Origin: Natrialba asiatica DSM 12278
GTDB lineage: Archaea > Halobacteriota > Halobacteria > Halobacteriales > Natrialbaceae
Assembly: GCF_000337555.1 (NCBI RefSeq)
Contig: NZ_AOIO01000038.1
Coordinates: 45,144-95,281, forward strand
Length of the DNA: 50,138 bases
Direction of reading: 5' to 3'
Shown here: in pieces, positions 1 to 50,138 of the stretch
How the letters are laid out: each line of letters opens with the position of its first letter
How positions within the stretch are numbered: the first letter of the stretch is position 1
The notes under the pieces: model-generated
What the model was told of the DNA's origin: nothing
Database searches by the model: none
Seen by the model: only the letters and a program-made list of their open reading frames with translations
Position numbers and translations under genes: made by a program

Positions 1-512
1 CTCTCCGCGAACCGCGTCGTCGCGACCTCGGCTCCGAAGTCGAACTCGTGGTTGCCGACGCCGACGATGTCGACGGCCATTTCGTTCATCGCCTCGATCA
101 TGTGTTCGCCCTCGTACTCGAGCCCGAGCATGGAAGGGGCGAGGTCGTCGCCGTTACCGACGAACAGCGAGTTCGCTGCGTCCGCACGGATCCCTTCGAC
201 GACGGTATAGTAGCGTGCGAGCGTCAGGTCGTCCGCTCCGGCGTCGCGAAAGCGACCGTGAAAGTGAGTGTCGTGGACGAGCGTAACGGTCCCTCCGGCG
301 TCCGCTGTCGTCCCGGTATCGGCTGTGACGCTCGCCGTCGTGGGAACGAGTGCCCCGACGGAGACGCCGGCCGCCGCTCCGAGGAATCGGCGACGGCTGC
401 GGTCGACGGCGGTCGTCGAACGGTCGTGAACGCGCTCACATTCACGATTACGATGCCGATCACGATCACGGTCACAAGCGGTGTCGTCCCGGCTCCCGGT
501 ATCCCGACCCAT
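1..512 (-). CDS. 5'-nucleotidase/metallophosphoesterase, Tat-exported, truncated by window edge
   Basis: N-terminal 170 residues of a secreted calcineurin-like phosphoesterase of the UshA/CpdB type, which removes phosphate from nucleotides outside the cell. After an Arg/Asp/His-rich leader (residues 12-35) comes a twin-arginine signal, RRRFLGAAAGVSVGALV. The catalytic fold then begins with VHDTHFHGRF (metal-binding D-x-H), followed by NGDD and GVGNHEFDFG, matching the family's D-x-H, GD and GNHEFD motifs. The ATG at 512 lies about 30 bases below an AT-rich TATA-like stretch (543-554). The rest of the protein, including the second domain, lies beyond base 1. The leader is encoded by an imperfect hexamer tract (gatcac-like, about 440-478), so the number of charged residues before the Tat motif may vary between strains. 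The family assignment is firm; the substrate is not known. Confidence 0.85.
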   Translation of the reverse strand, partial: MGRDTGSRDDTACDRDRDRHRNRECERVHDRSTTAVDRSRRRFLGAAAGVSVGALVPTTASVTADTGTTADAGGTVTLVHDTHFHGRFRDAGADDLTLARYYTVVEGIRADAANSLFVGNGDDLAPSMLGLEYEGEHMIEAMNEMAVDIVGVGNHEFDFGAEVATTRFAE

Positions 513-542
513 AGTGATAATCGGTAATACTGGACACTAATA

Positions 543-554
543 GGTTTATAATTT
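543..554 (-). promoter_or_regulatory. TATA-like box for the 5'-nucleotidase gene
   Basis: Read on the minus strand this is AAATTATAAACC, about 25-30 bases above the ATG at 512. This is the usual spacing for a haloarchaeal promoter with little or no leader. It lies in the short gap below nurA, so the nucleotidase gene can be transcribed on its own. Confidence 0.45.
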
Positions 555-589
555 ACACAACAATTGACACAGTTTCTCACAGTAGCCGC

Positions 590-1864
590 TTAGTAGTCTT
601 CGTCCCAGCGGTGATCGTCGTACGTTCGCCTGCGGGACGTATCGAACTGCGTCTCGAGCGTCTCTCGAAGCGATTGCTTCTCCGGCGCGCTGATCCGCGC
701 GAGTTCGTCCGCCTTCTCGACGATGGTCGGGGGGCCGTGGGCGATCGCCACGTCCTGCAGGAGTTGCATCGTCAACTGCTCGCGGGTCTCCGGATCGCGC
801 GTGAAGGCGTAGGGGGCCTCGATCCGAAAGAGGAGATCCTCGCGCGGGTCGTAGACGACGAAGAACGTGACCTCGTACTGCTCGCGGTCGAGACGGCGCT
901 CGACGCCGAGCGCATCGCCCTCGACCGAAAGGGGCCGGTCGACGCCACCCCGCGAGCGAAACCAGTTCGTGTAGGTGAGCCCGTCGGTGTCTCGCTCCCA
1001 GCGCGTGCCCTCGATATCCTCGACGAACTCGCCGCGCTCGAGCAGTTGGGTGAACAGCGCGGTGTCGTCGGCCCAGGGGACGCTCACGTCGACGTCGCGT
1101 TTGCCTTTCAACGTTCGTGTGACGACCCGCGTAGCGGGATTCTTGACGAAGCCGATGAGCGGCACGCCGCGGTCGACGAACGACTCGACCAGTCGCACGT
1201 AGTTCTCGAGGACCGTCGTCGGCCGCGGGTCCTCGAGCAGGAAGTCGGCCAGGTCGGGGTGCTGGTCGGCCCAGCGAAGCAACCCGCGCGGATAGAGCGG
1301 GCCGTCTAAGACGAGCAGGTCCGTCACGTCCTCGGCGTGCGCCAGTGCGTGCTTGCTCTCGGCGAGATAGAGCGCGAGCGCGTGAACGACGCCCTCCGCA
1401 AAGCGGGGTAGCGGCGGGATCTTCACGGCCCGACTGCGGCTGTACCCCGCGTCGAACTTGCCCCACTCCTCGTCGACGGTCATCGTCTCGTCGTTCGAGT
1501 GGACCGTCATCACCGTCGTCCGCGAGCGGTGGAGATCGAGTTCGCTCGGCGTCGTGCTCATGGCCGCCTGGGCGATGTCGATGACGAGCCCGTTCTTGAA
1601 CGTCGTCGGGTTGATCGTCCCCGCGTCGAGGCCGTGCTGGGTCGGGAACTCGCGCTCCCGCAGGGCGACGGCCTCGCAGTCGACCAGCCGCCGGGCCCGC
1701 TCGTCGACCGGTTCGAGGATCGTCCGCCCGTCGTCGTGCAAGGGGTCGAGGAACGACTCCCAGACGGTCTCGGCGAACTCGCGGCGGTCGCGTTCGTCGG
1801 CACCGTGATCGATCCGCCTCGCGAGTTGCGCGATGCCGTCGAAGTGGACCGGATCGAGTGTCAT
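590..1864 (-). CDS. nurA: NurA-family 5'-3' nuclease
   Basis: 424-residue NurA nuclease. With the HerA helicase it resects DNA double-strand breaks in archaea to produce the 3' tails used by RadA. The sequence LLVLDGPLYPRG near residue 190 is the NurA motif with the first metal-binding Asp. TINPTTFKNGL near residue 85 and VPLIGFVKNPATR near residue 240 are other conserved blocks of the family. I chose the ATG at 1864 (MTLDPVHFDG) over an upstream in-frame ATG because the extra residues MRVRREPTG look like shadow sequence. No herA lies next to it in this window. The downstream nucleotidase follows after a 77-base gap with its own promoter. The family call is firm; activity is inferred from the family. 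Confidence 0.88.
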   Translation of the reverse strand: MTLDPVHFDGIAQLARRIDHGADERDRREFAETVWESFLDPLHDDGRTILEPVDERARRLVDCEAVALREREFPTQHGLDAGTINPTTFKNGLVIDIAQAAMSTTPSELDLHRSRTTVMTVHSNDETMTVDEEWGKFDAGYSRSRAVKIPPLPRFAEGVVHALALYLAESKHALAHAEDVTDLLVLDGPLYPRGLLRWADQHPDLADFLLEDPRPTTVLENYVRLVESFVDRGVPLIGFVKNPATRVVTRTLKGKRDVDVSVPWADDTALFTQLLERGEFVEDIEGTRWERDTDGLTYTNWFRSRGGVDRPLSVEGDALGVERRLDREQYEVTFFVVYDPREDLLFRIEAPYAFTRDPETREQLTMQLLQDVAIAHGPPTIVEKADELARISAPEKQSLRETLETQFDTSRRRTYDDHRWDEDY

Positions 1865-2027
1865 GCCAGTTGGCTCCCGCCGAACTCGCAAAAAGCCAGT
1901 GGTCGATGGCGGCGGGGCGAAGGCGGCCGGCGATCCGGCGCACGCGGGCGCAGGGGGTTAACTCGTGAGCGGGTAAATTATCATCAGAAAAATTATATGA
2001 GTGGGTCGCATGGCTGTCAGTGTCCCG

Positions 2028-2291
2028 ATGTCCAACCGAGGTACGGAGACCGACGAGCGCGATGAACACACGGTCAACTGGCGACAGACAAACGGCGAGG
2101 TCACCCTCTACGAACCCGACAATCCCGACGCCTGGATTCGGGCCAAATTCGAAGCCGGCGTCGCCCCGGAACACCGACTCTATATGGTCTGTCCCGAGTG
2201 CGGTGCGACCCTCGCGCAGCGATGCACGCCCGGCAACGGGACGATCTGTGGCGATTGCGGGACGGCGTTCGATCACGGGTCGGAGGCATAA
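2028..2291 (+). CDS. small zinc-ribbon protein (CPxCG type)
   Basis: 87-residue acidic protein of unknown function. The C-terminal third has CPECGA, then a lone Cys in QRC, then CGDCG. Two CxxC knuckles about 20 residues apart make a probable zinc ribbon. Haloarchaea encode many such small CPxCG proteins, some of them regulators of biofilm or transcription. The start is uncertain: in-frame ATGs lie at 2010 and 2028, and two AT-rich boxes (1974-1983 and 1988-1998) could each drive a near-leaderless transcript. I prefer 2028 because MSNRGTETDERDEH looks like a normal halophilic N-terminus. It is transcribed divergently from nurA. gpmI starts 92 bases downstream on the same strand. Confidence 0.7.
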   Translation: MSNRGTETDERDEHTVNWRQTNGEVTLYEPDNPDAWIRAKFEAGVAPEHRLYMVCPECGATLAQRCTPGNGTICGDCGTAFDHGSEA

Positions 2292-2383
2292 CTCCACACA
2301 CTCTCGTATTCTTATACATTCGGCAGGATCGGCATGTCGCCGACAGCGACAGCTAGTTACGCCAGGCCGGATATCGCCCTGAC

Positions 2384-3955
2384 ATGGACGCCGCGTTGAT
2401 CGTACTCGACGGCTGGGGACTCGGCACTGACGACGGACGAGACGCCGTCGCCGCGGCCGACACCCCCAACTTCGATCGGTTCGCAGAGCACGGTGCCACC
2501 GGTGAACTCGAGGTCTCGGGCCGGCGGGTCGGCCTGCCGGACGGCCAGATGGGAAACAGCGAGGTCGGCCACCTGAACATCGGTGCCGGCCGCGTCGTCT
2601 ACCAGGAGTACACCCGAATCGCCGACTCCATCGCGGACGGCTCCTTCCGCGAGAACGACGCGATCAACACCGCATTCGAGAACGCGCGGGACAACGACGG
2701 GCGCGTCCACTTCGTCGGCCTCGTCAGCGACGGCGGCGTCCACTCGGACCAGGAACACCTGCACGCGCTCATCGAACTCGCCGCGGACCGCGAGGTCGAG
2801 GCCGTCACGCACGCGATCACCGACGGGCGAGACACCTCGCCGACCGGCGGCCGGGAGTACCTGGAAACGCTCGAGAGCGTCGTCGAGGAGCACGGCACGG
2901 GCCGTGTCGCGACGGTCTCGGGTCGGTATTACGCGATGGACCGCGACCAGAACTGGGAGCGGACGAAGCGAGCGTACGACGCGATCGCCGAGCGCGAGGC
3001 CGACCACGAGACGGCCTCCGCAGTCGCCGCTGTCGAGGAATCCTACGACCGCGGCGACACCGACGAGTTCGTCGAGCCGACGCTGATCGAGAGCGAGGCG
3101 CGTAGCGCCTCGGAGAGCGAACGGCGAAGCCGTGAGCAGGGCGGGCCGGCGCTCGAAGACGGCGACTCGGTGGTCTGGTTCAACTTCCGCTCGGACCGCG
3201 CTCGCCAGTTGACGCGCATGCTGGCCGACATCCGCCCGGAAGACTGGTCCGACGAGTTCGGCACCAGCCCGCCGGACGCGGAGGTCGTGATGATGACCCA
3301 GTACGACAAGACGTTCGACCTGCCGGTGGCGTACCCGCCGAACCAGCCCGAGAACGTGCTGGGAGAGGTGCTCGCCGACGAGGGACGGACGCAGCTTCGG
3401 ATCGCCGAATCGGAAAAGTACGCCCACGTCACCTACTTCTTGAACGGCGGCCGCGAGGTCGAGTTCGACGGCGAGATCCGCGAGATCGTCGAGAGTCCGG
3501 ACGTGCCGACCTACGATCTACAACCGGAGATGAGCGCCCCAGCAGTGACGGACACCGCGATCGACGTGATAGAGAGCGACGATCCGGACGTGCTCGTACT
3601 CAACTACGCCAACCCGGACATGGTCGGCCACACCGGCGACTACGAGGCCGCGATCGAGGCCGTCGAAACCGTCGACGCGCAACTCGGACGACTCGTCTCC
3701 GAACTCGAGGCGGCCGGGTCGAACGTCTTCATCACCGCGGACCACGGCAACGCGGACGACATGGGAACCCCGGAGCACCCGCATACGGCACATACGTACA
3801 ACGACGTGCCGCTGGTCTACCTGTCCCCCGACGGTACCGACGGCGGGCGAACGGTCCGCGAGGGCGGCACGCTCGCCGACATCGCGCCGACGATGCTCGA
3901 ACTGCTCGGCATCGACCAGCCGCCCGAGATGACCGGCGAGTCGCTGCTGGAGTAG
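2384..3955 (+). CDS. gpmI: 2,3-bisphosphoglycerate-independent phosphoglycerate mutase
   Basis: 523-residue Mn-dependent enzyme that interconverts 3- and 2-phosphoglycerate in lower glycolysis and gluconeogenesis. DGWGLG near the N-terminus and GQMGNSEVGHLNIGAGR (about residue 50) carry the metal-binding Asp and the catalytic phosphoserine. NPDMVGHTG and TADHGNADDM near the C-terminus complete the alkaline-phosphatase-superfamily metal site. Bacterial-type family members are usually about 505-515 residues. The excess here is explained by a hydrophilic insert, SEARSASESERRSREQG, at about residues 236-252. It is encoded by two perfect short palindromes and listed separately. No stop or frameshift interrupts the gene, so the insert appears tolerated. 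Confidence 0.96.
   Translation: MDAALIVLDGWGLGTDDGRDAVAAADTPNFDRFAEHGATGELEVSGRRVGLPDGQMGNSEVGHLNIGAGRVVYQEYTRIADSIADGSFRENDAINTAFENARDNDGRVHFVGLVSDGGVHSDQEHLHALIELAADREVEAVTHAITDGRDTSPTGGREYLETLESVVEEHGTGRVATVSGRYYAMDRDQNWERTKRAYDAIAEREADHETASAVAAVEESYDRGDTDEFVEPTLIESEARSASESERRSREQGGPALEDGDSVVWFNFRSDRARQLTRMLADIRPEDWSDEFGTSPPDAEVVMMTQYDKTFDLPVAYPPNQPENVLGEVLADEGRTQLRIAESEKYAHVTYFLNGGREVEFDGEIREIVESPDVPTYDLQPEMSAPAVTDTAIDVIESDDPDVLVLNYANPDMVGHTGDYEAAIEAVETVDAQLGRLVSELEAAGSNVFITADHGNADDMGTPEHPHTAHTYNDVPLVYLSPDGTDGGRTVREGGTLADIAPTMLELLGIDQPPEMTGESLLE
3091..3140 (+). repeat. two-hairpin palindromic insert inside gpmI
   Basis: First hairpin: 3095-3111, stem GAGGCGC/GCGCCTC with loop GTA. Second hairpin: 3121-3133, stem ACGGC/GCCGT with loop GAA. 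The spacer is nine bases. It is in frame and encodes a Ser/Arg/Glu-rich segment that I would not expect in GpmI. Similar two-hairpin units with three-base loops occur at 12051-12093, 26694-26740 and 29336-29379. Seen directly; mobility is inferred. Confidence 0.65.
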
Positions 3956-4122
3956 CCGACTTGCCGTCTCGAACGATACGGCCCTGTCGAACTCGGGCGG
4001 TGGTAGATTCAGTACGCTCTGCGCTCAATACGGGTAGTATAGTTCCCGGACGGGAACGCAGCCTCTCAGACGTCGTCAAGATCGGTCTGCTGAATTCAGC
4101 GCGCCTTCACCAAAAGTCGAAG

Positions 4123-4131
4123 TTATAAATA
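4123..4131 (+). promoter_or_regulatory. TATA box for the 4155-5002 gene pair
   Basis: ttataaata lies about 28 bases before the ATG at 4155. The spacing predicts transcription starting within a few bases of that ATG. This is why 4155 is preferred over the in-frame ATG at 4134, which is too close to the box. Confidence 0.55.
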
Positions 4132-4154
4132 AGATGTGCGTTACGCTACATCTA

Positions 4155-4337
4155 ATGCCCATCGCTGTAGAATCTCGCTTGGCACCGTCAGTCCTGATTG
4201 CCAACGTTGCCATCCCCACCGTCTTTATTGCACTCATTCTGCTCGTAGGAGGGCTGATTACCGGTGGGATAGCGTTCGTCCTCGTCCATCTCTTCCGTAG
4301 GTTTTCCACCAAATCGGAAGAACCCAGTGACCGGTGA
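4155..4337 (+). CDS. small single-span membrane protein
   Basis: 60-residue protein, not recognised. A short polar N-terminus (MPIAVESRLAPS) is followed by one long hydrophobic segment of about 30 residues (IANVAIPTVFIALILLVGG and onward), then a basic then acidic tail (RRFSTKSEEPSDR). It may be a single-pass membrane protein with its C-terminus in the cytoplasm. Its TGA stop shares one base with the ATG of the methyltransferase gene, so the two are almost certainly co-translated. It could be a membrane anchor or partner for that enzyme; this is inference from gene order only. Confidence 0.6.
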   Translation: MPIAVESRLAPSVLIANVAIPTVFIALILLVGGLITGGIAFVLVHLFRRFSTKSEEPSDR

Positions 4338-5002
4338 TGCGGAAACGGACGCGCAATTCACAGGAGAGCAAAGCGTGGTACAACGCGCTTAGTCGGTACT
4401 ACGATGTGCTGGTCGATCCCTTTCAAGGTCCTCTCCGACGACGGGGGATCGGTTTCCTCGGCGTATCCTCAGACGACCAAATTCTCGATATCGGCTGTGG
4501 AACCGGTCGCGGCTTGACCACGCTGCAGAACGCCGTTGGACCCGGCGGCAAAGTTGTCGGTATCGACGTTGCAGACCGGATGTGTCAGCTCGCACAAGAT
4601 CGTGTTGAAGTCGATGCCTCATCTGCAGTTGTCTGTGGCAATGCGCTGGCGTTACCGTTCGACTCCGACAGTTTCGACGCCGTTCTCGTAAGTTTCACGC
4701 TCGAACTGTTCGAATACGAGTGTCAGATGGCCGTACTTGACGAGATACGTCGGGTGCTCGCTCCACGGGGTAAAATTTGTGTCATCGCCCCCTCAACAAC
4801 AGCGAGCGATCTCGTTTCTCTCCTCTACAAGCGACTCAACGACGTTTTTCCGACGCTCGTCGACAGTCGACCTCTCGATGTTGGTAGCGTCCTTGCCCGA
4901 GCCGATTTCGAGATCATCCAGACCGAAATGGAGTGGGTATTGGCTGTGCCGGTCGAACTCGTCTTCGCCCGTCGTGGTCCGTCCGCGGGAGACCGATCCT
5001 GA
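4337..5002 (+). CDS. class I SAM-dependent methyltransferase (UbiE-like)
   Basis: 221-residue methyltransferase with the Rossmann-type SAM site. ILDIGCGTGRG is motif I, VVGIDVADRM is the acidic loop that binds the ribose, and LPFDSDSFDAVLVSF is motif IV. Layout and length resemble UbiE/COQ5-type and Methyltransf_11 enzymes, which methylate quinones and other small molecules; the substrate cannot be read from the sequence. The gene is translationally coupled to a small membrane protein upstream. It converges tail to tail (96-base gap) with the quinone reductase-UbiA fusion gene, so a role in quinone or prenyl-lipid modification is possible but unproven. Confidence 0.8.
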   Translation: MRKRTRNSQESKAWYNALSRYYDVLVDPFQGPLRRRGIGFLGVSSDDQILDIGCGTGRGLTTLQNAVGPGGKVVGIDVADRMCQLAQDRVEVDASSAVVCGNALALPFDSDSFDAVLVSFTLELFEYECQMAVLDEIRRVLAPRGKICVIAPSTTASDLVSLLYKRLNDVFPTLVDSRPLDVGSVLARADFEIIQTEMEWVLAVPVELVFARRGPSAGDRS

Positions 5003-5098
5003 ACCGCCTCCTAAACCGGTTACTTCGGCCAAATTCTCCTGTAATATACGTGTCCCGTATCTCGCACGGCCATCCGGACGTTCCTCAACCGACCGGTA

Positions 5099-6622
5099 TC
5101 AGGTGAGATTGAGCAACGGCACGATGGCGAACCAGACCAGAAAGCTCAGCGAAGCGACCATCAGCCCGTCGATGCGAGCGGGGGTCGTCCGGTTCCCCAA
5201 TCGGGTTCGAAGGAGCCAGACGAGTGCAAGCGCATGGGGAACGCTGAGAGCGACCAGCGGCCCGTAGAGGCCGCCGCCGATACCGAGCGCCGCCCAGACG
5301 ACTCCCGTCAGGCTGGCCAGCAGTGCGGTCGCCGCCGCGACGGTCGCAGCGCCGTCGATCCCGAAACGAACGGCGATCGTCTCCTTGTCGGCGCTCCGGT
5401 CGGCGGAGCGGTCCGGAATACCCGCCAGCGTGATCGACGGGAGCACGGCCAGCAGAAACGGGATCGAGAGCAGCCACGGCAGCGGATCGGTCGCCGCACC
5501 GCCCTGGACGACGTACCCGCACAGCAAGACGCCGGTGCTGTGGGTGAGGGCCACGTCGAGTTCACCGAGCGTTCGGTAGGAGAACTCGAGCGGCGGGAGC
5601 GTGTAGCCGAGCGCCAGCGCGCCGAGGGCGATCATGACGGCCGCTGTGAGGGGGGTCGAACCGAGGCCGACGGCGAGGGCAGCCCCGCCGGCACCGACGG
5701 CGAACAGGAGCGCGACCCCGATTCCGCGGCGCAGCGCCGCGAAGTCGAGTTCACCGTCGACGAGCACCCCCGAGCCGCCGGTGAAGGGGCCGGCGAACGC
5801 GTTTTCGCGGTCGGATGGATAGTCGATGAACTCGTTGGAAAGCACCGTCGCCGCCTCGAGAAAGAACAGGAAGGTGAAGCCGAGCCAGTACGGGAGCGAC
5901 GAGACGGCGTCGCTCGAACCCGCTGCCGCCAGTGCGCCGATCGTGTACGCCGCCCACGCCATCGGGTAAAACTGCAGTCGGAGGGCTTTCAGCCACGCCG
6001 TCGTCCGGCGGCGAACGCGTGTCGAGCGGGAATCGGGACCGTCGGCGAGGCTGCGCCCCAGCCGGGTCGCTTTCTCGAGCCACGCCTCGCGTTCGTCCGG
6101 CGTGGACGATTCGACCGGACCCAGGTTCGTGATTCGAGTGGTTCGGATGCCGGCGTAGCCGAGCGTCGCGCGTTTGACGGCGTTGTTTCCCGGCTGGCGG
6201 TAGATCCAGCGGTAGACCCACGGGGGCATGTCCATCGTGACGAGCAATTCGGCGGTCGTGTCGTCCAGAAGCCCCTCGTGGCCCGCGCCCTCCCCCTCGT
6301 CGTACTCGACGAACGCGAAGCCGGGCGTGAAGACGCGGTCGAAGAAGCCCTTGAGCCGCGCCGGCATCGTCCCCCACCAATTCGGGTAGACGAAGACGAG
6401 GTGGTCCGCCCAGCGGATCGAGTCTCGGGTCTCGCGGAGGTCGGGTTCCAGTCGCTGGTCGCTGGGAGAGACCTCGTGGACGTCCGGATCGAACGCGAGT
6501 TCGGCGACGGCGAGTTCGCGAACGTCGACGCCGGCCTCGAGCGCCCCGTCGCGGTATGCAGCAGCCAGCGACCCGCACAGGCTGTCGGTCCGGGGGTGAC
6601 CGAGGACGAGCAGGACGTTCAT
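5099..6622 (-). CDS. fusion: flavodoxin-fold NAD(P)H quinone reductase + UbiA prenyltransferase
   Basis: 507-residue two-part protein in one uninterrupted frame. Residues 1-195 are a Flavodoxin_2 (NQO1/MdaB-like) domain: LVLGHPRTDSLCGSLA is the FMN phosphate loop, and VYPNWWGTMPARLKGFFDRV is the family signature that stacks on the flavin. After a basic linker (RSTRVRRRTT), residues 210-507 form a UbiA-type membrane prenyltransferase with about eight or nine hydrophobic spans. Its two Asp motifs are NEFIDYPSDREN (about 264-275) and DRSADRSADKE (about 413-423), which bind the Mg-pyrophosphate of the prenyl donor. Each half is near normal length. The combination suggests reduction of a quinone-like ring coupled to prenylation at the membrane. 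Both domain assignments are strong; the joint reaction is inference. Confidence 0.88.
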   Translation of the reverse strand: MNVLLVLGHPRTDSLCGSLAAAYRDGALEAGVDVRELAVAELAFDPDVHEVSPSDQRLEPDLRETRDSIRWADHLVFVYPNWWGTMPARLKGFFDRVFTPGFAFVEYDEGEGAGHEGLLDDTTAELLVTMDMPPWVYRWIYRQPGNNAVKRATLGYAGIRTTRITNLGPVESSTPDEREAWLEKATRLGRSLADGPDSRSTRVRRRTTAWLKALRLQFYPMAWAAYTIGALAAAGSSDAVSSLPYWLGFTFLFFLEAATVLSNEFIDYPSDRENAFAGPFTGGSGVLVDGELDFAALRRGIGVALLFAVGAGGAALAVGLGSTPLTAAVMIALGALALGYTLPPLEFSYRTLGELDVALTHSTGVLLCGYVVQGGAATDPLPWLLSIPFLLAVLPSITLAGIPDRSADRSADKETIAVRFGIDGAATVAAATALLASLTGVVWAALGIGGGLYGPLVALSVPHALALVWLLRTRLGNRTTPARIDGLMVASLSFLVWFAIVPLLNLT

Positions 6623-6769
6623 CGTCGCTGTGATCGTCCCACCGTGGGACGCGGCCGTCCTAAAAGACGGTGCTTGATGGTCTCGGTACGAAGTGCTCCC
6701 GAGTGCACAATAGATATCATATCAACGTTTAATACTATTTCGAGTCCGGGTGGGGGTAGAGAGACCGTC

Positions 6770-7177
6770 ATGGCAACGTCCGATACTGCACCCGAGACCG
6801 AGGCCGTCGTCGAGGAGTACGTGCTTGGCGTTCGGATCGTCGCGACCGATGCCGGCGAGCGCTATCGCTTCGAGGCCCCCGAACACACCGAGATCGTTTT
6901 CGACAGCCCCGAAGACGCGCGCCGCTACGCCGACGTCTACTTCGATGTGAACGGCTTCGTCGAGGAGGGAACCGGCGAGCGCGGCGTCCCACCGGAGGTC
7001 GTGCAGGCCGGGAAGGATACCCTCGCGACCTACCTCGTGACGCTCCCCTGGGCCGACGTTAACTGGGTCGCCTCCTTCTACGGCGCGACGCCGACCGAAA
7101 TCGAGCGGTATCTCTCGTGGGTTCGCGATCGGGCGACGGAGATCCGCACGCAGATCGCAGACCGAGAAGTCGAGTAG
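6770..7177 (+). CDS. conserved haloarchaeal protein of unknown function
   Basis: 135-residue acidic soluble protein, not recognised. It starts at ATG 6770 (MATSDTAPETEAVV), about 35 bases after an AT-rich stretch containing tttaatac. No membrane segment, Cys motif or known catalytic signature is visible. The N-terminal half (YVLGVRIVATDAGERYRFEA) looks like a beta-rich fold. The C-terminal half (SFYGATPTEIERYLSWVRDR) looks helical. It is transcribed divergently from the reductase-prenyltransferase fusion gene, with a 147-base gap holding both promoters. Confidence 0.7.
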   Translation: MATSDTAPETEAVVEEYVLGVRIVATDAGERYRFEAPEHTEIVFDSPEDARRYADVYFDVNGFVEEGTGERGVPPEVVQAGKDTLATYLVTLPWADVNWVASFYGATPTEIERYLSWVRDRATEIRTQIADREVE

Positions 7178-7496
7178 GCCGGCTGCGAGTTCCGTTCGCT
7201 TCGGAACTCGAACGCGATCGTTTTACTGGCGAACCAGCGGTTCAGTTCTCCATGCGGGACAGTAAGTAGCCCTAGCGCAGGCGCTGTGCGCGCCGGGAGC
7301 CGATGCGCGTCGGTGGCCGAAGCCGTGACATCGTGCGTTCTCGTTCGAGGTGGCCGAGCGCGGCTATACAAATCGGCCACAAGCTATATATGGTTCAATA
7401 GGAGACAGAGCGCTCGGTCCCGGTCCGGACCCGAATATAATGCACTAGTCCCCTATTATAAAATTTCACGTCATTCTCGCTTCCTGAACCGAGTGC
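7178..7496 (+). other. intergenic region with possible structured RNA and phoX promoter
   Basis: No convincing protein gene. From about 7262 to 7345 there are short self-complementary runs in succession (GGCGC/GCGCC, CCGA/TCGG, GGC/GCC with a CGAA loop). A TATA-like tttact lies near 7220. Together these could be a small structured RNA, but I do not recognise it. An SRP RNA was considered and rejected because its conserved domain IV motif is absent. The right part holds two TATA-like boxes; attataaaat at 7455-7464 is well placed for the phosphatase gene starting at 7497. Confidence 0.35.
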
Positions 7497-10127
7497 ATGG
7501 TCGAATACACCAGGCGGACGCTGATGGCATCGTCGACGGCGGCGGCGCTCGGGGCGGGATTACTCGGGACGGCCCACGCGGACGATGGGGAGGACGAACA
7601 CGACACGAAGACGGCACCGTACGTCAACGGGAACATCAAGCGGTTCTCGACGACAGCACGGGGAGCGGAGGTTACGGGCCCGTTCGTCTTCGAGACGGGC
7701 GAGTTGCTCTACAGTCTCCAGCATCCGAGCGGCGACAACCCTGCGCCGTTCGACCGCGGCGGCGTCGGCGTCGTCGACGATTTCCAGTTCACGTTCGACG
7801 GGACGAGCGACGAGTTCGACGAGCTGGACGCGCCGCGGACCAACGCGGAACAGGCCGAAGTACAGTCCGCCGCCGGCCAGTATCGGCTCCTCGTTCAGGC
7901 GGGAGACGAGATCAACGGCGGGACCGAGCGCTTCGGCCACCCGCAGACGCCGGCCGGCGAGGACCTCGGCGACATCGTCGAGGAGAATTACGAGGGCATC
8001 GGCGAGCAGGCCGACATGAACTTCTTCGTCGCGACGAACGACGACGGCACGGAGGGCTACCTCTTTACCAACAACGAGACGCGACCGGGGGCGATCTCGC
8101 GGACGCCGCTGTACCGCGACGCGGACGGCTACTGGCAGGCCGACCTCGAGAACGCGATGGAACTCGAAAACACCGACGCGTTCCGCGCGATCGGCGGCAC
8201 GAAGATCAACTGCTACGGCGACCTCAGCCCGTGGGAGACGCCGCTGTCGGCCGAAGAGGAGTACGGCCACGCGCGGATCAACGGCCTCGCGACGGTCGGC
8301 GACATCGTCGAGCAGGGAAGCGGCGTCGGCCTCCGCGGGGGAAGCGAGTTCTGGAACCGACCGAACATCCTGGACGTCGAGAACTCGCTCGAGGAGATCT
8401 TCGGCGCGGACAGCTGGTACCCGATGGGGCTGAGCAACAACAGGGGGACCGAGAAGATCGCCTACCACCTCGGCGCTGAGCCGGTCGACATCGCCGACGG
8501 CGAGAACACGCCCCAGCCCATCGAGGACGAGGTGTTCCCCAACCGCTACCGCTACGGGAAGATCGTCGAGATCACCGATCCGACCGCCGACGAACCGACG
8601 CCAGTCAAACACCACGTCTTCGGTCGATCCGCCTGGGAGTGCCCCGAAGTCCTGCCCGACGAGCGCACCGTCTACCTCGCCTCCGACGGCGGAGCGAAGG
8701 GGATCTACAAGTTCGTCGCCGACGAGCCGATTCCGGCGTACGACGACCCGATGGACGTCCGCGGCACGCTGTACGCGATCAAGGCGAGCGAGATCGGCGA
8801 AGGCACGGTCGGCGAAACCGACCTCGCCGTCGAGTGGCTCGAACTCGGCACCGCCAGCAACGCCGAGGTCGAGTCCTGGATCGCCGAGTACGACGACGTG
8901 ACGCAGGTCGACTACCTCGAAACCCACGCCGAGACCGACTGGGAGGACGACCTCGAGACGGCGCTCGCCGAGGCCGACGAGGAGGTCGCCATCAACGGCA
9001 ACCAGGATTACATCACCGACGAGGAAATCGTCGAATGGGCCGCCCAGTACGAAGAGCGCGGTCCCGACGGCGTCGACGACGACCTCCGTCGCGTCCCCTT
9101 CCTCGAAACCCGCGCGGCCGCCAAGGAGATCGGTGCCAGCATCGAGTTCAACAAGGCCGAGGGGATCGACTCGCACGACGAGGCCGCACCCGGCGATTTC
9201 ATCTACTTCGGCATCTCCTCGCTCGGCGGCTCCATGACCGACGACGAGGGACAGCTGCGGTTCGACGAGGTCGACACCGGCGTCGTCTACCGCGCCGAAC
9301 TCGAGTCGGATTACAACGTCTCGCGGCTCGAACCGGTCGTCGTCGGGCCGAACGCGAGCGATTCGGAGTCGCTGCAGGACGCCTCGCTCATCAACGTCGA
9401 CAACGTCATGGTGATGGACGACGGACGGGTGCTGCTCTGTGAGGACAAGGGAAGCTTCGGCCGTTCCTACCCCAACGACGCCATGTGGGTGTACGAACCC
9501 CCGGCGGTGATCCGCGTCGACTCGCTGGCGGTCAGCCAGGAGGCGACCGGCGAGATCGACCTGACGCTGTCGTCGCTGCCGAACGGCATCGCAGGCGGTC
9601 GCGTCACCGTGGCCCTCGAGCACACCGACGTCGCGTCGATTGCGGACGCCACCTACGGCGACGGATTCGAACTCACCGCAGCGCCGGAGATCAGCGAGGA
9701 CGGCTCCGCGGTCGAGTTCAGGTTCGCGGACATCGAGAACGAGATCGAGCCGGGGACGACGGAGACGACGCTGGCGACGATCGAACTCGAGGGCGTCGGC
9801 GCGGGAGCGACGGACGTGACGGTCGAGGTCCACGATCTGGACGACGATTCGGGGATGCCGATCGAACCGCAGCGCCGGCCGGGCGTCGTCGTCACCGGCC
9901 CGCCGCCGATCGGTGGCGGCCCGGGCGGCGGTTCGCCGACCGACCCGGACGGCGACGGCAAGTTCGAGGACGTCAACGGCAACGGCCGGGTCGACTACGA
10001 CGACGTGGTCGTGCTGTTCGAGAACATCGACGACGACGCGGTCCAGTTGAACGAAGACGCGTTCGACTTCAACGAGAACGGCCAGATCGACTACGACGAC
10101 ACCGTCGCCCTTTACGACGAGCTGTAA
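7497..10127 (+). CDS. PhoX-family alkaline phosphatase with cohesin-like and dockerin modules
   Basis: 876-residue secreted protein. TRRTLMASSTAAALGAGLLG is a twin-arginine signal with an AHA cleavage site. Residues about 40-660 belong to the PhoX/DUF839 family of metal-dependent phosphatases: CYGDLSPWETPLSAEE near 239, YPMGLSNNRGTEK near 306, and GRSAWECPEVLPDERTVYLA near 376 match the family blocks. Residues about 668-800 (VIRVDSLAVSQEATGEIDLT onward) form a beta-rich cohesin-like domain. After a Gly/Pro linker comes a C-terminal dockerin: DPDGDGKFEDVNGNGRVD and FDFNENGQIDYDD are two calcium-binding loops. The gene is followed four bases later by a surface-anchored cohesin-like protein. The family would release phosphate from organic esters outside the cell. 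Domains are clear; substrate and docking partner are inferred. Confidence 0.88.
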   Translation: MVEYTRRTLMASSTAAALGAGLLGTAHADDGEDEHDTKTAPYVNGNIKRFSTTARGAEVTGPFVFETGELLYSLQHPSGDNPAPFDRGGVGVVDDFQFTFDGTSDEFDELDAPRTNAEQAEVQSAAGQYRLLVQAGDEINGGTERFGHPQTPAGEDLGDIVEENYEGIGEQADMNFFVATNDDGTEGYLFTNNETRPGAISRTPLYRDADGYWQADLENAMELENTDAFRAIGGTKINCYGDLSPWETPLSAEEEYGHARINGLATVGDIVEQGSGVGLRGGSEFWNRPNILDVENSLEEIFGADSWYPMGLSNNRGTEKIAYHLGAEPVDIADGENTPQPIEDEVFPNRYRYGKIVEITDPTADEPTPVKHHVFGRSAWECPEVLPDERTVYLASDGGAKGIYKFVADEPIPAYDDPMDVRGTLYAIKASEIGEGTVGETDLAVEWLELGTASNAEVESWIAEYDDVTQVDYLETHAETDWEDDLETALAEADEEVAINGNQDYITDEEIVEWAAQYEERGPDGVDDDLRRVPFLETRAAAKEIGASIEFNKAEGIDSHDEAAPGDFIYFGISSLGGSMTDDEGQLRFDEVDTGVVYRAELESDYNVSRLEPVVVGPNASDSESLQDASLINVDNVMVMDDGRVLLCEDKGSFGRSYPNDAMWVYEPPAVIRVDSLAVSQEATGEIDLTLSSLPNGIAGGRVTVALEHTDVASIADATYGDGFELTAAPEISEDGSAVEFRFADIENEIEPGTTETTLATIELEGVGAGATDVTVEVHDLDDDSGMPIEPQRRPGVVVTGPPPIGGGPGGGSPTDPDGDGKFEDVNGNGRVDYDDVVVLFENIDDDAVQLNEDAFDFNENGQIDYDDTVALYDEL

Positions 10128-10131
10128 GTCG

Positions 10132-10983
10132 ATGTATCGCCACGATAGCGAGCCGGTTTCGGAGACGCAAACCCGGTCGCGCAACCAGAGTCGGCGCCGA
10201 ATCGCGGACGCGGACTGGTCGCGCCGACTCTCCCGAGCGGTCCTCGCCGCCCTCGCGATCGGGATCGTCCTCGGACTCGGCGTCGTCGCCCCGGTCAGCG
10301 GTGCCGGATCGACCGCCGCCGTCGCCTCGACGGGAACCGATGCGGCGGGAGCGGCGAACCTGGCCCCCAGTACCGTTACTGCTACCGCCACCGCAGGCGA
10401 CCCCGAACTCGTCGTCTCCAACGGGACGATCGCTCCCGGCGACACCGGCACGCATCGCATCGCGCTGACCGACGCGCCGGATGGACTCGCGGGGTACAAA
10501 CTCGAACTCGAGTTCAGTTCGGAGGGCGTGGCGACGGTCACAAACGCCAGCTACCCCGAGCGGTTCGGGCTGACGACCGACCCCATCGTCAGCGCGGACG
10601 GCCAGTCGCTCACCGTGGAAGCCGCGGATCTAGACGACGAGATCACGGCCGGTGCGACGAACGTCACGCTGGCGCGGATCGATGTCGACGGCGTCGAGGC
10701 GGGAACGACCGATCTGCAGGTCGCGGCGATGCAGATCGACGCCGACGGTGGAAGCCCTGTCGAACCCGCGATCGAGGCGGGAACCGTGACCGTCGGTGAT
10801 GGTGGGACCGAGGCGGGACACAACCAATCCGCCGACGGCGACGCGGAATCCGACGGGAGTGGAACCGAAAGCGGCCCCCTCGCCGACACCCCAGCCGAGT
10901 CGCTGCCCGGCTTTACGGGGACACTCACGCTCGTCGCGGTTGTGGCGGCGATCGCAATCGGGACGGCCGCTCGCCGGGATTGA
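10132..10983 (+). CDS. cohesin-like surface protein with PGF-CTERM anchor
   Basis: 283-residue exported protein. A basic N-terminus is followed by a hydrophobic signal segment at about 36-57. Residues about 85-210 form a cohesin-like beta-sandwich (VSNGTIAPGDTGTHRIALTD, then GYKLELEFSSEGVATVTNAS) closely resembling the domain at the end of the PhoX protein. A low-complexity acidic linker leads to LPGFTGTLTLVAVVAAIAI and terminal Arg residues, a PGF-CTERM signal recognised by archaeosortase A. That processing attaches the protein to a membrane lipid. Only four bases separate it from the phosphatase gene, so they form an operon. The natural reading is that this protein holds the dockerin of PhoX at the cell surface, an inference from architecture and gene order. 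Confidence 0.85.
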   Translation: MYRHDSEPVSETQTRSRNQSRRRIADADWSRRLSRAVLAALAIGIVLGLGVVAPVSGAGSTAAVASTGTDAAGAANLAPSTVTATATAGDPELVVSNGTIAPGDTGTHRIALTDAPDGLAGYKLELEFSSEGVATVTNASYPERFGLTTDPIVSADGQSLTVEAADLDDEITAGATNVTLARIDVDGVEAGTTDLQVAAMQIDADGGSPVEPAIEAGTVTVGDGGTEAGHNQSADGDAESDGSGTESGPLADTPAESLPGFTGTLTLVAVVAAIAIGTAARRD

Positions 10984-11028
10984 CGCCATCTAGTGGCTTT
11001 ACGCGCTTCGGCCCTGAACCGTGGTGGC

Positions 11029-12366
11029 ATGGGAGACGACCCCACTGACCACCGGTTCGCCACGAACAGCATCCACGCCGGGCAAACGGCCGATCCGACG
11101 ACGGGGGCGCGCGCACCGCCGTTGTACCAGACGACCTCCTACGAGTTCGACGATACGGATCACGCCGCCGCCCTGTTCGGCTTGGAGGAGTTCGGCAACA
11201 TCTACTCGCGGATCATGAATCCGACGAACGCGATGTTAGAGGAGCGCATCGCCGAACTCGAGGGCGGCGTCGGCGCGCTCGCCACCGCGTCGGGAATGGC
11301 CGCGTTCGATCTCGCGACCTTCATCCTCGCGGACGTGGGCGACAACATCGTGTCGGCCTCCTCGCTGTACGGCGGCACGTACACGTACCTCACCCACACC
11401 GTCGCAAAGCGCGGTATCGAAACGAAATTCGTCGACACGCTCGACTACGAGGCCTACGCGGACGCGATCGACGACGACACCGCCTTCGTCCACCTGGAAA
11501 CGATCGGCAACCCCGCGCTCGTCACGCCGGACATCGAGCGCGTCGCCGATATCGCTCACGAGCACGACGTGCCGCTGTTCGTCGACAACACCTTCGCGAC
11601 GCCGTACCTGTGTCGACCCCTCGATCACGGTGCCGATCTCGTCTGGAACTCGACGACCAAGTGGCTCCACGGGGCCGGCTCGACCGTCGGCGGCGTGCTC
11701 GTCGACGGCGGCTCGTTCCCCTGGGAGGAGGGCGACTATCCCGAACTCACGGAGCCGAATCCGGCCTACCACGGCATCAACTTTCACGAGACCTTCGGCG
11801 AGCAGGCCTTCGCCCTCGCCGCCCGTACGCGCGGCCTGCGCGACCTGGGCAACCAGCAGTCGCCGTTCGACGCCTGGGTAACGCTGCAGAAACTCGAATC
11901 GCTGCCGCTACGGATGGAAAAACACAGCGAGAACGCGATGGCCGTCGCCGAGTACCTCGCGGATCACGCGGCGGTCTCGTGGGTCAACTATCCCGGCCTG
12001 GAGAGCCACGAAACCCACGAGAACGCCCGGAAGTACCTCGTGGGCGGTGAGGCGAGCAAAGCGAGCCGGTCCTCGGCGGACGGGACGTCCGCCGTCGGCT
12101 ACGGCGGCATGATTACGTTCGGCCTCGAAAACGGGTACGAGGCCGCCGAAACCGTCTGCAACGAAGTTGAACTCGCCAGCCTGCTCGCAAACGTCGGCGA
12201 CGCGAAGACGCTGATCATCCACCCAGCGAGCACGACTCACCAACAACTCACCGAGGAAGAGAAACTGGCGAGCGGCACCACAGACGACCTCGTCCGACTC
12301 TCGGTCGGAATCGAGGATGTCGACGACATTATCGCCGACCTCGACCGGGCGATCGAACAAATCTGA
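11029..12366 (+). CDS. metY: O-acetylhomoserine sulfhydrylase / Cys-Met metabolism PLP enzyme
   Basis: 445-residue PLP enzyme of the Cys/Met metabolism family. Conserved blocks: TNSIHAGQTADPTTGARAPP at the N-terminus, YSRIMNPTN, the VDNTFATPYLCRPL cofactor region, and STTKWLHGAGSTVGG with the Schiff-base Lys. The GINFHETFGEQAF block and the length favour O-acetylhomoserine aminocarboxypropyltransferase (MetY), making homocysteine from O-acetylhomoserine and sulfide, over cystathionine gamma-synthase. ATG 11029 fits a TATA-like ctttac about 30 bases upstream. An odd segment GGEASKASRSSADGTSAVG (about residues 341-359) interrupts the usual short link between KYLV and YGGMITFGL. It is encoded by a palindromic insert listed separately. 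Confidence 0.9.
   Translation: MGDDPTDHRFATNSIHAGQTADPTTGARAPPLYQTTSYEFDDTDHAAALFGLEEFGNIYSRIMNPTNAMLEERIAELEGGVGALATASGMAAFDLATFILADVGDNIVSASSLYGGTYTYLTHTVAKRGIETKFVDTLDYEAYADAIDDDTAFVHLETIGNPALVTPDIERVADIAHEHDVPLFVDNTFATPYLCRPLDHGADLVWNSTTKWLHGAGSTVGGVLVDGGSFPWEEGDYPELTEPNPAYHGINFHETFGEQAFALAARTRGLRDLGNQQSPFDAWVTLQKLESLPLRMEKHSENAMAVAEYLADHAAVSWVNYPGLESHETHENARKYLVGGEASKASRSSADGTSAVGYGGMITFGLENGYEAAETVCNEVELASLLANVGDAKTLIIHPASTTHQQLTEEEKLASGTTDDLVRLSVGIEDVDDIIADLDRAIEQI
12051..12093 (+). repeat. two-hairpin palindromic insert inside metY
   Basis: First hairpin 12051-12067: GGCGAGC/GCGAGCC around loop AAA, with two mismatches in the stem. Second hairpin 12075-12093: perfect eight-pair stem GGCGGACG/CGTCCGCC around loop GGA. 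The spacer is seven bases. It is in frame within the sulfhydrylase gene, at a position where I expect no insertion. The design matches the units at 3091, 26694 and 29336. Confidence 0.6.
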
Positions 12367-12371
12367 TACGG

Positions 12372-12442
12372 GCTGGCAGTCAGTTCTGGCGCACCCGCGA
12401 CCCGTCGTCGGTTGCGCCGGGAAATCGGAATGGTAGACCGTA
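12372..12442 (+). repeat. intergenic hairpin repeat, copy A (copy B at 33007-33076)
   Basis: 71 bases just after metY that align with 33007-33076 at about 59 of 71 positions with one gap. The central ggttgcgccgggaaatcgg is identical in both. Each copy can fold an arm of nine pairs with one mismatch (GGCGCACCC with GGTTGCGCC here; GGGGCAACC with the same partner in copy B). Neither copy lies in a gene. It may be a small non-coding RNA or a miniature mobile repeat. Confidence 0.6.
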
Positions 12443-12493
12443 CGAATCGTCCGGGAGACGAGAGATTAAGGGCTCCGCGTCCAACGATCCACC

Positions 12494-12880
12494 ATGGCCA
12501 CGAACCTTCTGACCCCGGGAGCCACGGACAAAATCATCACGACCTGCCGAACCGCCATCGGCGATAGCCTCCGCTCTGTCACCTACTTCACCCGCGACGA
12601 TTACGAACAGCTCTACCTCCGCGACGACCTCGAACGCGACGCCGACCTCTCGACGTTCATCGGCCACGAGTGGCGCGGCTTCAAGACCGTCCAGACCGCC
12701 TACGAACGCTCCGAACTCGGCGAGTACAACTACACCATTCGCGTCTTCGACAACGGATTCTTGCTCCGCGTGACGACCGACAGCGACGGCGTCATCATCA
12801 CCACCGACGGACTCACGCTCAAGGACTTCGAGGAGGTCGCGACCGCGCTGAACTCGGTGCTCCCCGAAATCGGGGCGTAG
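12494..12880 (+). CDS. conserved haloarchaeal protein (DUF7522-like)
   Basis: 128-residue soluble protein of unknown function. It is compact and mixed alpha/beta with no Cys and no membrane span. Distinct blocks are SVTYFTRDDYEQLYLRDDL (about 34-52), the central FIGHEWRGFKTVQTAYERSE and C-terminal YNYTIRVFDNGFLLRVTT. I recall this pattern from a small haloarchaeal family (DUF7522), whose role is not established. ATG 12494 follows a short AT-rich stretch (agattaag) about 25 bases upstream. The hairpin repeat copy A lies between it and metY. Confidence 0.75.
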   Translation: MATNLLTPGATDKIITTCRTAIGDSLRSVTYFTRDDYEQLYLRDDLERDADLSTFIGHEWRGFKTVQTAYERSELGEYNYTIRVFDNGFLLRVTTDSDGVIITTDGLTLKDFEEVATALNSVLPEIGA

Positions 12881-13002
12881 ATCTACACTCCACACTCCGA
12901 GTGCAGTTCGCGATCGAATGCGCGAGGAGACGGAGAGCAGTGGACGATCGGACAGGAGCCGAAAAGCGGTTGGCGTGGCGAATACTCGGAGGTGAACGGC
13001 CG

Positions 13003-13290
13003 TTAGTCCTCTCGTTTCGTTCCGGATGTCGGCGCTTCCTGTTCTGGGGTCGAAGCCGCGTGATGGGTGATTGCATCCGGATTGGAATCCGGATCCGGGT
13101 CCAAATCCGAATCTGAATTCGAATTCGAATTCGACTTGGGATCGGACCCCAGACGGGAGGGAGACCCGGACGCGCGCACGGGATGCCGACGCGAACCGGC
13201 GCCGATCGGCAGCCCGGAACCGGGATCACCATCAGTTCCGAGCAGTCGCGCAAACCGGCGGCGTTCAGCGGCGTGTCTATCGAGATCCAT
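13003..13290 (-). CDS. possible small low-complexity acidic protein
   Basis: 95-residue reading frame, uncertain. It begins MDLDRHAAERRRFARLLGTD, runs through Ser/Arg-rich sequence into a repetitive SNSNSNSDSD and DPDPDSNPD tract, and ends TSGTKRED. Reading on the minus strand, a TATA-like cataacta sits about 30 bases before the ATG, which is normal spacing for a haloarchaeal promoter. Against it: the repetitive tract is a hexamer expansion (13079-13137) that would be open in several frames, and codon choice (many GAT) is unlike the neighbours. It may be a short disordered protein or no gene at all. Confidence 0.3.
   Translation of the reverse strand: MDLDRHAAERRRFARLLGTDGDPGSGLPIGAGSRRHPVRASGSPSRLGSDPKSNSNSNSDSDLDPDPDSNPDAITHHAASTPEQEAPTSGTKRED
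13079..13137. repeat. imperfect hexanucleotide repeat
   Basis: About ten units related to AATCCG/AATTCG (ggaatccggatccgggtcc, then runs of aattcg). It is largely non-coding, or lies in a doubtful minus-strand reading frame. Similar hexamer-like tracts occur at about 440-478 and 49503-49553. The likely origin is replication slippage. Confidence 0.75.
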
Positions 13291-13610
13291 GCCGACGAAA
13301 CACGTCGATATCGGTTGTAGTTATGCGCGCCATTTACCCCGGAAACCGGGGACTGCGATCGTGAAACATCCCGCCTTCTGCTGGCGGTTACCCGGTGTAA
13401 CAGTTCCCTACACGTGACTCTCACCGCGAGCAATCGCTCCGGAAACGCACGAAGAAACCAGTGGCTTCCTACTCCGGAGACAATTACCGTCTCACGTGCA
13501 CGGACGGCGAAACGCCGTCTCCGAAACGGGAACTGATCTCCAAAACGGGAACCGAGCGCGCAGCGAACGTAACACCCTTTCCGACGAGACGCGTTTTCTT
13601 ACCCACGCTC

Positions 13611-14129
13611 ATGACGACACTCCCCGATCCCATCGATCGCGAACTTGCGGCACACGAGGATTTCGAAGCGGTCGACGACGATCGCTACGCGCTCACGACG
13701 ACGGTGTTCGACGCAATCGTCACAGCAGCGGATGCAGCAGGAAAACGCGACGGGCGGGTGACGATCACGGTGACCCTGCCGACGCTCGACGCCGCCGTCG
13801 CGGGGGAAACTGTCGCGCCAGTCGTCGCGGACGGCTGGTTCGAAACCCTGGAGCGGCGACTCGAGGACGTGTTTACCGTCGCCCAGACGGATACCCACGA
13901 CGAGCCGCAGATCGACCGCGACGCCGGTGCTGTGACGGTCGCCCTCGAGTTCACCGCCTGGGATGCGCGGGACGGCGTCGAGGATGCCAAAGCACTCATC
14001 GAGTTCGTCGAGGGGACGTTCGCACAGGGAATCGTGCCCGGCTACGAGTACAGCGGTCCGGCGGCGACGCTGCTCGAGAGTGCACAGGATCGCGGCCAGC
14101 AACCGCAAAACAGCGATACGCCGATGTGA
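13611..14129 (+). CDS. conserved haloarchaeal protein (DUF5813-like)
   Basis: 172-residue acidic protein of unknown function. It starts at MTTLPDPIDRELAAHEDF, just after a TATA-like ttttctta about 20 bases upstream. An earlier in-frame ATG gives an N-terminus that does not look haloarchaeal. Blocks include YALTTTVFDAIVTA, RDGRVTITVTLPTLDAAVAG and GVEDAKALIEFVEGTFAQGI. The last is a helix also found in haloarchaeal DUF5813 proteins as I recall them. No membrane segment or metal motif. The tail is polar and probably disordered. Confidence 0.75.
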   Translation: MTTLPDPIDRELAAHEDFEAVDDDRYALTTTVFDAIVTAADAAGKRDGRVTITVTLPTLDAAVAGETVAPVVADGWFETLERRLEDVFTVAQTDTHDEPQIDRDAGAVTVALEFTAWDARDGVEDAKALIEFVEGTFAQGIVPGYEYSGPAATLLESAQDRGQQPQNSDTPM

Positions 14130-14144
14130 CCGGACGGTGCCGCG

Positions 14145-14375
14145 TTAGTCCATCGCGATGTACGTTTGCGTGTCTTCGACGCCGTCGATGCCCTGTATCT
14201 GTGTCGCCGCGATTTCCTTGACCGCGGCGGGCGTCTCGACGCGCGCCTTGGCGATAATATCGACGTCGCCGGCGACGATGTGTGCCGACTGGACGCCGTC
14301 GATCGCCGTCATTTCGTTTCGCAGTCGGTCCGCCTCGCCCGTGTTCGCTTTGACCATGACGAATGCTGTAACCAT
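14145..14375 (-). CDS. stand-alone RAM (Lrp/AsnC ligand-binding) domain protein
   Basis: 76 residues, corresponding to the C-terminal RAM domain of Lrp/AsnC regulators without the DNA-binding helix-turn-helix. MVTAFVMVKANTGEADRLRN and VQSAHIVAGDVDIIAKARV show the beta-alpha-beta pattern and the small-ligand turn GDVD. Its ATG overlaps the stop codon of the TrkA-domain gene by one base, so the two are co-translated. In haloarchaea such short RAM proteins often accompany TrkA-like proteins and may sense a small molecule to tune transport; that role is inferred. Confidence 0.85.
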   Translation of the reverse strand: MVTAFVMVKANTGEADRLRNEMTAIDGVQSAHIVAGDVDIIAKARVETPAAVKEIAATQIQGIDGVEDTQTYIAMD

Positions 14376-15100
14376 CAGTGGATCCCTCCAGTATCAGCGT
14401 CGATGCCGGAGTCGGCGTCGGCGTTAGCGGTCGCTTGCTGTGGGTCTTCGCCGACCAGCAACTGACGAACCTCGCTCAACACCGCGAAATCAGCCAGGAC
14501 GATGAGCCGATCCCCGACCGCGAGCGACTCGTCTTCGGACGGAATTCCGAGCGGCTGCTCGTACTTGCCGAAGGCGAGAACCGTCGCGTCGGCCGGGAGT
14601 TCCAGTTCGCTGATCGTATATCCGTTGACGGGTGCCGCCTCGGTGATCGTCAACTCGACGATCTGCAGGTGCGGGGCGATATCCGCGATCGCGCGAATCG
14701 TCCCGCCGAGAAGGGCGTTCTTCGCGCCGATTGCCCCCAATCGCTCGGGGTAGATCACCTCGTCGACCGCATCCGCGTACTTGCGGTAGATACCCTCTCG
14801 ATAGGCCTCGTCGATGCGCATGACCGTCCGACAGCCGTGGTACTTGGCGATCATACAGGCCGTGAAGTTGACGTTCAGATCGCCGGTCAGGGCACCGAGG
14901 ACATCCGCTTGCGCGATGCCGGCCTCGTCGAGAACGTCCTCGCGCGACCCGTCACCCTCGACGACGGTGAACTCTTGCGTTCGGGCGCGCCTGATCATCG
15001 CCTCATCGCGCTCGATGATCGTCACATCGTGGTCTTCCTCGCGCAGGACACGCGCCGTCCGAAGGCCAACACGGCCAGCACCGATAATCACGAACCGCAT
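14375..15100 (-). CDS. TrkA family potassium-uptake regulatory protein
   Basis: 241-residue cytoplasmic regulator with an RCK_N domain (VIIGAGRVGLRTARVL, a GxGxxG NAD-binding fold, then DVTIIERDE) followed by an RCK_C domain from about residue 135 (QIVELTITEAAPVNGYTISE). These proteins bind NAD(H) or ATP and gate a membrane K+ channel or Trk transporter. No channel subunit is encoded next to it. ATG 15100 is chosen over ATG 15124 because a TATA-like ttattg (about 15128-15133) would place transcription initiation near 15103. The C-terminal 25 residues (ANADADSGIDADTGGIH) are a disordered tail. It is the first gene of a two-gene operon with the RAM protein. Confidence 0.88.
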   Translation of the reverse strand: MRFVIIGAGRVGLRTARVLREEDHDVTIIERDEAMIRRARTQEFTVVEGDGSREDVLDEAGIAQADVLGALTGDLNVNFTACMIAKYHGCRTVMRIDEAYREGIYRKYADAVDEVIYPERLGAIGAKNALLGGTIRAIADIAPHLQIVELTITEAAPVNGYTISELELPADATVLAFGKYEQPLGIPSEDESLAVGDRLIVLADFAVLSEVRQLLVGEDPQQATANADADSGIDADTGGIH

Positions 15101-15567
15101 GGACTGAGGTACGTTCGCACCCATCAATAAGGTTGTGCCACAGAATCACACAACGTGGGTCACGACGAGAACCGCTGCCGGTCAGTCATACCATCGTATT
15201 GATTTGTGTCATTACTCAGTGGAGATGGCTGGTTTAATGACTCCTGGGGACGAAACGGATCGTGTCCGGGTTGGCAACCACCTACCACCACAACCACCTA
15301 CCGACCACCCGGACACACGGTCTCGATGCCGTTCTCGACTCGACGAGCTCCGGCTCTGGACGGTGACAGCGGTGACCTCGACCGACCGCCGGAGACACCA
15401 GCGGGAGCAGCGTGGACGAACGAGGAAGTGACTGTCTGCGAGTGGCTTTCCAGTCGCGTCACTGTCTTACGGATACCGAGCGGAGAGCGGTACGGAGGAA
15501 AACTCGGTAGCGAGGACGAGGCAGCGTCAGCGAACGAGTCGGCAATATATTGCCACAGGAGACGCGG
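15101..15567. other. 467-base stretch without a supported gene
   Basis: Contains the TrkA promoter at its left end and a short CCACCTA-rich direct repeat near 15280-15310. A plus-strand frame beginning at ATG 15326 (MPFSTRRAPALDGDSGD) runs into the padR gene in antisense. It lacks a recognisable domain, so I do not call it. Nothing else is evident. Confidence 0.5.
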
Positions 15568-15843
15568 TCAGGTCTCGACGTACTGGCGCTCCCACTGCCG
15601 ACGGTCTTCGATCGCGCGTCGACCATCGTCACTGATCGCATAGTAGTTCGTTCGTCGATCGAGTTCGCCTTTCTCGACGAGTTCCTTATTGACAAGGGTG
15701 TCGAGGTTGGGGTACAACCGTCCGTGGTTGATCTCGGCGCTGTAGTAGGTCTCGATCTCGTCCTTTACGTCTTGGCCGGATGGCTGGTCCGCTCCTGCGA
15801 TGACGTACAGGAGGTCCCGCTGGAACCCGGTCAGATCGTCCAT
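15568..15843 (-). CDS. PadR family transcriptional regulator
   Basis: 91-residue winged-helix DNA-binding protein. TGFQRDLLYVIAGADQPSGQ is the first helix pair. INHGRLYPNLDTLVNKELVE is the recognition helix and the family's signature L-Y-x-x-L-x-x-L-x-x-x-G-L pattern. LDRRTNYYAISDDGRRAIED is the wing, with YAIS-x-x-GR typical of PadR. It is the minimal one-domain haloarchaeal form. The target is unknown; it is isolated, with 322 non-coding bases between its start and the divergent transporter gene. Confidence 0.88.
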   Translation of the reverse strand: MDDLTGFQRDLLYVIAGADQPSGQDVKDEIETYYSAEINHGRLYPNLDTLVNKELVEKGELDRRTNYYAISDDGRRAIEDRRQWERQYVET

Positions 15844-16165
15844 GTTTCACCCATGTGATTACACCACGACACTGACTATTTGTTATCTATCGCGTATCTG
15901 GCCCAAGAACCGGGTTTCTGGCGGATTACTGCGCGTTTGAAGGCGCTACTCGAGACACCGGCCACACGGGGATCAAGCGCACGACCGCGATTCGAGGGAG
16001 GCGTTCCGAGGGCGGCATCCGGATGTTATCCGCGAATTTGACTCGAGTATACGGATTGCCTTGCTATCGAATGGCAAGATTAGCACGGCCTTGTGACCGC
16101 GTAATCCATCGCATAGCGGCTCCGGATAGTATCGTTTAGGTACGTCGGGCCGAGAGGCGGCGGAT

Positions 16166-16879
16166 ATGGACCACCAGCGTGCCACGCCGACGGTCGCCCA
16201 GGTCGCACTGATCGGCCTGTTCGTCACGGCACTCGTCACGGCGCAGGTGACGGCTTCGAAGATACTCGCGTTCTCGCTCCCATTTTCTCTCCCGGTTATC
16301 GGCGCGGAACTCGCCCTCCCCGGGGCGGCGCTCGCGTACGCATTGACCTTCCTTGCCAGCGACTGTTACGCGGAGTTGTACGGCCGGAAAGCCACGCAGA
16401 TCGTCGTCAACGTCGGGTTCGCGCTCAATTTCGTCGTGCTCGCGCTCGTCTGGTCGACCATCGCGGCACCGGCCGCCGACCCGACCGTCGCAGCGGAGTT
16501 CGCAACGGTGCTCGGGGCGTCGACGAACGTCGTTCTCGGAAGCTTACTCGCGTACGTCGTCAGCCAGAACTGGGACGTGATCGTGTTCCACCGCATTCGG
16601 GCCTACACCGGCCGGGAGAAACTCTGGCTCCGCAATATCGCCTCGACGGCGAGCAGCCAGGCGATCGACACGGTCATCTTCGTCTCCGTGGCCTTCGCGA
16701 TCGCACCCAATATCCTCGGCGTCGGCACCGTCATCGGCGAGAGTGCACTGCTCACGCTGATCGTCGGCCAGTACCTGCTGAAACTTGCGATCGCCGTGCT
16801 CGACACGCCCGTCGTCTACGCCGTCGTGTCGATCGTCCGCTCGCGGGATGGGGTTGGGTCGGTCGAGACGCCGTCGTAG
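16166..16879 (+). CDS. queuosine/archaeosine precursor transporter (YhhQ family)
   Basis: 237-residue membrane protein with six hydrophobic spans. It matches the YhhQ/COG1738 (DUF165) family, which imports queuine-pathway precursors such as preQ0. Signature blocks are VTASKILAF near residue 30, FLASDCYAELYGRKATQI near 71 and SQNWDVIVFHRIRAYTGREK near 132. WLRNIASTASSQAIDTVIF near 153 carries the conserved Arg-Asn, Ser-Gln and Asp. In archaea preQ0 feeds archaeosine formation at tRNA position 15. The upstream gap (15844-16165) contains a TATA-like region near 16130 and no further gene. The family is certain; the exact cargo is inferred. Confidence 0.9.
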   Translation: MDHQRATPTVAQVALIGLFVTALVTAQVTASKILAFSLPFSLPVIGAELALPGAALAYALTFLASDCYAELYGRKATQIVVNVGFALNFVVLALVWSTIAAPAADPTVAAEFATVLGASTNVVLGSLLAYVVSQNWDVIVFHRIRAYTGREKLWLRNIASTASSQAIDTVIFVSVAFAIAPNILGVGTVIGESALLTLIVGQYLLKLAIAVLDTPVVYAVVSIVRSRDGVGSVETPS

Positions 16880-16957
16880 CTGCTATCGCCGACTCACGAC
16901 CCACGAACCATCGGTACAGACGATGACGATTTTATAGACCCGTCCACACGACTCCGT

Positions 16958-18067
16958 ATGGACGACCGCATTCACGAACACGCAACCGTACTGGTCGACT
17001 GGAGCGCCCGCGTCGAGGCCGGCGACAACGTCGTCCTCTCCGTCGGGCCCGACGCACACGAACTCGCCGTCGCCGTCGCCGCGCGCCTCGGCGAACGCGG
17101 GGCCAACCTCCTCGCCACCTACGGCTCCGGCGAGATCACGCGCGCCTATCTCCGCGCACACGACGCCCAGGACCACGAGTTCAGCGAGGATCCGAGTCAC
17201 GAACGCGCTTTGCTCGAGGAGACGGACGTCTATCTCTCACTGGGTGGCGGTCGGAACACGAGCGCGACGGCGGACGTGCCGGGCGACGTTCGGAGCGGCT
17301 ATCGCCGCGCCCGAAACGAGATCCGCGAGGCGCGCTATGACACGCGCTGGGTGTCGACAGCGCACCCGACGCGCGCGCTCGCCCAGCAGGCCGACATGGC
17401 CTACGCGGAGTATCAGGACTTCGCCTACGACGCGATACTTCGGGACTGGGAGTCGCTGGCGGACGAAATGGCGCGCATGAAGGAGTTGCTCGACGACGGC
17501 TCGGAGGTCCGACTCGTCTCGGCGGGGACCGACCTGACGATGCGGATCGACGGGCGGACCGCGGTCAACAGCGCCGCCTCGGTCGCCTACGACTCGCACA
17601 ACCTTCCGAGCGGGGAGGTGTTCACCGCTCCCGCCGGAACCGAGGGCGAGGTCACGTTCGACGTCCCGATGACGCTCCGCGGCGAGACCGTCCGAAACGT
17701 CCGTCTCGAGTTCGCGGACGGCGACGTCGTCGACTACGATGCCGACCAGGGTGCGTCCGTGATCGGCGACATTCTCGACGCCGACGACGGCGCTCGTCGC
17801 CTGGGCGAACTCGGGATCGGGATGAATCGTGGCATCGATCGCTATACGGACAATATCCTGTTCGACGAGAAGATGGGCGATACCGTCCACCTCGCGCTCG
17901 GACGGGCCTACGACGCGTGCCTGCCGGCGGGCGAGTCGGGCAACGACTCCGCCGTCCACGTCGACATGATCACCGACGTGAGCGAGAACTCCCGCCTCGA
18001 AATCGACGGCGAGGTCGTTCAGCGAAACGGCCGATTCCGCTGGGAAGGCGAAACGGATGCGGAGTAA
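16958..18067 (+). CDS. aminopeptidase, M29 family
   Basis: 369-residue cytoplasmic metallopeptidase of the M29 (thermophilic aminopeptidase) family, removing N-terminal residues from peptides. The motif NLPSGEVFTAP (about residue 214) gives the first Glu ligand. RRLGELGIGMNRGI (about 283) gives the second. FDEKMGDTVHLALGRAYDA (about 305) contributes His and Tyr. SAVHVDMITDV (about 332) gives the final His and Asp. The set is complete, so the enzyme should be active. ATG 16958 lies about 25 bases after ttttatag. There is no operon partner. Length is a little short of the usual 400-410 residues, mainly in the N-terminal domain. Confidence 0.9.
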   Translation: MDDRIHEHATVLVDWSARVEAGDNVVLSVGPDAHELAVAVAARLGERGANLLATYGSGEITRAYLRAHDAQDHEFSEDPSHERALLEETDVYLSLGGGRNTSATADVPGDVRSGYRRARNEIREARYDTRWVSTAHPTRALAQQADMAYAEYQDFAYDAILRDWESLADEMARMKELLDDGSEVRLVSAGTDLTMRIDGRTAVNSAASVAYDSHNLPSGEVFTAPAGTEGEVTFDVPMTLRGETVRNVRLEFADGDVVDYDADQGASVIGDILDADDGARRLGELGIGMNRGIDRYTDNILFDEKMGDTVHLALGRAYDACLPAGESGNDSAVHVDMITDVSENSRLEIDGEVVQRNGRFRWEGETDAE

Positions 18068-18497
18068 GTGGGGCCAAATCCGGGACAGGGCCGGCGTACT
18101 GGACGTAAGCTCGCCGTAGTACGGTCGGCAGAGCGAGGCCGGCCTCACAGCGCAACGGAACCTACTGCATACTAATACGGACCCGCGTACTCGGATCGAG
18201 TACCGCCTCACCGGTGGCGGCGAGTAACCGGTTGAGAGTGCACCCGGCGTCCAGTTTCCGTCATGGTTCGTTTGCACTCTCCGTTCGACAGTTGTCTGCC
18301 CGCCCCGCCGGAGGCGGCACGTATCCGGCATTCCCCATTTCCGTTCCCCCACTTCTTTGCGTCGGTCTCGCAAGGAGTCGATCGTCGGCTTCCAGCCATC
18401 AAGCATCAGCCATCACCCATCACCCACAGCCACCCGAGAGTTCACTCCAGCAACCGACGACCGACAAACCCTCGGCGCTCGACCGCCAACCCCGACC
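18068..18497. other. 430-base stretch without a supported gene
   Basis: Shows an AT-rich box near 18170 (actaatacgg). Near 18397-18434 there is a run of short CATCA/CATCACC-type direct repeats. No reading frame has a recognisable protein or haloarchaeal codon pattern. The repeats directly precede the DUF309 gene and may be part of its leader. Confidence 0.45.
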
Positions 18498-19112
18498 ATG
18501 CGCGATCAGCTCCGGGCCGGCATCGCCATCTACAACGACGCGTTCTATCACGCCGCCCACGACGTCTGGGAGCCCACGTGGCTCGATCTCGAAACCGAGA
18601 CCGACGACGAGCAGTTACTTCACGGCCTGATCCAGACGAGCGCGGCAGTTCACCACGCCCACAGCCACAACTGGGAGGGAGCCGTCGGCCTGGCCGAGCG
18701 TGCACACGACTATCTCCGGGAGCTGCCGCCGACGTATCGCAACATCGAGCTTCAGCCGGTACGGTCGTTTCTCACGTCGCTCGCCGCCGATCCCGAACTC
18801 GTCGAACGGCGACGGCCGGTTCGAATCGAGCACGACGGGACAGTTCCGTCGCTTGTGACGCTCGATCTCGATTCGACGCTGATCGCAGCACCCGTCCTCG
18901 CCGAGGCAATGGGCTACGAGACGGCACCGATCGAGCGAGCTCGCGAGTACGCGGAGAGCGATCTCGAGGCCGGTGCGGACGACAGCCGATTCATCGCGTT
19001 GCTGTTCGACTTCGTCCGCGAAGACGACGCTCGCGGTATCGTCTACCAGCGACTGACGAGCCACGTTGAGCGACGACAAACCCGCGAGTCAGACGTAGAA
19101 GGGCTCTTCTGA
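18498..19112 (+). CDS. DUF309 family protein
   Basis: 204-residue cytoplasmic protein. The first 75 residues carry the DUF309 signature: GIAIYNDAFYHAAHDVWEPT, then LLHGLIQTSAAVHHAHSHNW, with the conserved His/Glu cluster (AHDVWE) and helical repeats. The remainder (from about 90) is helical and specific to haloarchaea. The family's function is not established; structures show an all-helical bundle. ATG 18498 gives MRDQLRAGIAIYND, matching the expected family start. It converges with azf. Confidence 0.82.
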   Translation: MRDQLRAGIAIYNDAFYHAAHDVWEPTWLDLETETDDEQLLHGLIQTSAAVHHAHSHNWEGAVGLAERAHDYLRELPPTYRNIELQPVRSFLTSLAADPELVERRRPVRIEHDGTVPSLVTLDLDSTLIAAPVLAEAMGYETAPIERAREYAESDLEAGADDSRFIALLFDFVREDDARGIVYQRLTSHVERRQTRESDVEGLF

Positions 19113-19209
19113 GTTCGCCGTCGAACCCCGGTCGAAACGATACTCGTGTGAGTTGAACCGCACCCGACCGTCGGCGTCGCGTCAGTCAGCTCGTCGGCCC
19201 GCCGGCCCG

Positions 19210-19953
19210 TCAGTCGTGTCGCGCGGAATTATCCTGCGGCTCGTACCCCAGCGCCTCCTTCGCCCGCTCGATCGAGTAGTACTTACGGTCGTTATCCGAA
19301 ATGCCGTAGACGATTTCGAACTCGTAGTCCGCGCGGATACAGCGGTCGAACAGGTGCGCACAGTCGCGGTATGACAGCCACATCGCCTGCCCGCGCTCGT
19401 AATCGATCGGCGGATGCCCCTCCGTAAGGTTCCCGATACGAACGCAGGCGACCGACAGACCGAACTCGTCGTGGTAGTACCGGCCGATCGATTCGCCCGC
19501 GGCCTTCGAGACGCCGTAGAGATTCCCCGGTCGCGGGAGTTCGGTACCGTCTAACAGGTAGTCGTCGTGTGTGCGGTACAGGTCTGGCGTCCGTTCTTCG
19601 GTCTCGTAAGCGCCGACGGCGTGATTCGAAGAGGCGAAAACTACTTTCTCGACATCGGCGTCGACGGCGGCCTCGAAGATCGTCTGCGTGCCGTCGATGT
19701 TATTCGTCAGGACGCTGTCCCAGGGCGCGTCCGGTCGCGGGTCGCCTGCGAGGTGAATCACCACGTCGACGCCGTCCATCGCCTCACGGACGGCCTCCTC
19801 GTCGGTGATGTCCGCGACGACGAACTCGCCCGGATGATCGTCAGTCATCGGGTCGCGATCCATCAGCCGCCACTCGTGTTCGTCCGCGAGGTCGGCGAGG
19901 ATCGCCGTTCCGACGCGCCCCGCAGCCCCGGTAAGCAGGACCGACTGTGCCAT
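19210..19953 (-). CDS. azf: NAD-dependent glucose-6-phosphate dehydrogenase, SDR type
   Basis: 247-residue extended short-chain dehydrogenase. LLTGAAGRVGTAIL is the glycine-rich NAD loop, VVIHLAGDPRPDAPWD the second cofactor block, FASSNHAVGAYE the catalytic Ser region and YGVSKAAGE the catalytic YxxxK. FEIVYGISDNDRKYYSIERA near the C-terminus is, as I remember it, almost identical in the Haloferax volcanii enzyme (Azf) shown to oxidise glucose 6-phosphate with NAD+. It opens the haloarchaeal oxidative pentose phosphate pathway. ATG 19953 (MAQSVLLTG) is preferred over an upstream ATG whose extra residues are hydrophobic shadow sequence. The gene stands alone. Confidence 0.87.
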   Translation of the reverse strand: MAQSVLLTGAAGRVGTAILADLADEHEWRLMDRDPMTDDHPGEFVVADITDEEAVREAMDGVDVVIHLAGDPRPDAPWDSVLTNNIDGTQTIFEAAVDADVEKVVFASSNHAVGAYETEERTPDLYRTHDDYLLDGTELPRPGNLYGVSKAAGESIGRYYHDEFGLSVACVRIGNLTEGHPPIDYERGQAMWLSYRDCAHLFDRCIRADYEFEIVYGISDNDRKYYSIERAKEALGYEPQDNSARHD

Positions 19954-20092
19954 TCGTACGATGGGAGGGAAAGCGACGATAAGAACCATGCGGTTCTGGA
20001 TCGAGAGCGCCGCGATCTTCCTCGACTAACCCTCACGCGCACCCAGCCAGCCGATCGGAACGCCCTTCCTCCCGGCCCGCGAGCACACGGCT

Positions 20093-20485
20093 ATGACCGA
20101 CGACACCGAGGCGAACGAATCTACGACGCCGACGGCCGCCCAGACCGCCTGCTTCGAGGCCGGCATCAAATTTGGCTCGCTCTACCACCAGTTCGCCGGC
20201 ACTCCCATCTCGCCCAGCAGCGCCCCGAGCCTCGCACGCGCGATGGAGGAATCCATCGAGAACCAGCCCCACTGCAGCGCCGTCACCGTCGACGTTCGCA
20301 CCGACGAACTCGAACGCGAACTCGCCGACTCGACGGCCGACTACACCGAACTCACCGGCCGCTTTCTCGAAGTCGAAATCGTCGTCGACTACGAGGACCG
20401 CGAGGTCGTCACCCGAATGGCCATGGAGGACGGCTATCCGCTGATGGAACTCGTTTCCGTCGACGACCGCGAACCCGACGCGTAG
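20093..20485 (+). CDS. mptD: archaeal dihydroneopterin aldolase
   Basis: 130-residue enzyme of the archaeal DHNA family (formerly DUF372, MptD of methanogens). It splits dihydroneopterin to 6-hydroxymethyl-dihydropterin plus glycolaldehyde on the way to folate or methanopterin. AQTACFEAGIKFGSLYHQFA (residues 18-37) is the family's hallmark, holding the pterin-binding Glu and the catalytic Tyr/His region. GTPISPSSAPSLARAMEESI and QPHCSAVTVDV follow as expected. The first 16 residues are an acidic halophile extension. The downstream neighbour is a haloarchaeal DUF protein, with no obvious operon. Confidence 0.85.
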   Translation: MTDDTEANESTTPTAAQTACFEAGIKFGSLYHQFAGTPISPSSAPSLARAMEESIENQPHCSAVTVDVRTDELERELADSTADYTELTGRFLEVEIVVDYEDREVVTRMAMEDGYPLMELVSVDDREPDA

Positions 20486-20635
20486 TTCGACGCGTCCCGA
20501 ACGGCATCCGCCACACGGTAAACGACCTGCCTTTCGAAACCCGTCTGCCGTTCGGGCGATACCGACTCGCTTCTCCCAAATTTCACTTTCACTTTCGGGC
20601 GACCTTTTAACCTCAGTCGGCGTGAACGTGGTGAC

Positions 20636-21115
20636 ATGAGCCAAGCGACGCTCGGCGACGACGAGGAACTGTTCGGCGAAGCAGCCAACGAGATGCGCGA
20701 GGACGTCGAATCCTCGCTTGCCGACGCCTGGGACGCACTCCCCGACGCGGACGACGTCTGGGAAGCCGACGCCGACAACGTCCTCGGCGTCCTCAACGCC
20801 CTCAATTCCGCGCTCGACCCGGGTGACGCCGAGTCCCACCTCCGCGACGCGAAGAAGTGGTTCACCATGGGCCAACGCGCCGACGCGTTCGAGGATGCGG
20901 CCGACCTCGAAGAAGAGATCGAAGCGCTCGAGGAAACGATCGCGGACATCGGCGACGCCGGCGAGCAGGTCGGCGACCTCACCTCGACGATCCCGGCACT
21001 CCGCGGGACGCTCGAGGACGCAGGCCCGACCGACGAGACTGAGTCCGACGAGGGCGACGAGACGGACGACGAAGCGACTGCCGACGACGAAGAAAGCGAA
21101 GACGACGCGGAGTAA
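20636..21115 (+). CDS. haloarchaeal coiled-coil acidic protein (DUF5790-like)
   Basis: 159-residue highly acidic protein. Residues 1-75 (MSQATLGDDEELFGEAANEM, then GVLNALNSALDPGD) are conserved among haloarchaeal DUF5790 proteins as I recall. Residues about 85-115 (FEDAADLEEEIEALEETIAD) form a heptad-like coiled coil. The last 30 residues are almost all Asp/Glu and disordered. The ATG lies about 30 bases after ccttttaacc, a good TATA box. Function unknown; no motif suggests an enzyme. Confidence 0.78.
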   Translation: MSQATLGDDEELFGEAANEMREDVESSLADAWDALPDADDVWEADADNVLGVLNALNSALDPGDAESHLRDAKKWFTMGQRADAFEDAADLEEEIEALEETIADIGDAGEQVGDLTSTIPALRGTLEDAGPTDETESDEGDETDDEATADDEESEDDAE

Positions 21116-21142
21116 GCGCGAAAGCGAAGCCCGGCCGACGCG

Positions 21143-21907
21143 CTATCGACCGTCCGGACGCGACACCTCCCGTTCAGCCACCGCGTCGAGCAACCGCGCC
21201 AACGAATCGGCTGCGAGTTCGAGCAGTTCCTCGCCTCGCTCTTTCTCACCCTCGGCCGGATCGCCGACGACGCCGTTCTCGCTGAACTCGGCCGAATCGT
21301 AGGCCAGATTTGCGTGACTCGTCCAGTCGCCCCAGCCGTCAGCAGCGCCATCGCGGGCCGTCTCAATCCGTCCTTCGCGGACGAGTTCAGGTGCGACGCG
21401 ACGTAGGAGCGCGGTTTCGAGCGGCCCGCCGTGACCCATGTCCGCGGAGTGGCCGCCGACGGCCTCGAACCAGGTGAACGGGACGGCGTAGGCGTCGCCG
21501 TCGCGCGTGAGTCGAGCGCCGACCTCTCGGAGGGCATCGACGTTGCCGCCGTGGCCGTTGACGAGGACGACGCGCTCGATGCCGTGGTGAGCCAGACTCT
21601 GAACCGACTCGCGCACGTAGCTCCGAAAGGTATCCGGCGAAACCCACATCGTCCCGGGGAACTGGCGGTGCTCCTCGGCGATGCCGACCGGAATCGCCGG
21701 CGTGCGGATGACCGTTCGATCGACGCGTTCGAGTCCGGCATCGGCGACGGCCTCAGCGGTGAGAACGTCCGTCCCGAGCGGTGCGTGCGGGCCGTGCTGT
21801 TCCGTGCTGCCGACGGGAACGACCGCGAGTTCGGATTCGAGGTCGCGAACGTCGGTCCACGTGGCGGAAGCGAGATCCATGCGTGAGTAGGCTTCCCGTT
21901 CGACCAT
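21143..21907 (-). CDS. creatininase-family amidohydrolase
   Basis: 254-residue metal-dependent hydrolase of the creatininase family. VVPVGSTEQHGPHAPLGTDV (residues about 29-48) supplies the Glu, His and Asp ligands. VLVNGHGGNVDALREV (about 113-128) supplies the second cluster, and the GGHSADMGHGGPLETALL block carries the last His and Glu. All metal ligands are present. Archaeal members include ArfB, a formamide hydrolase in riboflavin and F420 synthesis. With mptD about 650 bases away, a pterin/flavin-type substrate is a reasonable guess, though creatininase-like peptidases and lactamases cannot be excluded. The start could also be the Met at 21880 (MDLASATWTDV). Confidence 0.82.
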   Translation of the reverse strand: MVEREAYSRMDLASATWTDVRDLESELAVVPVGSTEQHGPHAPLGTDVLTAEAVADAGLERVDRTVIRTPAIPVGIAEEHRQFPGTMWVSPDTFRSYVRESVQSLAHHGIERVVLVNGHGGNVDALREVGARLTRDGDAYAVPFTWFEAVGGHSADMGHGGPLETALLRRVAPELVREGRIETARDGAADGWGDWTSHANLAYDSAEFSENGVVGDPAEGEKERGEELLELAADSLARLLDAVAEREVSRPDGR

Positions 21908-21987
21908 GAAACCGTCGGTGGTGCGACCGGACGTCGCGTGGCGAACGCAAGGTCAACCGGTTTCCGAATCATGGGTGAAATGCCACT

Positions 21988-22332
21988 ATGAGCAACGACA
22001 ACCGCGAACTCGGCGTCGAACTCGGCGACCTGGGCGACGACCTCGAATCGCTGGAGTACCCGATCGGCCACGACGAACTGCTCGAGAAATTCGGCGACGA
22101 AGAACTCGAGATGGGCGAGGAGACGACGACGCTCGAGGACGTGATCGGCCCGCTGAACGAAGACGAGTACGAGTCAGCCGACGCAGTCGAGGGCGCGATC
22201 ATGAACATGGTTAGCGACGAAGCGATCGGACGGAAAAACTACAGCGACCGGACGCCGCCCGCGACCGGCGAACAGCGACAAGACGAGGGCGCGCCGGATC
22301 AGGAGGGACAGAGCGAACAGGAATCGTTCTAA
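21988..22332 (+). CDS. haloarchaeal DUF5789-like protein
   Basis: 114-residue acidic protein. The core (YPIGHDELLEKFGDEELEMG, then TTTLEDVIGPLNEDEYESAD) resembles the DUF2795/DUF5789 fold common in haloarchaea: a short helix-turn-helix-like unit often written Y-P-x-x-x-x-E-L. The C-terminal 30 residues are Gln/Glu-rich and disordered. Function is not known. It is divergent from the creatininase gene and followed tail to tail by the ABC transporter. Confidence 0.75.
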   Translation: MSNDNRELGVELGDLGDDLESLEYPIGHDELLEKFGDEELEMGEETTTLEDVIGPLNEDEYESADAVEGAIMNMVSDEAIGRKNYSDRTPPATGEQRQDEGAPDQEGQSEQESF

Positions 22333-22362
22333 GTTCCCCATCGGACACGAACCGAGAAGGAC

Positions 22363-24285
22363 TCAGTCGTCGCTGATTTCCGTCCGCGCGTGCCGACGTT
22401 GGGCCCGCTCGATGAACTCCTGTGGCAGTTCGTCGATCTCGCCGGCCTGTACGCCCCAGAGGTGCGAGTAGAGACCGCCGTTTTCCAGTAGCTCGTCGTG
22501 CGTGCCGCGTTCGACGATCCGACCGCCCTCCAAGACGAGAATCTGATCCGCATCCTTGATCGTCGAGAGGCGGTGTGCGATAGCGAACGTCGTTCTGTCT
22601 GCCGTCAACTCGTCGATCGACCGCTGGATGAGCATCTCGGTCTCCGTGTCGACGTCGCTGGTGGCCTCGTCCAGGATCAGAATGTCCGGATCCTTGAGCA
22701 CGGCCCGCGCAATGGCGACCCGCTGGCGCTGCCCGCCCGAGAGTTTGACGCCGCGTTCACCGACCATGGTGTCGTAGCCGTCCGGAAGGTTCTCGATGAA
22801 GTCGTGGGCTTCTGCGGCTTTGGCCGCCGCGACGATTTCCTCGCGGTCTGCGTCGAAGGTTCCGTAGGTGATGTTCTCCTCGACGGTACCGTAGAAGAGA
22901 TAGGACTCCTGACCGACGTATCCCATCGATTGGCGGAGGCTGGAGAGGGAGACCTCGCGGATGTCCTGGTCGTCGATCCGGATCGCCCCTTCGTCCGTGT
23001 CGTGCAGGCGCAACAGCAGTTTGAGCACCGTCGACTTCCCCGCCCCCGTCGGACCGACGAGCGCGACCGTCTCACCGCCGGGCACGTCGAACGAAATATC
23101 GTCGATTATCGTCTCCTCGTCGGTGTAGCCGAAGGTAACGTCGTCGTACTCGACGCGGCCCGTTTCGATATCGAGCGGTTCGGCACCGGCGTCCTGTTCG
23201 ATCCGACCCGTTTCGTCCATCAGACCGAATATGCGTTCGCTCGAGGCCTCCGCTCGCTGGTACATGTTGATCACCTGTCCGAACTGCGCCATCGGCCAGA
23301 CGAGTTGCTGCGTGAGGAGGATGAACGTGGCGAACTCGCCGACATCAAGCGTTCCGGTAAACGGGCCGGGAGCGCCCTGAAACACCCAATAGCCGCCCAC
23401 GAAGAAGGTGAGCACGAACCCGATTCCAGAGAGGACCTGGAGCCCGGGGAAGAACTTGATCCGAAGGTTGATCGCTCCCCAGTTCGTGTCGTAGTAGTTC
23501 CGGGAAACGTCCTCGACGCGGTCGGATTCGTATCCCTCGGTGTTGCTCGCCTTGATCACCTGAATACCGCCGAGATTGTTCTCGAGTCGGGAGTTGACAT
23601 TGCCAACAGAGGAGCGAACGGCGGCATACTTGGGTTGGATCTTCTTGACAAAGACGTAGGTGAACGCGGCGATCAACGGCACCGGTGCGATCGAAATGAG
23701 CGCAAGTTGGGGGTTGATCGTAAAGAGCACCACGCCGACACCGACAACCATCACGCCAAGTCGAAACGCGGAGTTGAGGCCGTCGTTGAGGAACCGCTCG
23801 AGCTGGTTCACGTCGTTGCTCAGAATGGACATCATCTCGCCGGTCTGCTTGTCGGCGAAAAACTCCATATCAAGGCGCTGCATCTTGTCGTACGTCTCGG
23901 TCCGCACGTCGTGCTGGATGTCCTGTGCGAAGGAGTTGAACCCCCAGTTGCGGACCCAGTGAAACGCCGCGCCGACGAGAAACGACAGGGCGATGATGAC
24001 GACCGTGAACGTAAACTGGCCGGTCGAATCCGTCGGCAGCCACCCATCCGGCACGAACCGAACGCTAAACGGCTTGTCTTGCAGGAAAATCGCGTCGATC
24101 GCGACCCCGAGCAAGATCGGCGGAATCAGATCGAGCAACCGCGCCAGCACGCTCCCGGTAATGCCGGCGGTCACGGAACCCCAGTACGGCCGACCGTACT
24201 CGAAGAGCAACCGCTTCATGGGACTATCGATGTTCTCCCGTTGCTCTTCGAACGGGTCGTCATCGTCCCAGTCGACACCACTCAT
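22363..24285 (-). CDS. ABC exporter, fused permease and ATPase (MsbA/MDR-like)
   Basis: 640-residue half transporter that should work as a homodimer. Residues about 40-350 hold six transmembrane helices of the type I exporter fold (TGSVLARLLDLIPPILLGVA is the first). The ATPase domain follows: GPTGAGKSTVLKLLLRLHD is Walker A, GYVGQESYLFYGT the Q-loop, LSGGQRQRVAIARAVL the signature, ILILDEATSDVD Walker B and D-loop, and FAIAHRLSTI the H-loop. Every catalytic residue is present. ATG 24285 gives MSGVDWDDDDPFEEQ, an acidic halophile N-terminus; an upstream in-frame start adds an unlikely Cys-rich leader. The cargo is unknown; lipids or drugs are usual for the family. Confidence 0.93.
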   Translation of the reverse strand: MSGVDWDDDDPFEEQRENIDSPMKRLLFEYGRPYWGSVTAGITGSVLARLLDLIPPILLGVAIDAIFLQDKPFSVRFVPDGWLPTDSTGQFTFTVVIIALSFLVGAAFHWVRNWGFNSFAQDIQHDVRTETYDKMQRLDMEFFADKQTGEMMSILSNDVNQLERFLNDGLNSAFRLGVMVVGVGVVLFTINPQLALISIAPVPLIAAFTYVFVKKIQPKYAAVRSSVGNVNSRLENNLGGIQVIKASNTEGYESDRVEDVSRNYYDTNWGAINLRIKFFPGLQVLSGIGFVLTFFVGGYWVFQGAPGPFTGTLDVGEFATFILLTQQLVWPMAQFGQVINMYQRAEASSERIFGLMDETGRIEQDAGAEPLDIETGRVEYDDVTFGYTDEETIIDDISFDVPGGETVALVGPTGAGKSTVLKLLLRLHDTDEGAIRIDDQDIREVSLSSLRQSMGYVGQESYLFYGTVEENITYGTFDADREEIVAAAKAAEAHDFIENLPDGYDTMVGERGVKLSGGQRQRVAIARAVLKDPDILILDEATSDVDTETEMLIQRSIDELTADRTTFAIAHRLSTIKDADQILVLEGGRIVERGTHDELLENGGLYSHLWGVQAGEIDELPQEFIERAQRRHARTEISDD

Positions 24286-24388
24286 TACACTCGTTTGAAT
24301 GGACGGGCAGCAATAAGCATTTCCTACGAATCGAAACACCATAGTCGAGCGGACCGTTCACCGCGGAAAACTGATCGCTCGAAACGCG

Positions 24389-24898
24389 CTACATGAACTC
24401 GTCGCTGCTCTCCTCGTCGATCACCACCTCGTCACCGACCTCGATCCCCGTCTCGTTTGCGTATCCGCGCGGCACTTCGAGGACCCACTTGGCCTGGCCG
24501 GTGTACTGGATGGTTTCACCGTCTTCCCCCGATTCCGGCGCTCTGGCGTGCTCGATCGACGTGATTTCGCGATCCGCACCGACGAAGATGATATCGATAT
24601 CGAAGTCCATCTCTCGCATGACGTAGGTCTGTTCGCCTTCACTCGCATGGACGAACAGCATACCCTCGCCCGACTCGAGCGAGTTGTGATCGCTCAGACC
24701 GGTATACCGTTCCGTGGCGCTGTCGGCTATTTCGGCCTCGACCGTCGCCTTCGGCTCGCCATCCGCGTCGAGAATGTAAACTGTCGCCCGGTCGGCCGCC
24801 CACGGCGCCGACACGATACCAGTCTGCACGACGAGAAAGCCGCCGAGTAAGAGGGCGATAATGACGAGCAATCCCTTCCAGGCGCGCTCGAAAACCAT
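24389..24898 (-). CDS. DUF192 family protein, membrane-anchored
   Basis: 169 residues with an N-terminal hydrophobic segment (LLVIIALLLGGFLVVQTGIV, about 10-29) that anchors or exports the protein. The DUF192 domain follows: EIADSATERYTGLSDHNSLE, GEGMLFVHASEGEQTYVMRE and IDIIFVGADREITSIEHARA are the three family blocks. AKWVLEVPRGYANETGIEVG is the closing one. The family is widespread with an unproven function and folds as a small beta barrel. It is monocistronic, with tRNA-Val divergent 60 bases away. Confidence 0.88.
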   Translation of the reverse strand: MVFERAWKGLLVIIALLLGGFLVVQTGIVSAPWAADRATVYILDADGEPKATVEAEIADSATERYTGLSDHNSLESGEGMLFVHASEGEQTYVMREMDFDIDIIFVGADREITSIEHARAPESGEDGETIQYTGQAKWVLEVPRGYANETGIEVGDEVVIDEESSDEFM

Positions 24899-24958
24899 AT
24901 CGACAGTGCGGCGTGAGAAAGTAAAGGTTATTCGGACGGGGGGACTTATTCCGGATGC

Positions 24959-25032
24959 GGGCTCGTGGTCTAGCTGGTCATGACGCGGCCTTTACAAGGC
25001 CGAGGTCGGTGGTTCGAACCCGCCCGAGCCCA
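24959..25032 (+). tRNA. tRNA-Val (TAC)
   Basis: 74 bases. Acceptor GGGCTCG pairs with CGAGCCC; the anticodon arm is CGGCC-TTTACAA-GGCCG with anticodon TAC; the T-arm is GGTGG-TTCGAAC-CCGCC; the discriminator is A. CCA is not encoded. A TATA-like aaggttatt lies about 30 bases upstream. Its 3' end is repeated at least twice just downstream (25129-25150 and 25243-25264), the signature of an integration target. Confidence 0.95.
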
Positions 25033-25128
25033 CTTCCTGCTGCGAGCAAACCCTCGAGCAGCAGGTGCGTGGATTGACGACGGTTCGAACGACGGAACGA
25101 GCGAACGATAGTGAAGCGAAGTTCAGGC

Positions 25129-25264
25129 GGTTCGAACCCGCCCGAGCCCATTTCTGGACGAACGACAACGAGTTCAGAACTATTTACGAGGGCAGTTCGA
25201 ACCCTATCAGTCGCGCACAGCGTAGCGAGCACGTCTGATTTCGGTTCGAGCCCGCCCGAGTTCA
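25129..25264 (+). repeat. two extra copies of the tRNA-Val 3' end (attachment-site scars)
   Basis: 25129-25150 reproduces the last 22 bases of tRNA-Val exactly (ggttcgaacccgcccgagcc, then ca). 25243-25264 is a second, diverged copy (ggttcgagcccgcccgagtt, then ca). Between them lie short GAGCGAA/AGCGAAG and AGCGTAGCGAGC runs resembling the palindromic inserts elsewhere. The region 25033-25368 has no gene and is best read as remains of elements that integrated at tRNA-Val. Confidence 0.8.
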
Positions 25265-25368
25265 GTGCGGCGATCCAAACGGGAATTCACAGTCAGTACT
25301 GAACTCGATAGGAGAGAAGACGATAGAGGGGGTAGTCGACTGCAAGAGAGGGGCAACAAGAAGCGCAG

Positions 25369-25815
25369 TTACTGTTTGAAGCGAGCGACGTTCTCGCGGA
25401 TTTGGCTGAAGAATCCCTCACCGGTCTCGGTTTCGAGGGCAGCGTACAGTGTTGAGTTCTCCGGTTCGTCCTTGACGACGACGCGGAGGTACGATTCGAG
25501 TTGGTCGAAACTGTCCGCGAGGACGACGGTGTGGTTCTCTTCGTCGTGGTCAACGACGCCGGCGTCGGCCAGTTTCGGGACGTGGCACTGAACGGAGGAG
25601 ACGTAGACGCTCTTGTATTCGTTCTTTGCGACCTCTTCAGGGGGAACATCGTGTTCCCAACCGGCGACCCGTTCTGCGAGTGTCGAGAGTTCGATCGGAC
25701 TATCCTGGCCACGGAGGGCATACAGGAGGTATCGACGGCGACGGTTTGCCAGTAATTCGAGGATAGTGTCCGCCGAGAGGTTGGACTCCGCTTGGCTCGA
25801 GGTAAGTGCCCCCAT
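25369..25815 (-). CDS. haloarchaeal winged-helix protein (DUF7344-like)
   Basis: 148-residue putative transcription regulator. SADTILELLANRRRRYLLYAL (about 14-34) is the first helix pair with the RRRRYLLYAL pattern that marks this haloarchaeal domain. SVYVSSVQCHVPKLADAGVV (about 70-89) is the likely recognition helix and turn; VDHDEENHTVVLAD is the wing. The C-terminal 45 residues (LESYLRVVVKDEPENS onward) are less conserved. It sits between two tRNA genes in the region disturbed by integrations, so it may be cargo. No operon partner. Confidence 0.8.
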   Translation of the reverse strand: MGALTSSQAESNLSADTILELLANRRRRYLLYALRGQDSPIELSTLAERVAGWEHDVPPEEVAKNEYKSVYVSSVQCHVPKLADAGVVDHDEENHTVVLADSFDQLESYLRVVVKDEPENSTLYAALETETGEGFFSQIRENVARFKQ

Positions 25816-26038
25816 AACATGATATTACCCACGAGTGCGGAAAAACGTGTCTTGAATATCTCTATATCCAACAGACGGGCGTTACCCCGAGCCATCGGTG
25901 ACTGTATTCCGACCATTCTGGAGTGTTGGATAGCCTACTAGTGATGAGCGTACCAGGGGGAAGTATCACGAGGTAAACGTAATGACTGGATGCGATTCGA
26001 AATCCTTTTTTATGTCATGCCCGGAGATGCAAGTGCGC

Positions 26039-26112
26039 GCCGCCTTAGCTCAGACTGGGAGAGCACTCGACTGAAGATCGAGCTGTCCCCGGTTCAAATC
26101 CGGGAGGCGGCA
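26039..26112 (+). tRNA. tRNA-Phe (GAA)
   Basis: 74 bases. Acceptor GCCGCCT pairs with AGGCGGC; the anticodon arm is CTCGA-CTGAAGA-TCGAG with anticodon GAA; the T-loop is GTTCAAATC; the discriminator is A. No encoded CCA. A T-rich TATA-like box (ttttttatg, about 26005-26013) lies 28 bases upstream. Its 3' end recurs at 29383-29403, 30391-30412, 30509-30530 and, degraded, at 30599-30618, so this gene has been the target of repeated integration. Confidence 0.95.
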
Positions 26113-26248
26113 TGGCTTTTTCACTCGGCCAAGATTCACAAACCAGTAGCGCCGTATGGCGATTTTCTCGTGCGCGCTTAGATCTTAGCGTACGAACGAT
26201 CTTCGCGTTCGTCCTCCAGCTATATCCAGAAGAGGATATGTGATTGTA

Positions 26249-26999
26249 TTAGGTTCGATCTCCCTGCTCGTCGCGGATTCGCGCACCTAAGAGGACTTTA
26301 TAACGGTGTCTGAAGCGTCTGAGCCAACGGCGTGCGCTGGCTGGACTGCCCTGCCAGAAGGAGTGAAAGCGGTCAATTCGCATTGAGACGGTCTGAAACC
26401 ACTTTTCGGCGTGGTTTCGGTCGCTGTAATTGAGCTGACCGCTCAATTCGTGGCGAGCGAGGGCAGTCAGATAGCCACCAGCATCGACGAGAAACTCTGT
26501 CTCGTCGAAATCGTGTTTCTCGGTAAGTCGGTGCAAAAACGCTGCCGCGGGATCAGTCCCGCGGCGGCTGTAGACGTCGATTTCGAGCAGTAGCTTCGAT
26601 TCTGTGTCGATTGCGGCGTACAACCACTTTTTCTCGCCATCTACCTCGATCTGTTTCTCATCGACCGCGACCTGCGACGGCTGGGCCGTCCTCAGAACGC
26701 AAAGCGTTCTGATGGGCCGCACGAGAGCGCTGCTCTCGTGGACGTCGGCGGGTCGCTCTGAGCCTCCGAAAGCTTGTGTGTCCAGTTCCAGATTCGCCGT
26801 GAGAACGGTCAATACCAAGTAATTCGAGCACTGCGACGACCTCCCGAACTGACAATCCCATCGAATGCAGTCGCACCCCGAACACCCTTACGGGTGTCGG
26901 GGTGCGCTCGTTCTCCCAAACCTCATCACAGTCCACGTCTAAGCTCTCTCTGAGCAGGTTGGCGAGTTGTATGGACACTTCTCGCCACCACCTGCTCAT
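26249..26999 (-). pseudogene. IS6-type DDE transposase, frameshifted and interrupted
   Basis: Three pieces in different frames. The first runs from MSRWWREVSIQLANLLRESL to ELLGIDRSHGE (about 26999-26800). After a one-base loss comes WNWTHKLSEAQSDPPTS (about 26797-26745). A two-hairpin palindromic insert (26694-26740) containing a stop follows, and then PSQVAVDEKQIEVDGEKKW to the end. The catalytic Asp (VAVDEKQ), second Asp (FLVDAGGYL) and Glu (NHAEKWFQ) can still be read, but no single frame joins them. The C-terminus (RHRYKVLLGARIRDEQGD) departs from the usual family ending, consistent with loss of the left IS end. Confidence 0.82.
26694..26740 (+). repeat. two-hairpin palindromic insert in the dead transposase
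   Basis: Hairpin 26694-26710: perfect stem AGAACGC/GCGTTCT with loop AAA. Hairpin 26720-26740: perfect nine-pair stem CACGAGAGC/GCTCTCGTG with loop GCT. The spacer is nine bases. It splits the transposase between SDPPTS and the VAVDEKQ motif, so it clearly arrived after the IS. Same design as the units in gpmI, metY and the tRNA-Phe att copy. Confidence 0.7.
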
Positions 27000-27042
27000 T
27001 CCTCAAACTCTTATCTAGACAGTGCCTATCGGGAGATACTTG

Positions 27043-27840
27043 TTAGATCCGTAGTTCTCTAATGAATTCTTCCGATTCCTCGATCAACCTTCGAACTGCA
27101 GCCTCGTTTGGCTCTTCGGGATGAGCGCAGGTTTCCCGAATACTGGCTAGAGCTTTCAGATCGTTCCAAGTGGTCTTGTCAATTTCATCCGCTTCATATA
27201 GCGTCTGAGATAGCCGATTGATTCCATGATTCGTATTGAACTCAGTCACCTCATTAGAGTTCTCGCACATCGTTAGTAAATGGCGTTCAAGAGCAACCGC
27301 TGCGACTACACCACTTGCCCTAGTGAACTCCTCATCAAGTAATTCGCGGGCTCTCTGGATTTCATCTCTACCAATACGCTTGGAGAGTCGTCGTCTTACG
27401 CTCAGTTTTTGCGCTTCAACTCTTGCGGGGATAGCGTTTAGAATATTCCTCTGAATATCGAACCTATCTATAAAGTATCGAAAGGCAGCATCAGTCCCAT
27501 CGGCTGGATCTGGCCTTGATAAATTGACAGTACGATTGATAAGCTTCTGCTGTGGTGAAAAATCACTATATCGACTTGAGAGAAATTCGTTGACTAGCGG
27601 ACTTGCTTTATTATACCATTGTTCATACTTTCGTCGTATTTTTCTCTGAAGAGGTTTTGTTGAGTCGTCTAAAGTACTCCATTCGTACTCTTTGCCGCTG
27701 CCCCTCGACCTTGAGCTATGGATCTTTGTTACATGTCTCTCAACATCAGAAAAGTACTCTTCAGCAAGCGCTTCTATTTCCTCTGCCTCAGATTCCAATG
27801 ACTCTATATAACGACTGATAGATTCAACGTCGGTACTCAT
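27043..27840 (-). CDS. HEPN-like protein, possible RNase/defence factor
   Basis: 265-residue protein, not a family I can name with certainty. Residues 1-60 are a charged helical region (SISRYIESLESEAEEIEALA), likely coiled coil. The C-terminal 120 residues are all helical: GVVAAVALERHLLTMCE, then LYEADEIDKTTWNDLKALAS. They end in SIRETCAHPEEP, where Arg-x4-His fits the R-x4-6-H catalytic motif of HEPN ribonucleases, common in toxin and abortive-infection systems. ATG 27840 lies about 27 bases after gctaattg on the minus strand, a good leaderless promoter. Codon use is much more AT-rich than the core genes, supporting transfer. It lies next to a transposase relic and an integrase. A defence role is inferred. 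Confidence 0.7.
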   Translation of the reverse strand: MSTDVESISRYIESLESEAEEIEALAEEYFSDVERHVTKIHSSRSRGSGKEYEWSTLDDSTKPLQRKIRRKYEQWYNKASPLVNEFLSSRYSDFSPQQKLINRTVNLSRPDPADGTDAAFRYFIDRFDIQRNILNAIPARVEAQKLSVRRRLSKRIGRDEIQRARELLDEEFTRASGVVAAVALERHLLTMCENSNEVTEFNTNHGINRLSQTLYEADEIDKTTWNDLKALASIRETCAHPEEPNEAAVRRLIEESEEFIRELRI

Positions 27841-28261
27841 TTGCTGCGAATGTAGTTTCAATTAGCAAAAAATGACCGATCTTCTCTGAGAGCTAGTCTC
27901 CACTTTTCTGGGCAACGTCCTTCTCGATTCGATATTTCCTGTTGCCTCACAGAGAGGAATCACTGAGAACCGCCTTTTTCACTCCTCTATGAGAGAGTCT
28001 GGTCAAATAGGGAACGCTATCGATTAGATTTTATTCAGGAAGGAGGTGATGAACGCGTCCTGGCTACAGTCCTTGCAGACAGATAACCATTGAGGAGCTT
28101 CTAATGCCATCTTGTGAGTCCTCCCACCCCTCACCATGGCCCTGGGGCAAAGCCTTACCAGGGAAAGACTGGGGACGCGTGGAGGATTCGCGCATATGAT
28201 TTGGCATTGAATCAACCTCCATATTGGAAAAACATGTGCAGTGAAATGTATGTTTCGACGT
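27841..28261. other. 421-base AT-rich stretch, no firm gene
   Basis: Contains the HEPN gene promoter on its left. A 28-codon minus-strand frame at 28024-28110 encodes MALEAPQWLSVCKDCSQDAF plus eight residues. It has a CxxC pair and could be the end of a decayed zinc-binding protein or a very small protein. No promoter or family supports it, so it is noted only. Confidence 0.35.
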
Positions 28262-29288
28262 TTAGATCCCGTTGATGTAGTCCCGTCTTTGTTCGACCTT
28301 CACCTCCTCGTCTCGCTTGTCGTAGTGCTTATCGAGTACATCCTGTCCCACGTTCATCCGATGACTGACGACCTTCTCGGGCACATCTTCGGTCAGGAAG
28401 TTGGTGATCGAGCCCCGCCGGATATCGTGAGGGAAGACATTGATCGGGCATTTGCAGTATCCTCCATATTCAGCAGCTTCGCAGCCATCGGGATCTCGAT
28501 CCTTCGGGCATTCGTTGGAGTAGTAGCAAGGTGAGTGACCTGATAGACCGCATCCCGAATGCTCGAGCGGTTCATCCGTCCATTTCGACTCGTGAGGAGG
28601 GGTTCTCGTCCATACTCATCCTCTACGTCATGGCGATGATGATCCCGCCAGTCCTCAATCACTCGGCAGACTTCAGGACTGAGGGCGATCATCCGCTCCC
28701 CTTCTTGCCCGTTCTTGAGGGGGTATCTGATTCCGGTCTATGACGGAGCGCCAGCCGTTCGTGCTCTTCGTCGTAGTCGTCGAGGTCCAGTGAGTGTAGG
28801 GCTCCGAGTCGAATCCCGGTATGCCATAGGATCTCCATGATGGCGTGAGGGCGTGAGGCGTGCTCGAATTTCCGCTGATACTCGAGCAGAGCCTCTGCCT
28901 GATCGATTTCGAGAAGGCTCTCGCTCTGTTCATCGGACTTATCGAGTTTCGGCATCAGCGCCTCGAATTTCTCGTGAAGATCGGGATCGACTGCATCGAT
29001 AGAACCGCACCAACGGATGAAGATCCGAAGGGCGTCTAGTTGCCCCTCGAGTGAGATCGGCTTTAGATCGCCATCGTCTCTCCGCCAGGTCTTGTATCGC
29101 TGTAGATCCCGACCGGAGAGATCGTTCATATTGTCGATTCGCTCGACGTCCTCGCACCATCGGATGAAGTGCTTGAGACGATAATGATAGCCGTCGAGCG
29201 TACTTTTCGATACCTCTTGTTTCCGCGCTTCGAGGTACATATCCTTCGCCTCAACAGGCGAGATGGGTTCGAGATCGTTCTTCGTCAT
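28262..29288 (-). pseudogene. tyrosine recombinase (integrase), two frameshifts
   Basis: Begins MTKNDLEPISPVEAKDMYLE with a SAM-like core-binding domain (STLDGYHYRLKHFIRWCED). HTGIRLGALHSLDLDD carries the first catalytic Arg. In a run of five G on the plus strand (28719-28723) one base is missing, shifting the frame before NGQEGERMIALSPEV. A second one-base loss near 28535 shifts it before CYYSNECPKDRDPDGCEA. The last piece holds PHDIRRGSITNF (His-x-x-Arg) and VLDKHYDKRDEE with the catalytic Tyr, ending at 28262. All catalytic residues survive across the three pieces. Loss is recent, or the homopolymer shift is a sequencing error. It is the integrase of the tRNA-Phe element. Confidence 0.85.
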
Positions 29289-29321
29289 GGGGTTCACCGA
29301 AGCGCCCATGAGCGTCGGAGC

Positions 29322-29403
29322 GAGCTGTCCCCGGTCCCGTGAGCGGAGCGAACGGGTCCACGGTGAGCTTTGCTCGCCGGAGGTTCAAATCCTGGAGGCG
29401 GCA
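29322..29403 (+). repeat. interrupted copy of the tRNA-Phe 3' end (attR) with palindromic insert
   Basis: gagctgtccccgg (29322-29334) and gttcaaatcctggaggcggc plus a (29383-29403) together equal the last third of tRNA-Phe with one change. They are separated by 48 extra bases. The insert contains two hairpins: 29336-29356 (CCCGT/ACGGG outer stem around gagcggagcga) and 29361-29379 (CGGTGAGC/GCTCGCCG with loop TTT). This shows a palindromic unit inserted cleanly into a known sequence, giving its approximate ends. Confidence 0.8.
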
Positions 29404-29608
29404 TACCTCTTTTCACTCCTTCGGGTTTCCTCGCTCACTACGTTCACTGCGGGAATCTCTCGGTCGCAAAAACGAGGTGAAAACACCTCGACGCTCCTGT
29501 CGGTCAGGTCGAGTGAGACCGCGACTCACTTCGCTCGCCGCGGTACGCTGACGCTCCTGAACCGTATCGTCAAAAAGCTTATGTAGCGATGAAATGATTG
29601 GTGTTTTG

Positions 29609-30376
29609 ATGGGAAGACGTGCTTTCCTCACGACGGTTACAGGCTCGGCCCTACTGCTTTCTGCTGGCTGTCTCTCGAACTCGTCACAATCTCGAGATCC
29701 GAGTGACTCCTCATCGTCGACTACAACCCATTCTTGCGATGCTGTTGAGATCACCCGAGCGTCCGTATCCGTGGAACCCGGGTGTGATGGCGGCCCAAGG
29801 AGGACAGGGAGTGTAGAGGGACAAGCAGGGGACTGCAACGCGAAACTAATCCTCGAAATCGTCGACGAGGACGAAACCATCGAGGAAGTTACCTTCGAGA
29901 CCAACAACGGTAGGTGGTCGGTTGGTTTCGGCGAGGGACCAGGACAAGTATGGACGGTTCCCAGTCAAGGCGACAAACGTGTACGGATTCGCGGCCCGGA
30001 TAGGGAGATTCTTGCCTCGGAGCAACTCACCATTTCTCACTATCTGGATTCACCAGACCTCGCTGTTTGGCGGTCTGAGTTCGAGCCTGAGACAGTGTCA
30101 GTCGCCGAGGACGTCACGGTGGTATTCAGCATTGCAACGTTTGGTGCTGAGACGTCATCCACTGCCGCACTCCTGGTCGACGGCGAAGCTGTAGAAACTC
30201 TCGACGGAACGGTTGACAGTGGTCCAGACTGTCAACATGCCAGCGGCCCGGAGTACGAGTTCAGTTACACCTTCGAGGAACCGGGAGAGTACGAACTGGC
30301 GGGCAGAATTACCGTCGACGGTTCCTCAAAGGGAGGTCACACTAGGTCGATTGGAACGGTGACCGTGACCCAGTGA
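29609..30376 (+). CDS. Tat-exported lipoprotein of unknown function
   Basis: 255-residue haloarchaeal lipoprotein. MGRRAFLTTVTGSALLLSAG is a twin-arginine signal ending in the lipobox LLSAGC, so Cys21 should be lipid-modified. A Ser/Thr-rich linker follows (about 25-45). The mature part is beta-rich: residues about 170-255 (FEPETVSVAEDVTVVFSIAT, then YTFEEPGEYELAGRITVDG) resemble a CARDB/Ig-like domain. ATG 29609 is chosen because it places the RR pair normally. It lies between two tRNA-Phe 3' copies (29403 and 30391) and is probably cargo of a further integration. No function can be given. Confidence 0.75.
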   Translation: MGRRAFLTTVTGSALLLSAGCLSNSSQSRDPSDSSSSTTTHSCDAVEITRASVSVEPGCDGGPRRTGSVEGQAGDCNAKLILEIVDEDETIEEVTFETNNGRWSVGFGEGPGQVWTVPSQGDKRVRIRGPDREILASEQLTISHYLDSPDLAVWRSEFEPETVSVAEDVTVVFSIATFGAETSSTAALLVDGEAVETLDGTVDSGPDCQHASGPEYEFSYTFEEPGEYELAGRITVDGSSKGGHTRSIGTVTVTQ

Positions 30377-30390
30377 ATCAGGACACAATA

Positions 30391-30618
30391 GGTTCAAATC
30401 CGGGAGGCAACACTTCTCACGGCGACCAACTTCGTGAGCCGTTCGAAAGCGATCCGAGTGGGTTTGAACTAGACCAAGGTTCTGCGAGCAAGCGAGTTCA
30501 CAGGAGTAGTTCACAATCCGGGAGGCGGCATCCGTTTGCAACGAGTTCGCTCGCGAGTTCAGGGGCGAGAACGCCGAGCAGTGGCGAGAGTTCGCGGAGT
30601 TCAAATCGGGGGCAGCGG
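30391..30618 (+). repeat. three further tRNA-Phe 3'-end copies
   Basis: 30391-30412 (ggttcaaatccgggaggcaa, then ca), 30509-30530 (gttcacaatccgggaggcgg, then ca) and a degraded copy at 30599-30618 (gttcaaatcgggggcagcgg). Inverted repeats lie between them, such as CTCACG/CGTGAG near 30416-30438. The 360 bases between the lipoprotein and membrane protein genes carry no gene. Together with 29383-29403 this makes four copies after the intact tRNA. Confidence 0.75.
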
Positions 30619-30736
30619 GTTTCCATACGATCGAGATTCGAAACGTACGGCATTCGATGAGACCAACGGTTCCAGCCAGTTCGTGAGTCTATGGACGGTC
30701 AAATTTGAGAGCAACACTCCAGATAGTGGCCCACAA

Positions 30737-32062
30737 TCACTCGTCGAAGCGTGACACGAGACGATGGGACACATCGGTAAGGTACACCGAACCCCAGATT
30801 GCGACGACAAGGGCACCGACGAGATCGTAGAAGAGATCGCCGATCGTATCGGTGATGCCGTGCTGAGCGAGGACGACCTCGGAGCCGAACCACTGGGCAA
30901 AGAAACCGAGGGCGAACTCCATGAGTTCCCAGATGACGCCGAATGCCAGCACGAACAGCAGGATGAAGACAAACAGCATTCTCGGGGGAAGGTGAATTTC
31001 GTCAGTGTACAGATCGATGGCTCGAACGGCCGTATACCCCGTCCCGGCAACAATCGATGCGGAGACGGCGTGAGTCAGGCTGTCCCATGGCCCGAGGAAG
31101 CCGTACAGCCCTGCTGAACCGAGTGCGTGGAGAAAGACCGCACCGGTGATCCAGAGGACGAGTTCAGGTTCGAGAGGGAGGCGGAGGTCGCGTTCGAGAA
31201 GTGCCGGAAGGCCCGTGATGGCGAGTGCGATGCCGGCGTTGGTGATGGTCGTTGCGTCGCGAGTGAGGAGGCCGTAGAGAAACAGGAAGCCGAGAGCGAG
31301 TTGAAGCAGTCGAGAGAGTCGCCTGATGGTTTGATCGGAGGCGTTGAGGCGGCTGCGGAGAAACGGCGGGACCGTATCGCTCTCGGTGGTCGAGTCGGGC
31401 ACGTTTTGTGAGGCCGATTCGGATAGGGAATGGTCGTCGTCGGAGTCGACGGGACGTGAGAGCGGAGATTCGTTGTCGGAGGGTGGCGATCGCATCGCGT
31501 ATCGGTCGAAGACGATACCGGCGAGGAAGCCGGCGATCGTGGCGTACACGAAGTCCATCATCATCGCGTGGTTGGCTGCGTTCGCCGAACGGCCGGCGTC
31601 GATGGAGGGCGTTCCGAACGCGAGGGCGGACGTCCACTGGGCGACGTTCCACGTTGCGGCGACGGCAAGGGTCGTAATCACGACGAGCGCAATCGCGAAC
31701 GAGTGAGTCATTCGAACGGCGGTAAATCGGTGGATTTCGGTGACGGCGACGAGTGCGACGGCAGCGACGGCGATGTAGACGGCGATCGATGTCAGAAACG
31801 TTTCTCCCAGTATCGTTGCATCGACGACTGGGATCGCAACGAGCACGAGCAGTGTCCACGGTGGCATCACGCGCGGGTCGTGATGGGAAGCCACAGGGAG
31901 GAGGATAATCGCGACGGCGAGCCCCGTAAAGACGAACCACCGGAAGGACGACTCGAACGCGTGGATCGTCGCGAGCGTGCAGAGGACGACGACGATGATC
32001 CACCCGAAGATTGCATTGCGATGGGTCTCATCGAGTAGGTTGTCAGGTCGATCCGTTCGCAT
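30737..32062 (-). CDS. polytopic membrane protein with VanZ/DUF2238-like C-terminal domain
   Basis: 441-residue membrane protein with about eleven to twelve hydrophobic spans in two halves. They are separated by a Ser/Asp-rich cytoplasmic loop (about residues 196-245, SPPSDNESPLSRPVDSDDDH). The C-terminal half has FLGPWDSLTHAVSASIVAG, FGVIWELMEFALGFFAQWFG and QHGITDTIGDLFYDLVGALV. The pattern D-x-x-x-H, then W-E-x-x-E, then D-T-x-x-D is that of DUF2238/YjdF-type membrane proteins. Function is unknown. ATG 32062 (MRTDRPDN) follows an AT-rich stretch upstream. It may share regulation with the RDD gene, read the same way 136 bases upstream. Confidence 0.75.
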   Translation of the reverse strand: MRTDRPDNLLDETHRNAIFGWIIVVVLCTLATIHAFESSFRWFVFTGLAVAIILLPVASHHDPRVMPPWTLLVLVAIPVVDATILGETFLTSIAVYIAVAAVALVAVTEIHRFTAVRMTHSFAIALVVITTLAVAATWNVAQWTSALAFGTPSIDAGRSANAANHAMMMDFVYATIAGFLAGIVFDRYAMRSPPSDNESPLSRPVDSDDDHSLSESASQNVPDSTTESDTVPPFLRSRLNASDQTIRRLSRLLQLALGFLFLYGLLTRDATTITNAGIALAITGLPALLERDLRLPLEPELVLWITGAVFLHALGSAGLYGFLGPWDSLTHAVSASIVAGTGYTAVRAIDLYTDEIHLPPRMLFVFILLFVLAFGVIWELMEFALGFFAQWFGSEVVLAQHGITDTIGDLFYDLVGALVVAIWGSVYLTDVSHRLVSRFDE

Positions 32063-32198
32063 GCCGAGGTGTATGTGATAGAGCATCAAAACGCACTGTC
32101 CGGAATAATACGCCGTGTCAGCAGTGGCTGGTAGACTGCTGTTCGAACCGTCTACAACCGTCGCGAACTATCGAAAGCGAGCCGTTCAGTTCGAGACG

Positions 32199-32654
32199 TT
32201 ACTCGTCGATCGAGACGACGATCGTCTGGGCTGCGAGATCTCCGACTCGCTGGTGTTTCGAGGAGAGATATGCGGTTCCGATACCGATGAGATAGAAGAG
32301 CGGCAGTATATCCACGACACGCAGAACGTTCCGGAGGGTTGCCGCGACCCAGGTACAGCGAGACCCGTCATCTTTGACGACGACGATCCCCCGCGCTCGC
32401 TTGCCGATCGTCTGGCCGTAGTAGCCCTCAAAGAGAATCTGGTAGACGAAAAGAACGACCGGGGCGACGAATTGGAGTCCCAGAATGAGTCCACCGAGAC
32501 CACCCAGCGAACTGCCGAGAATAATCGTCCCGCCGCCGTACCCGAGGATACCGCAGACGAGAGCGACTACCAGTGCATCGATCAGCAGTGCTTCTGCACG
32601 ACTATCGAGGATGCCTGCCGGACTGTCTTCGTTAGGAACTGGATATCTATCCAT
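32199..32654 (-). CDS. RDD family membrane protein
   Basis: 151-residue protein. The RDD signature is present: SRAEALLIDALVVALVCGIL (Arg and Asp in the first span), then GYYGQTIGKRARGIVVVKDD and VAATLRNVLRVVDILPLFYL with the second Arg/Asp pair, and HQRVGDLAAQTIVV. Three hydrophobic spans are visible. RDD proteins are proposed transporters or lipid-domain proteins; the cargo here is unknown. The acidic N-terminus (MDRYPVPNEDSPAG) is cytoplasmic. Upstream is strongly AT-rich (32660-32730), containing its promoter. Confidence 0.85.
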   Translation of the reverse strand: MDRYPVPNEDSPAGILDSRAEALLIDALVVALVCGILGYGGGTIILGSSLGGLGGLILGLQFVAPVVLFVYQILFEGYYGQTIGKRARGIVVVKDDGSRCTWVAATLRNVLRVVDILPLFYLIGIGTAYLSSKHQRVGDLAAQTIVVSIDE

Positions 32655-33342
32655 AGAACAAAGTCACGATATATTGTATATCAAACTTCCCAATACTATT
32701 TGTTTATGTCTATATTTTAATATTATCTAGCTTAAACCGTCTCTCGAGGGGGAGTATCTCTGTGATCAGGTGTGTGATCTATGAAAAATGCAGCCAGGAA
32801 GAAGGACACCTCCGAATGCACCGCTGTCTCTCCGCTCGTTCCTGCCGAGCCATAGCGACAACACGCTTCACCAAGACAATGATCAGTAGTACATCAAAAT
32901 ATGGCAGTTTCCAGAAAACATCACCGATAGTGACAACGATTCATAGCGGTCGAAGGGAACCAACGAAGAGGACTGCTCACTGCGCACTACGCCTTCTGTA
33001 CGAACCGCTGGAAGTCAGTTCCGGGGCAACCGTGACCGTCCTAGGTTGCGCCGGGAAATCGGTACAGCAGACCGTATCAGTATCAGAACTCGAGTGCAGT
33101 AGCGTCAGGGATAGTGGAGGTGCATCTGCCATGACAAACTCTGGTGTCGCGTGTACTCAAGTCGCGGTATCGCACGAACTCGGTACGCGAGCTGAACTCG
33201 ACGAGGCAGACGCTACTCGTCTCGGGTTGACGGAATTCAGTTTCGATAGCCACTTACGGGGAATCAGATCGCTCGCCACAGAAAGCCGAGTGGAGGTTCG
33301 CTCTCTGGATTTGCTGCTCGGGGAGTTCGACGCGATGAAAAA
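32655..33342. other. 688-base intergenic region: AT-rich promoter, gene remnant, repeat copy B
   Basis: 32660-32730 is the AT-rich promoter region of the RDD gene. On the minus strand 32779-32940 is open and reads IGDVFWKLPYFDVLLIIVLV, then KRVVAMARQERAERQ. This looks like the last membrane span and tail of a membrane protein, but it has a stop immediately before it and no start, so it is probably a gene remnant. 33007-33076 is copy B of the intergenic hairpin repeat. The plus-strand frame across this region runs into tRNA-His and is not a gene. Confidence 0.45.
33007..33076 (+). repeat. intergenic hairpin repeat, copy B (copy A at 12372-12442)
   Basis: 70 bases aligning with copy A at about 83 percent with one gap, in the same orientation. 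The arm GGGGCAACC/GGTTGCGCC is retained. It is shared across two unrelated intergenic contexts more than 20 kb apart. Confidence 0.6.
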
Positions 33343-33415
33343 GTCCGGGTGCGAGAATCGAACCCGCGTCTCAGCCTCCACAAGGCTGAAGGATAACCAC
33401 TACCCCAACCCGGAC
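33343..33415 (-). tRNA. tRNA-His (GTG)
   Basis: 73 bases on the minus strand, counting the extra 5' G. Acceptor TCCGGGT pairs with ACCCGGA. An additional 5' G (33415) faces C73 (33343), the identity pair of tRNA-His, here encoded in the DNA. The anticodon arm is AGCCT-TGTGG-AGGCT, anticodon GTG. The T-loop is GTTCGATTC. No encoded CCA. It marks the return from the accessory zone to core genome. Confidence 0.94.
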
Positions 33416-33673
33416 ACGCTTGCACACTGATGTAGGTCCGGTTGGCCTGAAATACGTTACGACTCACGTGCGAAACCGTGGTAGCAGCCACCGTGAGAGA
33501 GCCGCTCACAGCGCTCAGCACTCAACACTCAGTGAATAGTGCTCGGGGAAGGGGCGAGAAACACTCGTGAACTGCGACAGAGGCAAGCCCTTCGGTCCGG
33601 GGACGTAGCCGATACCGCCTGGAGAACGCGACCGAGACGCTTTTCGGCCGTGCACCCGTAGGAAGGCCAACGC

Positions 33674-34129
33674 GTGGCCATCACCGACAAGATATACGTC
33701 AAGAACCACCGCCAGCTCAGTTCACAACTCGAGACGAATATCCCCAAAGGGGCGTTCAAGGGTGCAACGCTCGATATGCTCTTTCAGGGTGAGGGACTCG
33801 AGAAACTCGACGACGCTACTCGTGATCGAGTTCTCGAGTTCACCGAGGATTTCCTCGACTGTGAGTGTGACAACAATCCCTACTGCGGGTGTCCGGAGCG
33901 AAAGTTCATCCAGTACCTGCTCGATCTACGCGCGCAGGGCCTGGGTCCCGACGCCATCGTCGACGTAATGACCGACGACTACATGGTCTATGCCTATCCT
34001 GGAGACGTGCTCTCGTTTCTCGATAGCGGGGTTCGAACGCTGGAGGCTGCCGAACACCTCGCGAACGTCGACGGGGCCGCGGACGAACGTGACGAGATCC
34101 GGCAGGCAAAACAAGACCTGTCGCGGTAG
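33674..34129 (+). CDS. haloarchaeal DUF5814-like protein with Cys cluster
   Basis: 151-residue protein starting with GTG (MAITDKIYVKNHRQLSSQLE). FLDCECDNNPYCGCPERKF (about 55-73) packs four Cys in nine spaced residues, a likely metal site. IVDVMTDDYMVYAYPGDVLS (about 91-110) is strongly conserved in haloarchaeal DUF5814 proteins as I recall; that domain is also found attached to helicases. The C-terminal helix is acidic. The GTG is chosen because the residues before it, in another frame, lie in non-coding sequence and the family begins M-A-I-T-D-K. Function unknown, possibly nucleic-acid related. Confidence 0.8.
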   Translation: MAITDKIYVKNHRQLSSQLETNIPKGAFKGATLDMLFQGEGLEKLDDATRDRVLEFTEDFLDCECDNNPYCGCPERKFIQYLLDLRAQGLGPDAIVDVMTDDYMVYAYPGDVLSFLDSGVRTLEAAEHLANVDGAADERDEIRQAKQDLSR

Positions 34130-34246
34130 GAATCGACCCGACACAGTCGGTATACGGGATACGGGCGTAAAATCGGCCACCGGCCATGTATCTCCGTACG
34201 GATTACAGTTCAAGAGGCAAAGACGAGCGCTGTTAGTGCTCGTCTC

Positions 34247-34696
34247 TCAGCGGAACTGATACGTACTGGTGTCATCTGACTGCTCCCCTGTCTCGAAGTC
34301 GTCGAGATCATCGAGCAGGAGCACCTCGTCTTGCTCGTCGTCGAGTCGGTCCTGCAGATCGGTGACGTACGCTTTGTACTCGTCTAACTGCTCTCGCAAG
34401 TGCTCGGCCTCGAGTTCGAGTCGTTCGTGTTCGCGGATGAATCGCTTCGGTACCTCGACGGTTGGTGGGAACGAGAGATCGGCTTCGTTGCCGTCGTCGC
34501 CGTTTTCGCTGGCCGACCGGACGGCGAGTTCGTGCTCGGGGACGACCGTGACCTGGCCGTCGTGGTCGACGAGTTGGTCGACGTAATCTCGGAAGACGGC
34601 CGACAGGGAGATATCGCGCTCTTCGGCGATATCCTGCAGGGATTCGAACGCATCCTCGTTGACGCGAAACGAGATTGTCTTGTTCTTGTTGCCCAT
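34247..34696 (-). CDS. ribbon-helix-helix DNA-binding protein with coiled-coil tail
   Basis: 149-residue putative regulator. Residues 1-45 are a ribbon-helix-helix: KTISFRVNEDAFESLQDIAE is the DNA-contacting strand and first helix, and RDISLSAVFRDYVDQLVDHD the second helix with its turn. After a linker, residues about 85-125 (REHERLELEAEHLREQLDEY, then KAYVTDLQDRLDDEQDE) form a coiled coil for oligomerisation. The acidic tail is disordered. It lies 127 bases downstream of the rpa3-rpap3 operon on the same strand. Possible links to replication are only positional. Confidence 0.82.
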   Translation of the reverse strand: MGNKNKTISFRVNEDAFESLQDIAEERDISLSAVFRDYVDQLVDHDGQVTVVPEHELAVRSASENGDDGNEADLSFPPTVEVPKRFIREHERLELEAEHLREQLDEYKAYVTDLQDRLDDEQDEVLLLDDLDDFETGEQSDDTSTYQFR

Positions 34697-34823
34697 GCGT
34701 GTTCGTCAGTACGTCACGTGGCGGTCCACTTAACGGTTCGTCAGACGACGGTACGCGCCGCGCCGTACTGTGTTGTGGCTGGCTGGAAGCAGGCAGGAAA
34801 AGAGTGAAAATCGAGGGGCGCGG

Positions 34824-35450
34824 TCAGGCAGTCGCCTCGTTTTCCTCGAGTTGTTCGAGGGCCTGAATCACGTCGTTACGGTAGTTAACGACCGGCGAGT
34901 CGTACTGGTCGCGGGCCATCTGGGCGTACTCGTTCGTCGGTGCGGTCGAGCCGCTTTCGGGCGCTTCCTGTTCGGCTTCCCACGCCTCGACGGCTTCGAT
35001 GCGGTCGAGCGTTCGTTCTGCGGTCTCGACGACCCAGCGGTCACGAGTCGCGGCGTCGACGACGGCGATTGACTCGGGCCGTAGAGAGACGTTGACCGTG
35101 CCGTCGTCGGTCTGGTAGGTCCGCGGTTTTCCGACAACTGAGACGTAGGCTGGTGGTTCGGTCTCGCGCAGCGTCGAAGCCGCTTCGGGCTGGTACTGGC
35201 CGGCGTAGACGAAGAACGTCCCGGTCGGATCGACAACCCGGCCGCGCCAGTACTCGCTGTCCTCGCCGACGTCCTCGGTTTCCGTGAGCGTCCCGGCGAC
35301 GAAGACGCGGTTTGCGCGATCACCCGTCGGCAGCAGGGCGAAGTTCGGCGCGCGCTCGTCGTCGGATTCTTTGAACGTGTACGTCGAGTCGTTGAATTCC
35401 GATGCGAAGACGCGACGGGCGACTTCGCGGGTGAGTTCTGCCTGGCTCAT
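34824..35450 (-). CDS. rpap3: RPA-associated protein (OB-fold)
   Basis: 208-residue partner of archaeal replication protein A (COG3390). It has an OB-fold core: ANRVFVAGTLTETEDVGEDS, RGRVVDPTGTFFVYAGQYQP, then PPAYVSVVGKPRTYQTDDGT. A helical C-terminus follows (DRWVVETAERTLDRIEAVEA). It is encoded two bases after the stop of rpa3 on the same strand, the arrangement described for Haloferax volcanii rpa3-rpap3, whose products form a complex on single-stranded DNA. ATG 35450 (MSQAELTREVARRVFASEFN) matches the family start. Confidence 0.9.
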   Translation of the reverse strand: MSQAELTREVARRVFASEFNDSTYTFKESDDERAPNFALLPTGDRANRVFVAGTLTETEDVGEDSEYWRGRVVDPTGTFFVYAGQYQPEAASTLRETEPPAYVSVVGKPRTYQTDDGTVNVSLRPESIAVVDAATRDRWVVETAERTLDRIEAVEAWEAEQEAPESGSTAPTNEYAQMARDQYDSPVVNYRNDVIQALEQLEENEATA

Positions 35451-35452
35451 GA

Positions 35453-36382
35453 TTACATCGACCTCGCTTTGATCAGCAGTTCCTCCGCATCCGCCGGCCC
35501 GTCGAGTTCAGTCACGTCGTCAGCCAGGACGTAGCGGCCGAAGGTTGGGCCCTCGATGCGGTAGTAGGTGCCGACGATGTCGGCTGCGATTTCGTCGGCG
35601 ACGACGGTCGTATCGAGGGCGTCCATCGCCATGTCCTTGGCCTCCTCGAGTGAGAGTCCGGTCAGGTTCTCCGTGGCGTCCTTGTCGAAGATGACTTCGT
35701 GGGCGTCGAGGCCGTCGTCGACGACGGCTTTGATTCGGAGATCGAACTCGCCTTCGACCTCGCCGTGTTCGTTACAGCGGCCGTTCTGAAGGACTCTGGT
35801 GCAGTCGTCCTCGGGGCAGCGCTTGATGAGTCCGCTGCCGCTTTGCATGTCGATGAGCGCGCCCTCGATCACGCTCGTGTCGTCGCCGACCTCGATGTCC
35901 TCGTCGCGTTCCTCGATGATCGTTGTGCTGTTGAGTTTAACCGAGTACCGGCCCTGATATTCGTCGGTGACGACGTTCTGGAGGGAGTAGACGCCGCCTT
36001 CCTCGAGTGCCGGCAGATCGGATTTGGCCCACTTGGTGAACTTGATCGTCCCCGTCGGGTCGCCGAGCAGGCCAACCTGGGCGACGGAGTCGCTTCGTGG
36101 GTCCCAGAGTTCGATGACCTTCGCCGTGAGGTCGACCCACTCCTCGGGTTCGTCGACGTCTTCGACGTTTACCGCCTCGCTGGAACCGCTCGAGAGGTCA
36201 TCGCGCTCGAGGCCGGCCTCCTCTAAGTAGTGGTTGGTGACGCTCCGGCGCGCCTCGTCCATCGGCACTTTGTACTCGTCGACGAGCGTGGCCAGGCGCT
36301 CTTCGACATCCTCGACGCTCACGTCGAGGTGGTCCGAAAACTGGTCGTGGATATCGTCCGCGTGCTGTCGTACGTCGCTCAT
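35453..36382 (-). CDS. rpa3: replication protein A, single-stranded DNA-binding
   Basis: 309-residue single-stranded DNA-binding protein with two OB-folds and a zinc finger. Residues about 73-170 hold the first OB fold (EWVDLTAKVIELWDPRSDSV, then GLLGDPTGTIKFTKWAKSDL). The zinc finger is CPEDDCTRVLQNGRCNEHG (about 194-212), three Cys and one His. The second OB-like region follows (EFDLRIKAVVDDGLDAHEVI). ATG 36382 gives MSDVRQHADDIHDQFSDHLD, the typical helical N-terminus. It coats ssDNA in replication and repair and acts with the rpap3 product. First gene of the operon. Confidence 0.92.
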   Translation of the reverse strand: MSDVRQHADDIHDQFSDHLDVSVEDVEERLATLVDEYKVPMDEARRSVTNHYLEEAGLERDDLSSGSSEAVNVEDVDEPEEWVDLTAKVIELWDPRSDSVAQVGLLGDPTGTIKFTKWAKSDLPALEEGGVYSLQNVVTDEYQGRYSVKLNSTTIIEERDEDIEVGDDTSVIEGALIDMQSGSGLIKRCPEDDCTRVLQNGRCNEHGEVEGEFDLRIKAVVDDGLDAHEVIFDKDATENLTGLSLEEAKDMAMDALDTTVVADEIAADIVGTYYRIEGPTFGRYVLADDVTELDGPADAEELLIKARSM

Positions 36383-36500
36383 TGTGTCACGCCTCCTCCT
36401 TGGTTTCACTGGGAGGCATACGTCCATTCGCGCCCGATGGTATTTAAAGTGCCGCCACCGGAGTGAAAGTGAACGGCGACCGGGTTCGTCTCGCCGATTC

Positions 36501-37091
36501 TCACTCCACGCGGTGTCGCGTGGCAAGCCCCGCGAGGTGGGGCGCTTCGGGAACGATCAGGTCCTCGCAGGCGGTTCGACAGGCGCTCTGGCTTCCGGGC
36601 AAGCAAAACACCGGCGTATCGACAGCGATCCCCGCCGTCGCGCGCGATGCCATCGCCCGCGTGCCGACCTCGTCCCACGAGAGCGACCGGAAGAGTTCGC
36701 CAAAGCCGGGTAACTCGCGCTCGAACAGCGATGCCGTCGCCTCCGGCGAGACGTCATCCGCGGTGACGCCCGTCCCGCCGGTGGTGAGCACGACGTCGAT
36801 ATCGTCGCGCGCGACAAGCCCGCGAACCGCCGTCCGGATTGCAGCGTAATCGTCCCGGACCAACAGCCGTTCTCGCACCTCGTGGCCCGCGTTCTCGAAG
36901 CACCGCTGGATGGTATCCCCGCCCGGATCGTCCGGCGCAGCGTTCGAGTCATCGGCCGCCGCCTCGGCGCGTGAACTCGAGACCGTCACAATCGCGATGT
37001 ATAGCGGGTCAATAGTATCGTGCCCGTGGTCGTCGGTCTGGCGGCGAGCTGTCGTCTCGGCGGTATCGTCGTGGCGTTCACTGGGTGGCAT
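36501..37091 (-). CDS. moaB: molybdenum cofactor biosynthesis protein MoaB/Mog family
   Basis: 196-residue enzyme that adenylates molybdopterin before metal insertion. LYIAIVTVSSSRAEAAADDS is the first strand, DVVLTTGGTGVTADDVSPEA the TTGGTG substrate loop with the conserved Asp, and PVFCLPGSQSACRTACEDLI the PGS block. The first 30 residues (HDDTAETTARRQTDDHGHD) are a halophile extension. Two starts are possible, ATG 37103 or 37091. The TATA-like ataatt (about 37122-37127, minus strand) would begin transcription near 37100, favouring 37091. Monocistronic. Confidence 0.9.
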   Translation of the reverse strand: MPPSERHDDTAETTARRQTDDHGHDTIDPLYIAIVTVSSSRAEAAADDSNAAPDDPGGDTIQRCFENAGHEVRERLLVRDDYAAIRTAVRGLVARDDIDVVLTTGGTGVTADDVSPEATASLFERELPGFGELFRSLSWDEVGTRAMASRATAGIAVDTPVFCLPGSQSACRTACEDLIVPEAPHLAGLATRHRVE

Positions 37092-37283
37092 AGTCGTGTT
37101 CATCTGTCTCGCCGGAGGGCGATAATTGCTGTCTTCCGAACGGCGGGCGAGACCGGTGGAGAGAGCGCGGCCGGACCGATCTATCCGATCAGTAGAATCC
37201 TCTTCGAAAGCACAGTGGGGAGAGATGTCCCCCGTTACTATCGGAACTCGCCTCGCAGCAGCTGGGAGGCCTGTCCCGAGCCG

Positions 37284-37529
37284 TCAGTCCTGTTCCGACT
37301 CACCGGAGCAGTCGTAGCTGAACTCTTGCCATGCGAGGACGGCGTCGCCGTCCGTGACTTCGACCCGGAACCGTCCGCCGACTGGCATGGCACCGATCGC
37401 CTGCTCTTTGTACACGACCGCGCCATCTTCACTGGGGTTCGTCGGTCCGGTTTCGCACACGCTGAGTTCACACGTGGCCTCGGTCTGCCCTTCGAACGCC
37501 GGACAGAACGTGTCCGCACCCATATCCAT
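37284..37529 (-). CDS. small Cys-containing protein of unknown function
   Basis: 81-residue protein, not recognised. It begins MDMGADTFCPAFEGQTEATC and contains four Cys (two close together, CELSVC), ending FSYDCSGESEQD. The body (AIGAMPVGGRFRVEVTDGDA) looks like beta strands. There is no signal peptide or membrane span at the chosen start; the Met at 37523 is an equally good start. Codon use is typical of the genome. It could be a small cytoplasmic beta protein with metal or disulfide links. No neighbour suggests a role. Confidence 0.5.
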   Translation of the reverse strand: MDMGADTFCPAFEGQTEATCELSVCETGPTNPSEDGAVVYKEQAIGAMPVGGRFRVEVTDGDAVLAWQEFSYDCSGESEQD

Positions 37530-37931
37530 CTTCGACCTATGAGGACGGACGGTCCCGCCCCCGATCGTGAACGAACCCGAGAGCGTGGCTGAACCGCCGA
37601 CACCGTCGGGTTCTCCAGAAACGTCCCTCCTCCGTCATGAGAGTTCGAATCCGTTCTCGTTCTTCCTTCGAGATGGCCTCACCCGTCGTATCTCCCGACC
37701 CGCTCGCCGGAATCGCAACTGACATTTGAACCAGCCCGACCGGACAGCATTCCGAGGAACTCGAAATTCGAACGTTGAAACCGGGACTCGAACGGGTTCG
37801 AACTGATCCGGACCGCTCACCGCGTTTGCAACCGGCTGCAACTTGCGTATTCGAGTCCGCCTCCGTTCGCTGGTTTGCTCACTGGTTCGCTCGGAGCAAC
37901 TGCTCCCCACGAGTAGTAGTCGAAGAAACAG
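37530..37931. other. 402-base stretch without a gene, next to tRNA-Asn
   Basis: No supported reading frame. Sequences such as ccgggactcgaacgggttcg (about 37781-37800) resemble a worn tRNA T-arm, and GCTCACTGGTTCGCTCGGAGC-like runs near 37880 resemble the palindromic units elsewhere. This could be old attachment-site debris from tRNA-Asn, but the matches are weak. Confidence 0.35.
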
Positions 37932-38004
37932 CGCCGAAGCCAGGACTCGAACCTGGGACAACCTCGTTAACAGCGAGGTGCTCTACCATCTGAGCTACTT
38001 CGGC
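37932..38004 (-). tRNA. tRNA-Asn (GTT)
   Basis: 73 bases on the minus strand. Acceptor GCCGAAG pairs with CTTCGGC; the anticodon arm is CCTCG-CTGTTAA-CGAGG with anticodon GTT; the T-loop is GTTCGAGTC; the discriminator is G. No encoded CCA. It is transcribed divergently from the gene for the CCA-adding enzyme, 96 bases away. Confidence 0.95.
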
Positions 38005-38100
38005 TCAACTCGTGATTGGCGGGTTCTTTTGATAGGGCTTTCGTTTTCGCTTCCGGCGGTTCGACACCCTTTCACGCACCGCACGAGTAGTTGCGCGCAA

Positions 38101-39558
38101 ATGAGCGACGACGATGCAGACGCCGAGTCCAAAGCGGGCTCGGGATCCGACTCAGACGCCGACGAACGCGACGGCGGAACCCACGAGCACGACGACTCCG
38201 GCAAACGGGACGAGTTCAGTCGCGTCGTCGCCGCCGTCCGGAATCAGGTCGACCCCGATGCGGAAGAGCGCGACCGGTTGCGTGAGGTCGCCGACCGACT
38301 CGCCACTCGCGCCGAAGTGGCGGCCACGGACCTGTGTGCCGGCGCGAACGTGATACAGGTCGGCTCGACGGCCAGGGACACCTGGATCAGCGGCGACCGC
38401 GACATCGATATCTTCGTCCGCTTTCCACCCGAACTCGATCGGGAGACGCTCGAGGAGTACGGCCTCGACGTCGGCCACGCCACCCTCCCCGAGGGCCACG
38501 AGGAGTACGCCGAGCACCCCTACGTCAAGGGCACCGTCGACGGGTTCGATATCGACGTGGTCCCGTGCTTTCGCCTCGAATCCGCGACCGAAATCCGCTC
38601 GGCCGTCGATCGGACGCCCTTCCACACGCAGTATCTGGAGCGGCGACTCGACGACGCCCTTGCAGCCGACGTGCGCGTCGCAAAACAGTTCCTGAAGGGG
38701 ATCGGAGCCTACGGCAGCGACCTCCGAACCCGTGGCTTCAGCGGCTACCTGACGGAACTGCTCGTCTGGGAGTACGGCGGCTTCCGACCGCTCCTTGCGG
38801 CTGCCGCCGACTGGCAACCGCCGGTCGAACTCGACCCCGAGGGTCACGGCCGGGAAACGTTCGCCGACCCCCTCGTCGTCATCGATCCCACGGACCCCGA
38901 GCGAAACGTCGCGGCCGTCTGTTCCCCCGAGAACGTCGCCCGCCTCCAGCACTACGCCCGCGAGTTCATCGACGCGCCGGCCCTCGCGTTTTTCGAGGCG
39001 GACGACCCCGACCCGCTAACCGAAACCGAACTCTGCGAGCACCTGACGGCGCGGCGAACGACGCCGATCGCCGTTCGGTTCGACGCGCCCGACCTGGTCG
39101 CGGATCAGCTCTATCCGCAGCTCCGGAAGTCCCGTGACGGCATCACGCAGGGGTTCGACGACCGCGGCTTCGACGTCTTCCGGGCGACGACGTTTGCCGG
39201 CGAGACTGCCGTCGTGTTCGCCGAACTCGAGGTTGCGGAGCGACCGACCGTCGAGCGCCACGACGGCCCGCCGGTTCACGTGCGATCACACGCCGAAGGG
39301 TTCTATGAAACCTACGCAGACGACCCGGATGCGTACGGACCGTTTATCGACGACGACCGGTACGTCACCGAGCGCGAGCGCGAGTTCACGAGCGCGCAGG
39401 CGTTCCTCGAGAGCGAGCGGCTGTTCGACGTGGGACTCGGCGCACACGTCGAGACTGAACTCGAATCGGGGTACGACGTGCTGGTCGGTGACGAGGTGAC
39501 GGTGTTACTCGGCGAGTTCGGACGCGAACTGCGAGCGTATTTCGAGCCAGCGCCCTGA
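38101..39558 (+). CDS. cca: CCA-adding enzyme (archaeal class I tRNA nucleotidyltransferase)
   Basis: 485-residue enzyme that adds or repairs the 3' CCA of tRNAs. This is essential here, since none of the five tRNA genes in this window encodes CCA. VIQVGSTARDTWISGDRDID (about 82-101) holds the GS and DxD nucleotidyltransferase motif, with the third carboxylate in DGFDIDVVPCF (about 150-160). KQFLKGIGAYGSDLRTRGFS (about 197-216) is the archaeal poly(A)-polymerase-like domain. The acidic N-terminal 40 residues are a halophile extension. ATG 38101 follows a short AT-rich box. Class and function are certain. Confidence 0.95.
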   Translation: MSDDDADAESKAGSGSDSDADERDGGTHEHDDSGKRDEFSRVVAAVRNQVDPDAEERDRLREVADRLATRAEVAATDLCAGANVIQVGSTARDTWISGDRDIDIFVRFPPELDRETLEEYGLDVGHATLPEGHEEYAEHPYVKGTVDGFDIDVVPCFRLESATEIRSAVDRTPFHTQYLERRLDDALAADVRVAKQFLKGIGAYGSDLRTRGFSGYLTELLVWEYGGFRPLLAAAADWQPPVELDPEGHGRETFADPLVVIDPTDPERNVAAVCSPENVARLQHYAREFIDAPALAFFEADDPDPLTETELCEHLTARRTTPIAVRFDAPDLVADQLYPQLRKSRDGITQGFDDRGFDVFRATTFAGETAVVFAELEVAERPTVERHDGPPVHVRSHAEGFYETYADDPDAYGPFIDDDRYVTEREREFTSAQAFLESERLFDVGLGAHVETELESGYDVLVGDEVTVLLGEFGRELRAYFEPAP

Positions 39559-39602
39559 GAGCGCGACCGGTTGTTGGTGCGGTGGCGACGAAAAGCGACG
39601 AC

Positions 39603-40628
39603 TTACGGGTCGATGGTTAAGTCGTGGGCCGCGAGAACGTCTTCGAGCACCGGGACGACCTGGTCGTCGGGTTCGTCGTCGTCGGGTTGGATCGGATCAC
39701 GGCCGTCGAACGTCTCGTGGACGATCGAGACGCTGTCCGCGAGGACGTTCAGTCCGTAGCCGCCTTCGAGGACGAACGCGAGCGACGCGTCGGTGTCGTC
39801 GGCGAGCGTTCGGAGTCGATCGGCCAGCAGTGCGTAGGCCTCGGTCGAGAGGCGGATGCGCGAGATGGGGTCGTGACGGTGGGCGTCGAACCCGGCGCTG
39901 ACGAGCAAGAGGTCGGGATCGAACGACTCGAGCGCGGCCGCGATCGGGCCGTCGACCGCCGCGAGGTAGCCGGCGTCGTCCGTTCCGGCGGGCATCGGGA
40001 TGTTCATCGTCGTCCCGGTGGCGTCGCCGGTACCGGTTTCGTCGATATCCCCGGTGCCGGGATAGAGCCCCTGTTCGTGGATCGAGACGAAGAACACGTC
40101 CTCGCGGTCGTAGAAGATATCCTGCGTGCCGTTGCCGTGGTGCACGTCCCAGTCGACGATTGCGACGCGGTCGACATCGTAGTCGTCGCGGTCGAGGGCG
40201 TACTGGGCGGCGACGGCGACGTTGTTCACGAAGCAAAAGCCCATCGCGTCGTCCGTGACGGCGTGGTGGCCCGGCGGCCGACCGATCGAAAACGGGGTAT
40301 CCCGGCCCGTCGCCCCCGACAGCGCGGCATCGACGGCCCAACAGGCCTGGCCGGCGCTGTACCGAACCGCATCCCAGGTGTCCTCGACGGCGGTCGTATC
40401 GGGGTCCCAGTTCCCGCCGCCATCGGCGCAAAACGACTCGACCGATTCGATGTACGCGCGATCGTGAACGGCCGCGATCTCGTCGAGCGAACAGGGATCA
40501 CCCTCGACGTACGCGACGCCGTGTTTTTTCTTCAGACGCTCTCTGATCGCCCGTAGCCGGTCCGAAGACTCCGGGTGGCGCGAACCGGGATCGTGTGCGA
40601 GGCAGACCTCGCTGTAGCCAAATTGCAT
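39603..40628 (-). CDS. histone deacetylase-family protein
   Basis: 341-residue zinc hydrolase of the classical HDAC/acetylpolyamine amidohydrolase family. FSIGRPPGHHAVTDDAMGFC contains the active-site His pair, VAIVDWDVHHGNGTQDIFYD the Asp-His-His metal site, LLLVSAGFDAHRHDPIS the second metal Asp, and VLEGGYGLNVLA the substrate loop. All catalytic residues are present. ATG 40628 gives MQFGYSEVCLAHDPGSRHPE, the family start. The gene begins seven bases after the stop of the histone gene, so the two form an operon. I recall that Haloferax volcanii has an essential homologue (HdaI). The true substrate may not be the histone. Confidence 0.93.
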   Translation of the reverse strand: MQFGYSEVCLAHDPGSRHPESSDRLRAIRERLKKKHGVAYVEGDPCSLDEIAAVHDRAYIESVESFCADGGGNWDPDTTAVEDTWDAVRYSAGQACWAVDAALSGATGRDTPFSIGRPPGHHAVTDDAMGFCFVNNVAVAAQYALDRDDYDVDRVAIVDWDVHHGNGTQDIFYDREDVFFVSIHEQGLYPGTGDIDETGTGDATGTTMNIPMPAGTDDAGYLAAVDGPIAAALESFDPDLLLVSAGFDAHRHDPISRIRLSTEAYALLADRLRTLADDTDASLAFVLEGGYGLNVLADSVSIVHETFDGRDPIQPDDDEPDDQVVPVLEDVLAAHDLTIDP

Positions 40629-40635
40629 CTCACAC

Positions 40636-41067
40636 TCACTCGAACAGCGAGAAGTACGTCTCGATGTCGTCGTCGATGATCGTTCGCCGATCCGCGTGGC
40701 GGGCGAGGATCGCCGACGCACCCGCGACGTTGTCCGCGTAATCCTCGAGAATGTCCGCCAGCGCGACGCGGGCATCCATCGAGACCCGGTAGCGGTCGTC
40801 GATCTCCAGTCTCGCGATTCGGTCGACCGGTGCGACCGGCAATTCGAGTTCGTCCTTTTCGACGACGGTTTCGACCTCGAAATCCGACGCCATCAGCGTC
40901 TTCCGTCCGTCCGCAGTGGCGCGGTCGGCAGCGTCGATCGCGAGGTCACTCCCGCGGTCCTGAATCCGGGCTGCGAGTTCGGCCGACGCGTCGGCGCTCA
41001 CCCGAAGATCACCCGCGTTCCGCCGGATAATCGTATCCACCGGCGCGAACGGGAGTTCGACGTTCAT
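40636..41067 (-). CDS. archaeal histone, two fused histone folds
   Basis: 143-residue histone doublet: two end-to-end histone folds in one chain, the haloarchaeal form. The first repeat starts LPFAPVDTIIRRNAGDLRVS, the second LPVAPVDRIARLEIDDRYRV. Each shows helix-strand-loop order and the Arg-Asp pair (RVSADAS and RVSMDAR). It is unusually acidic and has only three Lys (RKT, EKD and none in the tail), so there is little to acetylate. ATG 41067 follows a TATA-like gttaag about 27 bases upstream. It leads an operon with the HDAC-family gene. rpa2 is the next gene upstream on the same strand, with a 63-base gap. Confidence 0.93.
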   Translation of the reverse strand: MNVELPFAPVDTIIRRNAGDLRVSADASAELAARIQDRGSDLAIDAADRATADGRKTLMASDFEVETVVEKDELELPVAPVDRIARLEIDDRYRVSMDARVALADILEDYADNVAGASAILARHADRRTIIDDDIETYFSLFE

Positions 41068-41130
41068 ATCATGCTAGGCGAAGCTAACTCCCTTAACGCT
41101 TTTCCTCGCCGATCGCGAGGCGAGGACTGT

Positions 41131-42618
41131 CTAGAACACGTCGTTTGCGTCGAGTCGTCCCTCTCGAACGACGCCCCGCGCAGTGACCTCCTCGCCGAGG
41201 CCGACATCGGCCTCGGTCTCGACGCTCATCGTCGTCTCGCCGTCGTCGAGCACGACCGGACTACCGGCCTGCACCACGACGCCGGTGAACTCGAGTTCGT
41301 CCCCGTCCGACGGCTCGCCGGCGTCGGTGGCTCCGGTCTCGTCCGCGGTCGCGCGGCCGTCCTCGTCCCCGGCGGTGTCAGACGCGGATGCATCGCCGCT
41401 CGTCGCATCGTCGTCGCCGGCAGCCGCGTCACCCGCGAACGCGGAGAGCCCCGCGTTTTCGTCGCTCGCCGAACTCTCGTCGCCAGCCCCGCTCGCACCG
41501 CCGGCGCTGTCGGACTCCGATTCGAGAATCGTGATCGTCGACTGCCAGCCGGCGGAGGCCTCGAGATCGTCCTGCCAGCCGTCCTGAATCTCGACGTCGC
41601 CGAGTGCGACCTCGTCGCCGGGACCGATGTCGAGATCCGCCTTCTCGCCCCAAAGCGCGACGCGAATGTCGCCGGTGGCGTCCTGGACGCGGACGTTCTT
41701 GACTTGTCCCTCGGAGCCGTCGTCGCGGTCGAACGTCCGCTTCGGGTCCGTCGATCGAACGACGCCGGCGAGATCGACCGTCTGGCCGATCTCGAGGTCC
41801 TCGATCGGCGTGCTTTCCGGGACGTACTCGATATCGGCGTCGACCGTCTCGACTGCACCCCGGTTGCCGACGTGGAGTTCGAGCGAGCCATCGCGCTCGC
41901 GAACGTAGCCGTCGACGACCTCGACGGTCTCGTCGGCCTCGAGTTCGGTCGCGAGGTCCGCCTGATCGTCCCAGAGCGTGACGCGGACGCGGCCGGTCGA
42001 GTCGCCGAGGACGAGATTCGATACCTTTCCCTCGGAGCCGTCGTCGCGGTCGAACGTGCGAACGGTGTCGGTGTCGAGGACGAGGCCGACGAGGTTGACG
42101 TTCGAAAGACCGAGCGAGAGGCTCTCGACGGTGTAAGTGTCCGAAATCTGTACGTCGATATCGGTATCTAGGTCCGGTTCGACCTCGTCGACGCTGACTT
42201 CGACGCCGCTGAAGCCGTCCTTCGGGCGACCCTTGATTCGCAGTACCTGGCCTTCTTCGAGTTCGTTGATCGCGGCGTCGGCGTGCTCGTCCCAGAAGGC
42301 CGCGCGGACGGAGCCGGTCTCGTCGGCGACCTCGACGTTGACGACCTGGCCGTCCTCGTCCTCGCCGTCGCGTTCGAAGGTGCGGCGCTCGCCGATCGAG
42401 AGCACCTTGGCGACGAACTTCGCTTCCTCCATGCCGGGCTCGATGTCGGCGATGCCTCCGACCTCGCTCTCGCCGATCTCGTGAGCGATCAGCATCGCCG
42501 CCGTCTCCTCGTCCGCGAGTCCCCCCATCTGCTCGACTTTGTCCTCGACGGCCCCGCGAAACTCCTCCAGAGAGATGTCGGCCTCGAGGTCTTCATAGAC
42601 GCCCTCGATGTCGCTCAT
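41131..42618 (-). CDS. rpa2: replication protein A with multiple OB folds
   Basis: 495-residue single-stranded DNA-binding protein. At least three OB folds in tandem can be picked out by the recurring block RTFDRDDGSEGKVSNLVLGD and RVRVTLWDDQADL: about 70-165, 175-260 and 275-370. A shorter OB-like segment closes the protein (FTGVVVQAGSPVVLDDGETT). Between them lies an Ala/Asp/Gly-rich disordered linker of about 75 residues. The N-terminal 65 residues are helical (MSDIEGVYEDLEADISLEEF). It corresponds to Haloferax volcanii Rpa2 by architecture and by its neighbours histone and deacetylase. ATG 42618 is the best start; extra upstream Mets give non-haloarchaeal residues. Confidence 0.92.
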   Translation of the reverse strand: MSDIEGVYEDLEADISLEEFRGAVEDKVEQMGGLADEETAAMLIAHEIGESEVGGIADIEPGMEEAKFVAKVLSIGERRTFERDGEDEDGQVVNVEVADETGSVRAAFWDEHADAAINELEEGQVLRIKGRPKDGFSGVEVSVDEVEPDLDTDIDVQISDTYTVESLSLGLSNVNLVGLVLDTDTVRTFDRDDGSEGKVSNLVLGDSTGRVRVTLWDDQADLATELEADETVEVVDGYVRERDGSLELHVGNRGAVETVDADIEYVPESTPIEDLEIGQTVDLAGVVRSTDPKRTFDRDDGSEGQVKNVRVQDATGDIRVALWGEKADLDIGPGDEVALGDVEIQDGWQDDLEASAGWQSTITILESESDSAGGASGAGDESSASDENAGLSAFAGDAAAGDDDATSGDASASDTAGDEDGRATADETGATDAGEPSDGDELEFTGVVVQAGSPVVLDDGETTMSVETEADVGLGEEVTARGVVREGRLDANDVF

Positions 42619-42948
42619 TCTATGCTCGTGCATGAGTAGCCCGCGCATAAGCGTTGTCCATTCGTCGTGTGCGCGCTCGATACAGTCGTGGACCGGAATC
42701 GATATCGAAAACCCCGGGCTGCGACGGTCTCCATCTGTACCCGTCTCTGGGCTCGCCTCCGTACTTGAACTCGCGGTCTGCTCTCTCGGCCGTCCCAGGT
42801 GGTACTGAGCGCAGTCCGGAACGTGTACTCGACGCCACCAGCGGACCCGAATCATGAGTGAGTAAACCAGGCATAATCGGCCGAACCAGGCCCGTTTGCC
42901 GGTCGCTTTCGAAAGGGCTTTAATGGTCACCGGGTTACGAAGAGATGA
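42619..42948. other. 330-base intergenic region
   Basis: No gene is seen. The left part is the rpa2 promoter region. The right part contains a TATA-like ctttaatgg (42918-42926) about 27 bases before tRNA-Arg, and a GCTTTCGAAAGGGC palindrome just upstream of it. Confidence 0.5.
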
Positions 42949-43021
42949 GTCCTGATAGGGTAGTGGACTATCCTCTTGGCTTGCGGAGCCAGGGACCGGA
43001 GTTCAAATCTCCGTCAGGACG
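42949..43021 (+). tRNA. tRNA-Arg (GCG)
   Basis: 73 bases. Acceptor GTCCTGA pairs with TCAGGAC; the anticodon loop is TTGCGGA on stem TTGGC/GCCAG, anticodon GCG (decodes CGC/CGT); the T-loop is GTTCAAATC; the discriminator is G. No encoded CCA. A TATA-like box at 42918-42926 has the right spacing. Confidence 0.93.
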
Positions 43022-43399
43022 TTTCTCTTCAGTACAATACCGCGAGTGTAGCGAGCAGCACGTGGCGAAAATTGATACGCAAAATCGGTACGCGGAGGAC
43101 AGTAGCCGCGTTCGAATTCGGAAACCGAACGACGCGAGTAATCGAAGCGGCTCGAAGAGTTCACCATGCCAGGACGCGCAGACACATCAAATCTGACATG
43201 TAATTCCCACATCACGAACACACGGTCCCGCTGATGCGGTTTTCGAAGCCGATGACGCCGATTTCAGGGATTCATTGAAGAGAAGAAATATGATATTAGT
43301 TTAGACAATTTCTAATGGAAATTGGTAAAACGAGGAGAAACTGGGCGGGATTTAGACAGACTTTTATAAGATGGTGTGGCCGTTCTTCCAAGAAGTGGG
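43022..43399. other. 378-base intergenic region
   Basis: No gene is seen. Composition changes from GC-rich to AT-rich near 43285. The AT-rich end holds the promoter (ttttataa, 43362-43369) of the HalOD1 gene. Confidence 0.45.
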
Positions 43400-43714
43400 A
43401 TGGACTCGGAACTGGGACAGCAGAAAAATGCACGTACCGCATCGTCGACCACCGTTCACCGCGAGTTCGAGCTCTCACGGTCCGCATCGCTTGCCGCCAT
43501 CGAGACCGTGGCGACGGCTGCTGACTGTGATCCGACCGAACTCGTGCCGCTCTACGAGGTAATTGATCCTGACGCACTCGATGCCCTCTTTGGTTCACAG
43601 AGCGACTTAGCCGATCCGGAGACACGAATTTCGTTCGGATACGAAGGGTTTTCCGTGATCATGGCTCGTCACGGGCAGAAGTTGACGGTAAAAGCGAGCC
43701 AACAGGCGGAGTAA
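43400..43714 (+). CDS. HalOD1 output-domain protein
   Basis: 104-residue protein whose body is one HalOD1 domain, a small haloarchaeal output domain often found at the end of two-component proteins. VPLYEVIDPDALDALFGSQS (about 55-74) is its core signature, followed by ISFGYEGFSVIMARHGQKLT. It stands alone here without a receiver domain. ATG 43400 lies about 35 bases after ttttataa, so a short leader or none is expected. Its binding target is unknown. The RNase P RNA gene converges on it from the right. Confidence 0.85.
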   Translation: MDSELGQQKNARTASSTTVHREFELSRSASLAAIETVATAADCDPTELVPLYEVIDPDALDALFGSQSDLADPETRISFGYEGFSVIMARHGQKLTVKASQQAE

Positions 43715-43867
43715 GACGGCTACCGTCAGAACCGAGAAACCGCAAAACGCAACACACGAAACCGTAAGTCTCGAGCTCGAACCTCGAATCTGTCGCGTGA
43801 GAGGAGTGATATCGCCGTTGCGATAGCTACTGGAGACTATCGCTGAAGACAGGCGGTGCAGTGAAAA

Positions 43868-44404
43868 GTGGTGAGAGGAGTAAGCCCCCTTCTGTTCGTC
43901 CCGGCATTCGGCTGAGCGTCCGTGCCGTTGCGGCGCGGCCGCATTGTTCGGGCTACCACGGCACGGACTTGCACCGGTGAGGATTCGCCGTTCCATCGGT
44001 CCTCGGTCGTCTGAGCGCAGCCGATCGCGTCGTTTGCGGTCGACGGCACGCGCCGTCTGCCGGTGTGATCTCCCGATGGGACACCACGAACCGTCGCGAC
44101 CCGTGGGTTCGAACCACGGCCAGACTGCACACCCTCTGCGGGTCAACTGCCCTTCCTCGCGGTCGGGGTCGCACGCATCATCGGTCGGACCGAGACGTGT
44201 CGTTTCTGTTCCAGAGCCAGCGGTCTCCCGCTCTGGACTTGCGTCCAGTCACCTGCCCGAACAGGTGGGGGGACTTTCCTCGCGGGCGTGGCCCCTCCCG
44301 ACGGGAGGAGTCACGTTCGTCGCGGGTCACCGATCGGTGCCCACAGTCAACAGGCGAGTCGTTACCGACTCACCCGCCGCGGCAGCCAGGCTCTCTCTCC
44401 ACCG
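43868..44404 (-). ncRNA. rnpB: RNase P RNA (archaeal type A)
   Basis: Catalytic RNA that trims 5' leaders from tRNA precursors. On the minus strand it carries GAGGAAAGTCCCCCC (CR-I, about 44268-44284), GGAACAGAAACGACAC (CR-IV-like), GGTGCAAGTCCGTGCC, and GAACAGAAGGGGGCTTACTC (CR-V, about 43876-43895). Ends are set by pairing: GGTGGAGAGAG near 44404-44394 can pair with CTCCTCTCACC at 43880-43870 (P1, with a bulge), and CTGGC pairs with GCCGG just before CR-V (P2). At about 537 bases it is longer than the roughly 435 I recall for Haloferax; the excess lies between P3 and CR-I. Identification is certain; ends are within about ten bases. Confidence 0.93.
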
Positions 44405-44422
44405 ATTGTAGGTCCTGCTGGT

Positions 44423-44430
44423 GAATAAGT
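44423..44430 (-). promoter_or_regulatory. TATA box for RNase P RNA
   Basis: Minus strand CTTATTC, centred about 24 bases before the predicted RNA 5' end at 44404. The match between this spacing and the P1 pairing supports the assigned start. Confidence 0.5.
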
Positions 44431-44552
44431 CCCTCGGTTGGAATCGTCTCGATTCGCGCCGATACGACGCCGTTCTCGTGGGTCACAGCACTGGTCTGAC
44501 TCTCGAAACGGAATGGAAGCGTTTTAGGACGCCTATCCCTATGTACATCTGT

Positions 44553-45152
44553 ATGTCCCAGGGACAGGGCGTCAACCTCTCCTACGAAGACGGTGCACGT
44601 GCAGTTGAACTCGCGCGTGAATCCGTCGAATCCTACGTCGAACACGGGCAACGAGAACAACCGGGCAGTATGCGAGAAAGCTTCTACGAGCGAACTGGTG
44701 CGTTCGTTCGACTCGAATCCACGCGAGGCCGCGGAAGCCTGCGTGGCTGTGCCGGTGGCTACCGTTCGGGTGAACAGCTCGGCCACGTCATCGTCGACGC
44801 GGCCATCGAAGCAGCCAGCGAAGATTCGTGCGGCTCCGAGATTAGCCCCTCGGAACTGCCGAACCTCACCGTCTCGGTCTGTGCGGTGAGAAACGTCATC
44901 CTCACCGACGATCCGCTCGCCGATCTCGAACTCGGCACGCACGGGGCCGCCATCGACGGCGGCGAAGGCGGCTGGCTCTACCCGACGGTGCCGGTCGAAC
45001 ACGGCTGGAGCGCACGCGAGTACCTCGACCGGACCTGTCGAAAGGCCAAGCTCGCCCCCGGCTCCTGGCAAGATGACGACGTCGTCGTCACCCTCTTCGA
45101 GGGCCAGGTCTTCCGCGAGCGCGAGGCCGACGGCAGCATCGAAGAACTCTGA
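44553..45152 (+). CDS. AMMECR1-domain protein
   Basis: 199-residue cytoplasmic protein of the AMMECR1 family. LSYEDGARAVELARESVESY opens it, ESTRGRGSLRGCAGGYRSGE carries the LRGC motif that marks the family, and PLADLELGTHGAAIDGGEGG and KAKLAPGSWQDDDVVVTLFE follow. The LRGC Cys is a suspected catalytic residue; the substrate is not known, and eukaryotic homologues are linked to a human syndrome. The Met at 44553 (MSQGQGVNLS) is favoured over 44541 because the TATA-like gttttagg (44521-44528) would initiate near 44550. Confidence 0.88.
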   Translation: MSQGQGVNLSYEDGARAVELARESVESYVEHGQREQPGSMRESFYERTGAFVRLESTRGRGSLRGCAGGYRSGEQLGHVIVDAAIEAASEDSCGSEISPSELPNLTVSVCAVRNVILTDDPLADLELGTHGAAIDGGEGGWLYPTVPVEHGWSAREYLDRTCRKAKLAPGSWQDDDVVVTLFEGQVFREREADGSIEEL

Positions 45153-45409
45153 GCAGGCGTCGTCTTCACGGAAGAAACCGCATCCGAACAGCGACGCGTC
45201 GCGAACGCTTCTCGTGCAGAAATCGTCACCGCTGTACCGACGAGCATATCGACGGTGGTGAACGGCCACGGCAGTCCGTCGTGCAACGGCACCGACGAGA
45301 GTTCAGTTCACCGAAGCCGCCGAGACGGTGAGAGCGGCCGCTGCGAGTTCAGTTTTGAAATCGGCGTCGAGTTCGATCGAAACCGTCCCGCCGAGTACGC
45401 CTCGCGGCG

Positions 45410-45682
45410 CTACTCGCCGTGCTCCGCGGATGATCGCGCCGGAGAGTGACGGTTCGCCTTGAGCAGTTCGTCGATCGCCGCGAAGAACGCGTGTAACACG
45501 AGCCAGAGAACGGGGACGTTTACGAGCAAGAGGGAAACGAAAGCGAGCGGGCCGAACGGGCCGATCAGTCCGGCAAAAAGCAGGACGAACCCGTCGAAAA
45601 AGGCGGCACCGAAACCGATGACGACGAGTTTGAAGAAGAGTTTGTTCGCGATTTCGATGTGCGGGGAGGGCTGTTCCGTCAT
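45410..45682 (-). CDS. small membrane protein with two spans
   Basis: 90 residues, not recognised. An N-terminal polar stretch (MTEQPSPHIEIANKLFFK) precedes two hydrophobic segments (VIGFGAAFFDGFVLLFAGLI and AFVSLLLVNVPVLWLVLHAF). A basic/polar tail with Arg and His ends it. Both termini are probably cytoplasmic. It sits 29 bases upstream of pncB's 3' end in the opposite sense of numbering but on the same strand, so it may be the last gene of the pncB transcript. Function unknown. Confidence 0.68.
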   Translation of the reverse strand: MTEQPSPHIEIANKLFFKLVVIGFGAAFFDGFVLLFAGLIGPFGPLAFVSLLLVNVPVLWLVLHAFFAAIDELLKANRHSPARSSAEHGE

Positions 45683-45711
45683 TATACTAACCGGTTTCCG
45701 AGAGCGCGTGA

Positions 45712-46872
45712 TTACGCTTCCGATTCTTGGAATCTAACCGCATCGGCGTCCGCCAGACAGCGCTCGCTCGCCTCGTCGAGGTCGAACTCGCGAACGATCT
45801 CGCCGTCGCGGACGAGCGGTTCGAGCAGCGGGTCGGCGTCGTCTGGCGCGTCGCTATCAGCGAGCGCGACGTGATGACCGCCGTCGGCGGTCCGGTAGAC
45901 CTCTTTCACGCCCGAGAGTTTGCCCCGCTTCGAGATCGGTTCGCCCTCTATCTCGACGATGTCGAGACTGAAGTCCAGCGACGCTGCCTCCGTGATGTGA
46001 CTCCCGACGCCGAAGCCGTCCGCAACGTCTCGCAGTTCGCGGATCGAGTTCGGTCCGAGCCCGCCGCTACAGAAGATGTCGACGTCCTCGTAGCCGTGGG
46101 CGTCGAGTTCCCAGCGCACCTCGCGGACGATGTGCCGAAAGTCGCCGCGACGCGAACTCGTGGTATCGATGCGCACGCCGTCTAAGTTGTCACCGAGCGT
46201 CTCGGCGGCCAGCAGGCTCTCGGTCGTTTCGTCCCAGAACGTATCGACCAGCGCGATTCGGGGCACGTCCTCGGGGACGGCCTCGTCGAAGGCCTCCCAG
46301 GCCGCGGCCTGGTTGCCCTCGCCGAAGCAGAACATGAGCGCGTGGGGCATCGTGCCACTCGCCTCGCGATCGAGGATGTCTCCCGCCGCGACGTGCGAGA
46401 ACCCGTCGAGACCGGCGAGCAGCGCAGCGCGTTCGACCGTCGATGCGATCGAGGGATGGACGTGGCGAGCGCCGAACGAGAGAACGGACGACTCCGGCGC
46501 GGCCTGTCGCGCTTCGAGGGCGGCCGTTGCGAAGCCACTCGGTTGCGACAGAAAGCCGAGCAGCGAGGTTTCGAGTTCGGCGAACGCGCGGTATGGGCCC
46601 TCGATGCGGAGAACGGGCCCGCCGTCGAACAGTTGCCCGTCGGGAAGAGCGTCGACGTCGACGGCACACCCCTCGAAGAGCGTTGCAACGTCTTTGATGC
46701 CGGTGAAGACGTCGAACTCGCCGGTCGGGAACTGGTCTGCGGTCACTTCGGCGACGACGTGCGGGTTCTTCCCCGCGTGCTCGAGAGTCGTGTGGGTACG
46801 CTCGAAGTAGGCGTCCGTCGCGGTCCCCTCGAGAATCGCAGCAGGGGGAATGGTTCCGAACGGGTTTGACAT
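45712..46872 (-). CDS. pncB: nicotinate phosphoribosyltransferase
   Basis: 386-residue salvage enzyme joining nicotinate to phosphoribosyl pyrophosphate in NAD synthesis. SNPFGTIPPAAILEGTATDA and YFERTHTTLEHAG form the N-terminal domain. SFGARHVHPSIASTVERAAL (about 131-150) carries the active-site His/Arg region, and IRIDTTSSRRGDFRHIVREV-like sequence (about 228-247) the conserved Asp/Arg block. DIFCSGGLGPNSIRELRDVA is the phosphate-binding loop. It is a member of the archaeal clade; all key residues are present. An isochorismatase-fold enzyme of nicotinamidase type lies two genes away. Confidence 0.9.
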   Translation of the reverse strand: MSNPFGTIPPAAILEGTATDAYFERTHTTLEHAGKNPHVVAEVTADQFPTGEFDVFTGIKDVATLFEGCAVDVDALPDGQLFDGGPVLRIEGPYRAFAELETSLLGFLSQPSGFATAALEARQAAPESSVLSFGARHVHPSIASTVERAALLAGLDGFSHVAAGDILDREASGTMPHALMFCFGEGNQAAAWEAFDEAVPEDVPRIALVDTFWDETTESLLAAETLGDNLDGVRIDTTSSRRGDFRHIVREVRWELDAHGYEDVDIFCSGGLGPNSIRELRDVADGFGVGSHITEAASLDFSLDIVEIEGEPISKRGKLSGVKEVYRTADGGHHVALADSDAPDDADPLLEPLVRDGEIVREFDLDEASERCLADADAVRFQESEA

Positions 46873-46919
46873 AGCGTCGATTTCCTCCGGGGAGCAAAAA
46901 AGCTACCCGTCTCCGGCGC

Positions 46920-48728
46920 TCACGGCGGCGAGAGACGGGACGCCGAATCGGAGAGTTCGAACGGGAACGGGAGTGAGAGCACGGTACCGGAAACGACACG
47001 CGTTCGACGCAAAATGACCCAGCCACCGGTCGCGAGGACGAGAACCGATCCGAGCGCGACGGCTCCGATGCCGACTCCGCTATCCGGGATCAGCGCGCCG
47101 ATGAGCGACCGTTCGTCGTCCGAAGCAGCGGAACCGCCATCCTCGGTGCCGTCAGCGCTAGCTGTGATCGTATCCTCACCGGCGGGTGCGGCACCCTCCT
47201 CGACGGCGTCGAGTTCAGCGATCGACGGCGCGCGCACGATCGACACCGTCTCGCCGCTCACGTCGAGATAGTAGGCACCCGGATAGTCCGATTCGATCTC
47301 GTAGGTGTTCCGGCGGTCGTCAACCGGTTGGGCGCCGTGGTTGTCGAGCAGTTCGAGATAGGCACCAGCGAACGCCTCGGCGTCATCGGTCGTCGCCCAC
47401 TCGGTCCGCCAGACGTATCCGGTTTCGTTGACCGCGTCGTCGACCGTCTCGTTCGAACCGCCGGCGACGGCATCGACGGCGTCGTCCGCGACGTACGTGA
47501 CGAGTTCGTCGCCGGCCCAGCCGTCGGTCTCGGGCTGATCGAAGTCGTAGCCCATGCTGGACTCGAGGAAGTCGGATTGCTCGATGACGGGCTGGCGGCC
47601 CCACTCGAACGCGTCGGCGGTGAACATCGAGACCATGCCGGCTTCGCCGACGGTCTCGTTGGCGATCGCGCCGTCGACTTCGAGTTGCTGCCACTCGTCG
47701 GACGAGCGGTCCGCGACCTGGGTGGAAGCGGGCTCGCGGTCCTCGCCTGGACGGATCGTCTCCGCCGAACTCGCCGGCGGGTCGTCGTAGGCCGCGTTGA
47801 CGGCCTCCCAGTTGTACTCGCCCGCCTCCCACGCCGCCTCGTCCGTGGCTTGTTCCAGCAAGAACTCGACGTAGTCCGGGCCGTCGTCGTAGGGCTGATA
47901 GATCGTCAGGTAGAGTCCCCAGTTGAGGTCGGGTTGGTCGGGCGTGGCGCGTTCGGGCTGGAGGCAGGTCCACGTCTCGCCACAGCGGCGTTCGTACTCG
48001 GTGTCGACCCAGGAGGCGTCGCCCTCGATGAGTCCGTTCACGGCGTTGTCCTGATCGATGGTCTCGCGCTCGTAGCCGCTCAGTCCGAACTGCTGGTCCT
48101 GCAGCGCGTGGACGAGTTCGTGACCGAGCACGGCTTCGTTAGGCGTCGGCGTTCCCGAACTCTCGGAGACGATGACGATCTGCTCGGTTTCGGGGTCGTA
48201 GTAGCCGTTGACGGACCCGCCGTACAGCGATTCGGCGGCGTCCGCGGCATCGGTGTTCCGGTCCACCATAAACAGCGCCTCGTAGTTGACGTTCTGCTGT
48301 AGTCGCACGGCACCGGTGGCGTTCGTGAAGACGCTGCCGTTTTCGGTCTGCTCGTTCCGGTATTCCTCGCGGGAGACGACGTCGACCGAGACGTCCTCCT
48401 CGAAGGTCAGGTTTCGAATGGCCTCGACGCGGGCCATCGATCGCGAGATGACGGCGTCGAGTTCACCCTCGGCGAGGGTCTGGTTGTCGCGATCGTCGAC
48501 CGGAAGTTCGTCGTCGTACCAGTAGCCGTCGACGTAGCCGATCGTGTCGGTAGTCGATGGATCGGCCGGTCGGTCGTCCGTCGCCGGGGAGTTCGGTTGC
48601 CCGTTCTCATCCGAGTCGGGAGAGGGACCGACGGCGAACGGCAGGAAGCCACCGGCACCGGCGACCACGAGGACGAGAAGTGCGAAAACAGCCAGACCAC
48701 CCAGAAGCCGTGTGCGCGTCGAGTTCAT
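46920..48728 (-). CDS. Hvo_1808-family surface protein with HELVH metallopeptidase motif
   Basis: 602-residue membrane-anchored surface protein. An N-terminal hydrophobic span (LLGGLAVFALLVLVVAGAGG) and a C-terminal span (GIGAVALGSVLVLATGGWVI) frame a large, acidic, Asn/Ser-rich outer domain with several N-x-S/T glycosylation sites. NEAVLGHELVHALQDQQFGL (about 196-215) is a zinc-metallopeptidase HExxH motif. The C-terminal part resembles haloarchaeal Hvo_1808-type proteins as I recall. Whether it cleaves peptides is not shown. Monocistronic. It differs from a PGF-CTERM protein by having Arg then a hydrophobic tail without the PGF tripeptide. Confidence 0.82.
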   Translation of the reverse strand: MNSTRTRLLGGLAVFALLVLVVAGAGGFLPFAVGPSPDSDENGQPNSPATDDRPADPSTTDTIGYVDGYWYDDELPVDDRDNQTLAEGELDAVISRSMARVEAIRNLTFEEDVSVDVVSREEYRNEQTENGSVFTNATGAVRLQQNVNYEALFMVDRNTDAADAAESLYGGSVNGYYDPETEQIVIVSESSGTPTPNEAVLGHELVHALQDQQFGLSGYERETIDQDNAVNGLIEGDASWVDTEYERRCGETWTCLQPERATPDQPDLNWGLYLTIYQPYDDGPDYVEFLLEQATDEAAWEAGEYNWEAVNAAYDDPPASSAETIRPGEDREPASTQVADRSSDEWQQLEVDGAIANETVGEAGMVSMFTADAFEWGRQPVIEQSDFLESSMGYDFDQPETDGWAGDELVTYVADDAVDAVAGGSNETVDDAVNETGYVWRTEWATTDDAEAFAGAYLELLDNHGAQPVDDRRNTYEIESDYPGAYYLDVSGETVSIVRAPSIAELDAVEEGAAPAGEDTITASADGTEDGGSAASDDERSLIGALIPDSGVGIGAVALGSVLVLATGGWVILRRTRVVSGTVLSLPFPFELSDSASRLSPP

Positions 48729-48876
48729 CGGGATAGGATAGTCAGTCGTACGAAAGCAACCGGCAAAAGGACGACGGTCGGTGGCCGACCCGTTTCATCG
48801 GGAGACCGCACTCATCCGGCGTCGATCACGGACCACCGCCGCGAACGTTTTTGCGAGCGCGTTCGTAGGAACACCC

Positions 48877-49461
48877 ATGACCCTCGATCTCGATCCGACG
48901 CGCACGGCGGTCGTCGTCGTCGACATGCAAAACGGGTTCTGCCATCCCGACGGCGCGCTGTACGCTCCCGGGAGCGAGAGCGTCATCGACCACATCGCCG
49001 AACTCGTCGCCCGCGCCCGCGACGCCGGCGCGCGGATCGTCTACACTCGGGACGTGCACCCGCCAGAACAGTTCGCGGACGCCCACTACTACGACGAGTT
49101 CGCCCGGTGGGGCGAGCACGTCCTCGAGAACTCCTGGGAGGCCGAAATCGTGGACGAGCTCACCGTCGATCCCGACGACCACGTCGTCGAAAAACACACC
49201 TACGACGCCTTCTACAACACCGAACTCGAGGGCTGGCTGAACGCCCGCGGCATCGACGACTTGGTCATCTGCGGCACGCTCGCGAACGTCTGCGTGCTTC
49301 ACACCGGCGGCAGCGCCGGCCTGCGCGACTTCCGCCCGCTCATGGTCGAAGACTGCATCGGCGCGATCGAAGACGGCCACCGCGAGTACGCCCTCGAACA
49401 CGCCGACTGGCTGTTCGGAGAGGTGCTGAGCCGAGAGGACGTGACGTTCGACGTGGCGTAA
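48877..49461 (+). CDS. isochorismatase-fold amidase, probable nicotinamidase
   Basis: 194-residue cysteine hydrolase. AVVVVDMQNGFCHPDG supplies the catalytic Asp, VEKHTYDAFYNTELEGWLNA the catalytic Lys, and VICGTLANVCVLHTGGSAGL the nucleophilic Cys. The metal region of true nicotinamidases (D-x-H-P-x-x-H) is partly present (TRDVHPPEQFADAH). With pncB two genes away, deamidation of nicotinamide to nicotinate is likely but not proven; other isochorismatase-fold substrates are possible. ATG 48877 follows gttttt about 25 bases upstream. Confidence 0.85.
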   Translation: MTLDLDPTRTAVVVVDMQNGFCHPDGALYAPGSESVIDHIAELVARARDAGARIVYTRDVHPPEQFADAHYYDEFARWGEHVLENSWEAEIVDELTVDPDDHVVEKHTYDAFYNTELEGWLNARGIDDLVICGTLANVCVLHTGGSAGLRDFRPLMVEDCIGAIEDGHREYALEHADWLFGEVLSREDVTFDVA

Positions 49462-49502
49462 TGCGGCGCGGAGGTTCGGTGTCGGCCCGCGCGACCGGGG
49501 CA

Positions 49503-49553
49503 AAGAGCAAGAATCAGAATCAGAACCAGAATCAGAATTAGAACCAGAACAAG
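49503..49553. repeat. imperfect hexanucleotide repeat (AGAATC type)
   Basis: Eight or so units of AGAATC/AGAACC/AGAACA between the isochorismatase-fold gene and a small membrane protein gene. Non-coding. Replication-slippage tract of the same kind as at 13079-13137. Confidence 0.75.
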
Positions 49554-49592
49554 AGCAACGAGCGTTTTACTCCCGCCTTCGAACCCCTCCGC

Positions 49593-49754
49593 ATGGAACT
49601 GAACTCGCGTCGCCTGCAGTCGATGTACGTCCTCGGAATACTCCTCAACGCAGTCGCGCTGGTGGCCTCGGCGACGAGCGGTGAACTTCTCTACGCCGGA
49701 ACGTTCGGACTCATCATGTGTTATCTGGGGCTTCGACTGTGGATGGTAGCGTAA
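49593..49754 (+). CDS. small two-span membrane protein
   Basis: 53-residue protein that is easily overlooked because of its size. MELNSRRLQSMYVLGILLNA begins with a polar, Arg-containing head and runs into the first span. SGELLYAGTFGLIMCYLGLR holds a short loop and the second span; it ends LWMVA. A TATA-like gttttactc (49563-49571) about 25 bases upstream of the ATG gives a leaderless promoter. Clean GC-rich codon use and regular hydrophobic pattern support a real gene. Function unknown. Confidence 0.65.
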   Translation: MELNSRRLQSMYVLGILLNAVALVASATSGELLYAGTFGLIMCYLGLRLWMVA

Positions 49755-49852
49755 CGCAACCGGGAGCCACAACGAATCGCACTCGATCGGTATCGCTACG
49801 GTCGAGTCCGGCGACACTCACGAGAAACAGTCGATGAGCGAAATCGGCACAC

Positions 49853-50111
49853 TCAGTCCCATCCCTGACGGAACACGCGATAGGAACCCTGGCCCGTCGC
49901 GACCTCCACGGTTTCGCCATCCGGCGTCGTACTCTCGACGATCACTTCGCTGACGCCGACCGTCCCGCCGACGCGAACCACGTTCGCCGTCGCCGTCAGA
50001 TCGCCCGTTGCCGGCCGGAGGTAGTTCACGTTGAGATTGATCGTCGCGATCGAGGAGTCGACGGGTCGCTCGAGTTCAGTTCGGAGCGCGAGGCCGCCGG
50101 CGGTATCGATG
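49853..50111 (-). CDS. PaaI-type hotdog thioesterase, N-terminally truncated
   Basis: C-terminal 85 residues of a hotdog-fold acyl-CoA thioesterase. DTAGGLALRTELERPVDSSI and INLNVNYLRPATGDLTATAN are typical of the PaaI/YbgC branch, including the beta strand NVNYLRPA that follows the active-site loop; it ends SYRVFRQGWD. The catalytic N-terminal portion is missing because the window ends in adaptor sequence from 50112. A start of MCIRDS would be translated from that adaptor and is not real. Confidence 0.8.
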
Positions 50112-50138
50112 CTGTCTCTTATACACATCTCTGATGGC
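50112..50138 (+). other. sequencing-library adaptor (assembly artefact)
   Basis: ctgtctcttatacacatct (50112-50130) is exactly the 19-base Tn5 mosaic end used in transposase-based libraries. ctgatggc (50131-50138) matches the beginning of the reverse complement of the older 454-style adaptor that was joined to it. This is not genomic DNA; true sequence ends at 50111. Confidence 0.97.

Follow-up and report, generated by a model that had tools for sequence, protein, structure and literature searches.

A quinone reductase fused to a UbiA prenyltransferase in haloarchaea and bacteria: a candidate enzyme for accessory quinone prenylation

Quinone prenyl transfer is thought to require the hydroquinone form of the acceptor. 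Enzymes of the UbiA superfamily use a wide range of acceptors. Quinone reductases of the NQO type are soluble, act on short quinones and work as dimers whose interface holds the flavin.

According to the relevant part of one report, UBIAD1, the vertebrate menaquinone-4 synthase, made no MK-4 from menadione when DTT, the test-tube reductant, was omitted, and its authors stated that menadione must be reduced for prenylation (PMC4398444). Two steps of menaquinone synthesis in haloarchaea are noted as gaps still to be filled in PMC8305020. In a survey of archaeal protein fusions, the main text contains neither 'UbiA' nor 'prenyltransferase' (PMC11237513). No description of a reductase-UbiA fusion was found in the open-access PMC literature searched. 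As far as these searches go, the architecture is undescribed; the two constituent enzyme kinds are already known.

The fusion gene and its conservation

The window, i.e. the whole analysed stretch of 50,138 nucleotides from Natrialba asiatica DSM 12278, contains an uninterrupted 507-codon reading frame from ATG to stop on the minus strand (5099–6622, Table 1), and the fusion that it encodes is present as one copy in the genome. The first-pass annotation described a complete Flavodoxin_2 domain and a complete UbiA domain with both Asp motifs in one frame, and this description was upheld. The Flavodoxin_2 match extends over profile positions 1–192 of 198 (113.9 bits vs. a cut-off of 27, E 1e-32), the UbiA match over positions 6–237 of 250 (66.5 bits vs. 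34.2, E 2.8e-18), and the Asp motifs are kept in 40/40 aligned fusions. The alignment (A1) comprises 40 of 60 distinct fusion proteins, without the shortened protein L064, one of the 60, and the contig-end cuts L065 and L068.

Table 1. Features of the fusion gene and its convergent neighbour (positions in the window)
Feature	Position	Strand	Basis
UbiE-like class I methyltransferase, convergent neighbour, outside the conserved unit	4334..5002	+	Profile matches; gap of 96 bp to the 3' end of the fusion gene
Fused protein, 507 aa: N-terminal NQO/Flavodoxin_2 reductase and C-terminal UbiA prenyltransferase	5099..6622	-	Pfam, conservation in 33/392 genomes of the order
Flavodoxin_2 (quinone reductase) domain, residues 1–183; GHPR and P-x-WW motifs invariant	6074..6622	-	Pfam, alignment, structure matches 3lcm, 4r81, NQO2, NQO1
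Junction, residues 184–215	5978..6073	-	Model, alignment, dN/dS
UbiA prenyltransferase domain, residues 227–478 by Pfam; fold 203–507	5189..5944	-	Pfam, PDB profile match, structure
First Asp motif N263xxxD267xxxD271	5810..5836	-	Invariant in 40/40 fusions
Second Asp motif D404xxxD408	5399..5413	-	Invariant in 40/40 fusions

An AlphaFold2 model built from the 40 fusions has a mean pLDDT of 90.3 and a pTM of 0.77. Structure matches divide it into residues 1–198, which resemble quinone reductases, and residues 203–507, which resemble UbiA enzymes including UBIAD1. The link between the halves is very short: the last reductase helix (175–194) and the first UbiA helix (199–214) are separated by a break at about 195–198. 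In the alignment R215 of the junction is invariant, as are Q217 and F218 just after it.

The first-pass annotation proposed a search for this architecture in other archaea and named, as what would speak against it, orthologues that are always separate genes and a sequencing error at the junction. The full-length fusion, with no internal stops and with 61–100% identity, was found in 33 of the 392 genomes of the order (its own genome counted), 30 in the window's family and 3 in another (f14), and it occurs in bacteria too. Fusions close to this one are those of Natrialba taiwanensis (97% identical) and N. aegyptia (95%). Within the sampled genus the distribution is patchy, three of seven genomes having the fusion (G000, G276 and G368, against G071, G226, G303 and G362). 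Among 80 loci kept from a named collection, 27 have both domains in one frame (19 haloarchaeal and 8 bacterial by title; one is shortened and one cut at a contig end), L068 runs off the contig edge soon past the reductase half, and the other 52 loci encode a reductase on its own. Among the bacteria with the fusion are Litchfieldella xinjiangensis, Lutibaculum baratangense and metagenome-assembled genomes (MAGs) labelled Burkholderiaceae, Gammaproteobacteria, Gemmatimonadetes and Microvirga. In the Litchfieldella family, 201 genomes were covered and 13 have the fusion, Litchfieldella among them; in the Lutibaculum order it was detected in 1 of 199, which is Lutibaculum itself. A plasmid of Roseinatronobacter sp. 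S2 bears the sole annotated copy noticed, merely as an 'NAD(P)H-dependent oxidoreductase', which leaves the membrane half unnamed. Pfam confirmed both domains in this copy and in the five other bacterial copies tested. Judging only by names and sources, many of the carriers are halophilic or stem from alkaline or soda waters.

The dN/dS ratio is 0.06–0.31 over both halves and the junction (comparisons with two genus members and three family members) and 0.06–0.21 for residues 190–215 at the junction, indicating purifying selection. That a frameshift or a missing stop fused two genes here is improbable in the extreme. No point in favour of such an artefact was found, and a sequencing-error origin of the junction is rejected because intact, stop-free fusions recur within the order and in more than one bacterial phylum, with purifying selection over the junction.

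One variant deserves a separate record. In Natronolimnohabitans sp. A-GB9 (L064, 10001–11179) the fusion is shortened in frame to 393 aa; its UbiA match begins at profile position 94, so the first Asp motif is probably missing.

The two halves compared with known enzymes

The structures matched by the reductase half are 3lcm (Z 23.7, rmsd 2.0 over 184 residues), 4r81 (Z 22.9), NQO2 (Z 22.6, rmsd 2.2 over 190) and NQO1 (Z 22.3), and its sequence matches are also quinone reductases. With NQO1/NQO2 and the bacterial and archaeal NAD(P)H:quinone oxidoreductases (3lcm, 4r81) it has in common the fold and a P-x-W-W ... K-G-x-x-D-R stretch. It differs from them in the attached membrane enzyme and in the turn that reads TTGG in NQO1/NQO2: the fusions do not keep the GG and have TMD-x-P at this position, as do most single relatives from the named collection. 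Invariant in the 40 fusions are G8-H9-P10-R11, P80, W82-W83, D95-R96 and P133. The nearest kin are the single-gene Flavodoxin_2 reductases with TMDTP or TMDSP (52 of the 80 loci), 41–53% identical; these fall outside the fusion clade and have no UbiA domain, nor was one found in the surrounding DNA examined. By profile and fold this half is of the quinone-reductase type, with predicted flavin binding and NAD(P)H:quinone activity. Since NQO-type enzymes act as dimers, the fusion protein is probably dimeric as well.

For the UbiA half, the best sequence-profile match in the PDB is UBIAD1 (8djk, E 2.5e-6), followed by an archaeal DGGGP synthase (E 9.8e-6). Its structural neighbours are ApUbiA, UBIAD1, DGGGP synthase and AfUbiA, with Z of 22.4–23.5 (4od4: Z 23.5, rmsd 2.8 over 260 residues); the comparison speaks for the matches listed, and families outside the list may fit too. 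Invariant in the 40 fusions are N263, D267, D271, D404, D408, Y340-T341, R350, K413 and T415. Profile, fold and both Asp motifs place this half in the UbiA superfamily and predict prenyl transfer. It falls far short of all the NCBIfam cut-offs for quinone enzymes (best MenA-type model 35.2 vs. 277 bits), the top single NCBIfam UbiA model being the unspecific PRK12884 (47.4 bits), and five bacterial fusions likewise stay under the MenA equivalog cut-offs.

In the UbiA tree, 22 fusions are represented by their UbiA halves, which group as a single clade (100/97) inside a MenA-like group. This clade adjoins MenA (96/89), the DHNA polyprenyltransferase and nearest UbiA subfamily, and lies away from the organism's own lycopene elongase, haem O synthase and E. 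coli UbiA. In a second tree, to which UBIAD1 was added and from which five long-branch or distant UbiA rows were removed, the fusions stand beside a group of MenA, UBIAD1 and DGGGPS (92/84); UBIAD1 joins MenA (96/88), its exact place being unsure on account of a long branch, and the fusions remain a separate clade (100/97). MenA differs from the fusion in the longer spacing of the motif that reads NxxxDxxxD in the latter, and the two coexist in one genome (L033). UBIAD1 has the UbiA fold in common with fusion residues 203–507 (Z 23.3) but no reductase domain, and its region past the first motif is unlike that of the fusion. Scoring under the MenA cut-offs and standing apart from UBIAD1 in the tree, the UbiA half seems to resemble the MenA/UBIAD1 group and is assigned to neither.

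The reductase halves of 24 fusions (among them L065 and the contig-cut L068) also come out as one clade (95/97) in a tree with 73 single reductases. Because each half forms a single clade, it is probable that the fusion arose once and that the joined gene was then passed on whole and moved between bacteria and archaea; the trees leave room for more complex histories. The haloarchaeal clade is nested among the bacterial fusions in the UbiA trees, and the two lie side by side in the reductase tree. The fusion is old and present in two domains of life.

Other UbiA contexts were met in the course of the analysis. The Natrialba asiatica genome encodes a further UbiA fusion (L031, 1435–2925, minus strand), in which the UbiA part exceeds the cut-off for CtaB (haem O synthase) and the N-terminal part reads as CtaA-like; L167 contains a HAD-like/UbiA frame. 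Both resemble the present fusion in joining UbiA to another domain, and differ from it in the partner, as read from the sequence, and, for L031, in belonging to the haem O synthase subfamily. A further uncharacterised context is provided in haloarchaea by UbiA enzymes that are encoded singly and bear a GGSGAL-type motif (L195, L196, L198, L200, L204–L208), several of which adjoin DUF547-like genes (Pfam-tested in L195 only) and AhpC-like genes.

Host quinone pathways and gene neighbourhood

The Natrialba asiatica genome encodes nine UbiA-family proteins, including a MenA above the cut-off (L033), and the candidate role of the fusion as the genome's MenA was rejected since a true MenA is present. 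Both menD and menA exceed the cut-offs in 9/9 haloarchaeal carriers tested. Among 17 bacterial carriers, a set with MAGs that are possibly incomplete, menD is above the cut-off in one (G394), menA in three (G394, G558 and G559) and ubiA, the ubiquinone enzyme, in 15; the futalosine-route family PF02621 has no match in any of the 17. Carriers thus keep MenA (haloarchaea) or UbiA (most bacteria), and 16 of the 17 bacteria lack MenD, which argues against a de novo step. Bacteria with no MenD would make no naphthoquinone by that route, so that the head group would be external or a benzoquinone. Occurrence in both menaquinone and ubiquinone organisms, beside their own prenyltransferase, points to an accessory role with a head group that does not stem from any single fixed pathway. 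In two Litchfieldella-family genomes (G558 and G559), the distance between menA and the fusion is about 25 and 14 kb, with no menD above the cut-off and, by eye, no men genes around.

The first-pass annotation correctly noted a convergent UbiE-like methyltransferase gene and raised the idea of a mini pathway of three functions. The neighbour is adjacent and belongs to a UbiE/MenG-like family; it scores 72.8 bits against a UbiE/MenG cut-off of 158.35. The genes are convergent and hence not one operon. A phmmer search over the loci found the methyltransferase beside the fusion solely in the window's own genome (hits in the window, L001 and L037, which are one genome); the search covered L001–L119 and L155–L189, with flanks of 1.5 kb for L002–L030 and with L067 and L069–L119 having no fusion. 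N. taiwanensis (L040), whose fusion is 97% identical, has no such gene at this place. A conserved three-function unit is therefore rejected for the loci searched, and such a pathway appears very improbable.

No neighbour is common to all fusion groups. Recurrent neighbours across groups are limited to broad ABC-type ATPases and a GSDH-type sugar dehydrogenase in four loci (L049, L060, L155, L156), and those of the haloarchaeal fusions track genus-level synteny. In this clustering the gene caller missed the fusion in L054, L056 and L182, the L169 call is a reductase-only match, and L167 and L168 had been included for another UbiA gene. In 6 of the 12 halomonad-family loci (L158, L159, L160, L162, L164 and L165 of L155–L166) a SRPBCC gene (Polyketide_cyc2) adjoins the fusion head to head; as SRPBCC folds bind lipids, its product may be a carrier. 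Stress-type genes (KatE catalase, Ku-LigD, SOD, hemerythrin, SDR) surround the fusion in 5 of 19 bacterial loci. In these 19 loci KatE was counted in two, Ku with LigD in two, hemerythrin in two and related SDRs in three, vs. 0, 0, 0 and 3 in the 52 single-reductase loci. A membrane PQQ-type glucose dehydrogenase lies within 10 kb in 3/19 (L057, L161, L166) vs. 0/52, and a close GSDH-type gene in 2/19 vs. 1/52, L060 having a more distant one. This enrichment is a hint only, because the queries were taken from fusion loci, which biases the counts, and the two locus sets differ in taxonomy.

Gene pairs elsewhere lend no support to the coupling: among 20 loci with single-gene UbiA relatives (L190–L209), none of the called genes was hit by the reductase profile, in a search with a crude GC-frame gene caller that found the UbiA gene in 17 of them (missing L192, L193 and L197).

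Beyond the fusion, the window holds a PhoX-type protein (Pfam PhoX; 7497–10127, plus strand) whose C-terminus reads as dockerin repeats. Directly after it, a gene with no Pfam match (10132–10983, plus strand) reads as a surface protein of the cohesin type that ends in a PGF-type anchor. By this reading the two are a possible archaeal cohesin-dockerin pair.

Proposed role and its alternatives

We propose that the fusion protein would sit in the cytoplasmic membrane as a bifunctional enzyme. Both active sites would face the cytoplasm, since the soluble domain, which by eye has no signal peptide, stands ahead of the first UbiA helix. The NQO-type flavin domain would pass two electrons from NAD(P)H to a quinone without a side chain, either by nature or through loss of the chain, and the MenA/UBIAD1-like membrane domain would then add a polyprenyl chain to the resulting hydroquinone, giving a membrane quinol. 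As UBIAD1 needs reduced menadione, a fused quinone reductase would supply that step on the spot, and the cell would not have to cope with a free quinol that autoxidises. The fusion would act beside the cell's own quinone pathway, in salvage or detoxification, perhaps under stress. We give this accessory reduce-then-prenylate role roughly even chances. Points that weigh against it are the low scores of the UbiA half in the quinone-enzyme models, the grouping of UBIAD1 with MenA apart from the fusions, the missing GG in the reductase turn and the lack of MenD in 16 of the 17 bacterial carriers. The suggestion of the first-pass annotation, that a fused redox/prenylation enzyme serves a quinone or aromatic prenyl-lipid step, fares well in part: folds, invariant motifs and phylogeny point to a quinone, while the three-function extension does not stand.

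Two other readings are each unlikely, to a similar degree. The order of events might be the reverse, the UbiA half prenylating an aromatic acid or phenol and serving as a membrane tether, and the reductase then acting as an antioxidant that holds this product, or the quinone pool at large, in the reduced state. The NQO-type folds are compatible with this, as are the stress-type neighbours in 5 of 19 bacterial loci and the nearby PQQ-type (L057, L161, L166) and GSDH-type (L060, L155, L156) dehydrogenases, which are quinone-linked by reading only. The UbiA half is more than an anchor, however, because its motifs are invariant, and NQO-type enzymes are soluble and act on short quinones. Equally, the UbiA half might prenylate a non-quinone acceptor, such as a carotenoid, a lipid or another phenol, with the flavin domain performing an unrelated reduction in the same pathway. 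The breadth of acceptors in the superfamily, the unspecific PRK12884 as best model and the lack of a route to naphthoquinone in most bacterial carriers would fit; the position of the clade beside MenA, away from lycopene elongase, haem O synthase and E. coli UbiA, and the quinone-reductase type of the other half speak against it.

In a wider and more tentative form, the accessory reduce-then-prenylate reading would make the fusion a self-contained NQO plus UBIAD1-like synthase that catches free quinone head groups (menadione-like ones, or benzoquinones in ubiquinone users) and turns them into membrane quinols, a means of salvage or detoxification common to archaea and bacteria and apart from de novo synthesis. 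If this is true, a natural fusion in two domains of life would name, by its anatomy, the coupling partner and would offer a one-protein test system; for halophiles, it would further suggest a route by which quinone head groups are salvaged.

Follow-up and report, generated by a model that had tools for sequence, protein, structure and literature searches.

Non-autonomous derivatives of integrative elements, including the CIMEs, keep both ends of the element and have lost the integrase. SNJ2-type integrases and their att sites are known from betapleolipoviruses (Wang et al. 2018, as cited in PMC5867852 and PMC8371274). In related pleolipoviruses, whose integrases are 36-43% identical to the one considered here, the annotated attP measures only 13-15 bp. 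In the free viruses, att lies 3' of int, as annotated in Halfgib1, Harhisp1 and Humcor2 and as read from the sequence in SNJ2 and HHPV4. For tRNA introns, a model of an intron-bearing attP has been put forward (Sugahara et al. 2012, cited in PMC8371274), in which, as it is related there, an extra insert in the tRNA part of attP enters the tRNA gene as an intron. Integrons line up small cassettes in tandem behind a fixed anchor, attI, each with an imperfect palindromic site, attC, whose core is repeated inverted around a variable hairpin (PMC2727003). Finally, the SMR-A repeats of Haloquadratum, which are transposase-free, palindrome-rich, about 110 bp long and of unknown mobilisation, bear terminal inverted repeats and insert into palindromes, namely the near-terminal ones of IS605/PATE (PMC3119063).

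The window analysed here, 50,138 nucleotides of contig C38 (45144-95281) of genome G000, contains an interrupted tRNA copy that shares traits with each of these systems. Its components are as follows.

26039-26112, plus strand: intact tRNA-Phe gene (ARAGORN and Rfam RF00005), whose 3' end is the attL-side core
26113-26137, plus strand: left end of the integrated element, TGGCTTTTTCACTCGG..., recurring unchanged at the tRNA-Phe genes of G008 and G058
28268-29309, minus strand: pseudogene of an SNJ2-type tyrosine integrase, with its ATG at 29309 and at least two frame disruptions
29318-29335, plus strand: left part of the copy of the tRNA-Phe 3' half, GAGCGAGCTGTCCCCGGT
29336-29356, plus strand: hairpin 1, CCCGT-GAGCGGAGCGA-ACGGG, whose GAGCGNAGCGA loop is a GNA triloop flanked by tandem G.A positions
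29361-29379, plus strand: hairpin 2, CGGTGAGC-TTT-GCTCGCCG, with an 8-bp stem and a TTT loop
29382-29403, plus strand: right part of the tRNA-Phe copy, GGTTCAAATCCTGGAGGCGGCA, from T loop to discriminator base, the presumed recombination core
29322-29403 (C38:74465-74546), plus strand: the whole unit, termed type 1, matched in the genome at E 3.8e-18 by covariance model R1

The 3' half of tRNA-Phe (26080-26112) is duplicated at 29322-29403, with its T arm interrupted by two-hairpin DNA, and the integrase pseudogene starts just to the left. The first-pass annotation had described an att copy of the tRNA-Phe 3' end split by two hairpins and adjoining an integrase remnant, and this is borne out; the insert, which it gave as 48 bases, is 49 bp net according to the spacings of the repeats to the tRNA-Phe gene (3242 and 3291). 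Because GGT is present at both ends of the insert (29333-29335 and 29382-29384), these can be placed only within 3 bp. That these are the readable ends of a recent insertion is not supported. Single-stranded DNA folding yields z = -2.3.

An intact homologue of the integrase, the 349-aa P0001 of G008, carries a phage-integrase catalytic domain (PF00589, E 1.4e-11) and the SAM-like N-terminal domain (PF02899, E 9.4e-7) of SNJ2-type tyrosine integrases, the G000 copy being a pseudogene. Open homologues of 341-349 aa are found in G008, G005, G058, G084, G050 and G091, and the integrase is ~45% identical to those of SNJ2 and HHPV4. The likeness to SNJ2-type systems thus comprises the integrase family by sequence, the tRNA 3' end as target and a short att core common to the tRNA 3' end and the element end. 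The difference lies in the att site, which is here 5' of int and contains the two-hairpin module, whereas in the isolated viruses it is 3' of int, short and module-free. No integron or Xer equivalog model scored above cut-off for the linked integrase. Inside the element, a 272-aa open frame (27043-27861) is without a Pfam or NCBIfam match. Among available relatives that share the downstream gene, the closest is G001, a member of the window's genus. There, one type-2 cassette (see below) with the same core at its end precedes the same flank TACCTCTTTT and that gene, without the integrase element. Hence, what follows 29403 is host sequence, and the hairpins are on the element's side.

A DNA search located the integrase-att stretch in other haloarchaea. 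The att copy beside the integrase is an uninterrupted 33-bp sequence in G005, G050, G052, G091 and G093, whereas in G008, G058, G084, G127 and G134 two hairpins split it at one and the same point of the T arm; uninterrupted copies stand beside integrase genes 80-90% identical (L006, L009). Neighbours in the integrase tree may have either a module-bearing or an intact att, so the module is no strict requirement. At least 12 units are immediately 5' of tyrosine-integrase genes, with integrases down to 51-60% identical, and some of the module-bearing units beside integrase genes stand far from any tRNA. In many relatives, two-hairpin units follow tRNA-Phe at a distance of 40-250 bp, and the neighbourhood lacks an integrase. 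The type-1 unit, 91 nt in most genomes and 82 nt in G000, runs from tRNA positions ~27-52 through hairpin 1, a short linker, hairpin 2 and GTTCAAATCC to the acceptor strand. The decisive evidence that it is not a product of chance is comparative: full-length matches to the covariance model (E < 1e-12) occur in ~60 of 391 haloarchaeal genomes of the order, in several families, and none was detected outside the order in a 120-genome sample of the phylum. Units built alike also follow tRNA-Tyr (L121-L124 and others) and tRNA-Pro (L163, L165). The two-hairpin module is inherited rather than freshly inserted: it holds this T-arm position in dozens of host arrays too, with stem changes that are compensated. 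No free attP with the module was found in viral contigs by pattern or in plasmids and phages by DNA search, plasmid matches to the hairpins alone lacked the tRNA core, and viral contigs yielded no relatives of the integrase. Two further settings may be mentioned. A dispersed repeat, GGGACTCAAAGGGGCAGTCGCGA-TTCCCGCGAGCGNAGCGAGCGGGAAGTCGAGAGACGAAGTCTCTCGGAAGGACGAAGC, carries the same module outside a tRNA context in several copies per genome (L112-L119; G091, G295, G080), and in G393 a degenerate full-length tRNA-Phe-like copy (L131, 439-520, reverse strand) has the two-hairpin module in its T arm.

According to the first-pass annotation, the hairpins are a palindromic unit inserted into the att copy; such a unit would be a small mobile element like the SMR-A repeats. 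The 3-bp GGT repeat at the insert ends and the insertion of SMR-A repeats into palindromes (PMC3119063) agree with this, and two-hairpin units do insert in the genus, as seen in the region 26687-26746 of the window:

26691-26742: 52-bp two-hairpin insertion in the remnant of an IS6-type transposase (DDE_Tnp_IS240), with a 4-bp CGTC direct repeat

This unit is present in G000, G004 and G002 and absent from G001, G027, G022 and G019. By comparison of these loci it is a true small palindromic insertion, better suited to defining element ends than the tRNA-Phe copy, for which the standing of best case had been claimed; that claim fails, as the module of the copy is inherited and holds the same T-arm position in relatives. 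A recent palindromic insertion is largely refuted by the latter observation, and because the shared two-hairpin pattern recurs at this position in ~60 genomes and at three tRNA types, insertion can at most have been an ancient founding event, which the GGT/GGT repeat marks at best. An inserted SMR-A-like element is thus very unlikely. A frequent REP-like repeat of G000 was likewise discarded, the exact loop motif GTGAGCGNAGCGAAC occurring only twice in 4.4 Mb.

When the DNA behind tRNA-Phe is cut at each copy of the tRNA 3' end, it resolves into units of 100-180 bp, hereafter cassettes, which lie directly behind the tRNA and each end in such a copy. Type-1 cassettes consist of a T-rich left end, tRNA ~27-52, two hairpins and the core, and type-2 cassettes of a left hairpin, an inverted copy of the core, a hairpin and the core. 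The 25-bp left ends of the integrated elements in G000, G008 and G058 have a mean identity of 0.52-0.54 to type-1 left ends, compared with 0.29-0.31 to type 2 and 0.27-0.29 to shuffled sequences. At least one cassette was present at 35 of 66 tRNA-Phe loci in an unbiased sample. In three haloarchaea searched by one method, 36 of 89 tRNA genes have a cassette behind them (8/30, 14/29 and 14/30; a few of these matches are weak, such as Ala(cgc) in G000, and may be due to chance), against 0/89 in the upstream control and 1/58 in two non-haloarchaeal genomes (0/27 and 1/31). In G000, the tRNAs concerned include Gly(tcc), Val(tac), Val(gac), Val(cac), Arg(tcg), Arg(cct) and Glu(ttc), with weaker evidence for Pro(tgg), and every cassette ends in the 3' end of its own tRNA. 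Two are found in the window behind tRNA-Val(tac):

25034-25150, plus strand: type-2 cassette 1, terminated by a copy of the 3' end of tRNA-Val
25151-25264, plus strand: type-2 cassette 2, with a degenerate core

Behind tRNA-Asn, on the minus strand at 37845-37858, an inverted copy of the T loop and a partial copy of the 3' end are probably what is left of a decayed type-2 cassette.

Cassette ends match the tRNA with an identity of ~0.9-1.0 across their final 16 nt in type 2 and 21 nt in type 1, beyond which identity drops sharply, a limit comparable to the 13-15 bp of the viral attP. The inverted core is present in 78 of 88 tRNA-Phe type-2 cassettes, as against 21% of shuffles, and fits the cassette's own, local tRNA better than the ends of other tRNAs (permutation 1/20000 and 0/10000).

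In layout, the cassettes resemble those of integrons (PMC2727003): small tandem units with an imperfect palindromic site each and a fixed anchor, and a core repeated inverted around a variable hairpin, clearly in type 2 and only partly in type 1. In contrast to integrons, they are anchored at a tRNA gene rather than attI and have neither an integron integrase nor a cassette gene. Like CIMEs, they keep both element ends and have lost the integrase; they differ in being only ~136 bp long, with a single core, in tandem arrays and at many tRNA genes per genome. SMR-A repeats are similar in size, but cassettes start at tRNA 3' ends and not within IS605/PATE palindromes. As the integrase-attI platform of integrons is lacking and the SMR-A target differs, the cassettes are classed as a variant of tRNA-targeting integrative elements.

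The arrays turn over unit by unit. In genus g33, genomes share the sequence beyond the array (~80-88% over 400-500 bp), beginning at a core boundary in several pairs, and the arrays themselves read type 1-type 1 in G064, type 2-type 1 in G304, type 2-type 1-type 2 in G162 and type 1-type 2 in G361. Genomes of one genus with a shared flank thus differ in the number, type and order of cassettes, and some units are 95-98% identical between different families. In G082 (L062, 503-720), the second cassette joins a type-1 left part to a type-2 right part at GAAGATCGA/TTTGAAC, which suggests recombination between cassette types. Elsewhere (L154, 754-1148, in G269; L106 in G107), different versions of the module are adjacent, and three identical 122-bp type-2 cassettes stand in a row; near-identical neighbours could alternatively have arisen by homologous recombination or slippage.

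The hairpins themselves are oriented. All 111 GAGCGNAGCGA loops of tRNA-Phe cassettes are on the tRNA-sense strand, none on the other, and the apex base is free (A 34, C 32, G 26, T 19); a looser motif, in cassettes of all tRNA types in the three genomes, is also commoner on the tRNA-sense strand (39 versus 7). The oligonucleotide d(GCGNAGC) forms an unusually stable DNA minihairpin, a stability that would suit recognition of folded single-stranded DNA. The strand bias would also fit host RNA features, namely co-transcribed tRNA 3' trailers or tRNA-like minihelices, which RNase Z might cleave where the 3' end is copied. Consistent with these, cassettes always have the orientation of the tRNA and start at its 3' end, and the type-2 inverted-core stem shows G.T in excess of A.C (55 versus 16). 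In type-1 stems, however, the two are balanced (~26 versus 25, one fixed column left out), so that overall these counts favour neither DNA nor RNA; moreover, the presence and order of cassettes vary between species at the same locus, some units lie beside integrase genes far from any tRNA, and Rfam has no match to the cassettes, all of which makes an RNA role rather unlikely.

Compensated changes are seen in both hairpins (29 cells versus 0 of 500 shuffles, with all slid controls lower). Between G000 and G002, a stem of the 26691-26742 unit also differs by a compensated change (G-C to A-T), although the gene there is broken, and mutation by quasipalindrome correction can keep palindromes perfect (for an example, see PMC7202029). 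The covariation therefore supports the palindrome and is by itself no proof of function. The same dead gene favours reading the cassettes as att scars, passive remnants of successive integrations and deletions with functionless hairpins kept by such correction, and tandem att remnants are indeed expected at tRNA genes. Drift, on the other hand, would hardly keep a uniform size of 100-150 bp, a start precisely where the tRNA ends, the cassette's own core in inverted copy and a loop motif confined to one strand with 10 of 11 positions fixed, so passive scars appear distinctly improbable.

With moderate confidence, we instead regard the two-hairpin units as arms of att sites, and the cassettes as non-autonomous mini-elements, of tRNA-targeting integrative elements, with hairpins that are perhaps recognised in folded form. 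The interrupted copy in the window would be the integrase-side attachment site of a decayed element that targeted tRNA-Phe. In this integrase lineage, attP would have a 16-21 bp core corresponding to the tRNA 3' end, flanked on its integrase side by the two-hairpin module. The tRNA gene is intact in every case and never takes up the module; strand exchange therefore probably takes place within the core, on the right-hand side of the module, which would keep the reconstituted tRNA gene whole and leave the module with the element. The arrangement resembles the attP with an extra insert in its tRNA part as cited from Sugahara et al. (2012), except that the insert in that model becomes an intron of the tRNA gene, whereas here it stays outside. 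The same att architecture without an integrase would constitute the single-core cassettes arrayed in tandem behind tRNA genes. Such integrases may mobilise these cassettes in trans, or the cassettes may recombine through their cores, and their hairpins probably act as folded DNA.

Several observations weigh against the cassettes as mini-elements. Neither an excised circle nor an integration event was observed, free viruses with related integrases have a short, module-free attP 3' of int, and the link to integrase genes was made for type 1 only, no partner integrase having been seen for most type-2 cassettes. How a cassette gains a core that matches the local tRNA is left unexplained by the model. 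A bolder version, which we consider unlikely, is that haloarchaeal tRNA genes host an integron-like system of tiny single-core cassettes in tandem. The att sites would fold as single-stranded hairpins, with GNA minihairpins at the tips and the core pairing with its inverted copy; a tRNA-targeting tyrosine integrase would recombine them, and the tRNA 3' end would play the role of attI.

Rfam returned only tRNA, together with sub-threshold matches antisense to tRNA-Phe genes, and contains no curated family for the cassettes. No description of tRNA-anchored hairpin cassettes was found in the open-licence literature, although an earlier one may exist elsewhere, and the words hairpin and cassette do not occur in a review of archaeal tyrosine recombinases (PMC8371274). 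As far as could be found, the cassettes thus form a large, undescribed family, present at ~40% of the tRNA genes that were examined in the three haloarchaea. For the annotation of genomic islands, this means that interrupted copies of tRNA 3' ends in haloarchaea represent a regular architecture and not chance insertions. If the cassettes are RNA features, they would make up an unannotated tRNA-linked RNA family. If they are mobile, they would be a widespread, unnamed class of mini-elements that use tRNA ends as landing sites while leaving the tRNA unbroken, and recombination at folded sites would become testable in archaea.
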